From Bordetella genomosp. 11 (GTDB taxonomy: Bacteria; Pseudomonadota; Gammaproteobacteria; Burkholderiales; Burkholderiaceae_B), in NCBI RefSeq assembly GCF_002261215.1, contig NZ_NEVS01000004.1, positions 558,001 to 622,000 on the forward strand: a stretch of 64,000 bases of DNA, in the 5' to 3' direction. Made by a program: the position numbers and the translations under genes. The first letter of the stretch is position 1, and every line of letters begins with the position of its first letter. This document shows positions 1-64,000 of this stretch, piece after piece. The notes below the pieces were generated by a model, which saw only the letters and a program-made list of their open reading frames with translations, ran no database searches and had not been told where the DNA came from.

Positions 1-49
1 TGGAGGTCGTCGGGCCTCTTTAAATAAATCGGCACCTTTTGCAGCCCTT
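1..49. other. 5' flank of the group II intron (upstream gene end not identifiable)
   Basis: These bases precede the likely intron 5' end. In related genomes hisZ commonly follows hflC, so this may be the end of that gene or its 3' UTR, but the stretch is too short to identify from sequence. It is AT-richer than the rest of the window. Confidence 0.3.
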
Positions 50-942
50 GTGGCTGCCCTAGAGAGACGCAGCGTAAGCTGCTGAGTAGTAAAGAAACAG
101 GGCTCGGCTCCAAAGTAGTATCGGCCCTGGGTGAAAGACACACGGAAACCTCGGTTTCCCATGCTTTTCACTATGGAGTTTTCTCATCACAACGAGCGAA
201 ATGCTCTCGATTGCCTTGTCACACGCACTTTCGTGGTGTCGCTGTGACCCGTCATACGACTGACGGTAGCCTACAGTGGCGGGCAGGATCGGTAACGGCC
301 CTGTCTGAAGCCCACTCGACAATGTACTCCTGTGTACTCCAACAGTATCCACTGCCGTGAGGCTGGGGATGGATTCTGCCAGCAGCCAGGGCGGATGAGA
401 GGCTAGGCTAGTCCCGCATGGGCAACGGAATGTGAACCATCGTCTGAACCCCCGTGATTATTGAACGGCCAAAGCTGCTTTTGGGCCGTAGCCAAAAGGC
501 ATCGTAGCTGGTTGGCCGCGTCTTACGTGCGGTCACGTCGTCATCCAAAGCTACCGGGGGAGAGATGGGTCCTAAACGGGCAGGCGCAACGCTGGTATTG
601 GGTTGCGCCGGTAATCGAGGGAACGTGGTAAACCCCACTCGCCGCCCCAATCGCTCAGGCGACGAAGGCAGGAAAGCCGCAAGGCAATCTGTTGGCGGAG
701 GGGGTAGAGGATCGTGGAGAAAGCGAAGGCCCGCCTGTAATGGGCGGGATAGGGGTTCGAACTTTGCCCCGGCCGAAAGGCAGCAGACTTCCACGTGGTG
801 CAACCGTCGCTGACGGCTGTATCAGTCCAGGTAGCGAGCCATGGTTTTTCATGTCTCGTGTTTTTCTACAGGCCCGAAGGGACTCACCATCCCTTCGGGG
901 AGCCGTGCGTCCTCTTAGGGTCTTACTACCCCGAGGTTCAGC

Positions 943-2646
943 ATGGAAGAAACTGTTAATCCCAGTTCTGCGTCCTCGCGCGTCCCGGATAGCTGGCCGA
1001 CCATAGACTGGCGGCGAGTCGTGCGGAATGTGAGGGCTATGCAGATACGTATAGCGAAGGCTACGCAGGCGGGCGATTGGCGTAGGGTGAAAGCCCTGCA
1101 AAGATCGCTGGTCCGCTCGTTTTCCGCCAAAGCATCGGCGGTCAGGCGAGTGACAGAGAACCAAGGCAAACGGACGGCAGGTGTCGACCGTGTGCTGTGG
1201 GACTCGCCCGAGAGCAAGTGGGAGGCAATCGGAAGGTTGCGGCAACCGGGATATCGGCCTCTGCCTTTACGGAGGGTCTATATCCCCAAATCCAATGGCA
1301 AGGAGCGCCCTCTGGGCATTCCTACCATGCGGGACCGCGCCATGCAGGCTTTGTATCTGCTGGCACTGGAACCGGTATCGGAATCGACGAGCGATCCGAA
1401 CTCGTATGGGTTCAGAAAAGGACGTTCGACGGCCGATGCGATGGCTCAGATATTCGTCACATTGTCCGGCAGGGCTTCGGCCCAATGGATACTGGAAGCG
1501 GATATCAAGGGTTGTTTCGACTGGATCAACCATGAGTGGCTGCTCGCCAACGTCCCTATGGACCGGCGAGTGTTGCGCAAGTGGTTGAAGGCCGGCGTGA
1601 TTCACAAAGGCCAGTTGCAGCCTACTACTGCTGGTACGCCACAGGGAGGGATTATTTCCCCTACCTTGGCGAATGTGACGCTCAATAAGCTGGAAACGGA
1701 CTTGGCAGAGTACCTGGGTACGAAGCTGGGTTGGACTAAGGCCAAACGGTTGAAAGTCCATGTGGTCCGATACGCGGATGACTTCATTGTTACCGGTGCA
1801 TCGAAAGACGTGCTGGATACTGAAGTCAGGCCTTGGATAGAACGCTTTCTTGCGGTTCGAGGATTGCAACTGTCCACGGAAAAGACGCGCATCATCCACA
1901 TCGATGAAGGTTTTGATTTCCTCGGGTGGAATTTCAGGAAGTACTCTGGAAAGTTGCTCATCAAGCCGAGTCAGAAGAACGTCAAGGCGTTCTATGGCAA
2001 GGTCAGGGAAATCATCGGAGAAAACTTGTCGGCTAGACAGGTCGATCTGATCGCGTTGCTTAATCCAGTATTGCGGGGCTGGTCGCAGTATCACAGCCCC
2101 GTTGTGTCGAAGGCGACGTTCAACAAACTAGACGCGCTGATTCGTTGGCGGCTAGTGCGTTGGGCAAAGCGGCGGCATCCCAAGAAGACCACTTTTTGGT
2201 CGCTCAAGCAGTATTGGCGAACAGTAGGAGATCGGAGGGGGATGTTCGCAGCACCCGCAGTAGGCAAGGATGGTCAAAGGCAGATGCGCATGCTGTATCG
2301 GCTGGTTGATACGGCAATCGTGCGGCATAAGAAAATCAAAGGGGCGTACAACCCCTTTGATCCAAGTTGGGAAGCCTATGGTGAGGCCCTGCAATCGGAA
2401 CGCTTGTTGCAAAACATGGCGTACCGCAAGCAGTGGGCGACGCTTTGGGTGGATCAGCAAGGACGCTGCGCTTTGTGCGGATGCCCGATGGACATGGAAA
2501 CAGGGTGGCACGATCATCACCTGGTGTACAAGGTGCATGGCGGGTCGGATGCCCTGTCCAACCGTGTTCTGTTACATCCCGTATGTCACACCCGAGTTCA
2601 CACGCTTGGGCTATCTGTTGTGAAGCCGGTCCGGAAACGGGCTTAG
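943..2646 (+). CDS. ltrA: Group II intron reverse transcriptase/maturase with HNH endonuclease
   Basis: A 567-residue intron-encoded protein that would splice its host intron and copy it into DNA targets by target-primed reverse transcription. The RT domain covers about residues 70-320: it includes KERPLGIPTMRDR, the SYGFRKGRS segment, the TPQGGIISP motif and the catalytic YADD at 277-280. Domain X (maturase, thumb) follows, with GWSQYHSP. The C-terminal HNH endonuclease (about 505-555) shows CALCGCP, DHHLVYKVHGG and HPVCHTRVH. No frameshift or stop interrupts it, so the element may be mobile. ATG 943 follows a GAGG-like ribosome-binding site. Length matches En-containing CL-class proteins; class C proteins normally lack the endonuclease domain. 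Confidence 0.95.
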   Translation: MEETVNPSSASSRVPDSWPTIDWRRVVRNVRAMQIRIAKATQAGDWRRVKALQRSLVRSFSAKASAVRRVTENQGKRTAGVDRVLWDSPESKWEAIGRLRQPGYRPLPLRRVYIPKSNGKERPLGIPTMRDRAMQALYLLALEPVSESTSDPNSYGFRKGRSTADAMAQIFVTLSGRASAQWILEADIKGCFDWINHEWLLANVPMDRRVLRKWLKAGVIHKGQLQPTTAGTPQGGIISPTLANVTLNKLETDLAEYLGTKLGWTKAKRLKVHVVRYADDFIVTGASKDVLDTEVRPWIERFLAVRGLQLSTEKTRIIHIDEGFDFLGWNFRKYSGKLLIKPSQKNVKAFYGKVREIIGENLSARQVDLIALLNPVLRGWSQYHSPVVSKATFNKLDALIRWRLVRWAKRRHPKKTTFWSLKQYWRTVGDRRGMFAAPAVGKDGQRQMRMLYRLVDTAIVRHKKIKGAYNPFDPSWEAYGEALQSERLLQNMAYRKQWATLWVDQQGRCALCGCPMDMETGWHDHHLVYKVHGGSDALSNRVLLHPVCHTRVHTLGLSVVKPVRKRA

Positions 2647-2708
2647 ATGATCCAAACGAGCAAACAGGTTATACTTACCTGTAAGCTAAAGGGTCGCGCG
2701 TTGCGCTT

Positions 2709-2783
2709 GAGCCGTGTGCTGGGAAACTAGCACGCACGGTTCTTAGGGGGGGATGGGCCAGCAATGGCCTGTCCCTACCCGAC
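2709..2783 (+). ncRNA. Group II intron domains V and VI
   Basis: Domain V is a 35-nt hairpin with the catalytic AGC near its 5' side (2710-2712) and a loop around GGGAAAC. Domain VI folds the GGGATGGGCC segment against GGCCTGTCCC, leaving A2777 as the likely branch point. These two elements set the 3' splice boundary after C2783. Confidence 0.8.
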
Positions 2784-2799
2784 CTTTAAAACATTCCGC

Positions 2800-2836
2800 A
2801 GCGGCTGAGCGGGCTTACGCCCCTCAGCCGCTTTTT
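2800..2836 (+). terminator. Strong rho-independent terminator upstream of hisZ
   Basis: A ten-base-pair stem, AGCGGCTGAG (2800-2809) against CTCAGCCGCT (2823-2832), is extended by GGGC/GCCC around a TTAC loop and followed by a T run. It presumably ended the transcript of the gene upstream before the intron inserted 17 bases in front of it. Confidence 0.85.
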
Positions 2837-2908
2837 CGTTTGTTTGTCGTTCGGGTATCGTCTGGCGCGGCCCGCGTCTTTCTTTCTAGGCATGATCAGG
2901 TAACTAAC

Positions 2909-4066
2909 ATGGGCAACTGGTTGCTCCCCGAGCGCCTGGCGGACATTCTGCCCGCCGAGGCCCGGCGCATCGAGGAACTGCGTCGCAAACTGCTCGATCT
3001 CTACCGTACCTACGGTTTCGAGCTGGTCGCGCCGCCCCTGGTGGAGTACATCGACTCCCTGCTGTCCGGTACGGGCACCGACCTGGACTTGCGCACCAGC
3101 AAGCTGGTCGACCAGCTTTCGGGACGGATGCTGGGTGTGCGCGCGGACATGACGCCGCAGGTTTCGCGCATCGATGCGCACCTGCTGAACCGTGCGGGGG
3201 TGACCCGCCTGTGCTATTGCGGCACGGTGCTGCATGCCCGTCCGACGGATCTGCTCTCCAACCGCGAATTGCTGCAGATCGGCGCCGAAATCTACGGCCA
3301 TGCGGGCGTGGAAGCGGACATCGAAATCCTGCGGCTGGTGCTCGATACCGTCACTATCGCCGGCGTGCATCAGCCGCGGCTGGATCTCTGCCACCCGGGC
3401 GTAGTGCGCGCCATCATTGACGCGGACCCGGCGGCCAAGGCCCATGGCGAGCAGATCCACGCGCTGCTGCGTGACAAGGACGTCCCGGGCCTGCTGGATC
3501 TGGGCCGCAGTCCGGACGGCCCCAGCGCGCAGACCACGCAGACGCTGCGCACGCTGGCCGGCCTCTATGGCGACATCGGCACGCTGGCCCGCGCCCGCGC
3601 CGAACTCCCGCCGCTGCCCGGCATTGCGCAGGCGCTGGAAGCGCTGGAAGCACTGGTGCGGGCGCTGCCGGAACTGCGCGTCAGCATCGATCTGGCCGAT
3701 GTGCGCGGCTACGGCTATCACTCCGGCGTGACTTTTTCGCTGTACGCCGAAGGCTGGCACGACGCCCTGGTCAGCGGCGGCCGCTACGACGATGTCAGCC
3801 GCGTCTTCGGGCGTGCCCGCCCGGCGACCGGTTTCAGCCTGGACCTGCGCAAACTGGCCGCCGGCCTGCCGCCGGCGGAACGTTCGAGCGCCGTGCGCGC
3901 GCCCTGGGGCCAGGACGCCGGCCTGGTGGCCGCGGTCCGCGGCTTGCGTCAGTCCGGCGAGATCGTCGTGCAGGTGCTTCCGGGCCACGAGCACGATCAG
4001 GACGAATTCATCTGCGACCGTGAGCTCACGCTCCAGAACGGCGCATGGCAGGTTCGCAACCTTTGA
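2909..4066 (+). CDS. hisZ: ATP phosphoribosyltransferase regulatory subunit HisZ
   Basis: HisZ is a catalytically inactive histidyl-tRNA synthetase paralogue that pairs with short-form HisG in the first step of histidine synthesis. The 385-residue protein begins [15 protein letters not shown] and keeps HisRS-like core sequence ([17 protein letters not shown] motif 2 at about residues 85-105, and SGGRYDDV near 290). It lacks the HisRS anticodon-binding domain, as HisZ does. The reading frame is open upstream to 2753, but that stretch lies in intron domain VI and crosses the terminator. ATG 2909 fits the family N-terminus. purA follows after 72 bases on the same strand. Confidence 0.93.
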
Positions 4067-5434
<1,368 letters not shown>

Positions 5435-5446
5435 GAGCGTACCGCC

Positions 5447-5989
5447 ATGGCTCTACCGCCGAGCACCGACAAAGACCTCTGGGTCAGCTGGGATGAATAC
5501 CACCGGCTAATCGAACAGCTGGCCTTGCAGGTTTACCGTTCGGAATGGCAGTTCGACCAGATCCTGTGCCTGGCGCGCGGCGGCGTGCGGGTAGGGGATG
5601 TGCTTTCGCGTATTTTCGATGTGCCGCTGGGCATCCTGGCGACCAGCAGCTACCGCGAGGCCGCGGGTACCAAGCAGGGTGCCCTGGATATCGCCCAGTT
5701 CATCACCATCACGCGCGGCAGCCTGGCGGGCCGGGTGCTGATGGTCGACGACATGGTGGACACCGGCCTGACCTTCAACCGCGTAATGGAACATCTGCGT
5801 CACCAGTTTCCCGCGATTACGGAGCTGCGCAGCGCCGTTCTATGGTGGAAGGGGCATGCCAAAGCTGTCCCTGATTACTACGTAAGCAAACTGATGACCA
5901 ATCCATGGATACATCAGCCCTTCGAGGACTACGACAGCCTGCGGCCCCATCAGCTAGAGGCATGGACGAGGAAGGGCTCGACGTCCTGA
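5447..5989 (+). CDS. Phosphoribosyltransferase (xanthine/hypoxanthine-type PRTase fold)
   Basis: A 180-residue type I PRTase. The PRPP-binding loop is clear: VLMVDDMVDTGLTF at about residues 99-112, with the paired acids and TG of the family. The segment LARGGVRVGDVLSR (about 41-54) resembles the pyrophosphate loop of purine salvage PRTases. Its position 12 bases behind purA supports purine base salvage, but the substrate cannot be read from sequence. The annotation 'xanthine phosphoribosyltransferase-like' is plausible. Confidence 0.85.
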   Translation: MALPPSTDKDLWVSWDEYHRLIEQLALQVYRSEWQFDQILCLARGGVRVGDVLSRIFDVPLGILATSSYREAAGTKQGALDIAQFITITRGSLAGRVLMVDDMVDTGLTFNRVMEHLRHQFPAITELRSAVLWWKGHAKAVPDYYVSKLMTNPWIHQPFEDYDSLRPHQLEAWTRKGSTS

Positions 5990-6007
5990 CTTTCGGCGTG
6001 CTATAAT
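5978..6007 (+). promoter_or_regulatory. Sigma-70 promoter for rpsU
   Basis: A perfect TATAAT at 6002-6007 lies 18 bases after TCGACG (5978-5983), a 4/6 match to TTGACA. The -35 overlaps the end of the phosphoribosyltransferase gene. It would give a leader of about 160 nt for rpsU, which contains a duplicated TTTGCAGTACCC (6035-6046 and 6048-6059). Confidence 0.65.
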
Positions 6008-6034
6008 CTCCTGTTACCAAGTCAGGGTTTCGAC

Positions 6035-6059
6035 TTTGCAGTACCCGTTTGCAGTACCC
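6035..6059 (+). repeat. Tandem 12-bp duplication in the rpsU leader
   Basis: TTTGCAGTACCC occurs twice (6035-6046 and 6048-6059), separated by one base, within the untranslated leader. It could be a replication-slippage duplication or part of a leader structure; a further TACCC-like GGGTAC inverse lies downstream. Confidence 0.6.
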
Positions 6060-6175
6060 ATTCGGTCCGGGTACGGCGCCAGCTCAGTATCGGCACCGTA
6101 TCGAGAGGGTATCGAAAGACATCGATTTACCCTGACGACTTCACCCTATTTTTTGCTCCGCACCGCTCAGCACCT

Positions 6176-6388
6176 ATGCCTATTGTTCGCCTGAAGGAAA
6201 ACGAACCGTTTGAAGCCGCCCTGCGTCGCTTCAAGCGCACCATCGAAAAAACGGGTCTTCTGACCGAACTGCGTTCGCGCGAGTTCTACGAGAAGCCTAC
6301 GGCAGAGCGCAAGCGCAAGCACGCCGCCGCGGTGAAGCGCCACTATAAGCGGATTCGTAGCCAGCAACTGCCCCCGCGTCTGTATTGA
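6176..6388 (+). CDS. rpsU: 30S ribosomal protein S21
   Basis: S21 joins the small subunit platform near the mRNA anti-Shine-Dalgarno region and is needed for initiation. The 70-residue, strongly basic protein begins [20 protein letters not shown] and shows the family's [18 protein letters not shown] core. It heads the classical rpsU-dnaG-rpoD macromolecular synthesis cluster; dnaG follows after 47 bases. Its own promoter lies about 170 bases upstream. Confidence 0.98.
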
Positions 6389-6435
6389 CGCCTGTATTTT
6401 GATTTGTGGATCGATTCAAATCGATTCGAATTTGA

Positions 6436-8448
6436 TTGATTCCAGAATCTTTCATACAGGAACTACTCGCCCGAGTCGACGTTGTCGATGTGGTTGGGCG
6501 TTATGTGCAGTTGCGCAAGGGTGGGGCCAACCTGCTTGGCCTGTGTCCCTTTCATAACGAAAAAAGTCCTTCCTTCACGGTAAGTCCGACCAAGCAGTTC
6601 TATCACTGCTTTGGTTGCGGCGCTCATGGCAGCGCAATAACTTTCCTGATGGAGCACACGGGCGCCAGCTTCCCCGAAGCAGTTCGTTCGCTGGCGGGCT
6701 CCGCCGGCATGACCGTGCCGGAAGAGGACCGCAGTCCGCGCCAGCGCGCGGAATCCGCGCGGCGCAAGGAAGAGGTCTCGCGCCACACCCAGGTGCTCGA
6801 GGCGGCTCAGGCTTACTACCTGAAGCAGTTACGGGCTTCCGCGCCCGCCATCCGTTATCTCAAGCAGCGTGGCCTGACGGGCGAAATCGCACGTCAGTTC
6901 GGCCTTGGATGGTCCGGTACCGATCGGCAGGGGCTGGCCCAGGTGTTCAGCCGCTACGACGATCCCGTGCTGGTAGAGGCCGGCCTGGTCATCGAGTCCG
7001 AAGACGGACGCCGCTACGATCGCTTTCGCGAGCGCGTCATGTTCCCGATCCGCAATGCCCGCGGCGTGTTGATCGGGTTCGGCGGGCGGATTATCGGCAA
7101 GGGCGAGCCCAAATACCTGAATTCTCCGGAAACCCCCATTTTCTCGAAGGGTCATGAGCTCTACGGCTTATGGGAGGCGCGGCAAGCCATACGCGTCGAG
7201 GGCCAGGTCATCGTGGTCGAGGGCTATATGGATGTGGTTGGCCTGGCGCAGTTGGGGCTGGGCAACGCCGTGGCAACCCTGGGCACGTCAACCACGCCGG
7301 ACCATGTCAAGAAACTGCTGCGCGCCAGCGACCGCGTGGTGTTCAGCTTCGACGGCGACAAGGCAGGACGGCGCGCGGCCTGGCGTGCCTTGCAGGCCTG
7401 TCTGCCGGTCCTGCGCGATGACATCAATCTGCGCTTTCTATTCCTTCCCGCGGAGCACGATCCGGATTCGTATGTGCGCGAGTTCGGTGCCGAGGCCTTC
7501 CGTGCCAGCCTGGGCGAGGCCGCGGCCCTGTCCCGGTTCCTGCTCGACGAATTGGCATCCCGCCACAACCTTGCCGAAGCAGAGGGCAGGGCGGCCTGCA
7601 TGCACGAGGCGCGGCCCCTGCTGGGCGCGATCCCGGCTTGCGGGTTGAAGACGCAGATAGAGCGCGAGCTGGGCAAACTGGTGCAACTGACGCCCGAGGA
7701 AGTCGCCCAGGCTCTGGCCCAGCCCGCGGGGCCCACCGCCAATCCGCCGGGTGTCGTCGCGGTGGGGGCCTCGGGGCATTCGCCGGGGCCGCGCTCGGAA
7801 GCGCCATTCGACATGGGCATGGACGCGGACGCGCCGCCGCCTGACTTCTCCTACGAGCCCATTCCCGACGGGGCCGGCGAGCCCTCATGGGAAGGTGGGC
7901 GGCAGGAAAAAAAGGGTCGGTTCAGCGGTCGGCGCTTCGACGCCAAGCCGGGCGGAAAGTGGTCGCGCCGGGACGAACGGGACAAGGTCGGCGGGGTGAT
8001 AGAGCCGCGTCGCCCCGTTCCCACCATGGCGCGCCGGTTGCTGCGGCTGCTGCTCTCTCACCCGGAGCTGGTGGATACCATGGGGGATCAGCAGCTTGAA
8101 GTATTGGATCGGGGACCCCACCTTGGTATGGTCAGGGATCTTATCGTGCTGGCCCAGCGCAGCGGCGCGCGCCATTTGGGCGCCTTGCTGGAGGCCGCGG
8201 AGCCCGAATCGGATATCCAGCTGGTATTGCGCAGCATGAGCGCGGACGTGGTCGGTGAAGAGGAATTGCCCAATCCTCAGGCGGAATGGGACGACGCGCT
8301 ACACCGCATTGAATTCGTGGCCATTCGGGCCGAGATCGATGAATTGGCGCGGTCCGGCCTGCAGACGCAGCAGGACCGGGATCGGTATCAAGAACTTTCC
8401 AAGCGTTTAGCGGCAATTAAGCATGCCGGGAGTGACTCAATAGGGTAA
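6436..8448 (+). CDS. dnaG: DNA primase
   Basis: DnaG makes RNA primers for chromosome replication. The 670-residue protein has the N-terminal zinc-binding domain with CPFH (C37, H40) and CFGC (C58, C61), the TOPRIM domain with VEGYMDVVGL and SFDGDKAGRRA, and a C-terminal helicase-binding region that would contact DnaB. Between about residues 440 and 520 is a low-complexity Pro/Gly/Arg-rich linker. The start is TTG at 6436, giving MIPESFIQELL; no strong Shine-Dalgarno is visible, but the N-terminus matches the family. It lies between rpsU and rpoD as in the conserved cluster. Confidence 0.97.
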   Translation: MIPESFIQELLARVDVVDVVGRYVQLRKGGANLLGLCPFHNEKSPSFTVSPTKQFYHCFGCGAHGSAITFLMEHTGASFPEAVRSLAGSAGMTVPEEDRSPRQRAESARRKEEVSRHTQVLEAAQAYYLKQLRASAPAIRYLKQRGLTGEIARQFGLGWSGTDRQGLAQVFSRYDDPVLVEAGLVIESEDGRRYDRFRERVMFPIRNARGVLIGFGGRIIGKGEPKYLNSPETPIFSKGHELYGLWEARQAIRVEGQVIVVEGYMDVVGLAQLGLGNAVATLGTSTTPDHVKKLLRASDRVVFSFDGDKAGRRAAWRALQACLPVLRDDINLRFLFLPAEHDPDSYVREFGAEAFRASLGEAAALSRFLLDELASRHNLAEAEGRAACMHEARPLLGAIPACGLKTQIERELGKLVQLTPEEVAQALAQPAGPTANPPGVVAVGASGHSPGPRSEAPFDMGMDADAPPPDFSYEPIPDGAGEPSWEGGRQEKKGRFSGRRFDAKPGGKWSRRDERDKVGGVIEPRRPVPTMARRLLRLLLSHPELVDTMGDQQLEVLDRGPHLGMVRDLIVLAQRSGARHLGALLEAAEPESDIQLVLRSMSADVVGEEELPNPQAEWDDALHRIEFVAIRAEIDELARSGLQTQQDRDRYQELSKRLAAIKHAGSDSIG

Positions 8449-9117
8449 AATCAAGGGTTTTCCTGACTGGAAAGGTTGTCCGGCGAGCGTCTACAGCTTC
8501 GTCTACCCCTTCCATCCGGGCTGTCCAGAACCACACGGTTGCGGGACTGTCTAATGTGGATGATTCGGGTAGTTGTGGATGATCCGGGTAGTTGCGGATG
8601 ATCCGGGTAGTTCGGATTGGCTTCGGCCGCATTCGGCTGTGGTTGGGCCGTGATCGGGCCGTATGGCGATTCCGCGGTCATGTTCGCCGTGTCGGATGAG
8701 CCCTTGGCGGTTGTGTTGTCCCGATTGAATGCAGGCATTCTACCGAAGGCATCGTAACAAAGCATTGACACGAGATTACTCAAGGTACCAGAAATCAGGA
8801 AGAGCAGGGCCCAATAGTTGGATGGCGCAGGACAGAAATTACCGGACTTCTGCGTGGCCAACCGGGATAGGACGTAAGTTGCGGCACATGTGCCCGAAGA
8901 TTGCAAGACCAGGTGCTGCACAACGCCAAAATCAGGCCCGCAGCCTCGCCCATCAGGGGCTTCTGCAATGTTCGCGCATGGGACGTGACGAACCGCCCGA
9001 TCACCAAGCACTGTTGTTAGTTTTTAAAGTACGCGGCTTGACTCGGCCGGGGCATTAGCCCGGGCCGTCGATAGCGGTGCGGCAGGCTTTCTGCCTGCAA
9101 CGACCACGGAAGCGACT
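8449..9117. other. Long dnaG-rpoD intergenic region without a convincing gene
   Basis: About 670 bases, unusually long for this conserved cluster. Open frames exist on both strands (for example minus 9011-8451) but none has a recognisable product or ribosome-binding site. It holds a 19-bp triplicate repeat (8555-8611), a GGCACATGTGCC palindrome near 8883 and AT-richer patches. The rpoD promoter is probably here, but I cannot fix it. Confidence 0.6.
8555..8611 (+). repeat. Three tandem copies of a 19-bp repeat
   Basis: The unit TGTGGATGATCCGGGTAGT occurs at 8555-8573 (one change), 8574-8592 (exact) and 8593-8611 (one change), with a degenerate fourth start after it. It lies about 110 bases after the dnaG stop. 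Confidence 0.95.
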
Positions 9118-11373
<2,256 letters not shown>

Positions 11374-11408
11374 CAAGGCAGGGCGCGCGCAGGATACAAG
11401 ATCAATAA

Positions 11409-11487
<79 letters not shown>

Positions 11488-11495
11488 AGCAAATC

Positions 11496-11532
11496 AAGGG
11501 CTTACAACGTTCTTCGTTGTAAGCCCTTTTTT
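11496..11532 (+). terminator. Rho-independent terminator after tRNA-Ile2
   Basis: AAGGGCTTACAACG (11496-11509) pairs perfectly with CGTTGTAAGCCCTT (11515-11528) across a TTCTT loop and runs into T residues. It ends the tRNA transcript and probably rpoD read-through. Confidence 0.95.
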
Positions 11533-11624
11533 CATGCGCGTCCCGTGGCCATCGTGTGGTCGTTCTCCTATCGGGCCGGCGCCAGACCTGCTTAAATAAT
11601 CGGTCTTTGGATACGAGTATCGGC

Positions 11625-12479
11625 ATGGCGTCAACGAACGAGTCGGGATCGCAGCCCCGTAAGGCCTACAAGCTGGAAGTCGGTGCGCTGGGAATCGAAA
11701 GAGCGCAATCTATGGCGCCGCTGGCCGATCCCATCGATGTGCCGGTTGCCAGTCGCACGGCGATCATCGTCCAGAACAGGCCGTTTCCGCTGCACCGGCT
11801 GTGGCGCTCGCGGAAACTGGTGTATCAAGGGTCCCATAAGGCGGGCGGCATCTCGATCACCAATCTGGAAGAAGAGTGGCGATGCCATCATCTTTCCGCG
11901 TTCGATAATTTCCGCATCCAGATCGATCATGAACGACTGCGCGAGCTGGCGGCCCAGAGCGGCGCGGCGCGCGATTTTTTCCTGCGCAATCCGGCGGGCA
12001 AGGTGGACAGGACGATGCAGTCGCTGGTCAATGCGATCGCGCCGGCCCTGGAGCGCCGCAGTGATTTGGACCGGCTGTATATCGACCACATCGCCAGCGC
12101 GATGATGATCCATATTATTTCCACCTACGGCGGCCCCCTGCGACGCGGCAGCTATGTCCCGACGTTGGGTGCGCGTCGTGAAAGGCGCATCGTGGAATAT
12201 ATGCGCCACCATGTCGCCACCGATATATCCGTCGAGGACATCGCGGCCGAATGCGGAATTTCGGCGGGACATTTCACCAAGGCGTTTTTCCAGTCGACGG
12301 GATTGACGCCGCATCAATGGATCCTGCGTGCCCGTGTCGATCTGGCAAAGGACATGCTGCGCCAGGATATCGATATCGCCAGCATCGCGAACAGCTGCGG
12401 CTTTTCGGACCAGAGCCATTTCAGCCGTGTGTTCAAAAAGCTGACAGGTGTGTCGCCCGCCCGGTGGAGAAAAAACTAG
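11625..12479 (+). CDS. AraC-family transcriptional regulator
   Basis: A 284-residue regulator. The C-terminal ~100 residues form the double helix-turn-helix: ISVEDIAAECGISAGHFTKAFF and IASIANSCGFSDQSHFSRVFKKLTGVSPARWR. The N-terminal ~170 residues have no recognisable ligand-binding motif. The frame is open back to 11556, but ATG 11625 is preferred because upstream residues overlap the tRNA terminator area. It precedes the amidohydrolase operon on the same strand by 191 bases and is the obvious candidate to control it; a TCCAA direct repeat lies between them. Confidence 0.9.
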   Translation: MASTNESGSQPRKAYKLEVGALGIERAQSMAPLADPIDVPVASRTAIIVQNRPFPLHRLWRSRKLVYQGSHKAGGISITNLEEEWRCHHLSAFDNFRIQIDHERLRELAAQSGAARDFFLRNPAGKVDRTMQSLVNAIAPALERRSDLDRLYIDHIASAMMIHIISTYGGPLRRGSYVPTLGARRERRIVEYMRHHVATDISVEDIAAECGISAGHFTKAFFQSTGLTPHQWILRARVDLAKDMLRQDIDIASIANSCGFSDQSHFSRVFKKLTGVSPARWRKN

Positions 12480-12530
12480 GGTCTGTCAGTATTGCGAGCG
12501 GTCGGATCGGGAAGGTAGGCTGTCGCCGTT

Positions 12531-12560
12531 TTATCCAAATCACCACATTTTTGTCCAATA
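12531..12560 (+). promoter_or_regulatory. Possible AraC-type direct-repeat site
   Basis: TTATCCAAAT (12531-12540) and TTGTCCAATA (12551-12560) match at 7 of 10 bases and are spaced 20 bases apart, about two helical turns, as tandem AraC half-sites often are. They lie between the regulator and the amidohydrolase. No clear promoter core was found next to them. Confidence 0.25.
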
Positions 12561-12670
12561 CCCTTTTCGACCGGCAAGGTATCTTGCGGCTGCGTTTTCT
12601 CGCCACAATCAACCACCGCTAGTTCCTCGCCGGCCCCAACGCGGGCGGTACTCGCAATCGGAGTTTCGTC

Positions 12671-14539
12671 ATGACCGAACCCTCCACTCCGGACCTTATC
12701 CTGGTCAACGGAAAGTTCACCACGCTGGATCGCGCCAACCCACAGGCTGATGCGGTCGCGGTGCGGGATGGCCGTTTTGTCGGCGTCGGGCTGCGCGACG
12801 ACATCATGAAACTGGCCGGCCCGCGCACGCAGGTGATAGACGTGAATGGCCGCCGTGTTATTCCCGGCCTGATCGACAGCCACATGCACATCATCCGTGG
12901 CGGGCTGAACTACAACATGGAGCTGCGCTGGGATGGGGTGCGTTCGCTATCGGACGCCATGCGCATGCTCAAGGACCAGGTAGCGCGCACGCCCGCGCCG
13001 CAATGGGTGCGGGTGGTAGGGGGTTTTACCGAACACCAGTTTGCGGAAAAGCGTCTGCCGACGATAGACGAATTGAATGCCGCGGCGCCCGATACGCCCG
13101 TATTCATCCTGCATCTGTACGACCGCGCGATATTGAACGCCGCCGCGCTGCGCGCGGTGGGATATACCAAGGACACGCCGAATCCCCCCGGCGGCGAGAT
13201 CATGCGGGATGCCCATGGCAACCCCACCGGGTTGCTGCTGGCCAAGCCCAACGCGACGATCCTGTACGCGACCCTGGCCAAGGGGCCGAAGCTGCCGCCG
13301 GAATACCAGTTGAATTCCACGCGCCATTTCATGCGGGAAGTGAACCGGCTGGGCGTGACGGGCGTGATCGACGCCGGCGGGGGCTTCCAGAACTACCCCG
13401 AGGACTACGCCATCATCGAACAGCTGCACGCGGCGGGGCAACTGACCGTGCGACTCGCCTACAACCTGTTCACGCAAAAGCCCAAGGAAGAACTGAACGA
13501 CTTCAAGACGTGGACGGCCGCCGTCAAGCCGGGGCAGGGAGACGACCTGTACCGCCATAACGGCGCGGGCGAAATGCTGGTGTATTCCGCGGCGGACTTC
13601 GAGGATTTCCGCGTCGAACGTCCTGACATGCCCCCCTCCATGGAAGGAGACCTGGAACCGGTGATTCGCCTGCTGGCGGAAAAGCGCTGGCCGTGGCGCC
13701 TGCACGCCACGTACGACCAGACCATCTCCCGTGCACTGGATGTCTATGAGAAGGTGGCGCGCGACGTTCCCTTCGACGGCCTGAACTGGTTCTTCGATCA
13801 TGCCGAAACGATCTCGGACCGCAATATCGATCGCATCGCCGCGCTGGGCGGCGGTATCGCCGTGCAGCACCGTATGGCCTACCAGGGTGAATACTTCGTC
13901 GAACGCTACGGCGCCAGGGCAGCGGAGGCTACGCCGCCGGTGAAGCGGATGCTGGAGAAGGGCGTCAAGGTGGGCGCCGGGACCGACGCCACGCGCGTGG
14001 CATCGTATAACCCCTGGGTCTCCCTGTATTGGCTAACGACCGGCAAGACCGTGGGTGGCACGTCCATGTATCCGCAGGCCAATGTGCTGGATCGTGAAAC
14101 CGCGCTGCGCCTTTGGACCGAAGCCAATACCTGGTTCTCGTCGGAAGTTGGCAAGAAGGGCCAGATCAAGGTCGGCCAGCTGGCCGACCTGGCGGTACTT
14201 TCCGCCGATTACTTCGCCGTACCCGGCGACGAAATCCAGGACATCACGTCCGTCATGACAGTGCTGGGGGGCAAGGTCGTCTACGGCGACGGCGAGTTCG
14301 GCGGACATGCCCCGGAGATCCCGCCGGCGATGCCCGACTGGTCGCCCGTGCGTCACCATGGGGGCTACCAGGCGCGCGCGCAGGCATCCGGCCGCGCGGC
14401 GTTGAAGACCCTGTGCGGCTGCGCGCAGTCTTGCGGCGTGCACGGTCATGCGCACGCGCGGGCGTGGACCTCCAGCACGCCCGTTTCCGATGAAAAAACA
14501 TTCTGGGGCGCGCTGGGCTGCTCTTGCTGGGCTTTTTGA
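12671..14539 (+). CDS. Amidohydrolase family protein (YtcJ-like) with Cys/His-rich C-terminal tail
   Basis: A 622-residue metal-dependent hydrolase of the amidohydrolase 3 group. It has the N-terminal beta-sandwich start (LILVNGKFTTLD), the GLIDSHMH metal site (H71, H73), a later FFDHAE histidine segment, and the GAGTDATR aspartate near the end of the barrel. The substrate is unknown; relatives act on amides or cyclic amides. The last ~45 residues are unusual: CGCAQSCGVHGHAHA followed by FWGALGCSCWAF, rich in Cys and His. Translation of the tail continues until 16 bases before the DoxX gene. ATG 12671 follows a GGAG-type ribosome-binding site. It is the first gene of a four-gene operon. Confidence 0.88.
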   Translation: MTEPSTPDLILVNGKFTTLDRANPQADAVAVRDGRFVGVGLRDDIMKLAGPRTQVIDVNGRRVIPGLIDSHMHIIRGGLNYNMELRWDGVRSLSDAMRMLKDQVARTPAPQWVRVVGGFTEHQFAEKRLPTIDELNAAAPDTPVFILHLYDRAILNAAALRAVGYTKDTPNPPGGEIMRDAHGNPTGLLLAKPNATILYATLAKGPKLPPEYQLNSTRHFMREVNRLGVTGVIDAGGGFQNYPEDYAIIEQLHAAGQLTVRLAYNLFTQKPKEELNDFKTWTAAVKPGQGDDLYRHNGAGEMLVYSAADFEDFRVERPDMPPSMEGDLEPVIRLLAEKRWPWRLHATYDQTISRALDVYEKVARDVPFDGLNWFFDHAETISDRNIDRIAALGGGIAVQHRMAYQGEYFVERYGARAAEATPPVKRMLEKGVKVGAGTDATRVASYNPWVSLYWLTTGKTVGGTSMYPQANVLDRETALRLWTEANTWFSSEVGKKGQIKVGQLADLAVLSADYFAVPGDEIQDITSVMTVLGGKVVYGDGEFGGHAPEIPPAMPDWSPVRHHGGYQARAQASGRAALKTLCGCAQSCGVHGHAHARAWTSSTPVSDEKTFWGALGCSCWAF

Positions 14540-14555
14540 ACGAGCGGAACGCGCC

Positions 14556-15035
14556 ATGAATCCATTGTCCGATTCTTCCTCGCCGCGGTCCGGCGCTCAT
14601 CCGGGCTTGCCGCGCGGCCTCCACTGGGTCGCGTTGCTGCTGCTCTGCGCCGCCTATCTGCAGGGCGGCCTGGTCAAGCTTTATGATTTCCCCGGCGCGG
14701 TGACGGAAATCCAGCGGCTGGGCCTGGCACCGGCACAGCCCATGGCCGTTGCCGTCATCGTATTGGAGCTGGGCGCATCGGCAATGATCCTGCTGGGACG
14801 GTGGCGCTGGCTGGGCGCATTGCTGCTGGCTGCGTTCACGCTGGCCGCCACCTTTCTCGCGCTCCGCTTCTGGAGCGCGCCGCCCGATGCCCGCTTCGCG
14901 ATGGCGAATGCGTTCTTCGAGCACCTGGGACTGGTGGGCGGCTTCCTGCTGGTCGCGTGGGAGGACTTGTCCAGGCGGCATGCTCCTTCGTCGACCCATG
15001 CTTTCCCCCGCACCATCACAGGAGTGCAGTCATGA
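14556..15035 (+). CDS. DoxX family membrane protein
   Basis: A 159-residue protein with about four membrane segments (LHWVALLLLCAAYLQGG, AVAVIVLELGASAMILLG, WLGALLLAAFTLAATFLAL, LGLVGGFLLVAWE). DoxX-like proteins are small quinone- or oxidoreductase-associated membrane subunits; the role is often undefined. An in-frame ATG at 14490 would overlap the amidohydrolase; ATG 14556 leaves 16 bases. The stop overlaps the next start as ATGA, indicating translational coupling. Confidence 0.85.
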   Translation: MNPLSDSSSPRSGAHPGLPRGLHWVALLLLCAAYLQGGLVKLYDFPGAVTEIQRLGLAPAQPMAVAVIVLELGASAMILLGRWRWLGALLLAAFTLAATFLALRFWSAPPDARFAMANAFFEHLGLVGGFLLVAWEDLSRRHAPSSTHAFPRTITGVQS

Positions 15036-15322
15036 AGGTGTATTTGATCTCGCTGGGCGCGGGTATATTGGTGGGCGTTATTTATTCGCTGCTCGGCGTG
15101 CGATCGCCGGCTCCGCCGGCAATCGCCCTGGTGGGCCTGCTGGGCATGTTGATCGGAGAGCAGGTCCTGCCGCCAGTAAAGCGGATGATGGCCGGGGAGC
15201 CGGTCACGACGGCCTGGTTCCGGCAGGAATGCGTGCCCAAGATTACGGGCAATGCACCCAAAGCCGCGGCGTCCTCGGACGCCGGCGCCGCCGACTGCGA
15301 TCCACCGTCCAGGAGCCAATGA
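15032..15322 (+). CDS. XapX domain protein
   Basis: A 96-residue protein with two N-terminal membrane helices carrying the XapX (DUF1427) signature: GAGILVGVIYSLLGVRSPAPP and ALVGLLGMLIGE. Function unknown. The last ~30 residues are hydrophilic. It overlaps DoxX upstream by 4 bases and the DUF1275 gene downstream by 4 bases, so all three are translated as a unit. The ribosome-binding site GGAG lies 10 bases before the ATG. Confidence 0.9.
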   Translation: MKVYLISLGAGILVGVIYSLLGVRSPAPPAIALVGLLGMLIGEQVLPPVKRMMAGEPVTTAWFRQECVPKITGNAPKAAASSDAGAADCDPPSRSQ

Positions 15323-16038
15323 TGGCATCGACGTCCCAGGCGCCTCGAACCTCGCAATCGGCGGCGGCCGACATTCCGGGCTGGCTGCTATCGTTCGCCG
15401 CCGGCTACGTGGATGTCGTGGGCTTCGCGGCGCTGTTCGGCCTGTTCACGGCGCATGTGACGGGCAACTTCATCATGATCGGCGTGCAGCTTATCGGCGC
15501 GTCGGAGGGCCTGCTCACCAAGCTGTTGGCATTGCCGACCTTTGTCCTCGCGGTGGGCTGCACCCGTCTGCTCGAAACCGCGCTGCGCCGCCGGGAACTA
15601 CCCGTCATTGCGGTGCTGTTTTTCCTCGAGGGTGCGCTGCTGGCGGCTTTCATGGTGGCAGGGCTGGTGGCCAGTCCCATGAGCGATCCCAGTGCGCCCC
15701 TGGTCGTCCTATGCGGCTTGCTGGGTGTGGCCGCAATGGGTGTGCAAAACGCGATGTCGCGCACCATTCTGTCCGATGCCGGTCCCACCACCATCATGAC
15801 CGGTAATACGACACAGATCGTGATCGATGCGGTGGACCTGCCTCGCGCCACGCCCGAGGCCCGCGCCGCGATCCGGCGCAGGATGGGAAAGATGTTGCCG
15901 GCGGTGATCGGTTTCGCCCTGGGCGCCATCATCGGGGCGTTCGCGTTCAAGCTGGGCTCATTCTGGAGCGTACTGCTGCCCACCGTCCTCCTGCTCGGTC
16001 TGGCCGTACGGCTTCGCCGGGAAACGCAGCCGTCCTGA
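15319..16038 (+). CDS. DUF1275 (YoaK-like) membrane protein
   Basis: A 239-residue integral membrane protein with about six helices. Family hallmarks are AAGYVDVVGFAALFGLFTAHVTGNFI near the N-terminus and AMGVQNAMSRTILSDAGPTTIMTGNTTQIVID in the middle. DUF1275 proteins are transporter-like with no settled substrate. The start could be ATG 15319 or 15322; GGAGCC precedes both. It is the last gene of the AraC-linked operon and is followed by a hairpin whose T run is on the opposite strand. Confidence 0.9.
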   Translation: MMASTSQAPRTSQSAAADIPGWLLSFAAGYVDVVGFAALFGLFTAHVTGNFIMIGVQLIGASEGLLTKLLALPTFVLAVGCTRLLETALRRRELPVIAVLFFLEGALLAAFMVAGLVASPMSDPSAPLVVLCGLLGVAAMGVQNAMSRTILSDAGPTTIMTGNTTQIVIDAVDLPRATPEARAAIRRRMGKMLPAVIGFALGAIIGAFAFKLGSFWSVLLPTVLLLGLAVRLRRETQPS

Positions 16039-16044
16039 ACCGGG

Positions 16045-16075
16045 AAAAAAAAACGCCACGGCCGGGGCCGTGGCG
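16045..16075 (-). terminator. Terminator hairpin acting on minus-strand transcripts
   Basis: CGCCACGGCC (16054-16063) pairs with GGCCGTGGCG (16066-16075). On the plus strand an A run precedes the hairpin, so on the minus strand it becomes a T run and forms a terminator. The nearest minus gene stops at 16433, which implies a 3' untranslated tail of about 360 nt. Confidence 0.85.
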
Positions 16076-16432
16076 ATAAGTGCGCTACGTTCGCTTATAC
16101 GGTGCTGCGAAACCGATAAAAAGCGGACGCGCAACAGTACCAAAGCGTCCTTGCCGGCAAGGGTTGCGGCCCCGGTGGCCGTGAAACAAAATGTGTCTTT
16201 CGGCTTTGCGTGAACCGAAATACAAAACTGCGTTTTTGGCCGCGGTTTCCACTGCCAGGCTGATCGGTCTCGATGACTTGAAATACCAGTCGATACAAAT
16301 ATTGCGTTGGTTCGACCCTGGGGCGGCGCAAGGCCGCAGCGTTGCGCGCGACCCCATGCGCAACGCCGTTCATGTCCGCTGGAGACGCGTACCGCCCGCT
16401 TCGGCAAGGCCGGGAAGCCGGCTCGGGTGGCG
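16076..16432. other. Intergenic region without a convincing gene
   Basis: No frame on either strand gives a recognisable protein. It would be the 3' untranslated region of the minus-strand aldolase operon up to the terminator at 16045-16075. A small RNA derived from this 3' end is possible but not shown by the sequence. Confidence 0.5.
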
Positions 16433-17485
16433 TCAGGGCAGGGCGCGTCGCACGATATCGACCAGCGTGGCAGCCTCCGCCTCGTCCATATCGAAGCGCG
16501 TGACCAACCGGATCACGCCGCCCCGGCGGCGGCCGAAGCGTGCGCCGGCGGCCGCGATCGCCTGGATGGCGGGGTCGGGCAGGCGCAGGAACAACATGTT
16601 GCCGTCGACCGGGGCGGCCAGTTCCACGCCTGGCAATGCGGCCAATTCCTGTCCGATGCGCGCTGCGATGGCGTTCGAATGCCGGGCCAGGCGCAGATAC
16701 AGGTCGTCTTGCACGTAAGCCAGCAATTGGGCCGAGGCGAAGCGCATTTTCGACCAGGTCTGGCCGGCGCGGCGCAAGCGATAGGACAGGGGCTCCACCA
16801 GGTCCGCATCGAATACGACGATGGCGTCGGCATTCATGCCGCCATTCTTGGTGACACCGAAGGAAAGGATATCGACGCCGGCGCGCCACGTCATTTCGGC
16901 CGGGCTGCATCCCAGCGTGGCGAGTGCGTTGGCGAAGCGCGCGCCATCCATGTGGAATCGGATTCCGGCTTCGCGGGCCAGCGCGCCGATCGCGGCGATC
17001 TCTTCGCGGCGATACACCGTTCCGTATTCGCTGGCCTGGGTGATCGTGACCGCGTCGGGCTGGGACCGGTTGCGTATACCGCGCTCGGCGGCCGCCAGGG
17101 CATCCCGCAGGGTTGCCGCCGGCAGTTTGTAATTTTCGCCGGGCAGCGCCACCAGCTTCGCGCCGCCGCTATAGAACTCCGTGGCGCCGCCTTCCGATGT
17201 ATGAACGTGCGCTTCCTGATGACAGTAGATCGCTCCCCACGGGCGTGCGCAGCAGGCCAGGGATAAGGCGTTGGCCGCCGTGCCGGTGGCGACCGGAAAC
17301 ACCGTGACCGGCGCTTCGAACAGCGCCGAAAAGGCATCGTTGACGGCCGCGCTGTAGTCGTCGTCGCCGTAGGAGGCGGCGGGATCGCGATTGGCGGCCT
17401 CGACGGCGCGCAAAATTTCCGGGCTTGCCGTACCGACGTTGTCGCTACGGAAATTCAGCGTGACCTTGGGTGGGGAATCGTTCAC
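16433..17485 (-). CDS. ltaE: Low-specificity threonine aldolase-type PLP enzyme
   Basis: A 350-residue fold-type I PLP enzyme of the beta-eliminating lyase group, cleaving L-threonine or related beta-hydroxy amino acids to glycine and an aldehyde. Visible signatures are FRSDNVGTASPEI at the N-terminus, the glycine-rich FPVATGTAANAL segment, HMDGARFANAL with the cofactor Asp, and the Schiff-base lysine K213 in SFGVTKNGG. It lies 27 bases after the ABC permease and is probably the last gene of that operon. The native substrate may differ from threonine given that context. Confidence 0.85.
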   Translation of the reverse strand: MNDSPPKVTLNFRSDNVGTASPEILRAVEAANRDPAASYGDDDYSAAVNDAFSALFEAPVTVFPVATGTAANALSLACCARPWGAIYCHQEAHVHTSEGGATEFYSGGAKLVALPGENYKLPAATLRDALAAAERGIRNRSQPDAVTITQASEYGTVYRREEIAAIGALAREAGIRFHMDGARFANALATLGCSPAEMTWRAGVDILSFGVTKNGGMNADAIVVFDADLVEPLSYRLRRAGQTWSKMRFASAQLLAYVQDDLYLRLARHSNAIAARIGQELAALPGVELAAPVDGNMLFLRLPDPAIQAIAAAGARFGRRRGGVIRLVTRFDMDEAEAATLVDIVRRALP

Positions 17486-17512
17486 CTTGGACTCCAGGCA
17501 GCATCGTCGACG

Positions 17513-19150
17513 CTACATCAATGGGCTATCGCGCCGTCGCATACGCAGTTGGAGCAGCAGCAGCGGGACCGCGGTAAAAAATATCAATATCGCGGCCGCC
17601 GCGGCCGCCAATCCGGCGCCGGTGCCCTCCAGCAACTGGTACATGCGCACCGTGACGGTGGACCAGCGGCTGGTGTAGAGCACGATGGTCGAGCTCAGTT
17701 CGGAAGCTACCGTGATCCACACCAGTACCATGCCGCCGACCAGGCCGCCGGCCATCAACGGCACGACCAGGCCGACGAAGGTCTTGAATGGGGAGACGCC
17801 GAGATTGATGGAGGCTTCTTCGAGACTGGGTTCGATCTGGTGCACGATGGCGGCCGCCGAGCGTACGCTGAACGGCAGCTTGCGCACGACGTAGGCAATC
17901 ACCAGGATAAGCCAGCCGCCAGTCAGTACCAGGGGGTGGTTGTTGAAGGCCAGGATCAGCCCCACGCCCATTACGGTACCGGACACCGCGAACGGCACCA
18001 TGCCTATCATATCCAGCGTGGCGGAAAGCCGGCCGCGATGGCGCGTGACGATGTAGCCGATGGGCGCGCCGATGATCGTTGCCACCAGGGCCGCCACGGT
18101 TGCCAAAATCAAGGTGTTGTATAGCGGCTCGTACGAGCCGGCCAGCAAACCCGCGTAGTTGCCCAGCCCCAGCTCCCACGTCAGCACCGGCCCCCTGAAG
18201 CGCAGGAAAGAAATGCCCAGTACGGCGATGAAAGGCATCAGCGACAGCAGCACGACACCCCAGCTATAGCATATGGCCACCGCGCGCCAGCCGCGCGACA
18301 GCGGCAGTGCCGGCGGTGCGCTGCGCGCGTTCGTCGTGAAGCGACGCTTGCCCAGGTAATGCCGCTGCGCCAGCAGTCCGAGTGCCGTGCACAGGATCAG
18401 CAGCACGCTAAGGGCCCCGGCGGCGGCCGGGTTGTTGTCCGCCTCGCCCGCGAACAGCTTGAAGATGTCGACCGCCAGGAAAGGCCGGTCCTCGGCCAGC
18501 ACGGACGGTACGCCGAAATTCTCCAGGGTTTCGATGAAAACGAGCAGGGCGCCCGCCAGTACCGCCGGCATTACCACCGGCAGCAGTACGGTGCGAAAGA
18601 CGTGCCAGCGCGAACCGCCCAGGTTGCGGGCGGCTTCCTCGACGGAAATATCGATGGCCTTGAAGCCGGCCATGGCCGGCATCAGCACATAGGGGTAGAG
18701 GGTCAGCGAGAACACCGCGATGATGCCGGGCAAGCCGTAGATGGGCCCGATCGGCACGCCGATTTCGCGCAGCGCGGTCGTGATGACACCGGCATGGCCA
18801 AACAGCAGCACCAGCGCATAGGCGGCCACGAAAGAAGGCAGCACCAGCGGCAGCGAGGCCAGCGTGAAGAGCAGGGTCTTGGCGGGCAGGTCCACGCGGG
18901 CCATGCAGAAGGCCAGCGGTACGCCTATCGCGGTGGCCCCCACCGTGGCACAAGCCGCCGCGATCAGGCTGTTGCTTACACTCTTGATGTAATAGCCGCT
19001 ATTGAAGATCCCCGCATAGTTGGCCAGTGTAAAAGGCCCGGTGCCGTCCACCCGCAGGCTGGCGTTCAGCACCAGCGCCAGGGGATAGAGAAGGAATAGC
19101 GCGAGCAGGACCAGCGCGCCGATGGACACCGCATAGCGAAAGCCCTTCAT
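17513..19150 (-). CDS. ABC transporter permease, two fused membrane domains (FbpB/PhnU-V type)
   Basis: A 545-residue permease with about twelve membrane helices in two homologous halves, each with an EAA-type loop (VEEAARNLGGSRWHVFRTVLLP in the first half, LEEASINLGVSPFKTFVGLVVP in the second). Such double permeases serve ferric-iron (FbpB/SfuB) and putative 2-aminoethylphosphonate importers. It overlaps the ATPase gene by 4 bases upstream. The substrate cannot be read directly. Confidence 0.92.
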   Translation of the reverse strand: MKGFRYAVSIGALVLLALFLLYPLALVLNASLRVDGTGPFTLANYAGIFNSGYYIKSVSNSLIAAACATVGATAIGVPLAFCMARVDLPAKTLLFTLASLPLVLPSFVAAYALVLLFGHAGVITTALREIGVPIGPIYGLPGIIAVFSLTLYPYVLMPAMAGFKAIDISVEEAARNLGGSRWHVFRTVLLPVVMPAVLAGALLVFIETLENFGVPSVLAEDRPFLAVDIFKLFAGEADNNPAAAGALSVLLILCTALGLLAQRHYLGKRRFTTNARSAPPALPLSRGWRAVAICYSWGVVLLSLMPFIAVLGISFLRFRGPVLTWELGLGNYAGLLAGSYEPLYNTLILATVAALVATIIGAPIGYIVTRHRGRLSATLDMIGMVPFAVSGTVMGVGLILAFNNHPLVLTGGWLILVIAYVVRKLPFSVRSAAAIVHQIEPSLEEASINLGVSPFKTFVGLVVPLMAGGLVGGMVLVWITVASELSSTIVLYTSRWSTVTVRMYQLLEGTGAGLAAAAAAILIFFTAVPLLLLQLRMRRRDSPLM

Positions 19151-20208
19151 GAGACGGGAAACGCAATGATGTGGGCGGGGTCGTAGGCCAGGGTCAGCGG
19201 CGTGCCCTCGGCCATCCCGCCCAACGAGGCGCCCAGCGCGGAGATCCGGATCGGCGTGCCATCGGGCAGCGCGGCGTGCAGCCGCTGGATCTGGCCCAGG
19301 AATTCGCGCAGCACCAGCCTGGCACGCAGCAGCGGCCCCGGCGCCTGGTCCACCAGCCGCAACGCCTCGGGCCGTATCGATAGCAGCACTTTGCCGCCCG
19401 GTTCCGCCACTTTGCCCTGCACCGATATCGTCGTGCCGCCCGCCGCGACTTCGCTGGTCTGGCCGTCGAAGCGGCCGGCGACGCCGGGCAGCATATTCGT
19501 GCCTCCCAGGAACTCCGCAACGAAGGCCGTTTGCGGTTGCTGGTAGATGGCTTCAGGCGAACCCACCTGTTCGACCCTGCCGTCGCGCAGTACGGCGATG
19601 CGGTCCGAAATGGCCAGCGCCTCTTCCTGATCGTGGGTGACATAGACCGCGGTCAGGCCCAGCGATTTCTGCAACTGGCGAATCTCGACGCGCATCTCCA
19701 CGCGTAGCTGGGCGTCCAGGTTGGATAGCGGCTCGTCGAACAACAGCACCGCGGGTTCGATCACCAGCGCGCGCGCGATGGCCACACGCTGCAATTGCCC
19801 GCCGGACAGCTGATGGGGCCAGCGCGGGCCATAGTTCGCCAGGCGTACCCGTTCAAGCGCCTTGCGCACGCGGGCCTCGATGGCGGCCGCCGGCACCTTG
19901 CGCGCGCGCAGCCCGTATGCCACGTTGTCGGCCACGGTCAGGTTGGGAAAGATGGCGTAATTCTGGAACACCATCGCGATGTTGCGCCGGTGCGCAGGCA
20001 GGCGGTCGATACGCGTTTCACCCAGCAGGATGCTGCCGGACGCGATATCGGTGAAGCCCGCGATGCTGCGCAGCAGCGTGGTCTTGCCGCAGCCGGAAGG
20101 GCCGAGCAACGTGAATAGCTCTCCGTCGCCGATGGTCAGCGAGATGCCATCCACCGCCCGCGCCGCGCCGTAGCTGCAGACCAGCTCGTCAATCCGTATG
20201 GTCGTCAT
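19147..20208 (-). CDS. ABC transporter ATP-binding protein
   Basis: A 353-residue importer ATPase with Walker A GPSGCGKTT (about residues 36-44), Q-loop VFQNYAIFP, signature LSGGQLQRVAIARAL, Walker B LLFDEPLSNLDA and H-loop VYVTHDQEEA. The ~100-residue C-terminal TOBE-type domain is typical of the CysA/PotA/FbpC branch. Overlap with the permease gene (ATGA) and 21-base spacing from the binding-protein gene show an operon. Confidence 0.95.
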   Translation of the reverse strand: MTTIRIDELVCSYGAARAVDGISLTIGDGELFTLLGPSGCGKTTLLRSIAGFTDIASGSILLGETRIDRLPAHRRNIAMVFQNYAIFPNLTVADNVAYGLRARKVPAAAIEARVRKALERVRLANYGPRWPHQLSGGQLQRVAIARALVIEPAVLLFDEPLSNLDAQLRVEMRVEIRQLQKSLGLTAVYVTHDQEEALAISDRIAVLRDGRVEQVGSPEAIYQQPQTAFVAEFLGGTNMLPGVAGRFDGQTSEVAAGGTTISVQGKVAEPGGKVLLSIRPEALRLVDQAPGPLLRARLVLREFLGQIQRLHAALPDGTPIRISALGASLGGMAEGTPLTLAYDPAHIIAFPVS

Positions 20209-20229
20209 GGAAGCAGCGGGACGGGGCGC

Positions 20230-21231
20230 TCAGCGCGTTTCCTGGATGGTCGTCTTCAGGCGGCGCAGGGTCTCGGCGCGGGTGGATTCCCACTTGGCAT
20301 CGTCGTAGGGCAGCACCTTGATAGCGCTGAAGGGCGGCATATTGCCTGCCACGCTCAAGTCGATGTCCTGTCTGGCGGGGCGGCGGAAGGTGGCCTTCAG
20401 CAGCATTTCCTGGGTGGGCTTGCTGGCCAGGTAGTCGATCAGCTTCCGGGCGTTGTCCGGGTCCGGGCCGCCTTTGATGATGGCCGCGCCTTCGGCCAGG
20501 GCGACCGTGCCGTCGGCGGGATAGCCAACCGCGACCGGCGCGCCGTTGTGCGCCCAGAGGAAACCCGCGTATTCCAGGGAAATTCCCAGCGGATACTCGC
20601 CGCTGCCATTGCCGTCGAACACCAGGGTCGAGCGGTTCAGGACCTTGGCATTGGCGACCAGCTTGCCGAATTTCTGCCAGGCCGCATCGTTGTCGCCCCA
20701 GGCCTGGAGCAGGGCCGTGGCCGCCGCATAGGAAAACCCGGAATTGGCGGGATCGGTATAGGCGATGCGGCCTTTCCATTTGGCGTCGAGCAGATCTTCC
20801 CAGCGCTTGGGCGCGTCCTTATCGGGAATGGCCTTGCTGTTCCGGTTGATGGTGACGACCTGGATATTGGTACCGACCCACAGATTGTCGGGATCGCGAT
20901 AAGGCGCGGGAACGACGTCGCGTCCCTGCACGGCGTAAGGCTGGAAATACTTGCTGTTTTGCTTGAGCAGGGCGGCGCTGACGCCCCACACCACATCGGC
21001 CTGCGGATTGCCCTGCTCGGAGGCGATACGGCGAAACAGCACGCCGGATCCGGTGGAAATCACGTTCACCGTCAGCCCGGTGGACTGCTTGAAACCGTCG
21101 GCCACCAATTTGTTGACGGTGTCGTCATTGGCCGAGTACAGCACCACATGGTCGGACGCGGCCATCGCGGGCACGGCTGCGCCGACGGCGGTCAGGGCCA
21201 GTATCGCAATACAGGCGGACAGGCGTTTCAT
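20230..21231 (-). CDS. Extracellular solute-binding protein of the ABC importer
   Basis: A 333-residue periplasmic binding protein. A signal peptide ends after AVPAMA (residue 24). The mature start SDHVVLYSANDD and the segments NVISTGSGVLFRRIASEQGNPQADVVWG and GRIAYTDPANSGFSY resemble the FbpA/PhnS cluster that binds iron or 2-aminoethylphosphonate-like ligands. The frame is open to 21327, but ATG 21231 follows GGGGAA and gives a clean signal peptide. It starts 13 bases after the aminotransferase stop. Confidence 0.9.
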   Translation of the reverse strand: MKRLSACIAILALTAVGAAVPAMAASDHVVLYSANDDTVNKLVADGFKQSTGLTVNVISTGSGVLFRRIASEQGNPQADVVWGVSAALLKQNSKYFQPYAVQGRDVVPAPYRDPDNLWVGTNIQVVTINRNSKAIPDKDAPKRWEDLLDAKWKGRIAYTDPANSGFSYAAATALLQAWGDNDAAWQKFGKLVANAKVLNRSTLVFDGNGSGEYPLGISLEYAGFLWAHNGAPVAVGYPADGTVALAEGAAIIKGGPDPDNARKLIDYLASKPTQEMLLKATFRRPARQDIDLSVAGNMPPFSAIKVLPYDDAKWESTRAETLRRLKTTIQETR

Positions 21232-21244
21232 GTTTTCCCCTTGT

Positions 21245-22429
21245 TTATCGTTGAATGGATGCGGCAAGGCTGGCGCGTGCCGCGGCGATGCCGGCACCGG
21301 AGGTGAATGCATGGCCCAGGTCCGCAAGAACGCTTTCCAGGTGCGCCAGGTCGGTCAGGATCGTGTCATCGTCGAAGTCCCCCATCGTGCCGATGCGGAT
21401 AACCCGCCCGGACAGTCGGTTCCGCGAGCCGGCGATCACCGTTCGATGGCGTTCGTACAGCGCCTTGACGATCGCCGCGCCATCCAATGCCTGCGGCACC
21501 GAAAGCGCGACAACGGTGCTGGACAGATTGCGGCCGGTGCCGAAGATGGGAAGGTTGATGGCGGCCGCGCCATCGCGCAGGGCTGTCGAGAGGCGGCGGT
21601 GACGAGCCAGTACCCGGGGCAGCCCTTCGGCGTGGATCATGTCCAGGGCCTCGAGCAGTCCATAGACGACGGGCACGGCGGGCGTGAACGGCGTTTCGCC
21701 TTTTTCCAGCGATGCCAGCGCGCGCTTGAAGCTCCAATAGAAGGCGGGAAGGTGGTCGCCGCGATCGATGACCTCCCAGGCCTTGGCACTGACGCTGGCC
21801 AGGCCCAGGCCAGGCGGGCACATCAAGGCTTTCTGCGATGCTGACACGACGACGTCGACGCCCCATTCATCCTGTTTCATCTCCGTGCCGGCCAGCCCGC
21901 TGACCGAATCCGTGACGAGCAGCGTCGGCGTATCGCGCACGAGGGCGCCGAGCCGCGCGAGGTCGGCAGTAATGGCGGTCGAGCTTTCATTGTGGATGAC
22001 GAATACCGCGCGGTAGGTCTTTTCGCGCAGGCGCTGCGCCACCGCGTCGATGTCGATGTCGCTGCCCCATGGCATGTCCAGCCGATCGAAGCGAGCGCCG
22101 ATTTCCTGCGCGATCGTGGCAAAGCGTTCGCCGAACTGGCCGTGCGAAACGAACAGCAGTTCCGTGCCGGCGCTGGCGATATTGACGACCGCCGCTTCCA
22201 TCATGCCGCTGCCGGAGGCGGCGAAAAAAAGAATGCGGTTGCGCGTGCCGAAGATGGGCTTGAGGCGTTCCTCGGCATCGGCCAGCATCGCCCGGAACTC
22301 CGGACCGCGATGGTTGACGATGGGGCGTGCGGTAGCCTGCCGGATGCGTTCGGGTACGAAGGTGGGGCCGGGCAGGCGCAAGCGGTATCCCTCGGGAATC
22401 GCTACGGCCCGATTTGCAGCATGAGACAC
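21245..22429 (-). CDS. Class V aminotransferase (alanine-glyoxylate/serine-pyruvate type)
   Basis: A 394-residue PLP enzyme. Family signs are RLPGPTFVPERIR, the PIVNHRGPEFRAM segment, FFAASGSGMMEAA, the TDSVSGLAGTEM aspartate, and the Schiff-base lysine K200 in VVVSASQKALMCPPG. The start is GTG 22429, preceded by GGAGG nine bases upstream; the open frame further upstream has no such site. It heads the minus-strand operon with the ABC importer, so the imported compound is probably an amine or amino acid that is transaminated. An aminoethylphosphonate transaminase role is possible but the sequence is closer to the alanine-glyoxylate branch. Confidence 0.87.
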   Translation of the reverse strand: MSHAANRAVAIPEGYRLRLPGPTFVPERIRQATARPIVNHRGPEFRAMLADAEERLKPIFGTRNRILFFAASGSGMMEAAVVNIASAGTELLFVSHGQFGERFATIAQEIGARFDRLDMPWGSDIDIDAVAQRLREKTYRAVFVIHNESSTAITADLARLGALVRDTPTLLVTDSVSGLAGTEMKQDEWGVDVVVSASQKALMCPPGLGLASVSAKAWEVIDRGDHLPAFYWSFKRALASLEKGETPFTPAVPVVYGLLEALDMIHAEGLPRVLARHRRLSTALRDGAAAINLPIFGTGRNLSSTVVALSVPQALDGAAIVKALYERHRTVIAGSRNRLSGRVIRIGTMGDFDDDTILTDLAHLESVLADLGHAFTSGAGIAAARASLAASIQR

Positions 22430-22751
22430 CCTGTGGAACCTCCCCTTGTCGCTCCACTGCATCCAATCATACAGTCGTACAGTGGCGCAAAGCATGTACG
22501 GTTTGCTGTTAATAGTCAATCCGGTGTATCGCGGTCGAAGCAAAGTCCGGTCGCGAATCATTACGCCGAGCTGAAGCGGCCGCGCGGCAGCGCGATCGTC
22601 GCGATGTCGCGGCCAACGTCGGGCAAAGCACACCGTGCCGGCGGTAAATGATCGTGATGGCGCCGCTTTTGCCGATTGACGCGGGTACGGCTATTGCGTC
22701 GCGCGGGGAATAAAATCGCCCGTTTCGTCTACGACCCTGGCCGGCATCCCC

Positions 22752-24821
22752 ATGACAGATACTTCCCGAATCCCCGATCGTGTCTCGCTTCCCGAATTGA
22801 CCGTTCGCGGCGTCATACTCGGCGCGCTCATCACGGTCGTGTTCACGGCGTCGAACGTTTATCTGGGATTGAAGGTCGGCCTGACATTCTCTTCCGCCAT
22901 CCCCGCCGCCGTGATTTCCATGTCGGTCTTGCGCCTGTTCCGCGATGCCAACATCCTGGAAAACAATATGGTGCAGACGCAGGCCTCGGCGGCGGGCACG
23001 TTGTCGTCCGTGATTTTCATCCTGCCCGCGCTGGTCATGATGGGCCACTGGCAAGGGTTCCCGTTCTGGCTCACCCTCGCCGTGTGCGCGGCGGGCGGCA
23101 TGCTGGGTGTCATGTTCACAATCCCGCTGCGGCGCGTGATGGTGGTGCAGAGCGATCTGCCCTATCCCGAAGGCGTGGCGGCCGCGGAGATCCTGCGCGT
23201 GGGCGCGACTGCATCGGCGGACTCCCAGGCCGGTGCCGGCGAAGCGGCTGCCGGCACGTCCGGGGCGCGGCGCGCGTCCGGCACCGGCATGGCGGACATC
23301 GCCACCGGTGGGGTGGTGGCCGCGGCGGTCAGCTTCGCCGCCGGCGGGCTGCGCGTGCTGGGTGACGGCGTGAGCATCTGGTTCTCGGCCGGCGCGGCGA
23401 TCTTTCGCATTCCCATGGGGTTTTCCACCGCCTTGCTGGGCGCGGGCTATTTGATCGGCATTGTCGCCGGGCTGGCGATGCTGACGGGGCTGATCATCGC
23501 CTGGGGAATCTCCGTGCCTGTATTGACGGCGCTGCATCCCATGCCGGCCGACGCCTCGGCGGCAAGCTACGCCACTGGCCTGTGGTCGTCGCAGGTGCGC
23601 TTCATCGGCGCAGGTGTGATCGGCGTGGGCGCCGTCTGGACGCTCGCCACGCTGGCCGCGCCGATGGCGCGCGGCCTGAAAGCGACCTTTTCCAGCTTGG
23701 GCGCGGCGGGAGCGCATGGCGCCGGACCGGCGCCACGCACGGACCGGGATCTGCCTGGCTTCTGGATCGCGGCGATCAGCCTGGTCATGGTGGTTGTACT
23801 GTTATTGACCTTTCATGCCTTCCTGTCCGGCGCGCCATTGGTGGCCGGGCTGACGTGGCGGCTGGTGATCTACGCCGTTATCTTCGCTTTTGTCTTCGGC
23901 CTGCTGGTCGCGGCCGCCTGCGGTTATATGGCGGGGCTGGTGGGGTCGTCGACCAGTCCCATTTCGGGCGTCGGCATTGTGGCCATCGTGCTGGTATCGC
24001 TGCTCATACTGGCCATCGGCAGCCGCGACGGCTTGCTTGCGACCGAGTCGGGCCGGCAGCTTGCCATCGCCGTGGCTATCTTCACGACTTCGGCGGTGAT
24101 CGCGGTGGCCTCGATTTCTAACGATAACCTGCAGGATCTGAAGACGGGCTGGCTGGTGGGCGCCACGCCCTGGCGGCAGCAAGTCGCGTTGCTGATCGGC
24201 TGCGTGGCCGGCGCCGTCGTGATCTCGCCGGTGCTTGACCTGCTGTACAACGCCTATGGCTTCGCCGATGCCATGCCGCGCGCCGGCATGGATCCCTCGC
24301 AGGTTCTGTCCGCGCCCCAGGCCACGCTTATGCTGGCCATCGTGCGAGGCATTTTCACGCACCAGCTGAACTGGGGCATGATCGTGATTGGCATGGGTAT
24401 CGGAATCGGCCTGATCGTAGTGGACAGCATTCTGAAACGCACCTGCAAGGTGGCGCGCATGCCGGTCCTGGCCGTGGGTATCGGCATCTACCTGCCGCCC
24501 ACCGTCAGCGCGCCGCTGGTGCTCGGCGCCGTGCTCGCGTGGCTGGTCGGCCGCGCCCTGCAACGCCGCCGGGCCGCCGGCCGGGCGGACGATCAAGCCA
24601 TTGCCGCCGCCGAACGCCGCGGCGTACTGATCGCCTCCGGGTTGATTGTCGGCGAAAGCCTGATAGGCGTCGTCATGGCGGTGGTGATCGGCGCCAGCGG
24701 CAAGGAGGCGCCGCTGGCCATCGTCGGCCCCGGTTTTTCGTCCATCGCTTCATGGCTGGGCCTGGCCGTGTTCCTGGCCGTGGCGTGGTTGTTCGCGCGA
24801 CGTGTCGTGGCGGCCGTGTAG
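22752..24821 (+). CDS. OPT family oligopeptide/metal-chelate transporter
   Basis: A 689-residue membrane protein with roughly 14-16 helices. The N-terminus ELTVRGVILGALITVVFTASNVYLGLKVGLTFSSAIPAAVI is the OPT signature, followed by NILENNMVQTQASAAGTLSS and DLPYPEGVAAAEIL. OPT members import oligopeptides or iron-siderophore-like complexes; the substrate here is unknown. It is transcribed away from the aminotransferase operon and appears to be a single-gene unit. Confidence 0.93.
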   Translation: MTDTSRIPDRVSLPELTVRGVILGALITVVFTASNVYLGLKVGLTFSSAIPAAVISMSVLRLFRDANILENNMVQTQASAAGTLSSVIFILPALVMMGHWQGFPFWLTLAVCAAGGMLGVMFTIPLRRVMVVQSDLPYPEGVAAAEILRVGATASADSQAGAGEAAAGTSGARRASGTGMADIATGGVVAAAVSFAAGGLRVLGDGVSIWFSAGAAIFRIPMGFSTALLGAGYLIGIVAGLAMLTGLIIAWGISVPVLTALHPMPADASAASYATGLWSSQVRFIGAGVIGVGAVWTLATLAAPMARGLKATFSSLGAAGAHGAGPAPRTDRDLPGFWIAAISLVMVVVLLLTFHAFLSGAPLVAGLTWRLVIYAVIFAFVFGLLVAAACGYMAGLVGSSTSPISGVGIVAIVLVSLLILAIGSRDGLLATESGRQLAIAVAIFTTSAVIAVASISNDNLQDLKTGWLVGATPWRQQVALLIGCVAGAVVISPVLDLLYNAYGFADAMPRAGMDPSQVLSAPQATLMLAIVRGIFTHQLNWGMIVIGMGIGIGLIVVDSILKRTCKVARMPVLAVGIGIYLPPTVSAPLVLGAVLAWLVGRALQRRRAAGRADDQAIAAAERRGVLIASGLIVGESLIGVVMAVVIGASGKEAPLAIVGPGFSSIASWLGLAVFLAVAWLFARRVVAAV

Positions 24822-24879
24822 CCATTCGGTCCGTCCCGTGCGGCGGCGGCGCGATGAAGCCGCCCCGCGGCCGTGCGAG

Positions 24880-25116
24880 CTAATCGTGATAGGCCAGGCG
24901 CAGCGGCAAGGCCTCGCGCTCCGCCAGCCTGCGATTGGCTTCTTCCACCAGTTCATTCTCGGCGGCGCGCAGGGCGGCTGCACCTGTCAGCCCGGTGCCG
25001 CGCTCCACCCGTCGCAGGACCTCGGCCGCGCAGCGGCACGCCACATAACGATGGCCGGTTTCCAGCCAGAAGGTGGCACCGCCATCGACCATCGATATCT
25101 CCCAGATCGCCCCCAT
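24880..25116 (-). CDS. Small hypothetical protein, 78 residues
   Basis: I do not recognise a family. The protein MGAIWEISMVDGGATFWLE... is soluble, with charged helical stretches rich in Ala, Arg and Glu in its second half. GGGAGG lies 7 bases before ATG 25116, supporting translation. It converges with the OPT gene. An inverted repeat at 25179-25195, about 65 bases upstream, may mark its promoter. Confidence 0.65.
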   Translation of the reverse strand: MGAIWEISMVDGGATFWLETGHRYVACRCAAEVLRRVERGTGLTGAAALRAAENELVEEANRRLAEREALPLRLAYHD

Positions 25117-25178
25117 CGTGTCCTCCCGAGGTCCAGGGGTTAACATTGGGCCCCGCACGCATCCGGTCCAAGGCATAT

Positions 25179-25195
25179 GGGCTATCCGATAGCCC
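25179..25195. promoter_or_regulatory. Inverted repeat between two divergent genes
   Basis: GGGCTAT (25179-25185) and ATAGCCC (25189-25195) form a perfect 7-3-7 palindrome in the spacer between the 78-residue gene (minus) and the carboxypeptidase (plus). It could be an operator; no regulator is adjacent. Confidence 0.4.
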
Positions 25196-25397
25196 CATCC
25201 AGCGTTAGCAGGCCTTAGTCTAGGTAGCGTCATTCGGCGCCGGTATCCGGTCGATGCGCTAAGGCTCCCGCAGGATGATCCCGATGCCGTACGCCGCATG
25301 GCGCACGGCCCGCATGGACCGATATGCACGGCTGAACCTTATCCGATCCATGCGGACTAAGGCTCACGTCGGTTTTTATCTTCACTCCGTGGAATTT

Positions 25398-26666
25398 ATG
25401 AAGAAGCTTATTGTCGTTTTGTGGTCCGTCCTGGCCGTTTGCACGATGGGCGCTGCCCGGGCCGCCGCTCCCGCCGCCACGCCCGCCGCGGGTTCCGCCG
25501 CCGCGACGCAGCCCGCCGCTGCCGGACAGGGCGCAGCCACTCCCGCACCGCCCGCGCCGGAAGCGCCGACACCCGATGCCAGGTCGTGGCTGCTGCTGGA
25601 CGCCACCAGCGGCCAGGTCATCGCATCGCAAAATCCGGACGAACGCGTAGAGCCCGCTTCGCTGACCAAGATCATGACGTCCTATCTGATCTTCCAGGCG
25701 CTGCGCGACAAGACGCTGGATCTCAATCAGCAGGTGACCATCTCCACGAACGCATGGAAGGTGGCACCGGGCAGCTCCAAGATGTTCCTGGAACCGGGCA
25801 TGCATGTCAGCATCGACGACTTGCTGTCGGGCCTGCTGATCCAATCGGGCAACGATGCGGCCGTCGCGCTGGCCGAGGCCGCCGCGGGGTCTGAAGGCGC
25901 CTTCGTTCAGCGCATGAATGAAATGGCCGAACGCATGGGGCTGAAATCCACCCATTTCAACAGCCCGCACGGCCTGCCCGATCCACAGACATATTCCACC
26001 GCGCGCGATCTCGCAACGCTGACCGCCCGCGTGATCCACGACTTCCCCGATCTTTACGTGCGCTACGATCACGTGAAGTCGTTCCGCTTCAATAACATCA
26101 CGCAGCCCAACCGCAACCGCCTGCTGTGGAGCGATCCATCGGTGGATGGCGGCAAGACCGGCCATACCGAGGCGGCGGGCTATTGCATGATCGCTTCGGC
26201 CGTACGTCCGGGCGCTACCGGCCAGCGGCGGCTCATCGCCGTCGTCATGGGCACGCCCTCCGACAAGGCCCGCACGACAACGACAGCGATGCTCTTGAAC
26301 TGGGGGTTCCAGAACTTCGAAACCGTCAAGCTTTACGCCAAGGGGCAGTCGGTCGGCAATTCGAGGGTCTGGAAAGGCCAGCAATCGCAGGTGCTGGCGG
26401 GCTTCGACCGCGACATCTACGCCACGGTTCCACGCGCCTGGGTGCCCCGCCTGCAGAAAGTCATCACGCAACAGGGGCCGCTGGTCGCGCCGCTTGCGCT
26501 GGACAGCCAGATCGGCACCGTCGACTTGCAGGTCGACGGCCGCACCATCCAGAGCTATCCCGTCCTGGCCCTGCAGCCAGTGGAGCGAGGCGGCATGCTG
26601 TCGCGCGGCTGGGACAGCATGCGACTGTGGGTGTATGGACTGATGAACGAGCAGCCCCCGGCGTGA
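25398..26666 (+). CDS. dacA: D-alanyl-D-alanine carboxypeptidase (PBP5/6 type)
   Basis: A low-molecular-weight penicillin-binding protein that trims the terminal D-Ala of peptidoglycan stem peptides. The 422-residue product has a signal peptide (residues 1-22), an Ala/Pro-rich linker (23-60), the catalytic S88-L-T-K91, S150-G-N152 and K253-T-G255 motifs, then a C-terminal beta domain and a final amphipathic segment that anchors PBP5 to the membrane. The frame is open back to 25275, but ATG 25398 gives the signal peptide. The long Ala-rich linker is unusual for the family. The symbol is by family only; dacC-like is equally possible. Confidence 0.93.
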   Translation: MKKLIVVLWSVLAVCTMGAARAAAPAATPAAGSAAATQPAAAGQGAATPAPPAPEAPTPDARSWLLLDATSGQVIASQNPDERVEPASLTKIMTSYLIFQALRDKTLDLNQQVTISTNAWKVAPGSSKMFLEPGMHVSIDDLLSGLLIQSGNDAAVALAEAAAGSEGAFVQRMNEMAERMGLKSTHFNSPHGLPDPQTYSTARDLATLTARVIHDFPDLYVRYDHVKSFRFNNITQPNRNRLLWSDPSVDGGKTGHTEAAGYCMIASAVRPGATGQRRLIAVVMGTPSDKARTTTTAMLLNWGFQNFETVKLYAKGQSVGNSRVWKGQQSQVLAGFDRDIYATVPRAWVPRLQKVITQQGPLVAPLALDSQIGTVDLQVDGRTIQSYPVLALQPVERGGMLSRGWDSMRLWVYGLMNEQPPA

Positions 26667-26682
26667 CGCCGGTCGCGTGCGG

Positions 26683-26718
26683 CTGACGTTATGCCAGAAA
26701 TTCCTGTCATAACGTCAG
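26683..26718. promoter_or_regulatory. 36-bp near-perfect dyad upstream of ornithine cyclodeaminase
   Basis: CTGACGTTATG (26683-26693) is the exact inverse of CATAACGTCAG (26708-26718); inside it CAG and CTG pair again around AAATTC. No T run follows, so it is not a canonical terminator. Its core CAG-AAATTC-CTG resembles a shortened Lrp/AsnC site, and an Lrp-family gene lies just past the cyclodeaminase. Confidence 0.6.
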
Positions 26719-26809
26719 TCCATGCGGCACGTACGAGCATCTTGCTGGCTTTTCGTTAGCCCGAGTCCCGATCATGATTCTCTTCTGTGCAGGCACAAGA
26801 GAGAGAACC

Positions 26810-27859
26810 ATGACAAGAATGATCGATGTTCCGGCGATGGCCGCCCTGATGCGCAAGGTCGGCGTCGCCCCGTTCATGCGCGAACTCGCGCATCGCATAC
26901 GCGCGGACTATCTGCGTTGGACGGAATTCGAAAAATCCGCGCGGCTGGCGTCGCATTCCCCGGTCGGCGTGATCGAACTGATGCCGGTCTCCCATGCCGC
27001 GCGCTATGCCTTCAAGTACGTTAACGGGCATCCGGGCAACACTGCGCTGGGCTTGCCTACGGTCATGGCGTTCGGCGTGTTGGCCGACGTGGCGACCGGT
27101 TATCCCTTGCTGATGTCGGAGCTGACCTTGACCACCGCAATGCGTACCGCGGCCACGTCGGTCGTCGCCGCGGCCGCGCTGGCGCGCCCGCAGGCGCGCG
27201 TCATGGCACTGATAGGGAACGGCGCGCAGAGCGAATTCCAGGCGATTGCCTTTCACGATATGCTGGGGATCGAAGAGGTCCGCCTGTTCGACATCGATGG
27301 CCGGGCCACCGCCAAGCTGCAGCGCAACCTGGCGCATGCCGCGCCTGCCATGCATGTCGTCGTGGCCCCGAGCACGGCCGCGGCGGTGCGCGGCGCCGAT
27401 ATCGTCACAACGGTAACGGCGGACAAGGCCTACGCGACTATCCTGACGCCGGACATGATAGAGCCGGGCATGCACCTTAACGCCGTGGGCGGGGATTGTC
27501 CCGGCAAGACGGAAATACATCCCGACATCCTGCGGCAAGCGCGCGTCGTCGTCGAATACGAGCCGCAATCGCGCATCGAAGGCGATATCCAGCAGCTGCC
27601 CGCGGATTTTCCGGTCATCGAACTGTGGCGGGTGCTCAATGGGGAGCAGCCCGGGCGCGAGTCGCCGGATCAGGTCACTCTCTTCGACTCCGTGGGTTTC
27701 GCTTTGGAAGACTACTCCGCGCTGTGCCTCGTCGCTGACCTGGCGCAACGTCACGGCGTGGGCGTCGATCAACCCTTGATCCCATCGGGCGGAGATCCCA
27801 AGGACCTGTATGCCCTCGCGCTGGGCGAAGACGGCGCGGCCTTGCGCGCCGCGGCATAG
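26810..27859 (+). CDS. Ornithine cyclodeaminase family protein
   Basis: A 349-residue enzyme of the ornithine cyclodeaminase/mu-crystallin family, which converts ornithine to proline and ammonia with NAD, or acts on related imino acids. It shows FKYVNGHPGNTALGLPTVMAFGVLAD, the Rossmann-fold ALIGNGAQSEFQ and LFDSVGFALEDYSAL near the C-terminus. ATG 26810 follows AGAGAG. The frame is open to 26774 without a better site. The neighbour is a convergent Lrp-type regulator, which fits amino-acid control. Confidence 0.9.
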   Translation: MTRMIDVPAMAALMRKVGVAPFMRELAHRIRADYLRWTEFEKSARLASHSPVGVIELMPVSHAARYAFKYVNGHPGNTALGLPTVMAFGVLADVATGYPLLMSELTLTTAMRTAATSVVAAAALARPQARVMALIGNGAQSEFQAIAFHDMLGIEEVRLFDIDGRATAKLQRNLAHAAPAMHVVVAPSTAAAVRGADIVTTVTADKAYATILTPDMIEPGMHLNAVGGDCPGKTEIHPDILRQARVVVEYEPQSRIEGDIQQLPADFPVIELWRVLNGEQPGRESPDQVTLFDSVGFALEDYSALCLVADLAQRHGVGVDQPLIPSGGDPKDLYALALGEDGAALRAAA

Positions 27860-27946
27860 CGCGGCACGTCCGGCCCGCGCGTCCCGGGACGGCGCGCAGC
27901 CCCGCGGCAGGGCGGCCGCAAGGGCCGCTATCGATGGTCCGGGTAT

Positions 27947-28378
27947 TTACTTGTACACGGCCAGCAGCAGATTCGTTTCCGAGTTGGCGATGCCCTTGAC
28001 GCGGCGAAGATCGCGCAGCACGCGGTCGAACGTCGCCAGGTCCTGGACCCGGATCTCCGCCACCAGATCCCAGCGTCCGCTGGTCGAATGCACCTGCACG
28101 ATCTCCGGCAGGCGACGCAGTGCCGACAACACGGCGTCGGTTTCATTTCCCCGCACTTCGATCAAGGTCATGGCCCGCACGCCGTCGTTCTCGGTTTCGC
28201 TGCGCAGGCGAACGGTGAATCCCAGGATCGTCCCGCCTCGGACGAGCCGGTCTATGCGGTTGTGGATCGTCCCGCGCGACACCGACAGCTTCTTGGCCAG
28301 CGTGGCGGTGGTCAGCCGGCCATTGTCGCGCAGCAGGGCGATGAGACGGCGGTCCAGATCGTCTAGGGCTTCTTGCAT
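27947..28378 (-). CDS. Lrp/AsnC family transcriptional regulator
   Basis: A 143-residue regulator. Residues 5-55 form the helix-turn-helix (LDDLDRRLIALLRDNGRLTTATLAKKLSVSRGTIHNRIDRL broken here as its two parts), followed by the ligand-binding RAM domain with the ...STSGRWDLVAEIRVQD segment. It converges with ornithine cyclodeaminase and is divergent from the MFS-marR operon. A palindrome upstream of the cyclodeaminase is a candidate target. Confidence 0.93.
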   Translation of the reverse strand: MQEALDDLDRRLIALLRDNGRLTTATLAKKLSVSRGTIHNRIDRLVRGGTILGFTVRLRSETENDGVRAMTLIEVRGNETDAVLSALRRLPEIVQVHSTSGRWDLVAEIRVQDLATFDRVLRDLRRVKGIANSETNLLLAVYK

Positions 28379-28437
28379 GGGGAAGGGCGGGAATGTTGCC
28401 GTTTGGGGGCTGCGCTACTGTAGCACCGCAATGTTCG

Positions 28438-28489
28438 TTCGACCTTTCGCCGCGATCGCGCTAGAATCGTTGATAGATCAATTATTGAT
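28438..28489 (+). promoter_or_regulatory. Promoter and overlapping palindromes before the MFS-marR operon
   Basis: TTCGAC (28438-28443) and TAGAAT (28462-28467) are 18 bases apart. Directly after the -10 lie two overlapping palindromes, TTGATAGATCAA (28470-28481) and ATCAATTATTGAT (28477-28489). The TTGAT/ATCAA half-site is typical of MarR operators, and a MarR gene is the second gene of the operon. Confidence 0.6.
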
Positions 28490-28500
28490 GCGTCCACGAA

Positions 28501-30102
28501 ATGGCCCCCCGCGCTCCCTCTACTCCCCATTCCGCAGGCCAGGTATTGCCGTTCCGCCAATCCCTGATGGCGATGCTGGGCATGTGCTTCGTCGTCATGA
28601 TGGTTGCCATCGACCAGACGGTCGTAGGCACCGCCTTGCCTACCGTCGTTGCCGAGTTGAAGGGCTTCGACCTGTACGCCTGGGTCGCCACCTCGTACCT
28701 GCTGACCTCCGTCATCACGGTGCCCATCTTCGGGCGCCTGGGGGATTACTACGGACGCAAGCCCTTCGTCGTGTTGGCCATCGTCGTCTTCACGGCGGCG
28801 TCGGCCTTGTGCGGCGCGGCCGACAGCATGCTCTTCCTGGTTATTGCCCGCGCGCTGCAGGGCATCGGCGGCGGCATGCTCGTCGGTACCGCGTTCGCCT
28901 GCATTCCGGATCTGTTCCCGGATTCCTATGTGCGTCTGCGCTGGCAGGTCATGTTCAGTTCCGCCTTCGGCATCGCCAACGCCGTCGGCCCCTCGCTGGG
29001 CGGTTTCCTGACCGAATACTACGGCTGGCGTTCGGTGTTCTACGTCAACATCCCGGTGGGGCTGTTGGGCCTGTGGTTCGTGTGCCGCCATCTGCCGCAC
29101 CTGCGGCACAGCGATCCCACCAGGAAAATCCGCCTGGACTGGCCGGGCGCGCTGCTTATCGCGCTGGCGCTGGGCGGGCTGCAATTGCTGGTGGAGCTGC
29201 TGCCCGGCAAGGGCATCGACAGCTTCACCATCGGCCTGGCCATCGCCAGCGTCATCGCCTTCGGTGCCTTGTATTGGTGGGAGCGGCGCTGCGAACAGCC
29301 CTTGCTGCCTTTCGAAATGTTCCGCAATGCCAGCCTGGCGCCGTTGTTCATGCTGGCCTTGCTGGTCGGCGTGTCGATGTTCTCGCTGCTGTTCTATGCG
29401 CCGTTGCTGCTGCAGGGCGGCTTCGGGCTGTCGCCCAAGGACGCCGGGCTGCTTATCACCCCGATGGTGGTCTGCATTACCGTCGGCAGCATCACGAACG
29501 GCCGCATCGTCACCCGCATCAAGAATCCCAACAACATGCTTTATGTCGGGTTCCTGTTGATGTGCCTGGCCACGGCGGGCATTATTTCCACGCACAACTA
29601 CACGCCGGGCTGGCTGATCGCCACGTATATGCTGGCGGCCGGCCTGGGCCTGGGTTTCATCATGCCGAACCTGACGGTGTTCGCGCAGGAAACCGCCGGG
29701 CGCGAGCACCTGGGTATCGCCACCGCCCTGCTGCAGTCGTTGCGCATGGTGGGCGGCATGGTGGGCACGGCGGTGGTGGGAACCATGGTCAACCACAGCT
29801 ACATCAGCGGCGTGCGCGCATCCCTGGACAGCAGCCAGGCGCTGCGTTGGCTGGATACGCTGGACGACCCGCAAATACTGGTCAACCCCGCCGCGCAGGC
29901 GCAGTTTCTCCAGCAGGTAGCCGCGGTCGGCCGCGATGGCGCATCGTATCTGGAAGCGGCGCGCGTTTCGCTGGTCGGCGCGATCCACGACGGGCAGATC
30001 ATCGTGCTGGCAATCGCCATCCTATCGCTATGGTTCGTCCGGCGTGTGCCGCCCGTGCGGCTTACCCGCCGCAGCAAAGTGGCCAGCGCGCCCGCGGAGT
30101 AA
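28501..30102 (+). CDS. DHA2-family MFS drug/proton antiporter
   Basis: A 533-residue transporter with 14 predicted helices. Hallmarks are MVAIDQTVVGTALPTVVAEL in helix 1, FGRLGDYYGRKP in loop 2-3 (motif A), and GPSLGGFLTEYYGWRSVFYVNIPVG (antiporter motif C and the DHA2 signature). It should export hydrophobic drugs or similar compounds. marR follows 3 bases after the stop, and the upstream palindromes suggest that the MarR protein represses the pair. Confidence 0.95.
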   Translation: MAPRAPSTPHSAGQVLPFRQSLMAMLGMCFVVMMVAIDQTVVGTALPTVVAELKGFDLYAWVATSYLLTSVITVPIFGRLGDYYGRKPFVVLAIVVFTAASALCGAADSMLFLVIARALQGIGGGMLVGTAFACIPDLFPDSYVRLRWQVMFSSAFGIANAVGPSLGGFLTEYYGWRSVFYVNIPVGLLGLWFVCRHLPHLRHSDPTRKIRLDWPGALLIALALGGLQLLVELLPGKGIDSFTIGLAIASVIAFGALYWWERRCEQPLLPFEMFRNASLAPLFMLALLVGVSMFSLLFYAPLLLQGGFGLSPKDAGLLITPMVVCITVGSITNGRIVTRIKNPNNMLYVGFLLMCLATAGIISTHNYTPGWLIATYMLAAGLGLGFIMPNLTVFAQETAGREHLGIATALLQSLRMVGGMVGTAVVGTMVNHSYISGVRASLDSSQALRWLDTLDDPQILVNPAAQAQFLQQVAAVGRDGASYLEAARVSLVGAIHDGQIIVLAIAILSLWFVRRVPPVRLTRRSKVASAPAE

Positions 30103-30105
30103 GCC

Positions 30106-30549
30106 ATGCCCAAGGAGCAACAAGGCCTGCATACCGTGCAGATGCTGGGGCAGGCCTATCGCACCATGATGGCGGCTTTCGAGGCCAATGTAGGCCACGC
30201 ATTGCCGCGCTGGCGCATCCTGCTTGCGCTGCACGAGGCGGGGGGCCTGTCGCAGAAGGTGTTGGCGGAGCGCTGCCGGCTGGATCCCGCATCGTTGACG
30301 CGACAACTCCAGGCGATGGAAAGCCTCGGCTGGATCAGCCGCGCCATCGACGAACAGGATAACCGTCTCATCAACGCGATGCTGACGCCGCAGGGCAAGC
30401 GCGTGGTCGCCGAGGCGCTGCCGCGCCGAGCGGCCTTTTTCGACCACGCCATGCAAGGCCTGTCGGCGGAGCAGATCAGGGTCTGCCACGAGGTGCTGGC
30501 GGTCCTGGAGGAAAATTTCAAGGCGGCACAGCAGCGCGTCGCCAGTTGA
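30106..30549 (+). CDS. MarR family transcriptional regulator
   Basis: A 147-residue winged-helix repressor. The DNA-binding part includes LSQKVLAERCRLDPASLTRQLQAMESLGWI and the wing RAIDEQDNRLINAMLTPQGK. It is coupled to the MFS gene in front and probably senses its substrates to relieve repression at the palindromes near 28470-28489. Confidence 0.95.
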   Translation: MPKEQQGLHTVQMLGQAYRTMMAAFEANVGHALPRWRILLALHEAGGLSQKVLAERCRLDPASLTRQLQAMESLGWISRAIDEQDNRLINAMLTPQGKRVVAEALPRRAAFFDHAMQGLSAEQIRVCHEVLAVLEENFKAAQQRVAS

Positions 30550-30639
30550 ACGGCCGCGGTTCGAGCGGGGCGGTGCAGTCTCGGAACGTAGGAAGGCCGA
30601 GCGCCCCGCCGGCCCGCGAAAGTCCCCGCCGCAAGCGGC

Positions 30640-31677
30640 TCATACCGTGGCCACGGGAGTGACGGGAGATCCCACGGCACCGGGCAGCCGCAGCGGTGGC
30701 GCGGTCAACAGGAAGCGCGAGCGTCCATGCGCACGCAGCCACTCCGCCAGCTCTTCCAGGTACCAGAGCTCCGCCAGCGGAACGCCCAGCTTGAACAGGC
30801 AGTGATGGTGGAGCGGCAGGATGGAGCGGCCCGGCCCGGCGGTGCGCGCGGGGTAGGCCTCTACCGCATAGTTGTCCGCGCAGATTGCCGCGATGCCGGA
30901 TGCGCCGATCCAGTCCAGCAGGGCGGTATCCGTGCCATCCAGCACGGCCCCTGCCTGTTCCAGCGCCGCCTGATCCGGTTTGCCGGCCATGCGCACGATG
31001 GCTTCGGCAAATCCCGTGCGCAGCACCAGCATATCGCCTGGTTCCACCGACACTTGCTGCTCACGCATGACTTCCTGGAGCACTGTGTTGTCCACCAGCG
31101 TGCGACCGCGGCCCAGGGCATGGGCCAGGTCCACCATGACGCCGCGGCCCTGCATGCCCTTGCGGGCATAGGTGTCGATGGCCAGGCGGCGCGCGTAAGA
31201 GCCGCCCGGTGGGCAGCAATCGCGCGCCGCCGCGGGATCGTCCCCGCCGAGGATGTCGATGCCCGCCTCGAAACCGTTGTAGTAGACCAGGCGCTCGCTG
31301 CCGTCTCCCTGGGTGTCGAACAGCGCGCCGACATGGCTCAAGCCATCCCATTGCGTCGAATACTGCAGCGTCAACATCACCCGGTCGTCGTTCAGCACGT
31401 CGACGGCGGTCGCGTCCTCGCGCCGCACGGCGAAGTTCATGTTGGGATGTCCGTTCCTGTCCGTGGGGGACAGCACCGGTGGGTGACGACGGGGATTCAG
31501 TACATTGCCGCCCGGCAGATCGAGTGGCAACGACAGGCAGAATACTTTGCCGACGCGTACTTCCCGTACGGCCTGCAGTACCTTTTCCTCGGTCAGAAGA
31601 TTCAGGCGGCCGAGCTCGTCGTCCGCGCCATAGTCGCCCCAGGTAGAACCGTCGGGCCTGCGATTCCAACGTTGCAT
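30640..31677 (-). CDS. Cyclase family protein (kynurenine formamidase-like fold)
   Basis: A 345-residue PF04199-type hydrolase. The sequence has the fold's WDGLSHVG near residue 110 in place of the usual HxGTHxDxPxH metal motif, with further conserved GVMVDLAHALGRG and GDMLVLRTG segments. Longer members of this type are annotated as putative metal-dependent cyclases; the substrate is unknown. The weakened metal motif leaves activity uncertain. No partner gene is adjacent. Confidence 0.82.
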   Translation of the reverse strand: MQRWNRRPDGSTWGDYGADDELGRLNLLTEEKVLQAVREVRVGKVFCLSLPLDLPGGNVLNPRRHPPVLSPTDRNGHPNMNFAVRREDATAVDVLNDDRVMLTLQYSTQWDGLSHVGALFDTQGDGSERLVYYNGFEAGIDILGGDDPAAARDCCPPGGSYARRLAIDTYARKGMQGRGVMVDLAHALGRGRTLVDNTVLQEVMREQQVSVEPGDMLVLRTGFAEAIVRMAGKPDQAALEQAGAVLDGTDTALLDWIGASGIAAICADNYAVEAYPARTAGPGRSILPLHHHCLFKLGVPLAELWYLEELAEWLRAHGRSRFLLTAPPLRLPGAVGSPVTPVATV

Positions 31678-32102
31678 ATGCGTTGTCTCCTCGCGCTGTT
31701 TTATGGTTATATGCCCGGTACTATAGTACGCATTCGCCCATTTTCAGGGCTCCGGGAAGCGCGCTGGCATTGCGGCCGCACGGTCCGCGCAAGGCGAGAA
31801 GTTGTCCTATGCCTCCCCGCGCATAGGGCCGTCGGTACATCCGACCGGCGCCTGTTTCGAGTCGGTCGGAAGCGGGCGGGCGGGCGTGATCCGCACCTGG
31901 GCGCGGGTGCCTGTCCTCGCGCTTTCGTGGTTTCGCGCTCCGGGGCCGCGCGTGTCTGCTGCTTCGCGCTCGCGCGCGCCTCTCCCGATATGAAAAAACG
32001 CCGGGCTCCGGGCCCGCACCGGCCCAGCCGGTCAGGCAGGTTCAACCGGGGGGGGCGGTTCGTCCGGAGCGCGCGGCGTTTTCTCCTGGCGCCAGGGCGG
32101 CG
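31678..32102. other. Intergenic region; palindrome and bidirectional GC-rich hairpins
   Basis: No gene is supported. GTACTATAGTAC (31718-31729) is a perfect 12-bp palindrome, 41 bases upstream of the cyclase start and possibly its operator. Closer to 32000 are GC-rich inverted repeats that end the small DUF3309 transcript. Confidence 0.5.
31993..32016 (-). terminator. Likely terminator of the DUF3309 gene
   Basis: On the minus strand CGGGC-CCGGA-GCCCG is followed within a few bases by six T residues (A run at 31993-31998 on the plus strand). The stem is short, so confidence is moderate. Confidence 0.45.
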
Positions 32103-32261
32103 CTATATGGCGCCCACCAGCAAAAGAACAATGACGATGATCAATACCAGCCCCAGCCCGCCGCTGGGATAGTAGCCCCAGGCCCGGCTGTGGGGCCAGG
32201 TCGGCAGCGCTCCGATCAGGAGCAGGATCAGAATGATCAACAGTATGGTTCCCAGGGTCAT
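32103..32261 (-). CDS. DUF3309 small membrane protein
   Basis: A 52-residue protein made of two hydrophobic helices around PTWPHSRAWGYYPSGGLG, the DUF3309 signature. Function unknown; these peptides are common in proteobacteria and sometimes stress-linked. AAGGAG lies 6 bases before ATG 32261. The frame continues further upstream but without a ribosome-binding site. Confidence 0.92.
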   Translation of the reverse strand: MTLGTILLIILILLLIGALPTWPHSRAWGYYPSGGLGLVLIIVIVLLLVGAI

Positions 32262-32512
32262 GTCATTCTCCTTATTCACTTGGGTGGCCAACCAACCCGT
32301 ATGGCAATGCGCCATTCGCATCACGGTTGAGTAAGGAGCAAAAATCGGACCCGACCCCGGGAACATCAAGCGCGCGGGTCCTAAGCACTATCCGTCAAGA
32401 AAGCAAATCATCCGTACGCACGGTGTTGTCCAAATACGTCGCTACGCCAAAGTCGTTACACACTGACATATGGTGCTTCGATACGATAAGTGGACCTTGC
32501 ACGGAGATCGAC

Positions 32513-32788
32513 ATGACATACGATAACAACGCATTCAACGATCGGGCCGCGCATGTGATCTGGTTCGAAACCTCAGCCGGGGCGCGCAGGATCAAGGCGG
32601 GCGTTTCCTGGGAAGTGCTGCGCGACCGTTTCGGCGCGGGCGCCGAGGAAGAAGACCTATTGATTGCCTATCGCGGAAACAGCCGCATGCTGCATGCCCT
32701 GGCGCAGCGCAAATTCCTGGAAAGCCACCCCTTACCCGTCATGCTGGGACAGTCGGACTTTTCCGGCGAGGGTTGGCGCGGCCGCTAG
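32513..32788 (+). CDS. DUF1488 domain protein
   Basis: A 91-residue protein. It carries AHVIWFETSAGARRIKAGVSWEVLRDRF, the DUF1488 pattern. Function unknown. ATG 32513 follows CGGAG six bases upstream; the longer open frame from 32327 starts in non-coding sequence. It converges with the MocR gene. Confidence 0.85.
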   Translation: MTYDNNAFNDRAAHVIWFETSAGARRIKAGVSWEVLRDRFGAGAEEEDLLIAYRGNSRMLHALAQRKFLESHPLPVMLGQSDFSGEGWRGR

Positions 32789-32815
32789 CGAGAGGGCGGC
32801 GGCGTTGCCGCATGC

Positions 32816-34249
32816 CTAATGCTTGCTGCCCACTATGCGCCCGAGGGTCCGTATCGCCGTCTGAAAATCGCTGTTCATGGGATGCGCGCAGCTGATACGC
32901 AAAAAGTGCTCGTAGCGGTCCGAATTTGAAAACATGCGGCCCGGCGCCACCCGGATGCCGTCTTCCAGGGCCAGCTCGAAGACGTCTTTCGACGAACGTC
33001 CATCCGGCATTTCCACCCATAGCAGCATGCCACCGCGCGGCACGCTCAAACGGGTACCGCGCGGGAAATGTTCCGCGATGGCGCGGGCCATGCCCTCACG
33101 CTGGCTTTTCAGCCGGCGTCGTAGACGCATCAGATGGCGGTCGTAGCCTTTGGACTGCAACACTTCCGCGATGGCGATTTGCGAGGTCGCGGTGTTCGGC
33201 CGGCTTTGCACGAACTTCAGCATGGCCAGCCGTGCCTTCCAACGGCCGCCGATCATCCAGCCCATGCGCGATCCGGGTGCCAGCGTTTTTTGCATGGACG
33301 CGCAGTAGATGACATTGCCGTCGCGGTCCCACGCCTTGGCCGCGCGCAACGGCTCGTCGCCATCGGCCAGCGCGCCATAGGTGTCGTCTTCGATCAACGG
33401 GATGGCTTGCCGTTCGCAAAGGGCCACCAGGCGCGCCTTGTCTTCATCGGGCATGATGCTGCCCAAGGGGTTGTGCAAGTTCGGCACCACGACGACCGCC
33501 TTGATGTCCGCATGGGTCTGGAAGGCCAGGTCCAGCGCTTCGATCGACAGGCCGCGTTGCGGGCTGGTGGGAATTTCCAGTGCGCGCATTCCCAGGCTGC
33601 CGATCACTTGCAGCAAGCCGAAGTACGCCGGCGACTCCACGGCGATGGTATCGCCGGGACCCGCCACCGCCCTCAGTGCGATATTGAGCGCCTCGATACA
33701 GCCATTGGTCACGATGATGTCGTCAGGGCTGGCGCTGATTCCCGCATCCAGGGCCCGCCGTGCCAAAGTCGCGCGCAGATAGGGATGGCCCTGTTGCGGC
33801 GGAGGGCGGGTCATCGCTTCCGGATACCGACGCACTGCCCGCAGCATCGCCTGCTTCAGGGCGTCTACCGGATAGGCGTCAGGCGGTGCCACGGAATTGG
33901 CCAGGTCGATCCGCGGTGGATGCATCGCGCTCTTGGCGATGAAGTCCGATACGCGGTCATGAATGCCGACATAGGACGCGGCATCCAGTACTTGGCGCGT
34001 GTCCGGTTCATCGACGGGTAACAGCTTGCTGCGTTGGTTTTTGAGTACGAAATAGCCTGACCGGGGGCGGGCTTCGATCAGGCCGTCATCCTCCAGACTG
34101 CGGCAAGCCTGCAGTGCGGTACTGATACTTACCTGGTGTAGCCGGACCAGCGTTCGCACGGATGGCATGCGCGTCGCGGGGGCGAGAACTCCAGAATAGA
34201 TGGCTTGCCGGTAGTGCTCGGCCAAACGTTGATACAGAGGCTGTTCCAT
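32816..34249 (-). CDS. MocR-type PLP-dependent transcriptional regulator
   Basis: A 477-residue fusion of an N-terminal GntR winged helix (YQRLAEHYRQAIYSGVLAPATRMPSVRTL) to a fold-type I aminotransferase domain with PNLHNPLGSIM, DDTYG and the PLP lysine in CASMQKTLAPGSRMG. Such regulators sense PLP-bound amino compounds. It is divergent from the DUF2917 gene, which it may control; ATTGCG repeats 11 bases apart overlap its start at 34248-34264. Confidence 0.94.
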   Translation of the reverse strand: MEQPLYQRLAEHYRQAIYSGVLAPATRMPSVRTLVRLHQVSISTALQACRSLEDDGLIEARPRSGYFVLKNQRSKLLPVDEPDTRQVLDAASYVGIHDRVSDFIAKSAMHPPRIDLANSVAPPDAYPVDALKQAMLRAVRRYPEAMTRPPPQQGHPYLRATLARRALDAGISASPDDIIVTNGCIEALNIALRAVAGPGDTIAVESPAYFGLLQVIGSLGMRALEIPTSPQRGLSIEALDLAFQTHADIKAVVVVPNLHNPLGSIMPDEDKARLVALCERQAIPLIEDDTYGALADGDEPLRAAKAWDRDGNVIYCASMQKTLAPGSRMGWMIGGRWKARLAMLKFVQSRPNTATSQIAIAEVLQSKGYDRHLMRLRRRLKSQREGMARAIAEHFPRGTRLSVPRGGMLLWVEMPDGRSSKDVFELALEDGIRVAPGRMFSNSDRYEHFLRISCAHPMNSDFQTAIRTLGRIVGSKH

Positions 34250-34428
34250 TGCGCAATCATTGCGTATGCCAGCCGAGACGGAATAGGCACAGTTGAGGTG
34301 GAATCCGACAGTAACAGAAATGGTTGATGTCAGCTGCTGCCATATACAAATACCGGTCCTGTGTCTGGGAGGCCTTGCAGGCGGGGTCTAAGCTGCACAA
34401 CGTTCTGCTACACATGTTGGAGGTAATC

Positions 34429-34779
34429 GTGAAAATGGACCGGTCGGCCTGGGATATTTCACTTTCATGCGGTGAAACACGCGTGGTTTATATGCCACCG
34501 CGGGCGTTGATCCTGGGTATCAAAGGACGGGCGACAGTCGTCGAGCGCGTGGACGGATTGGGCGATGCCAGTTTCAGCCTGTGCATCCCGCTGCGCGGAG
34601 GCGAAACTCATGTCCTGGCATATGGCGGTCAGGTATTGGTACGCGCCACGCAGTCGTCCAGCCTGCGGGTGCTGCCGCCCCAGCCTTATTTCGCGGCCTG
34701 GTGGACGCGCTGCGCCCGGCTGGCGAAGGCGCTGCAGCACAGCGCTGCAGCGTTGAACCGCCGCTTGCACGGCGTTTAG
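34429..34779 (+). CDS. DUF2917-like protein
   Basis: A 116-residue protein with the DUF2917 layout: a beta-rich core (DISLSCGETRVVYMPPRALILGIKGRATVVE... described in two parts) and a basic C-terminal helix with WWTRCARLAKALQHSA. Function unknown. GTG 34429 has GGAGG five bases upstream; ATG 34435 is an alternative. It is read divergently from the MocR regulator and ends 4 bases from the convergent FAD-protein gene. Confidence 0.6.
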   Translation: MKMDRSAWDISLSCGETRVVYMPPRALILGIKGRATVVERVDGLGDASFSLCIPLRGGETHVLAYGGQVLVRATQSSSLRVLPPQPYFAAWWTRCARLAKALQHSAAALNRRLHGV

Positions 34780-34783
34780 TGCC

Positions 34784-36400
34784 TCAGGCGCCGAAGTTTT
34801 CGACAATATCCCGGGCGACGGCTTCCGCCACTTCGATGCCGTCGATGGCCGCGGAATAAATGCCGCCGGCGTAGCCCGCCCCTTCGCCGGCCGGGTACAG
34901 TCCGACGGTATTGATGCTCTGGTAGTCGTCGTCTTTGCGCTTGATGCGCAGTGGCGAAGACGTCCGGGTTTCAACGCCCGTCAGCACGGCGTCGGCCATT
35001 GCGTATCCCTTGATCTTCCGGTCGAACGCTGGGAGCGCTTCGCGGATCGCTTCGATGGCATAGTCGGGAAGTGCGGTCGATAGGTCAGTGGGCGTGACGC
35101 CGGGCGTATAGGAGGGCAGTACCTTGCCCAGCCCGGTCGACGGCCGGCGTGCGAGGAAGTCTTCCACCCGCTGGGCCGGCGCCAGATATCCACCGCCACC
35201 CAATTCGAAGGCGCGCGATTCCCAATGTCGCTGGAAGTCGATGCCGGCCAGCGGCCCGCCGGGATAATCTTCCGGCGTGATACCGACCACGATGCCCGCA
35301 TTGGCATTGCGTTCGGCACGGGAGTATTGGCTCATGCCGTTGGTGACGACGCGGTTGGGCTCGGAAGTGGCCGCGACGACGGTGCCGCCGGGGCACATGC
35401 AGAAGCTGTACACCGATCGGCCATTGCGGCAGTGATGCACGAGTTTGTAGTCCGCCGCGCCCAGTACCGGGTGGCGCACATATTTGCCGAAGCGGCTGCG
35501 GTCGATAAGGCTTTGAGGATGCTCGATGCGGAATCCGATGGAAAAGGGCTTGGCTTCCACGTAGACGCCGCGCTGGTGCAGCATCTGGAAGGTGTCCCGC
35601 GCGCTGTGCCCGATCGCCAGCACCAGATGTGTACAAGGCAGATACTCACCGCCGGCCAGCTTCAGCCCGCGCACGCGGCCGCCATCCAGGTCCAGGTCTT
35701 CCACGCGACTCTGGAAGCGGATCTCGCCGCCCAGGGATTCGATGGAAGCCCGCATTTTTTCCACCATGCTGACCAGGCGAAAGGTGCCGATATGCGGCTT
35801 GCTGACGTAGAGGATTTCCTCGGGCGCCCCGGCGAGCACGAACTCGTCCAGCACTTTGCGGCCCAGATAGCGCGGATCCTTGATCTGGCTATAGAGCTTG
35901 CCGTCCGAAAAGGTGCCCGCGCCTCCTTCGCCAAATTGCACATTGGACTCGGGGTTCAATACCTGCTTGCGCCACAGTCCGAAGGTGTCCTTGGTCCTTT
36001 CCCGAACCGACTTTCCTCTTTCCAGGATGATCGGACGAAAGCCCATTTGCGCCAGGATCAGTCCGGCAAACAGCCCGCATGGGCCCATGCCCACCACCAC
36101 CGGACGTGCCGCCTGCGGCGCCATGCGCGCATCGGCCACGAATCTGTACTGCATATCAGGCGTCGGGACGACATGCGGATCGCCGGCAAAGCGCGTACGC
36201 ACGGCTGCTTCATCGCGTACTTCCACGTCGACTGTATATACCAGCTGGATATTGTCCCGTTTGCGCGCGTCATAGCCGCGGCGGTAGACGTGGAAGGACA
36301 TCAGGTCGGCGGGTGGAATGTCCAGGCGAGCGGCGAGGGCCTGGGAGAGTGCCGCTTCGGGATGGTCCAGCGGCAGCTTGACTTCGGAGATACGTAGCAT
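34784..36400 (-). CDS. FAD-dependent oxidoreductase (COG2509-like)
   Basis: A 538-residue flavoprotein. After an ~100-residue N-terminal domain comes the dinucleotide-binding VVVGMGPCGLFAGLILA, then FGEGGAGTFSDGKLYSQIKDPR, CMCPGGTVVAATSE, and the C-terminal GLYPAGEGAGYAGGIYSAAIDGIEVAEA that closes the FAD site. Members are described only as uncharacterised FAD-dependent dehydrogenases. The gene is monocistronic as far as can be seen. Confidence 0.9.
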   Translation of the reverse strand: MLRISEVKLPLDHPEAALSQALAARLDIPPADLMSFHVYRRGYDARKRDNIQLVYTVDVEVRDEAAVRTRFAGDPHVVPTPDMQYRFVADARMAPQAARPVVVGMGPCGLFAGLILAQMGFRPIILERGKSVRERTKDTFGLWRKQVLNPESNVQFGEGGAGTFSDGKLYSQIKDPRYLGRKVLDEFVLAGAPEEILYVSKPHIGTFRLVSMVEKMRASIESLGGEIRFQSRVEDLDLDGGRVRGLKLAGGEYLPCTHLVLAIGHSARDTFQMLHQRGVYVEAKPFSIGFRIEHPQSLIDRSRFGKYVRHPVLGAADYKLVHHCRNGRSVYSFCMCPGGTVVAATSEPNRVVTNGMSQYSRAERNANAGIVVGITPEDYPGGPLAGIDFQRHWESRAFELGGGGYLAPAQRVEDFLARRPSTGLGKVLPSYTPGVTPTDLSTALPDYAIEAIREALPAFDRKIKGYAMADAVLTGVETRTSSPLRIKRKDDDYQSINTVGLYPAGEGAGYAGGIYSAAIDGIEVAEAVARDIVENFGA

Positions 36401-36506
36401 GATGGGGCAATCCGGCGCCGCTTATGGCGCATCGATGCGATCGCCCGGCCGGGCGCGCAGGTGGCAGTTTAGCAAGCCGCCTGGCGCCCTCGCTTGTCGC
36501 GCTTGC

Positions 36507-36707
36507 CTATGCCAGGGGCAGCGTCTTCGCCTCGGGGGCTGGCGGGGAATCGGGCGGGTCGCCCGGTGTGGGCGGCTCGTGCGGCAGCGGTGGCTCGCCG
36601 GGGGCCGGTTCACGATGCGGCGCATCGTCCATGTGCTCGGTAAGTTCCTCGGCGATGTTGGAAGAACTCGGGGTGCGAGGGTTCAGTGTGTTGGGCGCGA
36701 CGGACAT
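36507..36707 (-). CDS. Small proline-rich hypothetical protein
   Basis: A 66-residue product, the second half of which is Pro/Glu-rich (EPAPGEPPLPHEPPTPGDPP) and probably disordered. No family recognised. GGGG lies before ATG 36707, but the reading frame could be fortuitous because GC-rich DNA gives such frames by chance. Confidence 0.4.
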   Translation of the reverse strand: MSVAPNTLNPRTPSSSNIAEELTEHMDDAPHREPAPGEPPLPHEPPTPGDPPDSPPAPEAKTLPLA

Positions 36708-36893
36708 GGCGATTCCCCTGGGACAAAGGATCTGCAGAGGTGCAAGCGTCATACCCATCCCGGCATAGACGGAATCGGACAATCCCGTGGGGGGGGGCGG
36801 GCACGCCAATTGCTAGGCAGGGCCGTCCGGGCGGCCCGCGTCGTCCGGGAACCGGAATTTTCCGTTCAATCCGACCCATAAAAGGAAAGACCG

Positions 36894-37034
36894 ATGAAGA
36901 ACAAAGTCATTCTCGCCATGCTTCTCGCCATTGCCACCCTGTCGGCCGGTTGCAATACCGTTTCGGGCGCCGGCAAGGATATCGAGCGGGGAGGCGAAAA
37001 GATCCAGGGCGCCGCGGACCGGCATAACAATTGA
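36894..37034 (+). CDS. ecnB: Entericidin-type small lipoprotein
   Basis: A 46-residue lipoprotein, too short for most gene finders. Signal helix VILAMLLAIATLSAGC ends in lipobox L-S-A-G-C20; the mature part NTVSGAGKDIERGGEKIQGAAD is the entericidin A/B signature. Entericidins are linked to stress and stationary-phase programmed lysis. AAGGAAAG lies just before ATG 36894. Confidence 0.93.
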   Translation: MKNKVILAMLLAIATLSAGCNTVSGAGKDIERGGEKIQGAADRHNN

Positions 37035-37125
37035 TCGACGCACATATCACGCTACCCATACGCCGCGCCCCGCCAGGGACGCGGCCCCCATCGTTTTGAT
37101 TCAAGGCCAACTGGAGGCAACAATA

Positions 37126-37338
37126 ATGTTCAAAACCATGCCCTCGCTGACCCCGGACCAATTCCGCTGGCTCAAAGAACTGCGTTCCCGCGCCTCGCTG
37201 GTGGGGTTCGAAGTGCCGGAGCCCGTGCGGGGACAACTGGAGGCGCTGAACTACATCGAGGAGCGCGACGGCAAGTCGACCGTGACCCGTCCCGGCGCGG
37301 CAGCGCTGGGCGCATACCGGGAGCCGCTCCGTTCCTGA
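37126..37338 (+). CDS. Small hypothetical protein, 70 residues
   Basis: No family recognised. The sequence MFKTMPSLTPDQFRWLKELR... is compact and charged, with an ending typical of a short winged-helix-like peptide (ALNYIEERDGKSTVTRPG), suggesting a small DNA- or protein-binding fold, but this is a guess. CTGGAGG precedes the ATG at good spacing. Confidence 0.65.
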   Translation: MFKTMPSLTPDQFRWLKELRSRASLVGFEVPEPVRGQLEALNYIEERDGKSTVTRPGAAALGAYREPLRS

Positions 37339-37392
37339 CGGCTTGGCGCGGTGATGCATAATTCCGAGGTTGAGCAGCAACCTGGAGTGGGT

Positions 37393-37821
37393 ATGCCCCG
37401 ATGCCGTCTTTCCTTGCTTGCCGCGCTGATATGCCTGGGCGGATGCGCCTCGGGCATCGAGCCCGGCGGTAATTTTCCCAGTGTGACCTTCGATGTCACC
37501 ACGCCTTACGATGCGGCGTATCGACGCGCCGCCGAATTCGCCCGCGTTTGCCATACCGCGCCGGAGCATCCCTACGGCGTCGAATACCGGGCCAGCGAAA
37601 CCCTGGACGACAAATTCGCCGTGGGCCGGATCGTCGTTGTCAAGGTACCGGAACCGGCGGTTCATCTGGAGGTGATCGAGACCAAACCCAAGGGCAAAAC
37701 GGACTCCACGGTGACTGTCACCGTGCTCGGACAAGGCCTGTGGGACGCGGGCGAACTCGCCGCCGCCAAGCAATCCATCCAGAGCGCCACACCGGTCTGT
37801 CGCCCCGCCGGCAAGGGGTGA
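37393..37821 (+). CDS. Putative lipoprotein
   Basis: A 142-residue protein with a signal ending in lipobox L15-G-G-C18. The mature domain (about 120 residues, SVTFDVTTPYDAAYRRAAEFARVC then VTVTVLGQGLWDAGELAA) is predicted to be a small periplasmic alpha/beta domain of the BPTD_-type lipoproteins; no function recognised. GGAG before ATG 37393 supports the start over ATG 37354. Confidence 0.75.
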   Translation: MPRCRLSLLAALICLGGCASGIEPGGNFPSVTFDVTTPYDAAYRRAAEFARVCHTAPEHPYGVEYRASETLDDKFAVGRIVVVKVPEPAVHLEVIETKPKGKTDSTVTVTVLGQGLWDAGELAAAKQSIQSATPVCRPAGKG

Positions 37822-37840
37822 CCGGCGGGGGGGGCGGGCG

Positions 37841-38086
37841 CTAGGGCGACGTATCCTCGGGCCGCCTTTCCGACAGATCGGCGGGATCGTTCCCATAGAC
37901 GTCGTCTTCGGGGCGCGGGATACCGGGGTCTCCAGGGTCGGAGAGCGCCCGTCCGTTGCGCGGCATGCCGGCGACGGTGGGAGACTTGTCGGGCACCGGC
38001 AGGATGCGGGTACCCAGGCGCGCTTTTTCGTCCGCGTCGGGGGTCGTAGACCGGACATCCGTTCCGGTTGGGCGTGCTTCAGGCAT
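37841..38086 (-). CDS. Small hydrophilic hypothetical protein, 81 residues
   Basis: Charged, Pro/Asp-rich sequence (DDVYGNDPADLSERRPED) probably disordered. GGAGCC lies before ATG 38086. No family recognised. It converges with the lipoprotein gene. Confidence 0.5.
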   Translation of the reverse strand: MPEARPTGTDVRSTTPDADEKARLGTRILPVPDKSPTVAGMPRNGRALSDPGDPGIPRPEDDVYGNDPADLSERRPEDTSP

Positions 38087-38160
38087 GGTGGGGCTCCGGT
38101 ATGGGCTGGCGACGATGCAAACTTTGCTTGCCAATGCGGCAAATTTTGCAGGGCGCCGGC

Positions 38161-38418
38161 TCAGAAAATATTCGAATCGCGGACGCGCTTTTTGTAGGGG
38201 GCGGGCTTGGTGTTATCAGCCCAGCTCGAGCCGCTGGCGGCATCCTCGACGGGCTGGCTGGCATTGCGGGCTTCGTCGGCGGCGGGGTCCTGGGGCGGGC
38301 GCGGCAGGTTCGGGACATCGACCGGCGAATCGGGCGGAAATACCTTGGCCTGGGAACCGGCCTGCGCCCGGCGTGGCGTACCGCTTTCCGCCCCTTGGCG
38401 TGGAAACGACTTTTCCAT
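38161..38418 (-). CDS. Small hydrophilic hypothetical protein, 85 residues
   Basis: Pro/Ala/Asp-rich, predicted disordered, ending in basic KKRVRDSNIF. GAGGAG six bases before ATG 38418 is a strong ribosome-binding site. No family recognised; resembles short stress-type proteins of the genus. Confidence 0.55.
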   Translation of the reverse strand: MEKSFPRQGAESGTPRRAQAGSQAKVFPPDSPVDVPNLPRPPQDPAADEARNASQPVEDAASGSSWADNTKPAPYKKRVRDSNIF

Positions 38419-38518
38419 GTTGCGCTCCTCATGATGTGAAGCCCCGGCTGCAAGACGCGTTCCCGTCGCGGAAAATCCCCGCTATGCTTGCGTCTGCTGT
38501 CGTTTACCGCATGGAACC

Positions 38519-38989
38519 ATGGATCACATAGATCAGCCGCGCTCTTCCAACGCCTATCAGGCACTCACTTTCCATGCGTTGTCGGGTTTCCGCTTCCTGG
38601 GATGGATCAATGGCATCGCCGCATTGATGCTGTTGGCGTTCTCGCTGGGGATTGTCGGCGGCGATGTGGATCCGCCGGATCTGCGACAACCGATATCCGC
38701 GTATGCGCTGGGCCTGGCTGCCTGCGCGACCGGCGTCCTGTTTTCCTACCTCGCGCACTTCAGCGTATTCCGCCAGATTGCGGCGGGGCGGGCGGGTAAG
38801 GGGCATTGGCTTCCCATGATCGTGTCCGCGCTGGCTTACTTCGCCAGCGTCGCGGCTTTCGTCATGGGATGCTGGGGCGCGGCGACCGCTGCCGCCAATG
38901 CACCTCAGAATGATGTGTCCTATCGCGCCGATGCCGCGGTGGCCTTGCCATCGCTAACCCTGCGCGCCCAGCCTCATTCGGGCAGATAG
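38519..38989 (+). CDS. Small integral membrane protein
   Basis: A 156-residue protein with about three membrane segments (FLGWINGIAALMLLAFSLGIVGG, AYALGLAACATGVLFSYLAHF and LPMIVSALAYFASVAAFVMGCWGAA). No family recognised. Its stop overlaps the convergent tetR gene by 16 bases. Confidence 0.7.
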   Translation: MDHIDQPRSSNAYQALTFHALSGFRFLGWINGIAALMLLAFSLGIVGGDVDPPDLRQPISAYALGLAACATGVLFSYLAHFSVFRQIAAGRAGKGHWLPMIVSALAYFASVAAFVMGCWGAATAAANAPQNDVSYRADAAVALPSLTLRAQPHSGR

Positions 38990-39606
38990 GCGGCGATCAG
39001 TTTTTCGGCGGCGTCGGTCAACGCGGCCGCCGGCCCATCGCCATCGCCCGCGAAAATCTGGGCCGACACGAAGCAGCCTTCCAGCAGCAGCAGTAGGGCA
39101 TCGCCCAGCGTGTCCGCGTCCTTGGCGCCCGCCGAGGCGGCCAATTCCCGCAGGCGGGCCCGCAATGCCCGCTTGTTGGCTTCGGCGATGGCGCGGCCGG
39201 GATGCACGGCCGCGTCGCCGGGATACTCCACGACGGCGTTGGTCAGCGCGCAACCCCGGTAGCCGGGTGTTTTGACGCGCTGAGCGACATGACGAAAGTA
39301 AGCCAGCAACTGCGCCCGCGGATTGCCCGCGTAGGGCTCGATCGCCTTGTCGAAGCGCTGAAAGAACGCGGCGTCATAGTCCTTCAGGTAGGAAGCCGCC
39401 AGTTCATCCTTGGAGCCGAAACTGCGGTATAGGGTGGGCTTGGTCGCGCCTGCGCGCGTGACGATTTCATCCACGCCGACCGCGCGGATGCCCTCGCGAT
39501 AGAACAGTTCGCGCGCGGTGCGGCGGATGCGTTCGGCCGCGCGCGGCTGCTTGCCGCCGGCGGCGGCTTCTTCGGGCGGGGGCACAGGGGGGGGGCGGAG
39601 AGTCAT
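38974..39606 (-). CDS. TetR/AcrR family transcriptional regulator
   Basis: A 210-residue repressor. The N-terminal helix-turn-helix is AARELFYREGIRAVGVDEIVTRAGATKPTLYRSFGSKDELAASYL-type (motifs VDEIVTRAGATKPTLYRSF). The C-terminal domain (GCALTNAVVEYPG) would bind an effector. It is divergent from an MFS gene; the 71-base spacer contains a promoter covered by a 52-bp dyad, so it most likely represses the transporter. ATG 39606 is chosen; an upstream in-frame ATG is at 39624. Confidence 0.92.
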   Translation of the reverse strand: MTLRPPPVPPPEEAAAGGKQPRAAERIRRTARELFYREGIRAVGVDEIVTRAGATKPTLYRSFGSKDELAASYLKDYDAAFFQRFDKAIEPYAGNPRAQLLAYFRHVAQRVKTPGYRGCALTNAVVEYPGDAAVHPGRAIAEANKRALRARLRELAASAGAKDADTLGDALLLLLEGCFVSAQIFAGDGDGPAAALTDAAEKLIAAYLPE

Positions 39607-39618
39607 GGTAAATCTGCT

Positions 39619-39677
39619 TGACAATGTTACCGAGCGGTACGTAAGATTCGACGCTCAGAAACGTACCGGTAAGTAAC
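39619..39677 (+). promoter_or_regulatory. Promoter covered by a long dyad between tetR and the MFS gene
   Basis: TTGACA (39618-39623) and TAAGAT (39642-39647) are 18 bases apart. A dyad spans 39626-39677: GTTAC...CGGTACGT (39626-39630, 39635-39642) inverted as ACGTACCG...GTAAC (39661-39668, 39673-39677). It overlaps the -10 and reaches the MFS start codon, as for an operator that blocks both initiation and early transcription. Confidence 0.75.
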
Positions 39678-40952
39678 ATGACTATAGCTCGTTCCCGGCC
39701 TTTTGGACAGAAGTATGCCTTCGTCGTGGTTGCCATAGCCTTTGTCGCCCTGTTGGTGGGTGCCGGCCAGCGGGCGGCACCCGGCGTCTTGATCGTGCCC
39801 CTGGAGCAGGCGTTCGGCTGGGGGCGGGACGTGACCTCGCTGTCGGCCGCGATCGGCATCTTCCTTTATGGGCTGGTCGGCCCCTTCGCCGCCGCGCTGA
39901 TGCAGAGTTTTGGCGTGCGGCGCACCCTGATTTGCGCGTTGGTGCTGATGTCCGCGGCCAGCGGCGCCAGTGTGTGGATGACCGAGCCCTGGCACCTGGT
40001 GCTGTCCTGGGGTGTGGTGTCCGGGCTGGCCACGGGATGCGTGGCGGTCGTGTTCGGGGCCACGGTAATCAATCGCTGGTTCGTCAAGCATCGGGGCCTG
40101 ATGATGGGCATCCTGACGGCCAGCACCGCGACGGGCACACTGATTTTCCTGCCGGGTATGGCGGCACTGGCCGAAGCCGGCGGGTGGCGGCCGGTCGTCA
40201 TCACGATTGCGGCGGTATGCCTGGCGCTGGTGCCCCTGGCGTGGTGGCTGATGCCGGAGCGGCCCTCCGATATCGGCCTGGTCCCCTACGGCGCGGACCC
40301 GGACCATGTGCCGCCCCCTGCCGTGAACGCCAATCCGCTGAAAGCCGCTTTCGGTGCATTGAACCGCGCTGTCGGTAACCGGAATTTCTGGTTCCTCTTC
40401 GCCACCTTCTTTATTTGCGGGTTCACGACTAACGGCCTCATCGGCACCCATTTCATCGCGCTGTGCAGCGACCAGGGCATTGCCGAAGTGCGCGCGGCGG
40501 GCCTGCTGGCGATGATGGGCCTGTTCGATCTGGTCGGGACGACGGCATCGGGCTGGCTGACCGACCGCTACGATCCACGCAAGCTGTTGTTCATGTACTA
40601 CGGCCTGCGCGGCATTTCCCTGATCTTCCTGCCGTTCTCCGACTTTTCCATATACAGCCTGGGTATTTTCGCGGTGTTCTACGGGCTGGACTGGATCGCC
40701 ACCGTGCCGCCGACCCTGAAGCTGGCGGTGGAAAGCTTCGGCGAGCGCGATGCGCCCATCGTGTTCGGCTGGATCGTCGCCGGGCACCAACTGGGGGCCG
40801 CCAGCGCCGCCTTCATGGCGGGGGCACTGCGCCAGGCGCAAGGAAGCTACTTCCTGGCCTTCATCATCTCCGGGGCCACGGGGATCGTGGCTGCGATTAT
40901 CGCGTTGCAGGTACGCAAAACCAAAGCATCGGCTGCTGTCGTGCCGGTTTGA
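39678..40952 (+). CDS. MFS transporter
   Basis: A 424-residue, 12-helix transporter. Conserved segments are the loop 2-3 sequence and GVVSGLATGCVAVVFGATVINRWFVKHRGLMMGILTAS-type helix 5 region; the exact subfamily (anion:cation symporter or oxalate/formate type) is unclear. It is controlled by the divergent TetR. The stop TGA (40950-40952) overlaps the first pyrB half-site by one base. Confidence 0.92.
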   Translation: MTIARSRPFGQKYAFVVVAIAFVALLVGAGQRAAPGVLIVPLEQAFGWGRDVTSLSAAIGIFLYGLVGPFAAALMQSFGVRRTLICALVLMSAASGASVWMTEPWHLVLSWGVVSGLATGCVAVVFGATVINRWFVKHRGLMMGILTASTATGTLIFLPGMAALAEAGGWRPVVITIAAVCLALVPLAWWLMPERPSDIGLVPYGADPDHVPPPAVNANPLKAAFGALNRAVGNRNFWFLFATFFICGFTTNGLIGTHFIALCSDQGIAEVRAAGLLAMMGLFDLVGTTASGWLTDRYDPRKLLFMYYGLRGISLIFLPFSDFSIYSLGIFAVFYGLDWIATVPPTLKLAVESFGERDAPIVFGWIVAGHQLGAASAAFMAGALRQAQGSYFLAFIISGATGIVAAIIALQVRKTKASAAVVPV

Positions 40953-41011
40953 TATACGCAAAAGGTCTGGACGAGGCTGGGCGGCGTGCGTAATATACGC
41001 AAAGCGTATAT
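40952..41011 (+). promoter_or_regulatory. pyrB promoter with ATATACGC half-site and perfect palindrome
   Basis: ATATACGC-AAA-GCGTATAT (40993-41011) is a perfect 8-3-8 inverted repeat. Its left half also occurs as ATATACGC-AAA at 40952-40962, exactly 41 bp earlier (about four helical turns). The candidate -10 TAATAT (40991-40996) with TGGACG (40969-40974) at 16-base spacing is overlapped by the palindrome. A third copy, TATACGCAAAGC, is in the coding region at 41232-41243. Confidence 0.7.
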
Positions 41012-41024
41012 ATACGAGGCCGCC

Positions 41025-42317
41025 ATGTCCATTTCCCAGCAAGCTTTCCTGCGCGATGCGATGCGTCGCCTCAACTTGACCCGCGACGTGTTCGCCGCCC
41101 GGATAGGGGTTAAGCGGCGTGCCTTGGACACCTGGCTGCTGCCGGAAGGGTCCCAGGAGTTCCGCGCGATGCCCGAAGTCGTCGAGCGATTCGTGACGGA
41201 GATCGTACAGAACGGCGACCTGCGAGAAAAGTATACGCAAAGCACGCAGAACGGGCCGTTGCGCGACCGCATCAGCGTGGAAGGCAAGCATCAACTGTTA
41301 TCGGTGGACCAGTTTTCGCGCGAATCCGTGGAGGACCTGTTCCGGATCGCCGACATGATGCAGCCCATTGCGCGCCGGCAAAAGGTGTCGCGCGTGCTGG
41401 AAGGCGCCGTGCTGGGCAATCTGTTTTTCGAGGCCAGCACCCGCACACGGGTCAGTTTCGGTTCGGCATTCTGCCGGCTGGGCGGCTCGGTGTGCGACAC
41501 GACGGGCTTCACATTTTCGTCCATGGCCAAGGGCGAATCGATCTACGACACCAGCCGCGTGATGAGCGGCTACGTCGACGCAATGGTTATCCGCCATCCC
41601 GAAAAGGGCTCGGTGGCGGAATTCGCCCGCGCGACCAATATTCCCGTCGTCAATGGCGGTGACGGCCCTGGCGAGCATCCCAGCCAGGCGCTGCTGGACC
41701 TGTACACCATCCTGACCGAGTTCTCGCGCCTGGGGAAATTGCTGGACGGCGCCCATATCGCGATGGTGGGCGACCTCAAGTACGGGCGTACCGTGCATTC
41801 GCTTATCAAGCTGCTGGCCCTGTACCGCGGCGTGAAGTTCACCCTGATTTCGCCGCCCGGGCTGGAAATGCCGGGCTACATCATCGAGCAGGCGGCCAAG
41901 CACGATAACGTCATCGAACAAAAGCAGTCGCTGGCCGAGGGGCTGCCTGGCGCGGATGTGATCTACGCGACGCGGGTACAGAAGGAACGCTTCGCCGATG
42001 AAGCGCAGGAAGGCTACGCGCCGGATTTCCAGATCAACCGCGCCATCATCGACACGTATTGCGGCCCCGAAACGATCGTGATGCATCCGCTGCCGCGCGA
42101 TAGCCGCCCGGGCGCCAATGACCTCAGCGTGGACCTGAACCATGACCCCCGTCTGGCGATCTTCCGCCAGACGGACAACGGTATTCCGATCCGTATGGCG
42201 ATATTCGCGGTGCTGCTGGGCGTGGAAGGGCTGGTGCAGCATTCTCTGCGCGACGTCACGTGGCGGCATCCCTCCCATGTCGGGCCGGACGATTCGGCCT
42301 TCCACGGACTGGATTGA
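41025..42317 (+). CDS. pyrB: Aspartate carbamoyltransferase with N-terminal helix-turn-helix-like domain
   Basis: ATCase condenses carbamoyl phosphate with aspartate, the first pyrimidine-specific step. This is a long form of 430 residues. The catalytic part starts near residue 85: S138-T-R-T-R142 (carbamoyl-phosphate loop), H218-P-S-Q221, and MHPLPR near the C-terminus. Before it, residues 1-60 read as a Cro-like helix-turn-helix (LTRDVFAARIGV then KRRALDTWLLPEGSQEF). ATG 41025 follows GAGG. No pyrI or pyrC gene is adjacent. Long PyrB proteins with this extension are known in related genera; a DNA-binding role for it is my inference. Confidence 0.95.
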   Translation: MSISQQAFLRDAMRRLNLTRDVFAARIGVKRRALDTWLLPEGSQEFRAMPEVVERFVTEIVQNGDLREKYTQSTQNGPLRDRISVEGKHQLLSVDQFSRESVEDLFRIADMMQPIARRQKVSRVLEGAVLGNLFFEASTRTRVSFGSAFCRLGGSVCDTTGFTFSSMAKGESIYDTSRVMSGYVDAMVIRHPEKGSVAEFARATNIPVVNGGDGPGEHPSQALLDLYTILTEFSRLGKLLDGAHIAMVGDLKYGRTVHSLIKLLALYRGVKFTLISPPGLEMPGYIIEQAAKHDNVIEQKQSLAEGLPGADVIYATRVQKERFADEAQEGYAPDFQINRAIIDTYCGPETIVMHPLPRDSRPGANDLSVDLNHDPRLAIFRQTDNGIPIRMAIFAVLLGVEGLVQHSLRDVTWRHPSHVGPDDSAFHGLD

Positions 42318-42322
42318 TTCCC

Positions 42323-42346
42323 CGCGCCCGGGGCATCCCGGGCGCG
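42323..42346. terminator. Perfect hairpin between convergent pyrB and rdgC
   Basis: CGCGCCCGGG (42323-42332) and CCCGGGCGCG (42337-42346) form a 10-bp stem around GCAT. No T run follows on either side, so it may act as a transcript-stabilising or bidirectional attenuating hairpin. Confidence 0.6.
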
Positions 42347-42353
42347 GCGGCGG

Positions 42354-43253
42354 TCAGTCGCGTTTTTCGCCGCCCAGGGCGTCCACGAGTTCGGCCATCA
42401 GCTTGGCGAGTTCGCCCGTCATCAGCGCCATGTCGCTGTCGAATTTCTCGTCATCGTTCTGGGCCATGCTATCGCTGTTTTCCTTCAGCACGTCCAACGG
42501 AGCGATGCGCTTGACGTCCAGCGATTCGGTCAGCACGAAAGAGACACGGTCGGCCCAAGTCATTGCCAGCCGGGTGCATTGCTTGCCGGACTGGATGTGC
42601 CGTCGCACATCGTCGGCATCGATGGTGTGCTTGACATAGCGGATGGCGGCGCGGCTTTCACCCGAGGCGCGCAGTTCCGTGTCCTGGTCGATGCTGAAAT
42701 TGGCGGGGGCCTCGTCTTCCGCCAGCCATCCCGTCATCGCCGCTGCCGGCGATTGCACGACGTACAGGCTTTCCAGCGGGAATGGGTCGATCGACTTGGC
42801 CAGCAGGCCCAGCACTTCGTCCGCCTTGGCCGAGGCCGCCGCGTCGATCACCAGCCAGCGGTTGGCCGGATCGATCCAGACGCGCGTGTCGCGGTAGATG
42901 CTGAAGGCTTTGGGCAGGAGTTCGTCGGTGACCCGTTCCTTGATTTCCTTCATTTGCTTGCGGCCCGGCTTGTAGCCCTGCTGCTCTTCGATTTCCTGGG
43001 CCCGCGCCTTCGCGACCTGATTGACGACGGTGGCGGGCAGCAGCTTCTTTTCGGCGCGCAGGGTCAGCAGCATCTGGCCGTTGACGGTATGCACCAGCCC
43101 GCCGTTTTCACGTGTCGGTATCCAACCCAGGCTTTGCATTTCCAGCGTATTGCCACCCTGGTAGGCGAACTTGGCCAGGGCTTGCTCCAGCTGGTCGTCC
43201 TTCAAGGCCCAGGACGGGGAAAGGCGGTAGATCTTTAGATTCTTGAACCACAT
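42354..43253 (-). CDS. rdgC: Recombination-associated protein RdgC
   Basis: RdgC forms rings around DNA and restrains RecA-mediated recombination. The 299-residue product begins [15 protein letters not shown] and has the typical [40 protein letters not shown] stretch (in parts) and [16 protein letters not shown]. It lies in the same window as recA-recX. No anomalies. Confidence 0.97.
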
Positions 43254-43407
43254 GAGCGTCGGGCAAAAGCGACGATTCTATACGACCCGCCCATCCAGGG
43301 GGCTGCGCGTGTCAGCGACACGTTCTGTCACGGACAGTCGCCGTGCTCTGGAGTATCGTCCGCCGCAGCGCAAACAAGAGGTTGCGATAACACATCGTGG
43401 GAGACCT

Positions 43408-43626
43408 ATGAAACCTATCACTTTCATCGGCGCCATCCTGGTCGTCCTGGGCGTGGTTGCGCTCGTATACCAGGGATTCAGCTATAAATCCGAGGACACC
43501 ATTGTGCAGATCGGGTCCGTGAAGGCCACGGCCGAGACCACCAAGTCGGTGCCGATCCCGCAATGGGCCGGCATCGCGGCGATCGTGGTGGGCGTGGTGG
43601 CGATCGGCGTGGGAATGCGGCGCTAG
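43408..43626 (+). CDS. DUF3185 family small membrane protein
   Basis: A 72-residue peptide with two membrane helices (TFIGAILVVLGVVALVYQGF and QWAGIAAIVVGVVAIGVG) and a short outside loop (SVKATAETTKSVPIPQ). DUF3185 proteins are small membrane proteins of unknown role. GGGAG precedes ATG 43408; the frame further upstream lies in rdgC antisense. Confidence 0.88.
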   Translation: MKPITFIGAILVVLGVVALVYQGFSYKSEDTIVQIGSVKATAETTKSVPIPQWAGIAAIVVGVVAIGVGMRR

Positions 43627-43695
43627 GGCAGCCATGCGCGGCTGGCATGCCGTTTGCGGTTTTCACGGGTCTTTACGCTGGCAAGGGGATTTCCC

Positions 43696-44694
43696 ATGGC
43701 AGAACTCGTGGCATCAGGCACATCCGGCAAGCGCCCGGCAAAGCGGACCGCGCGGCGTCGGGCCACCGTGAGCGCGCGGGGCGCCGCGCACGGCGCCGCA
43801 ACGGAGGCGGCGCACGAGGCGCAAGTCCTGGGCATCGATATCACGCATCCGGATCGCGAGCTTTTCCGCGATCCCGTGGTGACCAAGCTCGATCTGGCGC
43901 GGTATTACGAGTCGGTCGCCACATTCATCATGCCGCATCTGGCGGACCGCCGCGTTGCCCTGTTGCGCTGCCCGGATGGAGCCGAGGGCGAATGCTTCTT
44001 CCAGAAGCATATGGGCGAACACCTGCCGGCCGGCGTCGAACACGATGGCGACATGCTGGTCATCCGGGACATCGCCGGGGTGATCGGGCTGGTGCAGCGC
44101 GGCGTGATCGAATTCCATACCTGGGGAGCCCAGGCGCCTGGCTCGGACAAACCGGACAGATTGACATTCGACCTCGACCCGGATCCGGGCATGGGGTGGC
44201 GCCAGGTCGCCGACGCGACGCGCGTGCTGCGCGAACTGCTGCGCGACCTGGGCCTGCGGCCTTTCTTGAAAACAACCGGCGGCAAGGGCCTGCATGTGGT
44301 GGTGCCGGTGCGGGCGACGCTGGGCTGGGAGGACGTGCGCCGCTTCTGTAAAGGAATCGCCCAGGAGCTCGAGGACATGCAGCCGGAGATTTTCGTGGCC
44401 AGTATGTCCAAGGCCAAGCGGGCCGATCGCATCTTCGTCGACTATCTGCGCAACAGCGACGGCGCGACCGCGGTCGCAGCGTTTTCCGCGCGCGCCCGCC
44501 AGGGCGCGCCGGTGTCCATGCCCATCCCCTGGGAGGTCCTCGATGCGGCCGACGATCCGCGCGGCGATACGTTCAACGTGCGCAATGTGCCGGCCCGGAT
44601 ACGGGCCTGGGGAGACGATCCCTGGGCGGGCTACGACGGCGCACGCAAGGCGCTGACGGCGGCGATGCGCGAGAAGTTCAGCCCGGCGGCGTAG
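43696..44694 (+). CDS. Stand-alone LigD polymerase-domain protein
   Basis: A 332-residue primase-polymerase of the archaeo-eukaryotic primase superfamily, the polymerase domain (PolDom) of the bacterial NHEJ protein LigD. Metal-binding D159-L-D161 in TFDLDPDPG, the LKTTGGKGLHVVVPV active-site histidine loop and FVDYLRNSDGATAVAAFSARARQGAPVSMPIPWEVL are present. No ligase or phosphoesterase domain and no ku gene is in the window; full-length LigD in relatives usually has them. The start ATG 43696 follows AAGGGG. The first 45 residues are Ala/Arg-rich. Confidence 0.9.
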   Translation: MAELVASGTSGKRPAKRTARRRATVSARGAAHGAATEAAHEAQVLGIDITHPDRELFRDPVVTKLDLARYYESVATFIMPHLADRRVALLRCPDGAEGECFFQKHMGEHLPAGVEHDGDMLVIRDIAGVIGLVQRGVIEFHTWGAQAPGSDKPDRLTFDLDPDPGMGWRQVADATRVLRELLRDLGLRPFLKTTGGKGLHVVVPVRATLGWEDVRRFCKGIAQELEDMQPEIFVASMSKAKRADRIFVDYLRNSDGATAVAAFSARARQGAPVSMPIPWEVLDAADDPRGDTFNVRNVPARIRAWGDDPWAGYDGARKALTAAMREKFSPAA

Positions 44695-44711
44695 TGGGGC
44701 ATGCACAGCCG

Positions 44712-44743
44712 AAAAAAAAAGGCCCGACTGTGGAAGTCGGGCC
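44712..44743 (-). terminator. Terminator hairpin on the minus strand
   Basis: GGCCCGACT (44721-44729) and AGTCGGGCC (44735-44743) form a perfect 9-bp stem. The A run at 44712-44720 is a T run on the minus strand. No minus-strand gene that needs it is visible immediately upstream, which implies a transcript from the 44744-45047 stretch. Confidence 0.85.
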
Positions 44744-45047
44744 GGTACGGGAGCACACGATGTCGCGCTATTTAAGGCTCGCGGGGAGCGCGGCATCGGT
44801 GTCAGAAGGCGACCCTGCAATCGCCGGACAGGGGGATCGATCGTCCGGAGATCGCGCGCAAGGTCGTGATCTGAGCGGCCAGTCTAGTCTTCGGGCTCTG
44901 ACATCGTCCTGAATCCGGAACGTCTCTGCGCGCATCGCGCGACACGGTCTTTCCCGCGCGTTTCCGCGCGTGCCTCCGGACTCCGCGCGCGGGCGTGGAC
45001 CGTTGCCCCGCGGCATGCGCGGCTTCATCTGCTGAGCCGCGACCCTT
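44744..45047. other. Intergenic region, possible minus-strand small transcript
   Basis: No protein is supported; minus 45028-44768 encodes an 86-residue Arg/Pro-rich frame without a clear ribosome-binding site. Its position between a terminator on each side (45058-45076 and 44712-44743, both minus-oriented) suggests a short separate transcript. Confidence 0.35.
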
Positions 45048-45049
45048 TC

Positions 45050-45076
45050 AAAAAAAAAGCCCCCGACGAGGGAGCT
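45050..45076 (-). terminator. Terminator of the MHS transporter gene
   Basis: AGC-c-CCC (45058-45064) pairs with GGG-a-GCT (45070-45076), with an A run at 45050-45058 that becomes the T run on the minus strand. It lies about 50 bases past the transporter stop. Confidence 0.75.
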
Positions 45077-45127
45077 TTGTGAAAGGCCGGTCGGGTGCAG
45101 CGTCCCGGCCGGCAGGGGCTGGGCGGA

Positions 45128-46816
45128 CTACATGTCCTTGTTCAGATCGACGTCCTTGGTTTCGCGCACGAACAGTGTGCCGATGACCAGGGTCATCGCC
45201 GCGATGATGATCGGATACCAGAGGCCGTCATAGATGTTGCCGGTGGCGGCCACGATGGCGAAGGCCAGCGGCGGCAGGAAGCCGCCGAACCAGCCGTTGC
45301 CGATGTGGTACGGCAGGCTCATCGACGTATAGCGGATCCGCGTCGGGAACATCTCGACGAGCATTGCCGCGATCGGGCCGTAGACCATGGTGACGTAGAT
45401 CACCAGTATGGTCAGCAGCACGACCACCATGACGTCGTTGGATTGCGCGCGATCGGCGGTCGCGGGATAGCCGTGGCCGCGAATGGCCGCCGTCAGCGAT
45501 TTATCGAGTTCGGCCGCGCGCACCTTGAAGTCGGCCGGCGGCATCGTCTTGCCGTCGAAGGACTGGAACTCATCCGTACCGATACGAACCTTGGCGACCG
45601 CTCCCGCCGGCGCCGCCTCGTTCTTGTAGTTCACGGAATTGCGCGCCAGGAAGGATTTGACGATGTCGCAACTGCTCGTGAACGACGTGGTGCCGACCGG
45701 GTTGAACTGGAACGAGCACGTGGCCGGATCGGCGATTACCGTTACCGGCGCGGAAGCCTGCGCCTTTTCAAGCGCGGGGTTGGCGAAGTGCGTCAAGCCC
45801 TGGAAGATCGGGAAGTACGTCACCGCCGCGATCAGGCATCCCGCCATGATGATGGGTTTGCGGCCGATGCGGTCGGACAGGGCGCCGAAGATCACGAAGA
45901 AGGGCGTGCCGATCAGTAGCGCCACGGCGATCATGATGTTGGCCGTGTTGGCATCCACCTTCAGCGTTTGCGTCAGGAAGAACAGCGCGTAGAACTGGCC
46001 CGTGTACCAGACCACGGCCTGGCCGGCGGTCAGGCCCAGCAGCGCCAGGATCACGATCTTCAGGTTCTTCCACTGCCCGAACGATTCGCTGATGGGAGCC
46101 TTGGATCCCTTGCCCTCCGCCTTCATCCGCTGGAAGGTGGGCGACTCGCTGAGTTGCAGGCGTATCCACACCGAGATCGCCAGCAGTACGAAAGAGAGCA
46201 GGAAGGGCGCGCGCCACCAGCCCCAGGCATCGCGGAAGGCGGTTTCGCCGGAGTAGGACCGTACGCCCAGGATCACCAGCAGCGACAGGAACAGCCCGAG
46301 CGTCGCGGTGGTCTGGATCCAACTGGTGTAGAAGCCCCGGCGTCCCATGGGCGCATGTTCGGCCACATAGGTGGCCGCGCCGCCATATTCGCCGCCCAGC
46401 GCCAGGCCTTGCAGCAGCCGCAGGATGATCAGCAGCGCGGGTGCCGCGATACCGATCGAGCCGTAGGTGGGTAGTATGCCGACCAGGAAGGTCGACAGGC
46501 CCATGATGACGATCGTGACCAGGAAGGTGTATTTACGGCCGACCAAATCGCCCAGGCGGCCGAATACCAGCGCGCCGAAGGGCCGGACGGCAAAGCCGGC
46601 GGCGAAGGCGAGAAGGGCGAAAATGAAGCCGGCGGTGGGATTGACGCCGGAAAAGAAGTGCAGGGCGATGATCGGCGCCAGCGAGCCGTAGAGATAGAAG
46701 TCATACCATTCGAAAACGGTGCCCAGCGACGAAGCGAAAATCACCTTGCGTTCGTTGCGGGTCATCGGCGTCGTGGCCGTGACGGCGCCCGGGCGCGGCA
46801 TGGAAGCTGTGCTCAT
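45128..46816 (-). CDS. MHS-family (metabolite:H+ symporter) MFS transporter
   Basis: A 562-residue secondary transporter. The start region SLGTVFEWYDFYLYGSLA is the MHS signature (ProP/ShiA branch); RPFGALVFGRLGDLVGRKYTF is the loop 2-3 motif and GLALGGEYGGAATYVAEH the helix 5 motif. Between helices 8 and 9 an insert of about 95 residues, with two Cys and a predicted outward location, replaces the usual short loop. It follows the histidine kinase gene by 140 bases on the same strand, so the two-component pair probably controls it. Substrates of this branch include organic acids and osmolytes. Confidence 0.93.
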   Translation of the reverse strand: MSTASMPRPGAVTATTPMTRNERKVIFASSLGTVFEWYDFYLYGSLAPIIALHFFSGVNPTAGFIFALLAFAAGFAVRPFGALVFGRLGDLVGRKYTFLVTIVIMGLSTFLVGILPTYGSIGIAAPALLIILRLLQGLALGGEYGGAATYVAEHAPMGRRGFYTSWIQTTATLGLFLSLLVILGVRSYSGETAFRDAWGWWRAPFLLSFVLLAISVWIRLQLSESPTFQRMKAEGKGSKAPISESFGQWKNLKIVILALLGLTAGQAVVWYTGQFYALFFLTQTLKVDANTANIMIAVALLIGTPFFVIFGALSDRIGRKPIIMAGCLIAAVTYFPIFQGLTHFANPALEKAQASAPVTVIADPATCSFQFNPVGTTSFTSSCDIVKSFLARNSVNYKNEAAPAGAVAKVRIGTDEFQSFDGKTMPPADFKVRAAELDKSLTAAIRGHGYPATADRAQSNDVMVVVLLTILVIYVTMVYGPIAAMLVEMFPTRIRYTSMSLPYHIGNGWFGGFLPPLAFAIVAATGNIYDGLWYPIIIAAMTLVIGTLFVRETKDVDLNKDM

Positions 46817-46956
46817 GATGTCTCCTCAGGGATGGCCGGCGGTTGCCCCGCCGTGCTCGGTATGTGCAGACCCGCCCGCGACCGCGGAGAGGCTGACCGC
46901 CACGGTAGGCAAGAACGCTGACGGGGGTCTGACGTTTCCCTGAAGCCGGCCGCGAT

Positions 46957-48462
46957 TTATGTTTCTAGTTGTAAATTGTTGGGGAAACGGACGCTGATCC
47001 TCAAGCCTCGCTGGCTGCTGCCCGGCGAAGGGTTGTCGGCGAGCTCCACTGTCGCGCCATGCTTTTGCGCGATTTCCCGCACGATGGCCAGGCCCAGGCC
47101 GCTGCCCTCGGCCGGCGTGCCCAACACCCGGTAGAAGCGGTCGAAAACGCGTTCCCGCTCGTCCGGCGGGATGCCCGGGCCGGAATCCTCGACTTCCAGC
47201 AGCGCGGCGGCGGGCAAGGCGCGCACCCGCACGGTTACCCGACCGCCGCGCGGTGTGTAGCGCAACGCATTGTCCACCAGATTGTTCAGCAGCTCGGCCA
47301 GCAGGATCGCGTTGCCCGCGATGGGCACCGGCCGGCCGGCCTCCTCGAATCCCAGGTCAATGCCGATCGCCAGGGCCTGCGGCGCCCACACGATGGTTTG
47401 CTCCCGCGCAAGGCCGTTCAGGTCGGTCGCCGCCATGCCTATGGTTGCCGGGTTTTCGGCCCGCGCGAGCAGCAGCAACTGGTTGACCAGGCGCGTGGCG
47501 CGTTCGGACCCGGCCACCAAGTGGCGCAGGCTGGTCTGCATTTCGTCCGGGCTGGCATCGCGCAGGGCCAGTTCCGCCTGCGTCCGCAGGCCCGCCAGCG
47601 GCGTCTTCAACTGGTGCGCCGCGTCGGCAACGAAGCGGCGCTGCGTCTGAACGGTGGCCGACAGGCGTTCCAGCAAATCGTTGATCGCCGCTACCAGGGG
47701 CGCGATTTCGCTCGGCGTGGCACGTTCATCGATGGGCGATAGATCGTCGGGCCTGCGTGCCCGCAGGCGTTGTTGCAGGGCATTCAAGGGCGCCACCCCG
47801 CGCGACAGCCCGAACCATACCAGCAGGACGGCGATGGGCAGCACGATGAATTGCGGAATGATGACGCCTTTGATGATGTCGTTGGCCAATTGCGCGCGCC
47901 GTTCGGCGGTTTCCGCGACGATAAGCAGGGGCGGGGTTTCCCCCGCCGCGCCCGCGTCGACCCGGGTATAGGCCAGGCGGATGGCGAAGCCGCGCAGCGT
48001 GCTGTCCTCGTACCGCACGGCGCCGGGCGCCGCGACGTCCACGCCCTTGGGCAGCGGTAGCTCCCGGTCGCCGCCCAGGTAGCGGCCGTGCCCGTCCAGC
48101 ACGAGCCAGAAAACGCTGTCGGTGTCGTTGCCGCGCAGCATGCCGCGCACCGGGTCCGTCATGTCCAGCACCGTTTTGCCGTCGACGGTATGGACCTGTC
48201 GCGCGAGTACGCGCAGGTGGCCGGCAAGCGCGCGATCGTAGGGCACGTCGGCGATATTCTGTGCGACCACGTAGGTGATCGCCACGCTCATGGGCCATAG
48301 CAGGAACAGCGGCGCCAGCATCCAATCGAGGATCTCGCCCAGCAGCGAGCGCCGGGGCAGGGCGAAGGACGGGCCGCGCGTGCCATTGCGCAGGATATCC
48401 AGCGCCTCCTGGTTCAATGGCGCGACGCGGGGTGTTTCAGTGTGCGAGTTCGCCCGCGCCAT
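46957..48462 (-). CDS. Sensor histidine kinase (TctE-like)
   Basis: A 501-residue sensor. TM1 about 48-68, an extracytoplasmic domain to about residue 198, TM2 about 199-219, a HAMP-type linker, the H-box AAHQLKTPLAG with H283, and an ATPase domain with N-box ELLNNLVDNALRYTP, G1 DSGPGIPP, F-box and G2 GSGLGLAIV. The start overlaps the response regulator by 26 bases, showing translational coupling. By neighbourhood it senses a ligand of the MHS transporter. Confidence 0.95.
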   Translation of the reverse strand: MARANSHTETPRVAPLNQEALDILRNGTRGPSFALPRRSLLGEILDWMLAPLFLLWPMSVAITYVVAQNIADVPYDRALAGHLRVLARQVHTVDGKTVLDMTDPVRGMLRGNDTDSVFWLVLDGHGRYLGGDRELPLPKGVDVAAPGAVRYEDSTLRGFAIRLAYTRVDAGAAGETPPLLIVAETAERRAQLANDIIKGVIIPQFIVLPIAVLLVWFGLSRGVAPLNALQQRLRARRPDDLSPIDERATPSEIAPLVAAINDLLERLSATVQTQRRFVADAAHQLKTPLAGLRTQAELALRDASPDEMQTSLRHLVAGSERATRLVNQLLLLARAENPATIGMAATDLNGLAREQTIVWAPQALAIGIDLGFEEAGRPVPIAGNAILLAELLNNLVDNALRYTPRGGRVTVRVRALPAAALLEVEDSGPGIPPDERERVFDRFYRVLGTPAEGSGLGLAIVREIAQKHGATVELADNPSPGSSQRGLRISVRFPNNLQLET

Positions 48463-49126
48463 GATCCCGTTCCAGGCAATAGCCCAGCCCTCGCACGGTC
48501 ATGATCCGGACGCCGGTCGGCTCCAGTTTCTTGCGCAAGCGGTGTACGTAGACTTCGATGGCATTGGTGCTGACTTCGTCGCCCCATTCGCACAGATGGT
48601 CCACCAGCTGATTCTTGCTTACCATCCGTCCGCTGCGCATGAGCAGGATTTCGAGCAGGCCGACTTCGCGGGCGGACAGGTCCAGCGGCTGGTCGTCCAC
48701 CGAGGCCACCCGTCCCGCCTGGTCGAAGACCAGCCGGCCGTGGCGGATCAGGCTGGCGCCGCCGCCAGCGCCGCGCCGCGTCAGCGCCCGCACGCGGGCC
48801 TCCAGTTCGGACAGGGCGAATGGCTTGGCCATGTAGTCGTCCGCCCCCAGGTCCAGCCCCTTGACGCGCTGCTCGATGCTATCGGCGGCGGTTAGAATAA
48901 GCACCGGAAGTTGGGCGTTGCGCGCACGCAGCCGTCTCAGGACTTCCAGTCCGGCCAATTGCGGCAATCCCAGGTCCAGAATCAGCAGGTCGAAGGCCTG
49001 GGCGGCCAATGCCAGATCGGCGGCCATGCCGTCGCGCACGGCATCGACGGCATAGCCGTTGTGTCGCAGCGAACGGGATAGTCCGTCGGCAAGAATGCTG
49101 TCGTCTTCGGCGATAAGTATGCGCAT
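48437..49126 (-). CDS. OmpR-family response regulator (TctD-like)
   Basis: A 229-residue regulator. The receiver domain has the acidic pocket EDD (7-9), phospho-acceptor D51 in LLILDLGLP, and K101 in DYMAKPF. The winged-helix output domain has VEVYVHRLRKKL and a C-terminal VRGLGYCL. Start and stop overlap the kinase gene. OmpR-family proteins bind 10-11-bp direct repeats. Confidence 0.96.
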   Translation of the reverse strand: MRILIAEDDSILADGLSRSLRHNGYAVDAVRDGMAADLALAAQAFDLLILDLGLPQLAGLEVLRRLRARNAQLPVLILTAADSIEQRVKGLDLGADDYMAKPFALSELEARVRALTRRGAGGGASLIRHGRLVFDQAGRVASVDDQPLDLSAREVGLLEILLMRSGRMVSKNQLVDHLCEWGDEVSTNAIEVYVHRLRKKLEPTGVRIMTVRGLGYCLERDHGAGELAH

Positions 49127-49317
49127 GGGACCAGGCTCTCTCGTGGATCGTTATGGTTTCTTGAGCTGAGCGCGTCCGTTCGTGCCGGGTTGCGGCCGTG
49201 ACGGTTTTCCGTGGTGGTGTTCTGGTATGCCGGATGGTTTCCGGACTGTCTCCGCTCTCCTGGGCGGATTCTGTCACGCCCGTTCGCGCTTGCCCACACG
49301 GGATAACGCGGAAAAAT

Positions 49318-49347
49318 TTGTCATACTGTTTTTTTGTACAGTATAAT
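49318..49347 (+). promoter_or_regulatory. recA promoter with a perfect LexA box
   Basis: TTGTCA (49318-49323) and TATAAT (49342-49347) are 18 bases apart. TACTGTTTTTTTGTACAGTA (49324-49343) is a complete LexA box in the spacer, touching the -10. recA is thus expected to be in the SOS regulon. Confidence 0.95.
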
Positions 49348-49460
49348 CCGATGCCATAATCCGGCCGACATGGTTAACGCATATGGCAAACCAGGCGTCG
49401 ATCGCAAGACACTGGCCGCCACATTTTCCATTCGCTAGAAACCGCCAGACAGGACATTTC

Positions 49461-50519
49461 ATGGACGACAAAACCAGCAAGGCAGCCGCCTCGGAAAAAG
49501 CCAAGGCGCTCGCCGCGGCCCTATCGCAGATCGAAAAGCAGTTTGGCAAGGGTTCGGTCATGCGGTATGGCGACAACGAGGTCGAGCATGACATCCAGGT
49601 GGTGTCCACGGGGTCGCTGGGCCTGGATATCGCCCTGGGCGTGGGTGGCCTGCCGCGCGGCCGGGTAATCGAGATCTACGGGCCGGAATCGTCGGGCAAG
49701 ACCACGCTGACGCTGCAGGTCATCGCCGAAATGCAAAAAATCGGCGGCACGTGCGCGTTCATCGATGCCGAACACGCGCTGGACGTGCAATACGCCTCCA
49801 AGCTTGGTGTCAACCTGACCGACCTGCTCATCTCCCAACCGGACACGGGCGAGCAAGCCCTCGAAATCACCGATGCACTGGTCCGTTCGGGCTCGGTCGA
49901 CCTCATCGTCATCGACTCGGTCGCCGCGCTCGTGCCCAAGGCCGAAATCGAAGGCGAAATGGGCGATTCGCTGCCTGGCCTGCAGGCCCGCCTGATGAGC
50001 CAGGCGCTGCGCAAGCTGACCGCCACCATCAAGCGTACGAACTGCATGGTCATCTTCATCAACCAGATCCGGATGAAGATCGGCGTGATGTTCGGCAATC
50101 CGGAAACCACCACCGGCGGCAATGCGTTGAAGTTCTACTCCTCCGTGCGCCTGGATATCCGCCGCATCGGCTCGATCAAGAAGGGGGAAGAGGTCGTCGG
50201 CAACGAAACGCGCGTCAAGGTCGTCAAGAACAAAGTGTCCCCGCCCTTCAAGCAGGCGGAATTCGACATCATGTACGGCAGTGGCATTTCACGCGAAGGT
50301 GAAATCATCGACCTGGGTGTGCAGGCCGGCATCGTGGACAAATCCGGCGCGTGGTACAGCTACAAGGGCGACCGCATCGGCCAGGGTAAGGACAACGTTC
50401 GCGAATACCTGAAAGAACATCGCGAAATGGCCCTGGAGATCGAAAATCGCATACGCGAGAACCAGGGCATCGTCAGCCGCGCGAATACCTTTGCCGAAAG
50501 CGAGGCCGAAGAGGACTAA
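49461..50519 (+). CDS. recA: Recombinase RecA
   Basis: RecA binds ssDNA, promotes strand exchange and activates LexA self-cleavage. The 352-residue protein has Walker [10 protein letters not shown] (74-82), [21 protein letters not shown] (Walker B region), the L2-loop [15 protein letters not shown] and the acidic C-terminal ESEAEED tail. The frame is open to 49383, but ATG 49461 is the standard start, with AGGA nearby. recX follows by 6 bases. Confidence 0.99.
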
Positions 50520-50525
50520 CCGCCG

Positions 50526-51062
50526 ATGATTTCCGGTCGCCGCGGCGCGAGGTTCGGCAATCTCCCTTCCGACGGTTCCGCGGACGATCCCTTCCGTGTC
50601 GGCGACCGGGCCGAGCAAAGGCGCGGGCCCACGCTGAAGGCTCGCGCGGTGGGCTATCTATCCCGGCGTGAATACGCGCGCAGCGAGCTGGCACGCAAGC
50701 TCAGCCCGTACGCGGACGACGCCGCAGCCTTGGATGCCTTGCTGGACGAGCTGGAACGGGAAGGCTGGCTATCCACCCGGCGTTTCGCCGAAAGTCTGGT
50801 GCATCGCCGCGCCGAACGTCAGGGCGCGGCGCGCATCGTGCAGGAGTTGCGCCAGCACGGCGTCGACGAAACCCAGATAGGCGAACTTCGAGACGGCTTG
50901 CGCGCCACAGAATACGACCGCGCCGTGGCAGTATGGAACAAGCGTTTCGGCGAACGGCCGGCCGATCGTGCCGCGTACGCCAAGCAGGCGCGTTTTCTTG
51001 CGGCGCGTGGCTTCGCGCACGATGTCATTCGTCGGGTGCTGGGCGACGACCAGGACGAATGA
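50526..51062 (+). CDS. recX: Regulatory protein RecX
   Basis: RecX blocks RecA filament extension. The 178-residue protein has the RecX three-helix repeats: AVGYLSRREYARSELARKLSPYADD, LDELEREGWLSTRRFAESLVHRRAER and the C-terminal ARFLAARGFAHDVIRRVLG. The first 30 residues are Gly/Arg-rich and may be disordered. It is coupled to recA with 6 bases between, so it shares the LexA-controlled promoter. Confidence 0.95.
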   Translation: MISGRRGARFGNLPSDGSADDPFRVGDRAEQRRGPTLKARAVGYLSRREYARSELARKLSPYADDAAALDALLDELEREGWLSTRRFAESLVHRRAERQGAARIVQELRQHGVDETQIGELRDGLRATEYDRAVAVWNKRFGERPADRAAYAKQARFLAARGFAHDVIRRVLGDDQDE

Positions 51063-51187
51063 CAGGCGCCGGCCGGGGCGTGCCGGCCGTCTTGACCTGC
51101 CGTCCTCACCGGTGGTTTCCCCGAATGGGCGCGCATCAGCGGGCGTCGATCCCGCGACTACGCACGGCGCGGGTTTGGGTTGTGTCG

Positions 51188-52132
51188 CTATTCCACGCGC
51201 GTTTCGCCCGCCCATGCTCCAGCCGATTTGATTCCGGTCAGGGTACGGAAACTCACATCCCGGGCGATAGTCAGGAAATCCTTGATGAACGGGGCATCCG
51301 CATCCTCGTTCCGGATCGCAGCGTACAGCGTTCGCCATACGCCTTGCGGGCCCAAGCGACAAACCCGTAGCCAGCCCTTATCCAGATACTCGGTCAAGGC
51401 CCAATTCGGCAGCGCCGCAACCCCGCGGTTGCTGGCAATCAATTGGGCGATGATGGGTGTTAGTTCCGCCTTGCGCACGGCCGCGGGTTCCACGTCGGCA
51501 GGGTCAAGGAAAGCCGTGAAGACGTCCAGGCGCTGGCGATCGACGGGATAGGTGATCAAGGTCTGGTCGGCCAACTGTTCCGGCCGGATATAGCGCTGCG
51601 ATGCCAGGGGATGGGCCTCAGACACCGCAAGTACCAGTTCGTAGCCGAACAGCGGTACATAATCGATGGCGTCCAGCGCCTGGGGATCCGAGGTAATCAC
51701 CAGATCCAGGTCGCCACGCAGCAGCGCGGGCAAAGGCGCGAAGGAAAACGCGGCGGATAGATCCAGCGCCACTTCGGGCCATTGCGCCCGGAATGCATCG
51801 AGTGCCGGCATCAGCCACTGGAAACAGGAGTGGCATTCGATCGCGAGGTGCAGGCGGCCGGTCCTGCCGGCGGCCAGGCGCTGCAGTTCCCGCTCCGTGG
51901 CGCGCAGCCTCGGCAGGATATCGTCGGCCAGCGCCAGTACGCGCAGGCCCGCCGTGGTCAGGCGAGCCGGGCGCGTCCTGCGGTTCAACAGGGGAGTACC
52001 GAGCCGGGACTCCAGTTCGCGCAACTGATGAGACAGGGCGGACTGCGTCAGGTGCAGCCGGTCGGCGGCTTCCTGAAGACTGCCGCCGTCGCGGATCGCG
52101 GCAAGGGTTTCCAGATGGCGGATTTCGAGCAT
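51188..52132 (-). CDS. metR: LysR-type regulator of methionine genes (MetR)
   Basis: A LysR-type regulator of 314 residues with N-terminal helix-turn-helix GGSLQEAADRLHLTQSALSHQLRELE and an effector-binding domain. It is divergent from metE, as metR is in enterobacteria and relatives, and a canonical TGAANNNNNTTCA box lies in the gap. MetR uses homocysteine as coactivator. ATG 52132 (MLEIRHLE) is chosen over 52147. Confidence 0.92.
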   Translation of the reverse strand: MLEIRHLETLAAIRDGGSLQEAADRLHLTQSALSHQLRELESRLGTPLLNRRTRPARLTTAGLRVLALADDILPRLRATERELQRLAAGRTGRLHLAIECHSCFQWLMPALDAFRAQWPEVALDLSAAFSFAPLPALLRGDLDLVITSDPQALDAIDYVPLFGYELVLAVSEAHPLASQRYIRPEQLADQTLITYPVDRQRLDVFTAFLDPADVEPAAVRKAELTPIIAQLIASNRGVAALPNWALTEYLDKGWLRVCRLGPQGVWRTLYAAIRNEDADAPFIKDFLTIARDVSFRTLTGIKSAGAWAGETRVE

Positions 52133-52236
52133 GTCGGGGCCGAACAAGGGCGAACGCGTGGGCGGCGCTCAATGAAAATCGATGGGGCGTAGTGGCCGGC
52201 ACTACAGGATGCTTGGCCCCGAGCAGTCATTCTATA

Positions 52237-52249
52237 TGAATATTTTTCA
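52237..52249. promoter_or_regulatory. MetR box
   Basis: TGAA-TATTT-TTCA exactly fits the TGAANNNNNTTCA MetR consensus, about 90 bases before metE and 105 bases from metR. A second weaker site may lie nearby. Confidence 0.85.
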
Positions 52250-52339
52250 TGGAATCGATGCAAACATTGATTTTGACTCAAACTTAAACACGCGCACAAT
52301 GCCGGAACTTGAACATTCTTTGTTGGATTCCGGATTTCC

Positions 52340-54631
52340 ATGACTATCATTCATAATCTTGGCTTCCCGCGCATCGGCGCCCAGCGCGAATTGAAACGCG
52401 CGGTCGAGTCCTATTGGGCCGGCAAGTCGTCGTTGGAGGACCTGCAGGAAACCGGACGCGAACTACGCGCCCGGCATTGGAAAGCCCAGGCCGATGCGGG
52501 CGTGGATCTGCTCCCGGTCGGCGACTTCGCGTGGTACGACCACGTGCTGGAATGGACCACATTGCTGGGTGCGGTTCCGGCGCGCTTCGGGCAGCCCGCC
52601 GATGCACCGGTCAGCCTGGATACTTTGTTTCGCATGGGCCGCGGCCGCGCGCCCACCGGTACCCCGGCCGCAGCCTGCGAGATGACGAAGTGGTTCGATA
52701 CCAACTACCACTACATCGTCCCTGAGCTGACCCCGGGACAGACGTTCCGCGTCGCGCGCGAGTCGCTGTTCGAGCAGATACGCGAAGCCCTGGAGTCGGG
52801 CTATCGGGTCAAGCCCGTGATTCCCGGGCCGTTGACCTGGTTGTGGCTGGGCAAGGGGGACGCCTATGCCGGGCCGGGCGATGCCGCGAAGCTGGACCTG
52901 CTGGCGGCCCTGCTACCCGTCTACACCCAGGTCCTGCGGAGGATCGCCGAGCTGGGTGTCGAGTGGGTACAGATCGACGAGCCCATCCTGGCGCTGGATT
53001 TGCCCGCGGCATGGCGCGAAGCCTATGCCGAGACCTATACGCGTTTGTCCGGCGCTCCCTTGAAAGTGTTGGTGGCGACTTACTTCGACGGCTTGCGAGA
53101 CAACCTGGCCACCGCGGCCGCCTTGCCGGTGGCGGGGCTGCACGTGGACCTCGTGCGCGCTCCGGAACAGCTTGCGCCGCTGCTGCAGGTCATCGGTTCG
53201 AAGGTCCTGTCGGCCGGTATCGTCAATGGCCGCAACATTTGGCGCACGGATCTGGACGCGGCATTGCGCGCGTTGGCGCCCGCCAAGGCCGCCCTGGGCG
53301 ACCGGCTCTGGGTCGCTCCGTCCTGCTCGCTGCTGCACGTGCCGGTGGACCTGGGTTTCGAGACCGAGCTCGATGACGAGCTCAAGAGCTGGCTGTCTTT
53401 CGCGGTGCAGAAGCTGGACGAAGTGCGCACATTGGCGCACGCGCTGGATGACGCTCAGGATCCTGCGGTACAGGAAGCACTGCGGACGCAGCGCGCCGCG
53501 CTGGCCAACCGCGCCCAATCCCCGCGCATCCACAATCCCGCCGTCGCGCGTCGCATGGCTGCCGCCGACGACGTGCGGCGCGACCGTGCGCCGTTCGCGC
53601 GGCGCATCGCCCATCAGCAGGAAAAGCTTCGCCTGCCCGCATTTCCCACCACGACGATAGGCTCTTTCCCGCAGACAGCGGAGATCCGGGCGCTGCGGCG
53701 GGATTGGAAGGCCGGCGCGATCAGCGATTCGGCCTACGAAAGCGCGATCCGGAAGGAAATCGAGTCGGTCATCCGCTTCCAGGAGAACGTTGGCCTGGAC
53801 GTCCTGGTGCATGGAGAACCGGAACGCAACGATATGGTCGAGTATTTCGGCGAACTGCTGGCCGGCTTTGCCTTCACGCGCAACGGCTGGGTGCAGAGCT
53901 ATGGCTCGCGTTGCGTCAAACCGCCTGTGATCTTCGGCGACGTGGCGCGCCCCGCGCCGATGACGGTGGGGTGGTCCTCGTATGCGCAATCCCTGACGGA
54001 CAAGCCCGTGAAGGGCATGCTGACGGGGCCGGTGACGATCCTGCAATGGTCTTTCGTCCGCGACGATCAGCCGCGCGAACAAACCTGCCGTCAATTGGCG
54101 CTGGCATTGCGCGACGAAGTCGTCGACCTGGAAAAAGCGGGCATCCGCGTGATCCAGATCGACGAACCGGCCATCCGCGAAGGCCTGCCGTTGCGCCGCG
54201 CCGACTGGCGCGCCTACCTTGACTGGGCGGTGGATTGCTTCCGCCTGTCCACCGGCGGCGTGCAAGAGGATACGCAAATCCATACCCATATGTGCTATGC
54301 GGAGTTCAACGACATCATCGAATCGATCGCCGCGATGGATGCCGACGTCATCACCATCGAAACCTCCCGCTCGAACATGGAACTGCTCAAGGCTTTCGAG
54401 GATTTCCGCTATCCCAACGACATCGGCCCGGGCGTATACGACATCCATTCGCCCAACGTCCCGGACGTCGAATGGATGGTGCAACTGATGGAAAAAGCCG
54501 CGGGCCGTCTGCCCAAAGAGCGCCTTTGGGTGAACCCGGACTGCGGCCTGAAGACGCGGGCATGGCCGGAAACCGAAGCCGCGCTGGTCAGCATGGTCGA
54601 CGCTGCCCGCCAACTGCGCGCCCAGGCCTGA
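52340..54631 (+). CDS. metE: Cobalamin-independent methionine synthase
   Basis: MetE transfers the methyl group of methyl-tetrahydropteroyl-triglutamate to homocysteine. The 763-residue protein has the N-terminal half ([26 protein letters not shown]) and the catalytic C-terminal half, with [11 protein letters not shown] (zinc H and C), [10 protein letters not shown] and the NPDCGLKTR zinc cysteine. Methionine control by MetR is expected. Confidence 0.98.
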
Positions 54632-54650
54632 CCGGCTCTACGGGCGTGGC

Positions 54651-54689
54651 GGGGCCGGTCTCCCCGCGGGGAACCGGCCCCGGTTTTTT
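54651..54689 (+). terminator. Terminator after metE
   Basis: GGGGCCGGT (54651-54659) pairs with ACCGGCCCC (54673-54681); inner CCCCGCGGGG adds to the stem. T residues follow at 54684-54689. Confidence 0.92.
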
Positions 54690-54754
54690 GATAGAGGGCC
54701 GTGCGCTATACTTTGAAGGTTTTGTTGCCTTGCAGCAACCTTAGCTGACCACGC

Positions 54755-55351
54755 ATGCCCCTGCCGCCGCCGGAAGTCTCCCGTACCCCCTTGCATACGC
54801 GCTCGATACGCGTGCAGGGCTATGTGCGCGAGGACGGCCTGTGGGACATCGAGGCCGAGCTCATCGATGTCAAGGCCTACGACTTCGTCAAGCATGAAGG
54901 CGATACGTTGCATGCCGGCCAGCCGGTGCATCATATGCACCTGCGTATCACCATCGATTCCGATTACACGATCGTGGCGGCGCAGGCGGTCTACGATGCG
55001 GCGCCCTATGGCGGACACTGCACGAGTATCGAGGACGCCTATCGGGACCTGGTCGGCATGAATCTGGTCCGGGGCTTTCGCCAGCAGGTCAAGACGCGTT
55101 TCGGACGTGTGGCCGGCTGTACGCACATGAGCGAACTCGCGCTGGTGCTGCCCACGGCCGCGGTGCAAACCATGGCCGGACGGCGCCGTGAAAACCCCGA
55201 TCCCAGCAAGCGGCCCTTCCAGCTGGATGGCTGCCATGCGCTCAGTACCGACGGACCCGTGGTCCTCAAGTACTACCCCAAGTGGCATACCGGCGAAGTC
55301 CCGGCCGAGGATGCCGCTTCTGATTCCTCTCTTTTTTCCCATACGACCTGA
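54755..55351 (+). CDS. DUF2889 domain protein
   Basis: A 198-residue soluble protein; the family pattern shows in TRSIRVQGYVREDGLWDIEAEL, VHHMHLRITIDSDYTI and GCTHMSELALVLPTAAVQTM. Function unknown; DUF2889 genes occur near metabolic operons. A hairpin GTTGC/GCAAC lies before it (54723-54741). It ends 11 bases before sucC. Confidence 0.88.
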   Translation: MPLPPPEVSRTPLHTRSIRVQGYVREDGLWDIEAELIDVKAYDFVKHEGDTLHAGQPVHHMHLRITIDSDYTIVAAQAVYDAAPYGGHCTSIEDAYRDLVGMNLVRGFRQQVKTRFGRVAGCTHMSELALVLPTAAVQTMAGRRRENPDPSKRPFQLDGCHALSTDGPVVLKYYPKWHTGEVPAEDAASDSSLFSHTT

Positions 55352-55361
55352 CAGGTAACAC

Positions 55362-56522
<1,161 letters not shown>

Positions 56523-56546
56523 GAAGTTATTGCCAAGGATTCACAA

Positions 56547-57428
<882 letters not shown>

Positions 57429-57493
57429 TCGCCTACCGGCCATAACGCCGGGGCGCGCATCGTCGCCGCGCCCCGGCGCCGGATGCAGTTCGG

Positions 57494-57517
57494 AGCCCGC
57501 CTTATGGCGGGCTTTTT
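57494..57517 (+). terminator. Terminator after sucCD
   Basis: AGCCCGCC (57494-57501) and GGCGGGCT (57506-57513) form an 8-bp stem with loop TTAT and five T residues. A second GC hairpin (CGCCGGGGCGCG / CGCGCCCCGGCG) lies just before it around 57450-57480. Confidence 0.92.
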
Positions 57518-57588
57518 CACGTCTGCCTTTTTCTTCCGCTTCATTCGCGCCGCATGCAGCGATATTCGGAATGGAGTGCGGTTGTTGT

Positions 57589-57795
57589 TCAGTTCGCGGT
57601 CAGTTTGAATTCAGTTTATATTAAGTTTCTATTCAGTTTTAATTCAGGAATCAGATTCTCTTCGGTGCTCGGTATGGTTAATGCAGGGAAGAATGATGGG
57701 GGGCGCGCTCCTGGCGATGTTCAGATAATAGTCAGATAAAAGAAAGGTATATGAAAGATACTCGGTTTTAAGCTCAGCTGTATGTCATCAAGCTG
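57589..57795 (+). repeat. 11-bp phased direct repeats in three clusters
   Basis: Cluster one, 57589-57654: six 11-base units starting TCAG (one TAAG): TCAGTTCGCGG, TCAGTTTGAAT, TCAGTTTATAT, TAAGTTTCTAT, TCAGTTTTAAT, TCAGGAATCAG. Cluster two, 57721-57742: TCAGATAATAG and TCAGATAAAAG. Cluster three, 57774-57795: TCAGCTGTATG and TCATCAAGCTG. Clusters one and two are 132 bases apart, exactly twelve units. The array lies about 40-270 bases upstream of a predicted promoter. Confidence 0.85.
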
Positions 57796-57860
57796 ACAAA
57801 AAACCTGCGGTTTTCCCTCAGAAATCCAACAAACAGCTGAACGTTTTGTCTATGCCTCGA

Positions 57861-57866
57861 TATAAT
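57861..57866 (+). promoter_or_regulatory. Predicted -10 of the terC promoter
   Basis: A perfect TATAAT about 112 bases before the terC start. The -35 region is weak (CTGAAC at 57837-57842 with 18-base spacing), as is typical of an activator-dependent promoter. Confidence 0.5.
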
Positions 57867-57977
57867 GTTCGGCGTCCCCCGCGATAAATAAACTTAGCGC
57901 CACGCGATTTTCCCGATCGCCGCGCAGGGATGGGGTTCGGCTTTTTCAAACCATTGAGGGATCGAGGAACGAGGGGT

Positions 57978-58703
57978 ATGGAATTAACACAAGCCGCTTT
58001 CTGGCTCGCGCTTCTGCAAATCATCTGGGTCAATATCCTTCTGTCCGGGGATAACGCCGTGGTCATCGCGCTCGCGGCCCGTTCGCTACCGCCTACCCAG
58101 CAGAAGAAAGCCATCGTCATTGGTTCGGCCGCCGCCATCATCATGCGGATCGTCCTGACGCTGGTGGCCGCCAAACTCCTGTTGCTGCCCTGGCTGAAAC
58201 TCATAGGCGCGGTCCTGCTGGTCTACATCGGCGTGTCGTTGCTGATGCCGGAAGACGAGGACGACGGCGATGCCAAGTCCCATGGCAATCTGCTTTCCGC
58301 CATCCGCACCATCATGATCGCCGACCTGGTGATGAGCCTGGATAACGTCGTGGCGGTTGCCGCCGCCGCCATGGGCGACACCACCCTGCTGGTCGTGGGC
58401 CTGGCCATCAGCATTCCACTGGTTATCTTCGGCAGCACGCTGCTGCTGAAGGTCATCGAGCGCTTCCCGCTGATCGTATGGGTGGGCGCCGCGCTGCTGG
58501 GCTTCATCGCCGGCGAGCTGCTGGTGGGCGATCCGGCGCTGCACGAGTCGGTGGTGCGCATCGACTCCGCACTGGGGACGACCGAGCATAACCTTGCCTT
58601 GATGGCGGGTGCCTGCGGCGCGATCCTGGTGCTAATGCTGGGCAAGGTCATGATTGCCCGGCGCCACTCTGACAAAAATCTTAAACGGTCGGAGCAAATC
58701 TGA
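57978..58703 (+). CDS. TerC family membrane protein (paralogue 1)
   Basis: A 241-residue integral membrane protein of the TerC/YjbE type, with about seven helices. The two conserved acidic motifs are LLSGDNAVVIALAARSL and LVMSLDNVVAVAAAAMG, thought to bind a metal ion. Members are linked to manganese homeostasis or tellurium resistance. ATG 57978 follows GAGGGG; the frame open from 57930 is less likely. A paralogue follows after 122 bases. Confidence 0.9.
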   Translation: MELTQAAFWLALLQIIWVNILLSGDNAVVIALAARSLPPTQQKKAIVIGSAAAIIMRIVLTLVAAKLLLLPWLKLIGAVLLVYIGVSLLMPEDEDDGDAKSHGNLLSAIRTIMIADLVMSLDNVVAVAAAAMGDTTLLVVGLAISIPLVIFGSTLLLKVIERFPLIVWVGAALLGFIAGELLVGDPALHESVVRIDSALGTTEHNLALMAGACGAILVLMLGKVMIARRHSDKNLKRSEQI

Positions 58704-58825
58704 CGAAAAGCTGAATTACAATCCCCGGACAGGGCCGATGCCCGCCACCATGCAGAACGCTGGTGCGCGGGCTGCTTATTTGCTCCAATCGGCTTGAATG
58801 AAAACCGTGTTGTGGGGGTTGTGAC

Positions 58826-59545
58826 GTGCTTGAATTCTTCCAGACGCTCAGTTGGGCGGCCGTTTTCCAGATCATCCTGATCGATATCCTGTTGGGCGGC
58901 GACAACGCCGTGGTCATCGCGCTGGCCTGCCGCAACCTGGCACCCAAGCAGCGGATGCAGGGCATCCTGTGGGGCACCGCCGGCGCCATCCTGCTGCGGG
59001 TCGTGCTGATTGCCTTCGCCCTGACCCTGTTGAACATTCCTTTCCTGAAGGTCGTAGGCGGCCTGTTGCTGCTGTGGATCGGCGTCAAGCTGCTGCTGCC
59101 GGAAGAGGAAGGGCACGACAAGATCAAGGGCGGCGCGTCCATCGTTTCCGCGATCAAGACGATCATCGTCGCGGATTTCGTCATGAGCCTGGACAACGTC
59201 ATCGCCATTGCCGGCGCCGCGCAGAATGCCGATCCCAGCCACCAGATCGGGCTTGTGGTGTTCGGCCTGCTGGTCAGCGTGCCGATCATCATCTGGGGTT
59301 CCACCCTGGTGCTCAAGCTCATCGACCGCTATCCGCTGGTGGTTATGTTCGGTGCCGGCCTGCTGGGCTGGATCGCGGGCGGGATGGTTATTACCGACGT
59401 TGTTGTCGAAGGTCAATTCGGGCCGCAGCCGGCTATGGTTAAATTGGGCGCTGAAATAGCCGGCGCGCTGTTCGTCGTTCTTTTGGGACGGTGGCTGGCA
59501 AGCCGCAAGGTCGTCTCCAAGGAATCCGTGCATGAGTCTGCTTAA
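58826..59545 (+). CDS. TerC family membrane protein (paralogue 2)
   Basis: A 239-residue paralogue with GGDNAVVIALACRNLAPKQ and DFVMSLDNVIAIAGAAQ at the same places as its neighbour; the two proteins are clearly related throughout but diverged. Start is GTG 58826, with GGGGGTTGTGAC upstream; no better ATG is near. The last 14 bases overlap the start of a small downstream gene. Tandem TerC duplication is seen in several relatives. Confidence 0.9.
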   Translation: MLEFFQTLSWAAVFQIILIDILLGGDNAVVIALACRNLAPKQRMQGILWGTAGAILLRVVLIAFALTLLNIPFLKVVGGLLLLWIGVKLLLPEEEGHDKIKGGASIVSAIKTIIVADFVMSLDNVIAIAGAAQNADPSHQIGLVVFGLLVSVPIIIWGSTLVLKLIDRYPLVVMFGAGLLGWIAGGMVITDVVVEGQFGPQPAMVKLGAEIAGALFVVLLGRWLASRKVVSKESVHESA

Positions 59546-59654
59546 AACTGGTAAATCCCAGCAATCCGAAACGGGCCTGAGCCTGCTCCAAGGCCTGTTC
59601 ATCCTCGCCGTGCTGGGGATTATTGTGACCGTGGTGGCCGCCCATTTCGCTTGA
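59532..59654 (+). CDS. 40-residue single-span peptide with pilin-like N-terminal helix
   Basis: Overlaps the TerC stop by 14 bases and ends 10 bases before hemC. AAGGA precedes the ATG. The sequence after residue 14 reads [21 protein letters not shown], which aligns with the type IV prepilin pattern G-F-x-L-x-E hydrophobic stretch, but residue 5 of the mature form is Gln instead of Glu, and no pilin body follows. It may be a simple membrane peptide. Confidence 0.7.
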
Positions 59655-59664
59655 GCGTCCACCT

Positions 59665-60600
59665 GTGTCCCAACCTAGCCGTTTGATCATTGCCACCCGG
59701 GCAAGCCGCTTGGCGCTGTGGCAGGCCGAGCACGTGCGGGGCCGCCTGCTGGCCCTGTATCCGCACTGTGCGGTGGAGCTCCTGACGCTGACCTCGCGAG
59801 GCGACCAGATCCTGGATCGGACGCTTTCGAAGGTCGGCGGCAAGGGCTTGTTCGTCAAGGAACTGGAAAACGCGCTCCTGGACGGCCGGGCCGATCTGGC
59901 GGTGCATTCGCTCAAGGATGTGCCTATCGATCTGCAGGCTTCCTTCGAGCTGTGCGCCATGCTCGAGCGCGCCGATCCCCGCGATGCCTTCGTATCCAAC
60001 CGGTACGGGGCACTCCGGGATCTGCCGGAGGGCGCGGTGGTCGGCACTTCCAGCCTGCGCCGCGAATCCCAGATTCGCGCGCGTTACCCGCACCTCGTGG
60101 TGCGCCCTTTGCGTGGCAATCTGGATACGCGGCTCGCCAAACTCGATGCCGGCGGCTATGACGCGATCGTATTGGCGGCTGCCGGACTCGAACGCCTGGG
60201 GCTGGCGCAGCGCATCCGCGCCGTCCTGGACGTCGAGGAAAGCCTGCCAGCCGCGGGGCAGGGGGCATTGGGCATCGAAATCCGCGCGGATCGCGATGAC
60301 GCCCGCGCATGGCTGGCACCGCTGGCCTCGGCGCGCACCACAGCGTGCGTGACCGCCGAAAGGACGGTGTCGCGCACGCTCGGCGGTTCCTGCCAGGTGC
60401 CCCTGGGCGCCTATGCCACCAGCGACGGCACCAGCCTGCATTTGAGAGCGCTGGTCGCGTCGGCAGACGGTACGCGCGTGCTGCACGCCGAAGGCTCCGG
60501 CCCGGCGACGCAGGCCGAGTCCATAGGCGCGGCAGTGGCCCGGGAATTGTTGGACAAGGGCGCTTCTTCGCTCCTGGCCGAACTGCCGGCGCACGACTGA
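59665..60600 (+). CDS. hemC: Hydroxymethylbilane synthase
   Basis: HemC polymerises porphobilinogen in tetrapyrrole synthesis. The 311-residue protein has [39 protein letters not shown], the [13 protein letters not shown] loop and the cofactor cysteine in [12 protein letters not shown]. The start is GTG 59665. hemD follows after 22 bases. Confidence 0.98.
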
Positions 60601-60622
60601 GCCGCCTCGCGGAGCGCGCGTG

Positions 60623-61414
60623 ATGCCGAACGAGGCCCAGACGGCAATACTGACGCGTCCCGTGGGGCGCAACGAAGTACTGGCCACCCGCTTGCACGCG
60701 GCCGGCTGGCAGGTCCGGGCGTGGCCGGCGCTGAGTATCGAGCCGCTCGCCGCGGGGCCGGAGGGCATACCCCTGCCCGGCGATTTCGATCTGGCGGTGT
60801 TCGTCAGCGGCAACGCCGCGGCGCAATACCTGGAGCAACTGCGGGCGCTCGGCATGGCGGCCTGGCCCTCGTCCTGTATTGCCGCGGCCGTGGGACCCGC
60901 GACGGCCGCCCGCCTGCGGCAATCCGGCCAGTTGGACACGCAGTGCGCTATCGTCCATCCTGGCGCCGAGGCGCCACGCCACGATTCCGAAGCCTTGTGG
61001 GAGCTGTTGGCCGCGCGCGGACCCATTCCGCGCCGGGTGCTGCTGGTACGGGGTACCGCCGGCCGCGATTGGCTGGCGGAACAGCTTCATGGCCACGGAG
61101 CTTCGGTGCGCCTGCATGCGGTCTACCGGCGGGTACCGGCGCGCTGGGAGGCCGATGCGCTGGCGCAGCTGGGCCGCTGGGCGGCGGATGCGCATTATCC
61201 TACCTGGCTGCTGACCAGCGGCGAGAGTATCGACGCGGTAAGGGCGAACGTGGCGCGTGCGGCCACCGAAACCTGGTGGGACGCCTGTCGTTTTATCGTC
61301 ACCCATCCGCGGCTGGTCGACCGGCTAGCGCTTTCCGATGCCTCCGCCAGGCGGGCGGTACGGGTTTGCGCACCGGCAGAGGATGCCATCTTTAATGCTT
61401 TTGTTTCGGCTTGA
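60623..61414 (+). CDS. hemD: Uroporphyrinogen-III synthase
   Basis: HemD cyclises hydroxymethylbilane to uroporphyrinogen III. The 263-residue protein has the family's poorly conserved two-domain pattern: ILTRPVGRNEVLATRLHAAGW, FVSGNAAAQYLEQL, VLLVRGTAGRDWLAEQL and the C-terminal FIVTHPRLVDRL. ATG 60623 is preferred; GTG 60620 is a possible alternative. Sits between hemC and hemX. Confidence 0.95.
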   Translation: MPNEAQTAILTRPVGRNEVLATRLHAAGWQVRAWPALSIEPLAAGPEGIPLPGDFDLAVFVSGNAAAQYLEQLRALGMAAWPSSCIAAAVGPATAARLRQSGQLDTQCAIVHPGAEAPRHDSEALWELLAARGPIPRRVLLVRGTAGRDWLAEQLHGHGASVRLHAVYRRVPARWEADALAQLGRWAADAHYPTWLLTSGESIDAVRANVARAATETWWDACRFIVTHPRLVDRLALSDASARRAVRVCAPAEDAIFNAFVSA

Positions 61415-61451
61415 GTCATCGTTTCGCATTTGTACCGAATACAATCGCCCC

Positions 61452-62678
61452 ATGACAGAAAAGACTCCTGCCACCGATCCGGCCGCGGCGCCGGTCGTCT
61501 CCAATAATCCGACATCGGCCGACATGAAATCCGCTGGCCCGAAGAACGCCGCGTCCAGTCCTCCGTCGCCTCGCGCGGCGCGCAAAGGCGGGGCTTCCCC
61601 GCTGGTCGCAACCCTCGTTGTCGTCGTCCTGCTGGCGCTGGTCCTCGTGGCCGCCCTATGGATGCAACGGCAGCAGTTCCTGGCGGCGGGCCGCGAAATC
61701 GCCACCCGGCTGGATGCGCTGAACAGCGCGTTGAACCAGACGCGATCGGAGACGCGGCAGGCCTTGGCCCTGGCGCAGGTGCAGAGCGACAAGGTCGCCG
61801 CGCTGGAAGCCTCGGTGCAGGAAACGCAAAGCCAATACACGGCCCTGGAACAGGCATGGCAGGACTTCAACGACAACGTCAGCGATGACGTCCTCATCAA
61901 CGATGTCGAACGGTTGCTGACGATCGCCGACCAGCAGTTGCGGCTCGGCGGAAGCGTAAGCAATGCCATCGTCGCCATGGAAACGGCGCAATCGCGCTTG
62001 GCGCGCGCGGGGCGGCCACGCTATGCCAGCCTTCAGCAGACCATCAACGGCGATCTGGATCGCCTGCGCGCGGTCAAGACCATCGACGTGCCCATCCAGG
62101 CGGGCCGTATCGAACGCCTGGTCGCCCTGGTGGGCAAGGCGCCCCTTCTGGTACCCGATGCCGTGACGGCCGGCGCCGGCTCGGCGGCGCCCGCGGATGC
62201 TCCGGCGGCCGCCGGCCCCGCGCCCGCCCCCGTAGGGCCAGATCTGCCGCCGGATGCCGCCTGGTGGCAGCGCTGGCGCGCGGAGATCGCCTCCTGGCCC
62301 GCCCGCGCCGGCGGCGCCCTGGCGCATGAGCTGGGCGACCTGGTGCGTGTGCAGCGCGTGGACGAACCGGCCGCCTTGCTGCTGTCGACGGAGCAGGCGG
62401 AACAACTGCGTTCCACGCTGCGCCAGCGCTTGCTGACGGTGCAGTTGGCGCTGCTGATGCGTCAGCCCGTTATCTGGAAGAACGAACTGGATACCGTGAG
62501 CCGCACGTTGGATACCTATTACGACCGCCGTTCGCCCGATACCCTGGCCGCGCTCGGCCTGGCGCGTGAGCTGGCGCAGATCCAGATCGCGACACCCATG
62601 CCGGACCTGTCGGACAGTCTGAGCGCCATCGCGGCGCTGCGCGCGGACGGTTCGGGCACCGTCAAAGGGCGGGACTAA
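61452..62678 (+). CDS. hemX: HemX-like membrane protein
   Basis: A 408-residue protein, often named uroporphyrinogen-III C-methyltransferase-like, though catalytic motifs are absent. It has an N-terminal Pro/Ala-rich segment, one membrane helix (LVATLVVVVLLALVLVAAL, about residues 51-69), a coiled coil (ALNSALNQTRSETRQALALAQVQSDKVAALEASVQ in two parts) and a C-terminal periplasmic-like domain. Overlap of position with hemD and hemY supports a haem operon. Confidence 0.92.
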   Translation: MTEKTPATDPAAAPVVSNNPTSADMKSAGPKNAASSPPSPRAARKGGASPLVATLVVVVLLALVLVAALWMQRQQFLAAGREIATRLDALNSALNQTRSETRQALALAQVQSDKVAALEASVQETQSQYTALEQAWQDFNDNVSDDVLINDVERLLTIADQQLRLGGSVSNAIVAMETAQSRLARAGRPRYASLQQTINGDLDRLRAVKTIDVPIQAGRIERLVALVGKAPLLVPDAVTAGAGSAAPADAPAAAGPAPAPVGPDLPPDAAWWQRWRAEIASWPARAGGALAHELGDLVRVQRVDEPAALLLSTEQAEQLRSTLRQRLLTVQLALLMRQPVIWKNELDTVSRTLDTYYDRRSPDTLAALGLARELAQIQIATPMPDLSDSLSAIAALRADGSGTVKGRD

Positions 62679-62681
62679 ACC

Positions 62682-64000
62682 ATGCGCGCCTGGTTCTGGA
62701 CGCTATTGCTGGCGGTTGTCGCGGTTGCCGTGGCGGTGGTCCTGCGGGCCCACCCCGGCAATGTATTGCTGCTGGTCTGGCCGTATCGCGTGGAGCTCTC
62801 GCTGACCCTCGCGGTGTTGCTGTTGATCGCGCTATTCGTGGCCATTTACGTGGGGCTGCGGCTGCTGGCGTGGCTGTTGGCCATCCCGGAACGCATGCGC
62901 GCCTGGCGCGGGCGCCGCGCCCAGGCGCGCGACCACGAATTGCTCGAGCGTGGGTGGATCGGCTTGCTGGAAGGCCGCTATTCGCATGCCGAGAAGGACC
63001 TCGCCAAGCTGCTCGATCAGACCAAAGGCCGCAATCGCCGTGTGCTGGCCGCCCTATCGGCGGCGCGCGCCGCGCAGGGCCTGGGCGAATTCGTGCGGCG
63101 AGACGTCATGCTGGACCGGGCGCGGGAAGCCGCGGATAGCGAGCCAGGCCTCATCGAGGCCGTGGCCACCGTTACCGCCGACCTGCTGCTGGAGCAGGGG
63201 CAGCCGGCCCGCGCCCTGGAAGTGCTGGCTCCGCTGCAGGACGGAGGCGCGCGACATCTGAATACGATGCGCCTGCTGTTGCGCGCCGAGCGCGCGCTCG
63301 GCCATCACGAGCAGGTGTTTACGCTGGCGCGGGCGCTGTCGCGCCGTGGCGCCATGGCGCGCGACGAAGCCCTCCGCGTCATCGGCGTCTCGGGCGCGGC
63401 ACGCCTGCGTGCCGCCGCCGACGGCGATACGTGGCGTCCCATCTGGAAGGATCTCAAGGCGGAAGAACGCCTGCTGCCCGATATTGCCCTGGCCGGAGCG
63501 GCCGCCTTCGAAGCGGCCGGCGAGGCAGACGAGGCGGCGCGCATACTCGAGGCCGCCATCGCGCACGGCTTCGATGCGCGGCTGTTGGCGGCCTATTCGC
63601 GCTGTGATGCATCCCAGGTGCCGCGGCGCCTGGAGCGTGCCGAGAAATGGCTGCAGCAGCGTCCGACCGATCCGGACGTGCTGTGCGCGCTTGGCGTGCT
63701 CTGTCTCACTGGACAGCTGTGGGGGCAGGGCGAGCGCTATCTGAGGCGAGCCGTGGAACGTCGTCCCGACGCCCGCACGCACGCCTTGCTGGGCAGCCTG
63801 TATGACCGCCTGGATCGCCAGAACGACGCCGTGCGGCATTGGCGCCTGGCCACGGCGGCAGGGATTGCGCTGCCGGTGCTGGCCGCCGACGAAGCCTTGC
63901 CGGCTGCCGACACGCATGCCGATCCCTCGCGCGTGGATCCTGAAAGCGGATTCCTGTCGGACGCCGCGGAAGCCCCCGCGCCCGCCAGCGTCTACGTCCA
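62682..64000 (+). CDS. hemY: HemY-like TPR membrane protein (cut by the window end)
   Basis: The protoheme IX biosynthesis protein HemY family, which is a membrane-anchored TPR protein rather than the Bacillus oxidase of the same name. It begins MRAWFWTLLLAVVAVAV with two N-terminal helices to about residue 68, then TPR-like repeats (for example LLERGWIGLLEGRYSHAEKDLAKLLD). It starts 3 bases after the hemX stop. 439 codons are present and the frame is open at 64000, so the C-terminus lies outside. Confidence 0.93.
   Translation, partial: MRAWFWTLLLAVVAVAVAVVLRAHPGNVLLLVWPYRVELSLTLAVLLLIALFVAIYVGLRLLAWLLAIPERMRAWRGRRAQARDHELLERGWIGLLEGRYSHAEKDLAKLLDQTKGRNRRVLAALSAARAAQGLGEFVRRDVMLDRAREAADSEPGLIEAVATVTADLLLEQGQPARALEVLAPLQDGGARHLNTMRLLLRAERALGHHEQVFTLARALSRRGAMARDEALRVIGVSGAARLRAAADGDTWRPIWKDLKAEERLLPDIALAGAAAFEAAGEADEAARILEAAIAHGFDARLLAAYSRCDASQVPRRLERAEKWLQQRPTDPDVLCALGVLCLTGQLWGQGERYLRRAVERRPDARTHALLGSLYDRLDRQNDAVRHWRLATAAGIALPVLAADEALPAADTHADPSRVDPESGFLSDAAEAPAPASVYV

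Follow-up and report, generated by a model that had tools for sequence, protein, structure and literature searches.

A long-form aspartate carbamoyltransferase with a predicted helix-turn-helix domain and operator-like palindromes at its own gene: a likely self-repressing enzyme

The pyrB gene in the window (the whole 64-kb stretch of DNA that was analysed) encodes an aspartate carbamoyltransferase (ATCase) in which the enzyme is fused to a predicted DNA-binding domain, and this protein likely represses its own promoter through a palindrome that we call O1. The reading of PyrB as a self-repressing trigger enzyme, with DNA binding predicted, is supported by two observations: a complete enzyme and the predicted DNA-binding domain occur in one chain, and a conserved operator-like site lies at the promoter of the same gene. 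ATCase is a textbook example of allosteric enzyme control, and this group of bacteria appears to add gene control to the same chain. If the reading is correct, the purpose of the ~75-residue extension of long-form ATCases would be explained, and there would be a compact system in which a metabolic enzyme passes its state directly to its own promoter.

A complete ATCase carries a predicted N-terminal helix-turn-helix domain

PyrB matched the NF008853/PRK11891 family over its full length (residues 1-430; 845 bits, cut-off 560). Both the OTCace_N and OTCace domains were found in the catalytic part, which is thus complete, as had been claimed in an earlier, sequence-only reading of this DNA. In each of the 60 solved relatives listed of 77, the match started at residue 82 or later. 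The top-ranked N-terminus among the 120 matches listed of 509 was that of Bordetella genomosp. 9 (98% identity). The 47-kDa ATCase of Burkholderia cepacia has a protease-sensitive N-terminus.

When 33 aligned N-termini were used as input, AlphaFold2 placed helices at residues 5-16, 20-27, 31-37, 51-62 and 64-71, with pLDDT values of 82-86 in the blocks covering residues 11-60. The predicted structure has the five-helix fold of an Xre/Cro-type domain, with the helix-turn-helix (HTH) in helices 2-3. The best structural match in the PDB was Aca1 on palindromic DNA (Foldseek/VIA); a Foldseek search with the N-terminal model returned no match at E 0.001. Pfam HTH_3 scored 13.3 bits against the PyrB N-terminus, below its gathering cut-off of 23, and was listed for 20 of those 33 sequences when E values up to 10 were allowed, the lowest being 8e-4. 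In the recognition helix, L34 and W37 were invariant among the 33 sequences, and R31, R32 and D35 were conserved in at least 90%. The first ~73 residues of PyrB are therefore best described as a predicted Xre/Aca1-type HTH. The sequence-only reading had proposed a Cro-type HTH here and structure prediction as a check on it; the predicted fold, of the Aca1/HigA2/P22 c2 type, agrees with that proposal, with a sub-threshold Pfam score.

Aca1, from Pseudomonas phage JBD30 (PDB 7vjm, 7c0g), is an anti-CRISPR-associated protein whose HTH was solved with 14-bp and 19-bp palindromic DNA. Unlike PyrB, it is a small stand-alone protein, and the identity in structural alignments was 14-24%. A PDB sequence search with the N-terminal profile gave seven weak matches, five of which were apparently designed proteins. 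Protein searches for stand-alone HTH relatives (120 matches listed of 509; 68; 116) returned ATCases or unnamed proteins with one exception, an XRE-family HTH protein of 149 aa (P0234; 31% identity, E 1.3e-4). A fold model of full-length PyrB had a pLDDT of 58, too poor for oligomer geometry, and was set aside.

A perfect palindrome overlaps a putative −10 element of pyrB

The perfect 8-3-8 palindrome described in the sequence-only reading, 13 bp upstream of the pyrB start codon, was found at that place (Table 1). Its 17-base core, TATACGCAAAGCGTATA, occurred at a single place in the 64 kb when up to three mismatches were allowed, compared with a mean of 0.01 in 100 shuffled sequences. The same reading had placed the palindrome over the −10 element; its overlap with the hexamer TAATAT was borne out, and a strict sigma-70 scan of positions 40850-41300 of the window returned no promoter. 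In a lenient search of 158 loci, run without a shuffle control, a −10-like hexamer with at least 4 of 6 matches was found at the edge of O1 in 152 loci, 101 of which had a −35-like hexamer as well.

Table 1. Positions of the pyrB gene, its N-terminal domain and the associated DNA sites in the window
Feature	Position	Strand	Basis or remark
O3 half-site ATATACGCAAAA	40952..40963	+	41 bp upstream of O1; also in Achromobacter loci
Weak −35, TGGACG	40968-40973	+	Spacer of 17 to TAATAT
Putative −10, TAATAT	40991..40996	+	Lenient search; overlaps O1
O1 palindrome ATATACGC-AAA-GCGTATAT	40993..41011	.	Perfect 8-3-8; 13 bp separate it from the ATG (41025)
pyrB, long-form ATCase, 430 aa	41025..42317, stop included	+	NF008853/PRK11891, OTCace_N, OTCace
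Predicted N-terminal five-helix HTH domain, codons 1-73	41025..41243	+	AlphaFold2, Foldseek/VIA, Pfam HTH_3
Predicted recognition helix, codons 31-37 (RRALDTW)	41115..41135	+	AlphaFold2 helix 31-37 and conservation
O2, palindrome inside pyrB, decayed here (11/16; left arm kept)	41231..41249	.	Conservation and codon tests

O1 is conserved upstream of long-form pyrB genes

O1 was scored at the 16 positions of the dyad ATATRCGC-NNN-GCGYATAT. In a near set of 81 loci, comprising the window and, out of 202 relatives, the best 80 (among them Achromobacter, Bordetella, Pusillimonas and Castellaniella), O1 matched the consensus at 14-16 positions in every locus, versus 11-13 for the best match elsewhere in each locus. 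The start of O1 lay 29-55 bp before the ATG, with variable spacing, and 13 different central triplets were present. The sequence-only reading had named conservation of the palindrome upstream of other long pyrB genes as a check, and conservation was found throughout the near set and at a score of at least 13/16 in 154 of 171 unique loci overall, short forms counted, some loci having been picked partly for showing no match in a pattern scan of 250 genomes. The 171 unique loci are 175 minus four same-contig duplicates. Two duplicates (L144 and L124) had been dropped earlier, together with two loci whose start was not found: L167, which is without the HTH and has no site, and L170, which covers residues 201-429 only.

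The same threshold was reached in all 40 loci from the family of G367 (40 of 55 genomes listed), in all six from the family of G424 (six of eight listed) and in all seven further long-form loci of an order-wide sample. The remaining two of those eight genomes, G257 and G424 itself, had been taken earlier, among the regions picked partly for the absence of a pattern match.

The motif is nearly confined to pyrB and tends to accompany the HTH domain

The pattern TATRCGC-NNN-GCGYATA occurred once per genome, at pyrB, in five of seven whole genomes and was absent from the other two. With one mismatch allowed, ATATRCGC-NNN-GCGYATAT was found at the pyrB O1 in 13 of 16 genomes (~78 Mb in total), in one of them (G440) at O2 as well, and was absent from three; four places outside pyrB, in three genomes, also matched, and the reversed-pattern control gave two matches in the same 16 genomes. 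A looser pattern matched in 144 of 250 genomes (reversed control, about 29 by our count). Among the matches listed for this pattern, many were paired as O1 plus a site ~250 bp downstream in pyrB, at least four places lay off pyrB in long-form genomes, and at least three genomes without the long form still matched. A known repressor site was considered as well: the motif resembles the NadQ consensus, ttATRCTCannntGAGYATaa as given in PMC5343134, and this candidate was rejected because the core is CGC versus CTC, the gap is 3 versus 5 and the site lies at pyrB.

Because the motif is nearly confined to pyrB, we saw no sign of a regulon in these searches and no candidate gene for another regulator. 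O1 and O2 could nevertheless be the operators of a different transcription factor, dedicated to them and encoded at another locus, in which case the PyrB HTH would have some other role. A single-gene repressor is conceivable and the link between PyrB and O1 is a predicted one, but with the motif nearly absent elsewhere in the searched genomes, such a factor would apparently regulate neither its own gene nor the rest of the pyr genes, and we consider it unlikely.

The distribution of the HTH bears on the same question. In 166 classed unique loci, HTH and O1 were both present in 150 and both absent in 13, the HTH was present without O1 in three, and O1 was never present without the HTH; in this table, L134 and L166 were put in the HTH-absent class by a pattern chosen after the T36A change had been noticed. 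Five further loci could not be placed by the anchor (L127, L189, L190, L208 and L214); by eye, L127 lacks both features and the other four have both.

O1 scored below 13 in 17 unique loci. These were the short-form ATCases L125-L127, all three of which lack the domain, two further loci from which the HTH domain was missing (L168 and L169), L159-L165 with a degenerate HTH in seven genomes of ~0.8 Mb, two loci with a changed recognition helix (L134, T36A plus A33E; L166, T36A) from which O2 was absent too, and three of the six loci with the recognition helix GCRRRTLDSW (L138-L143), whose sites score 12-13. Among those six, L138 kept O2 at 15/16. The pattern is suggestive of loss of the site where the HTH domain was lost or became degenerate in the sampled loci. 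In a quick tree based on 78 catalytic residues, the HTH state differed in two well-supported independent pairs, both in the expected direction, or in six pairs if unsupported branches are counted, and O1 changed nine times and the HTH six. Because the supported pairs are few and O1 changed more often than the HTH, joint loss is statistically unproven. A separate factor would fit L134 and L166, which retain most of the HTH and have no O1; the absence of O1 where the HTH is absent or degenerate, as well as the altered site in the GCRRRTLDSW group, argues for recognition by PyrB instead.

A second palindrome inside pyrB is maintained by codon choice

The sequence-only reading had also placed a copy of the half-site 220 bases inside pyrB. 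The copy, TATACGCAAAGC, is present, but it starts at 41232, 207 bases past the A of the ATG. Comparison with the other loci identifies it as what is left of another palindrome, O2, which is widely conserved. A score of at least 13/16 was found for O2 at offset 206 from the ATG in 63 of the 81 near loci, and within the scanned stretch in 115 of 171 unique loci (7 of 24 in the chosen set L128-L156). In the 117 loci with such a score, O2 lay in the linker-coding region of pyrB at offsets of 200-227, which shift with gain or loss of linker codons and always keep the same frame.

All 81 near loci were kept in the codon and shuffle tests. The mean O2 score was 12.94 and fell to 9.85 after shuffling of synonymous codons; in 65 of the 81 genes, <5% of 200 such shuffles matched the observed score. 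The codons used were unusual: TAT in 78 of 81 cases (background 34%), ACG for 43 of 43 threonines (35%), CAA for 60 of 79 glutamines (14%), AGC for 72 of 75 serines (35%) and GCA for 35 of 41 alanines (5.6%). In other families, where rows with O2 <11 were excluded, which favours the motif, GTA was used for 38 of 38 valines (background 8%) and AGC in 42 of 43 cases (26%). The drop upon shuffling and the unusual codons indicate that O2 is under selection at the DNA level; on this evidence it is kept by synonymous codon choice, as an in-gene auxiliary operator would be.

The distance between O1 and O2 ranged from 232 to 281 bp with a median of 245. An analysis of helical phasing in 114 unique loci revealed no clear phase: with periods of 10-11 bp the mean resultant was 0.22-0.23. 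This result neither proves nor forbids looping.

Upstream of O1, the half-site ATATACGC that the earlier reading had put exactly 41 bp away was located at 40952-40959, the distance being counted between ATATACGC starts in the window. The corresponding pattern, TRTRCGCAAA, stood 41 bp from O1 in the window and in 24 loci of Achromobacter; in a further Achromobacter locus, L002, the distance was 11 bp greater. A scan of the 80 bp upstream of O1 gave no match to this pattern in the remaining 132 of the 158 loci.

Proposed mechanism of self-repression

In the mechanism that we propose, one palindrome would be bound by a pair of HTH domains, supplied either by a single catalytic trimer or by two. 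Because O1 overlaps the −10-like hexamer, the bound protein would cover the −10 and the start and block RNA polymerase. The multimeric enzyme could hold O1 together with the in-gene O2, and O3 where present, and repression would then be tighter when PyrB is abundant. Release could follow a lower enzyme level or ligand binding by the catalytic domain; our guess at the effector would be carbamoyl phosphate, aspartate or a pyrimidine nucleotide. With such release, enzyme synthesis would track pyrimidine demand. A fuller version of this scheme, which we offer tentatively and hold to be possible rather than probable, is a self-contained switch: the catalytic trimers, which would probably be arranged in pairs, would offer several HTH dimers to grip O1 and O2 (and O3 in Achromobacter-like genomes), pyrB DNA would be folded round the enzyme, and substrate or nucleotide would set the grip. 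PyrB would then be the first pyrimidine-synthesis enzyme that represses its own gene.

PyrB might also be an HTH autoregulator that activates or tunes its promoter, for example by setting the PyrB level or by binding O3 and thereby aiding RNA polymerase. O1 could equally serve activation, and O3 lies immediately 5′ of the −35-like hexamer, where activators usually bind. However, O1, the most conserved site, overlaps the −10-like hexamer, and a protein bound there would normally prevent transcription; of 158 loci, the O3 half-site pattern was found in the window and in 25 from Achromobacter. We judge activation quite improbable.

Self-repression at the DNA level was also weighed against an action of the palindrome in RNA, as a 5′-leader hairpin for control of translation or attenuation by pyrimidines, comparable to other pyr operons. 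The transcript could pair as a AUAUACGC/GCGUAUAU stem, but the fold was no better than that of shuffled sequences (z −0.33; 72 of 200 shuffles equal), the only Rfam match in 40700-41400 was below threshold, on the other strand and inside the gene, and no terminator-like site was found; an RNA leader was rejected on these three grounds. Moreover, conservation extends to the sequence of the arms, pairing is broken by variants such as GCGTACA, and recurrence of the motif in the coding region suits a DNA operator, so that we give the RNA explanation very little credence. N-terminal extensions serve assembly in other ATCases, but that the extension is here a folding, assembly or allosteric domain and the palindrome an unrelated relic is scarcely credible given the conservation of O1 over several families, the codon constraint on O2, the near-confinement of the motif to pyrB and the persistence of the catalytic domain without the extension in L168 and L169.

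Relation to known enzyme-regulators

PutA and NadR are bifunctional enzyme-repressors and resemble the self-repressing reading of PyrB in that one protein has two roles and gene control is linked to a metabolite. The DNA-binding domain of PutA is a ribbon-helix-helix, unlike the predicted Xre/Aca1-type HTH of PyrB. We know of no fused HTH in PepA or PyrH. These two are described in PMC6245113 as trigger enzymes at E. coli carAB, at the carbamoyl-phosphate node, with ~230 bp wrapped around PepA. They are like PyrB in its proposed role as enzymes moonlighting as regulators at a promoter of the carbamoyl-phosphate/pyrimidine node, and unlike it in acting on carAB, of which they are not products. 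BirA resembles the proposed form of PyrB in that the enzyme is fused to a domain that binds DNA and represses genes belonging to the pathway of the enzyme. However, BirA is a biotin ligase acting on bio genes, whereas PyrB is an ATCase with its own gene as the sole predicted target and a site in the coding region. The N-terminal DNA-binding domain is present in only a subset of BirA proteins according to PMC5343134, in which the NadR regulon is also named.

The long form is the sole ATCase in 11 of 20 genomes

Burkholderia has a long-form ATCase (~430 aa, with an HPLP motif) that shares the length class and the motif with PyrB; its occurrence beside a form of ~340 aa is described in section 9 of PMC4581275. 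The only published question on the long form that we found is the one raised there, about a catabolic role of one Burkholderia form; the terms DNA-binding and helix-turn-helix are absent from the main text of that paper. Among the matches listed from the open-licence literature, as distinct from subscription papers, no title concerned DNA binding or autoregulation by an ATCase.

ATCases were counted in 20 genomes as TIGR00670 matches above the cut-off. The long-type gene was the sole ATCase in 11 of the 20, eight of them with the HTH; the HTH was degenerate in G014 and absent in G021 and G045. Three genomes had the short type only and six had both types. Since the HTH form is the sole ATCase in eight of the 20 genomes, it is most simply the biosynthetic enzyme there, contrary to a purely catabolic role, and the proposed switch, if real, would govern this de novo pyrimidine step outright in those genomes. 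A catabolic second ATCase may be present in the six genomes with two ATCases.

Natural variation in the putative regulatory half of pyrB

In seven pyrB loci of relatives with reduced genomes of ~0.8 Mb (L159-L165), the helix-turn-helix (HTH) domain was degenerate and the catalytic part still matched; neither the upstream (O1) nor the intragenic (O2) palindrome was found at pyrB of these loci. This group is a natural decay series of the putative regulatory half of pyrB.

The predicted recognition helix read GCRRRTLDSW in six other loci (L138-L143), where the site was also shifted, e.g. TACGCAAAGTGCATATA. Helix and site together may represent a natural change of specificity. Outside pyrB, four palindromes with one mismatch were present in the genomes compared (genome:contig:position, G001:C1:570944, G004:C25:16025, G004:C25:209649 and G005:C2:611701).

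A protein-search match, the 149-aa XRE-family HTH protein P0234, showed 31% identity to the PyrB N-terminus and is possibly a stand-alone relative of the PyrB HTH domain.

At a further locus (L123, genome G399), long pyrB was preceded upstream by two tandem palindromes, and the matched pyrB gene contained one in-frame TAG.

Neighbor of pyrB in the window
Feature	Window position	Strand	Arrangement
rdgC	42354-43253	-	36 bp past pyrB end, opposite strand, tail to tail with pyrB
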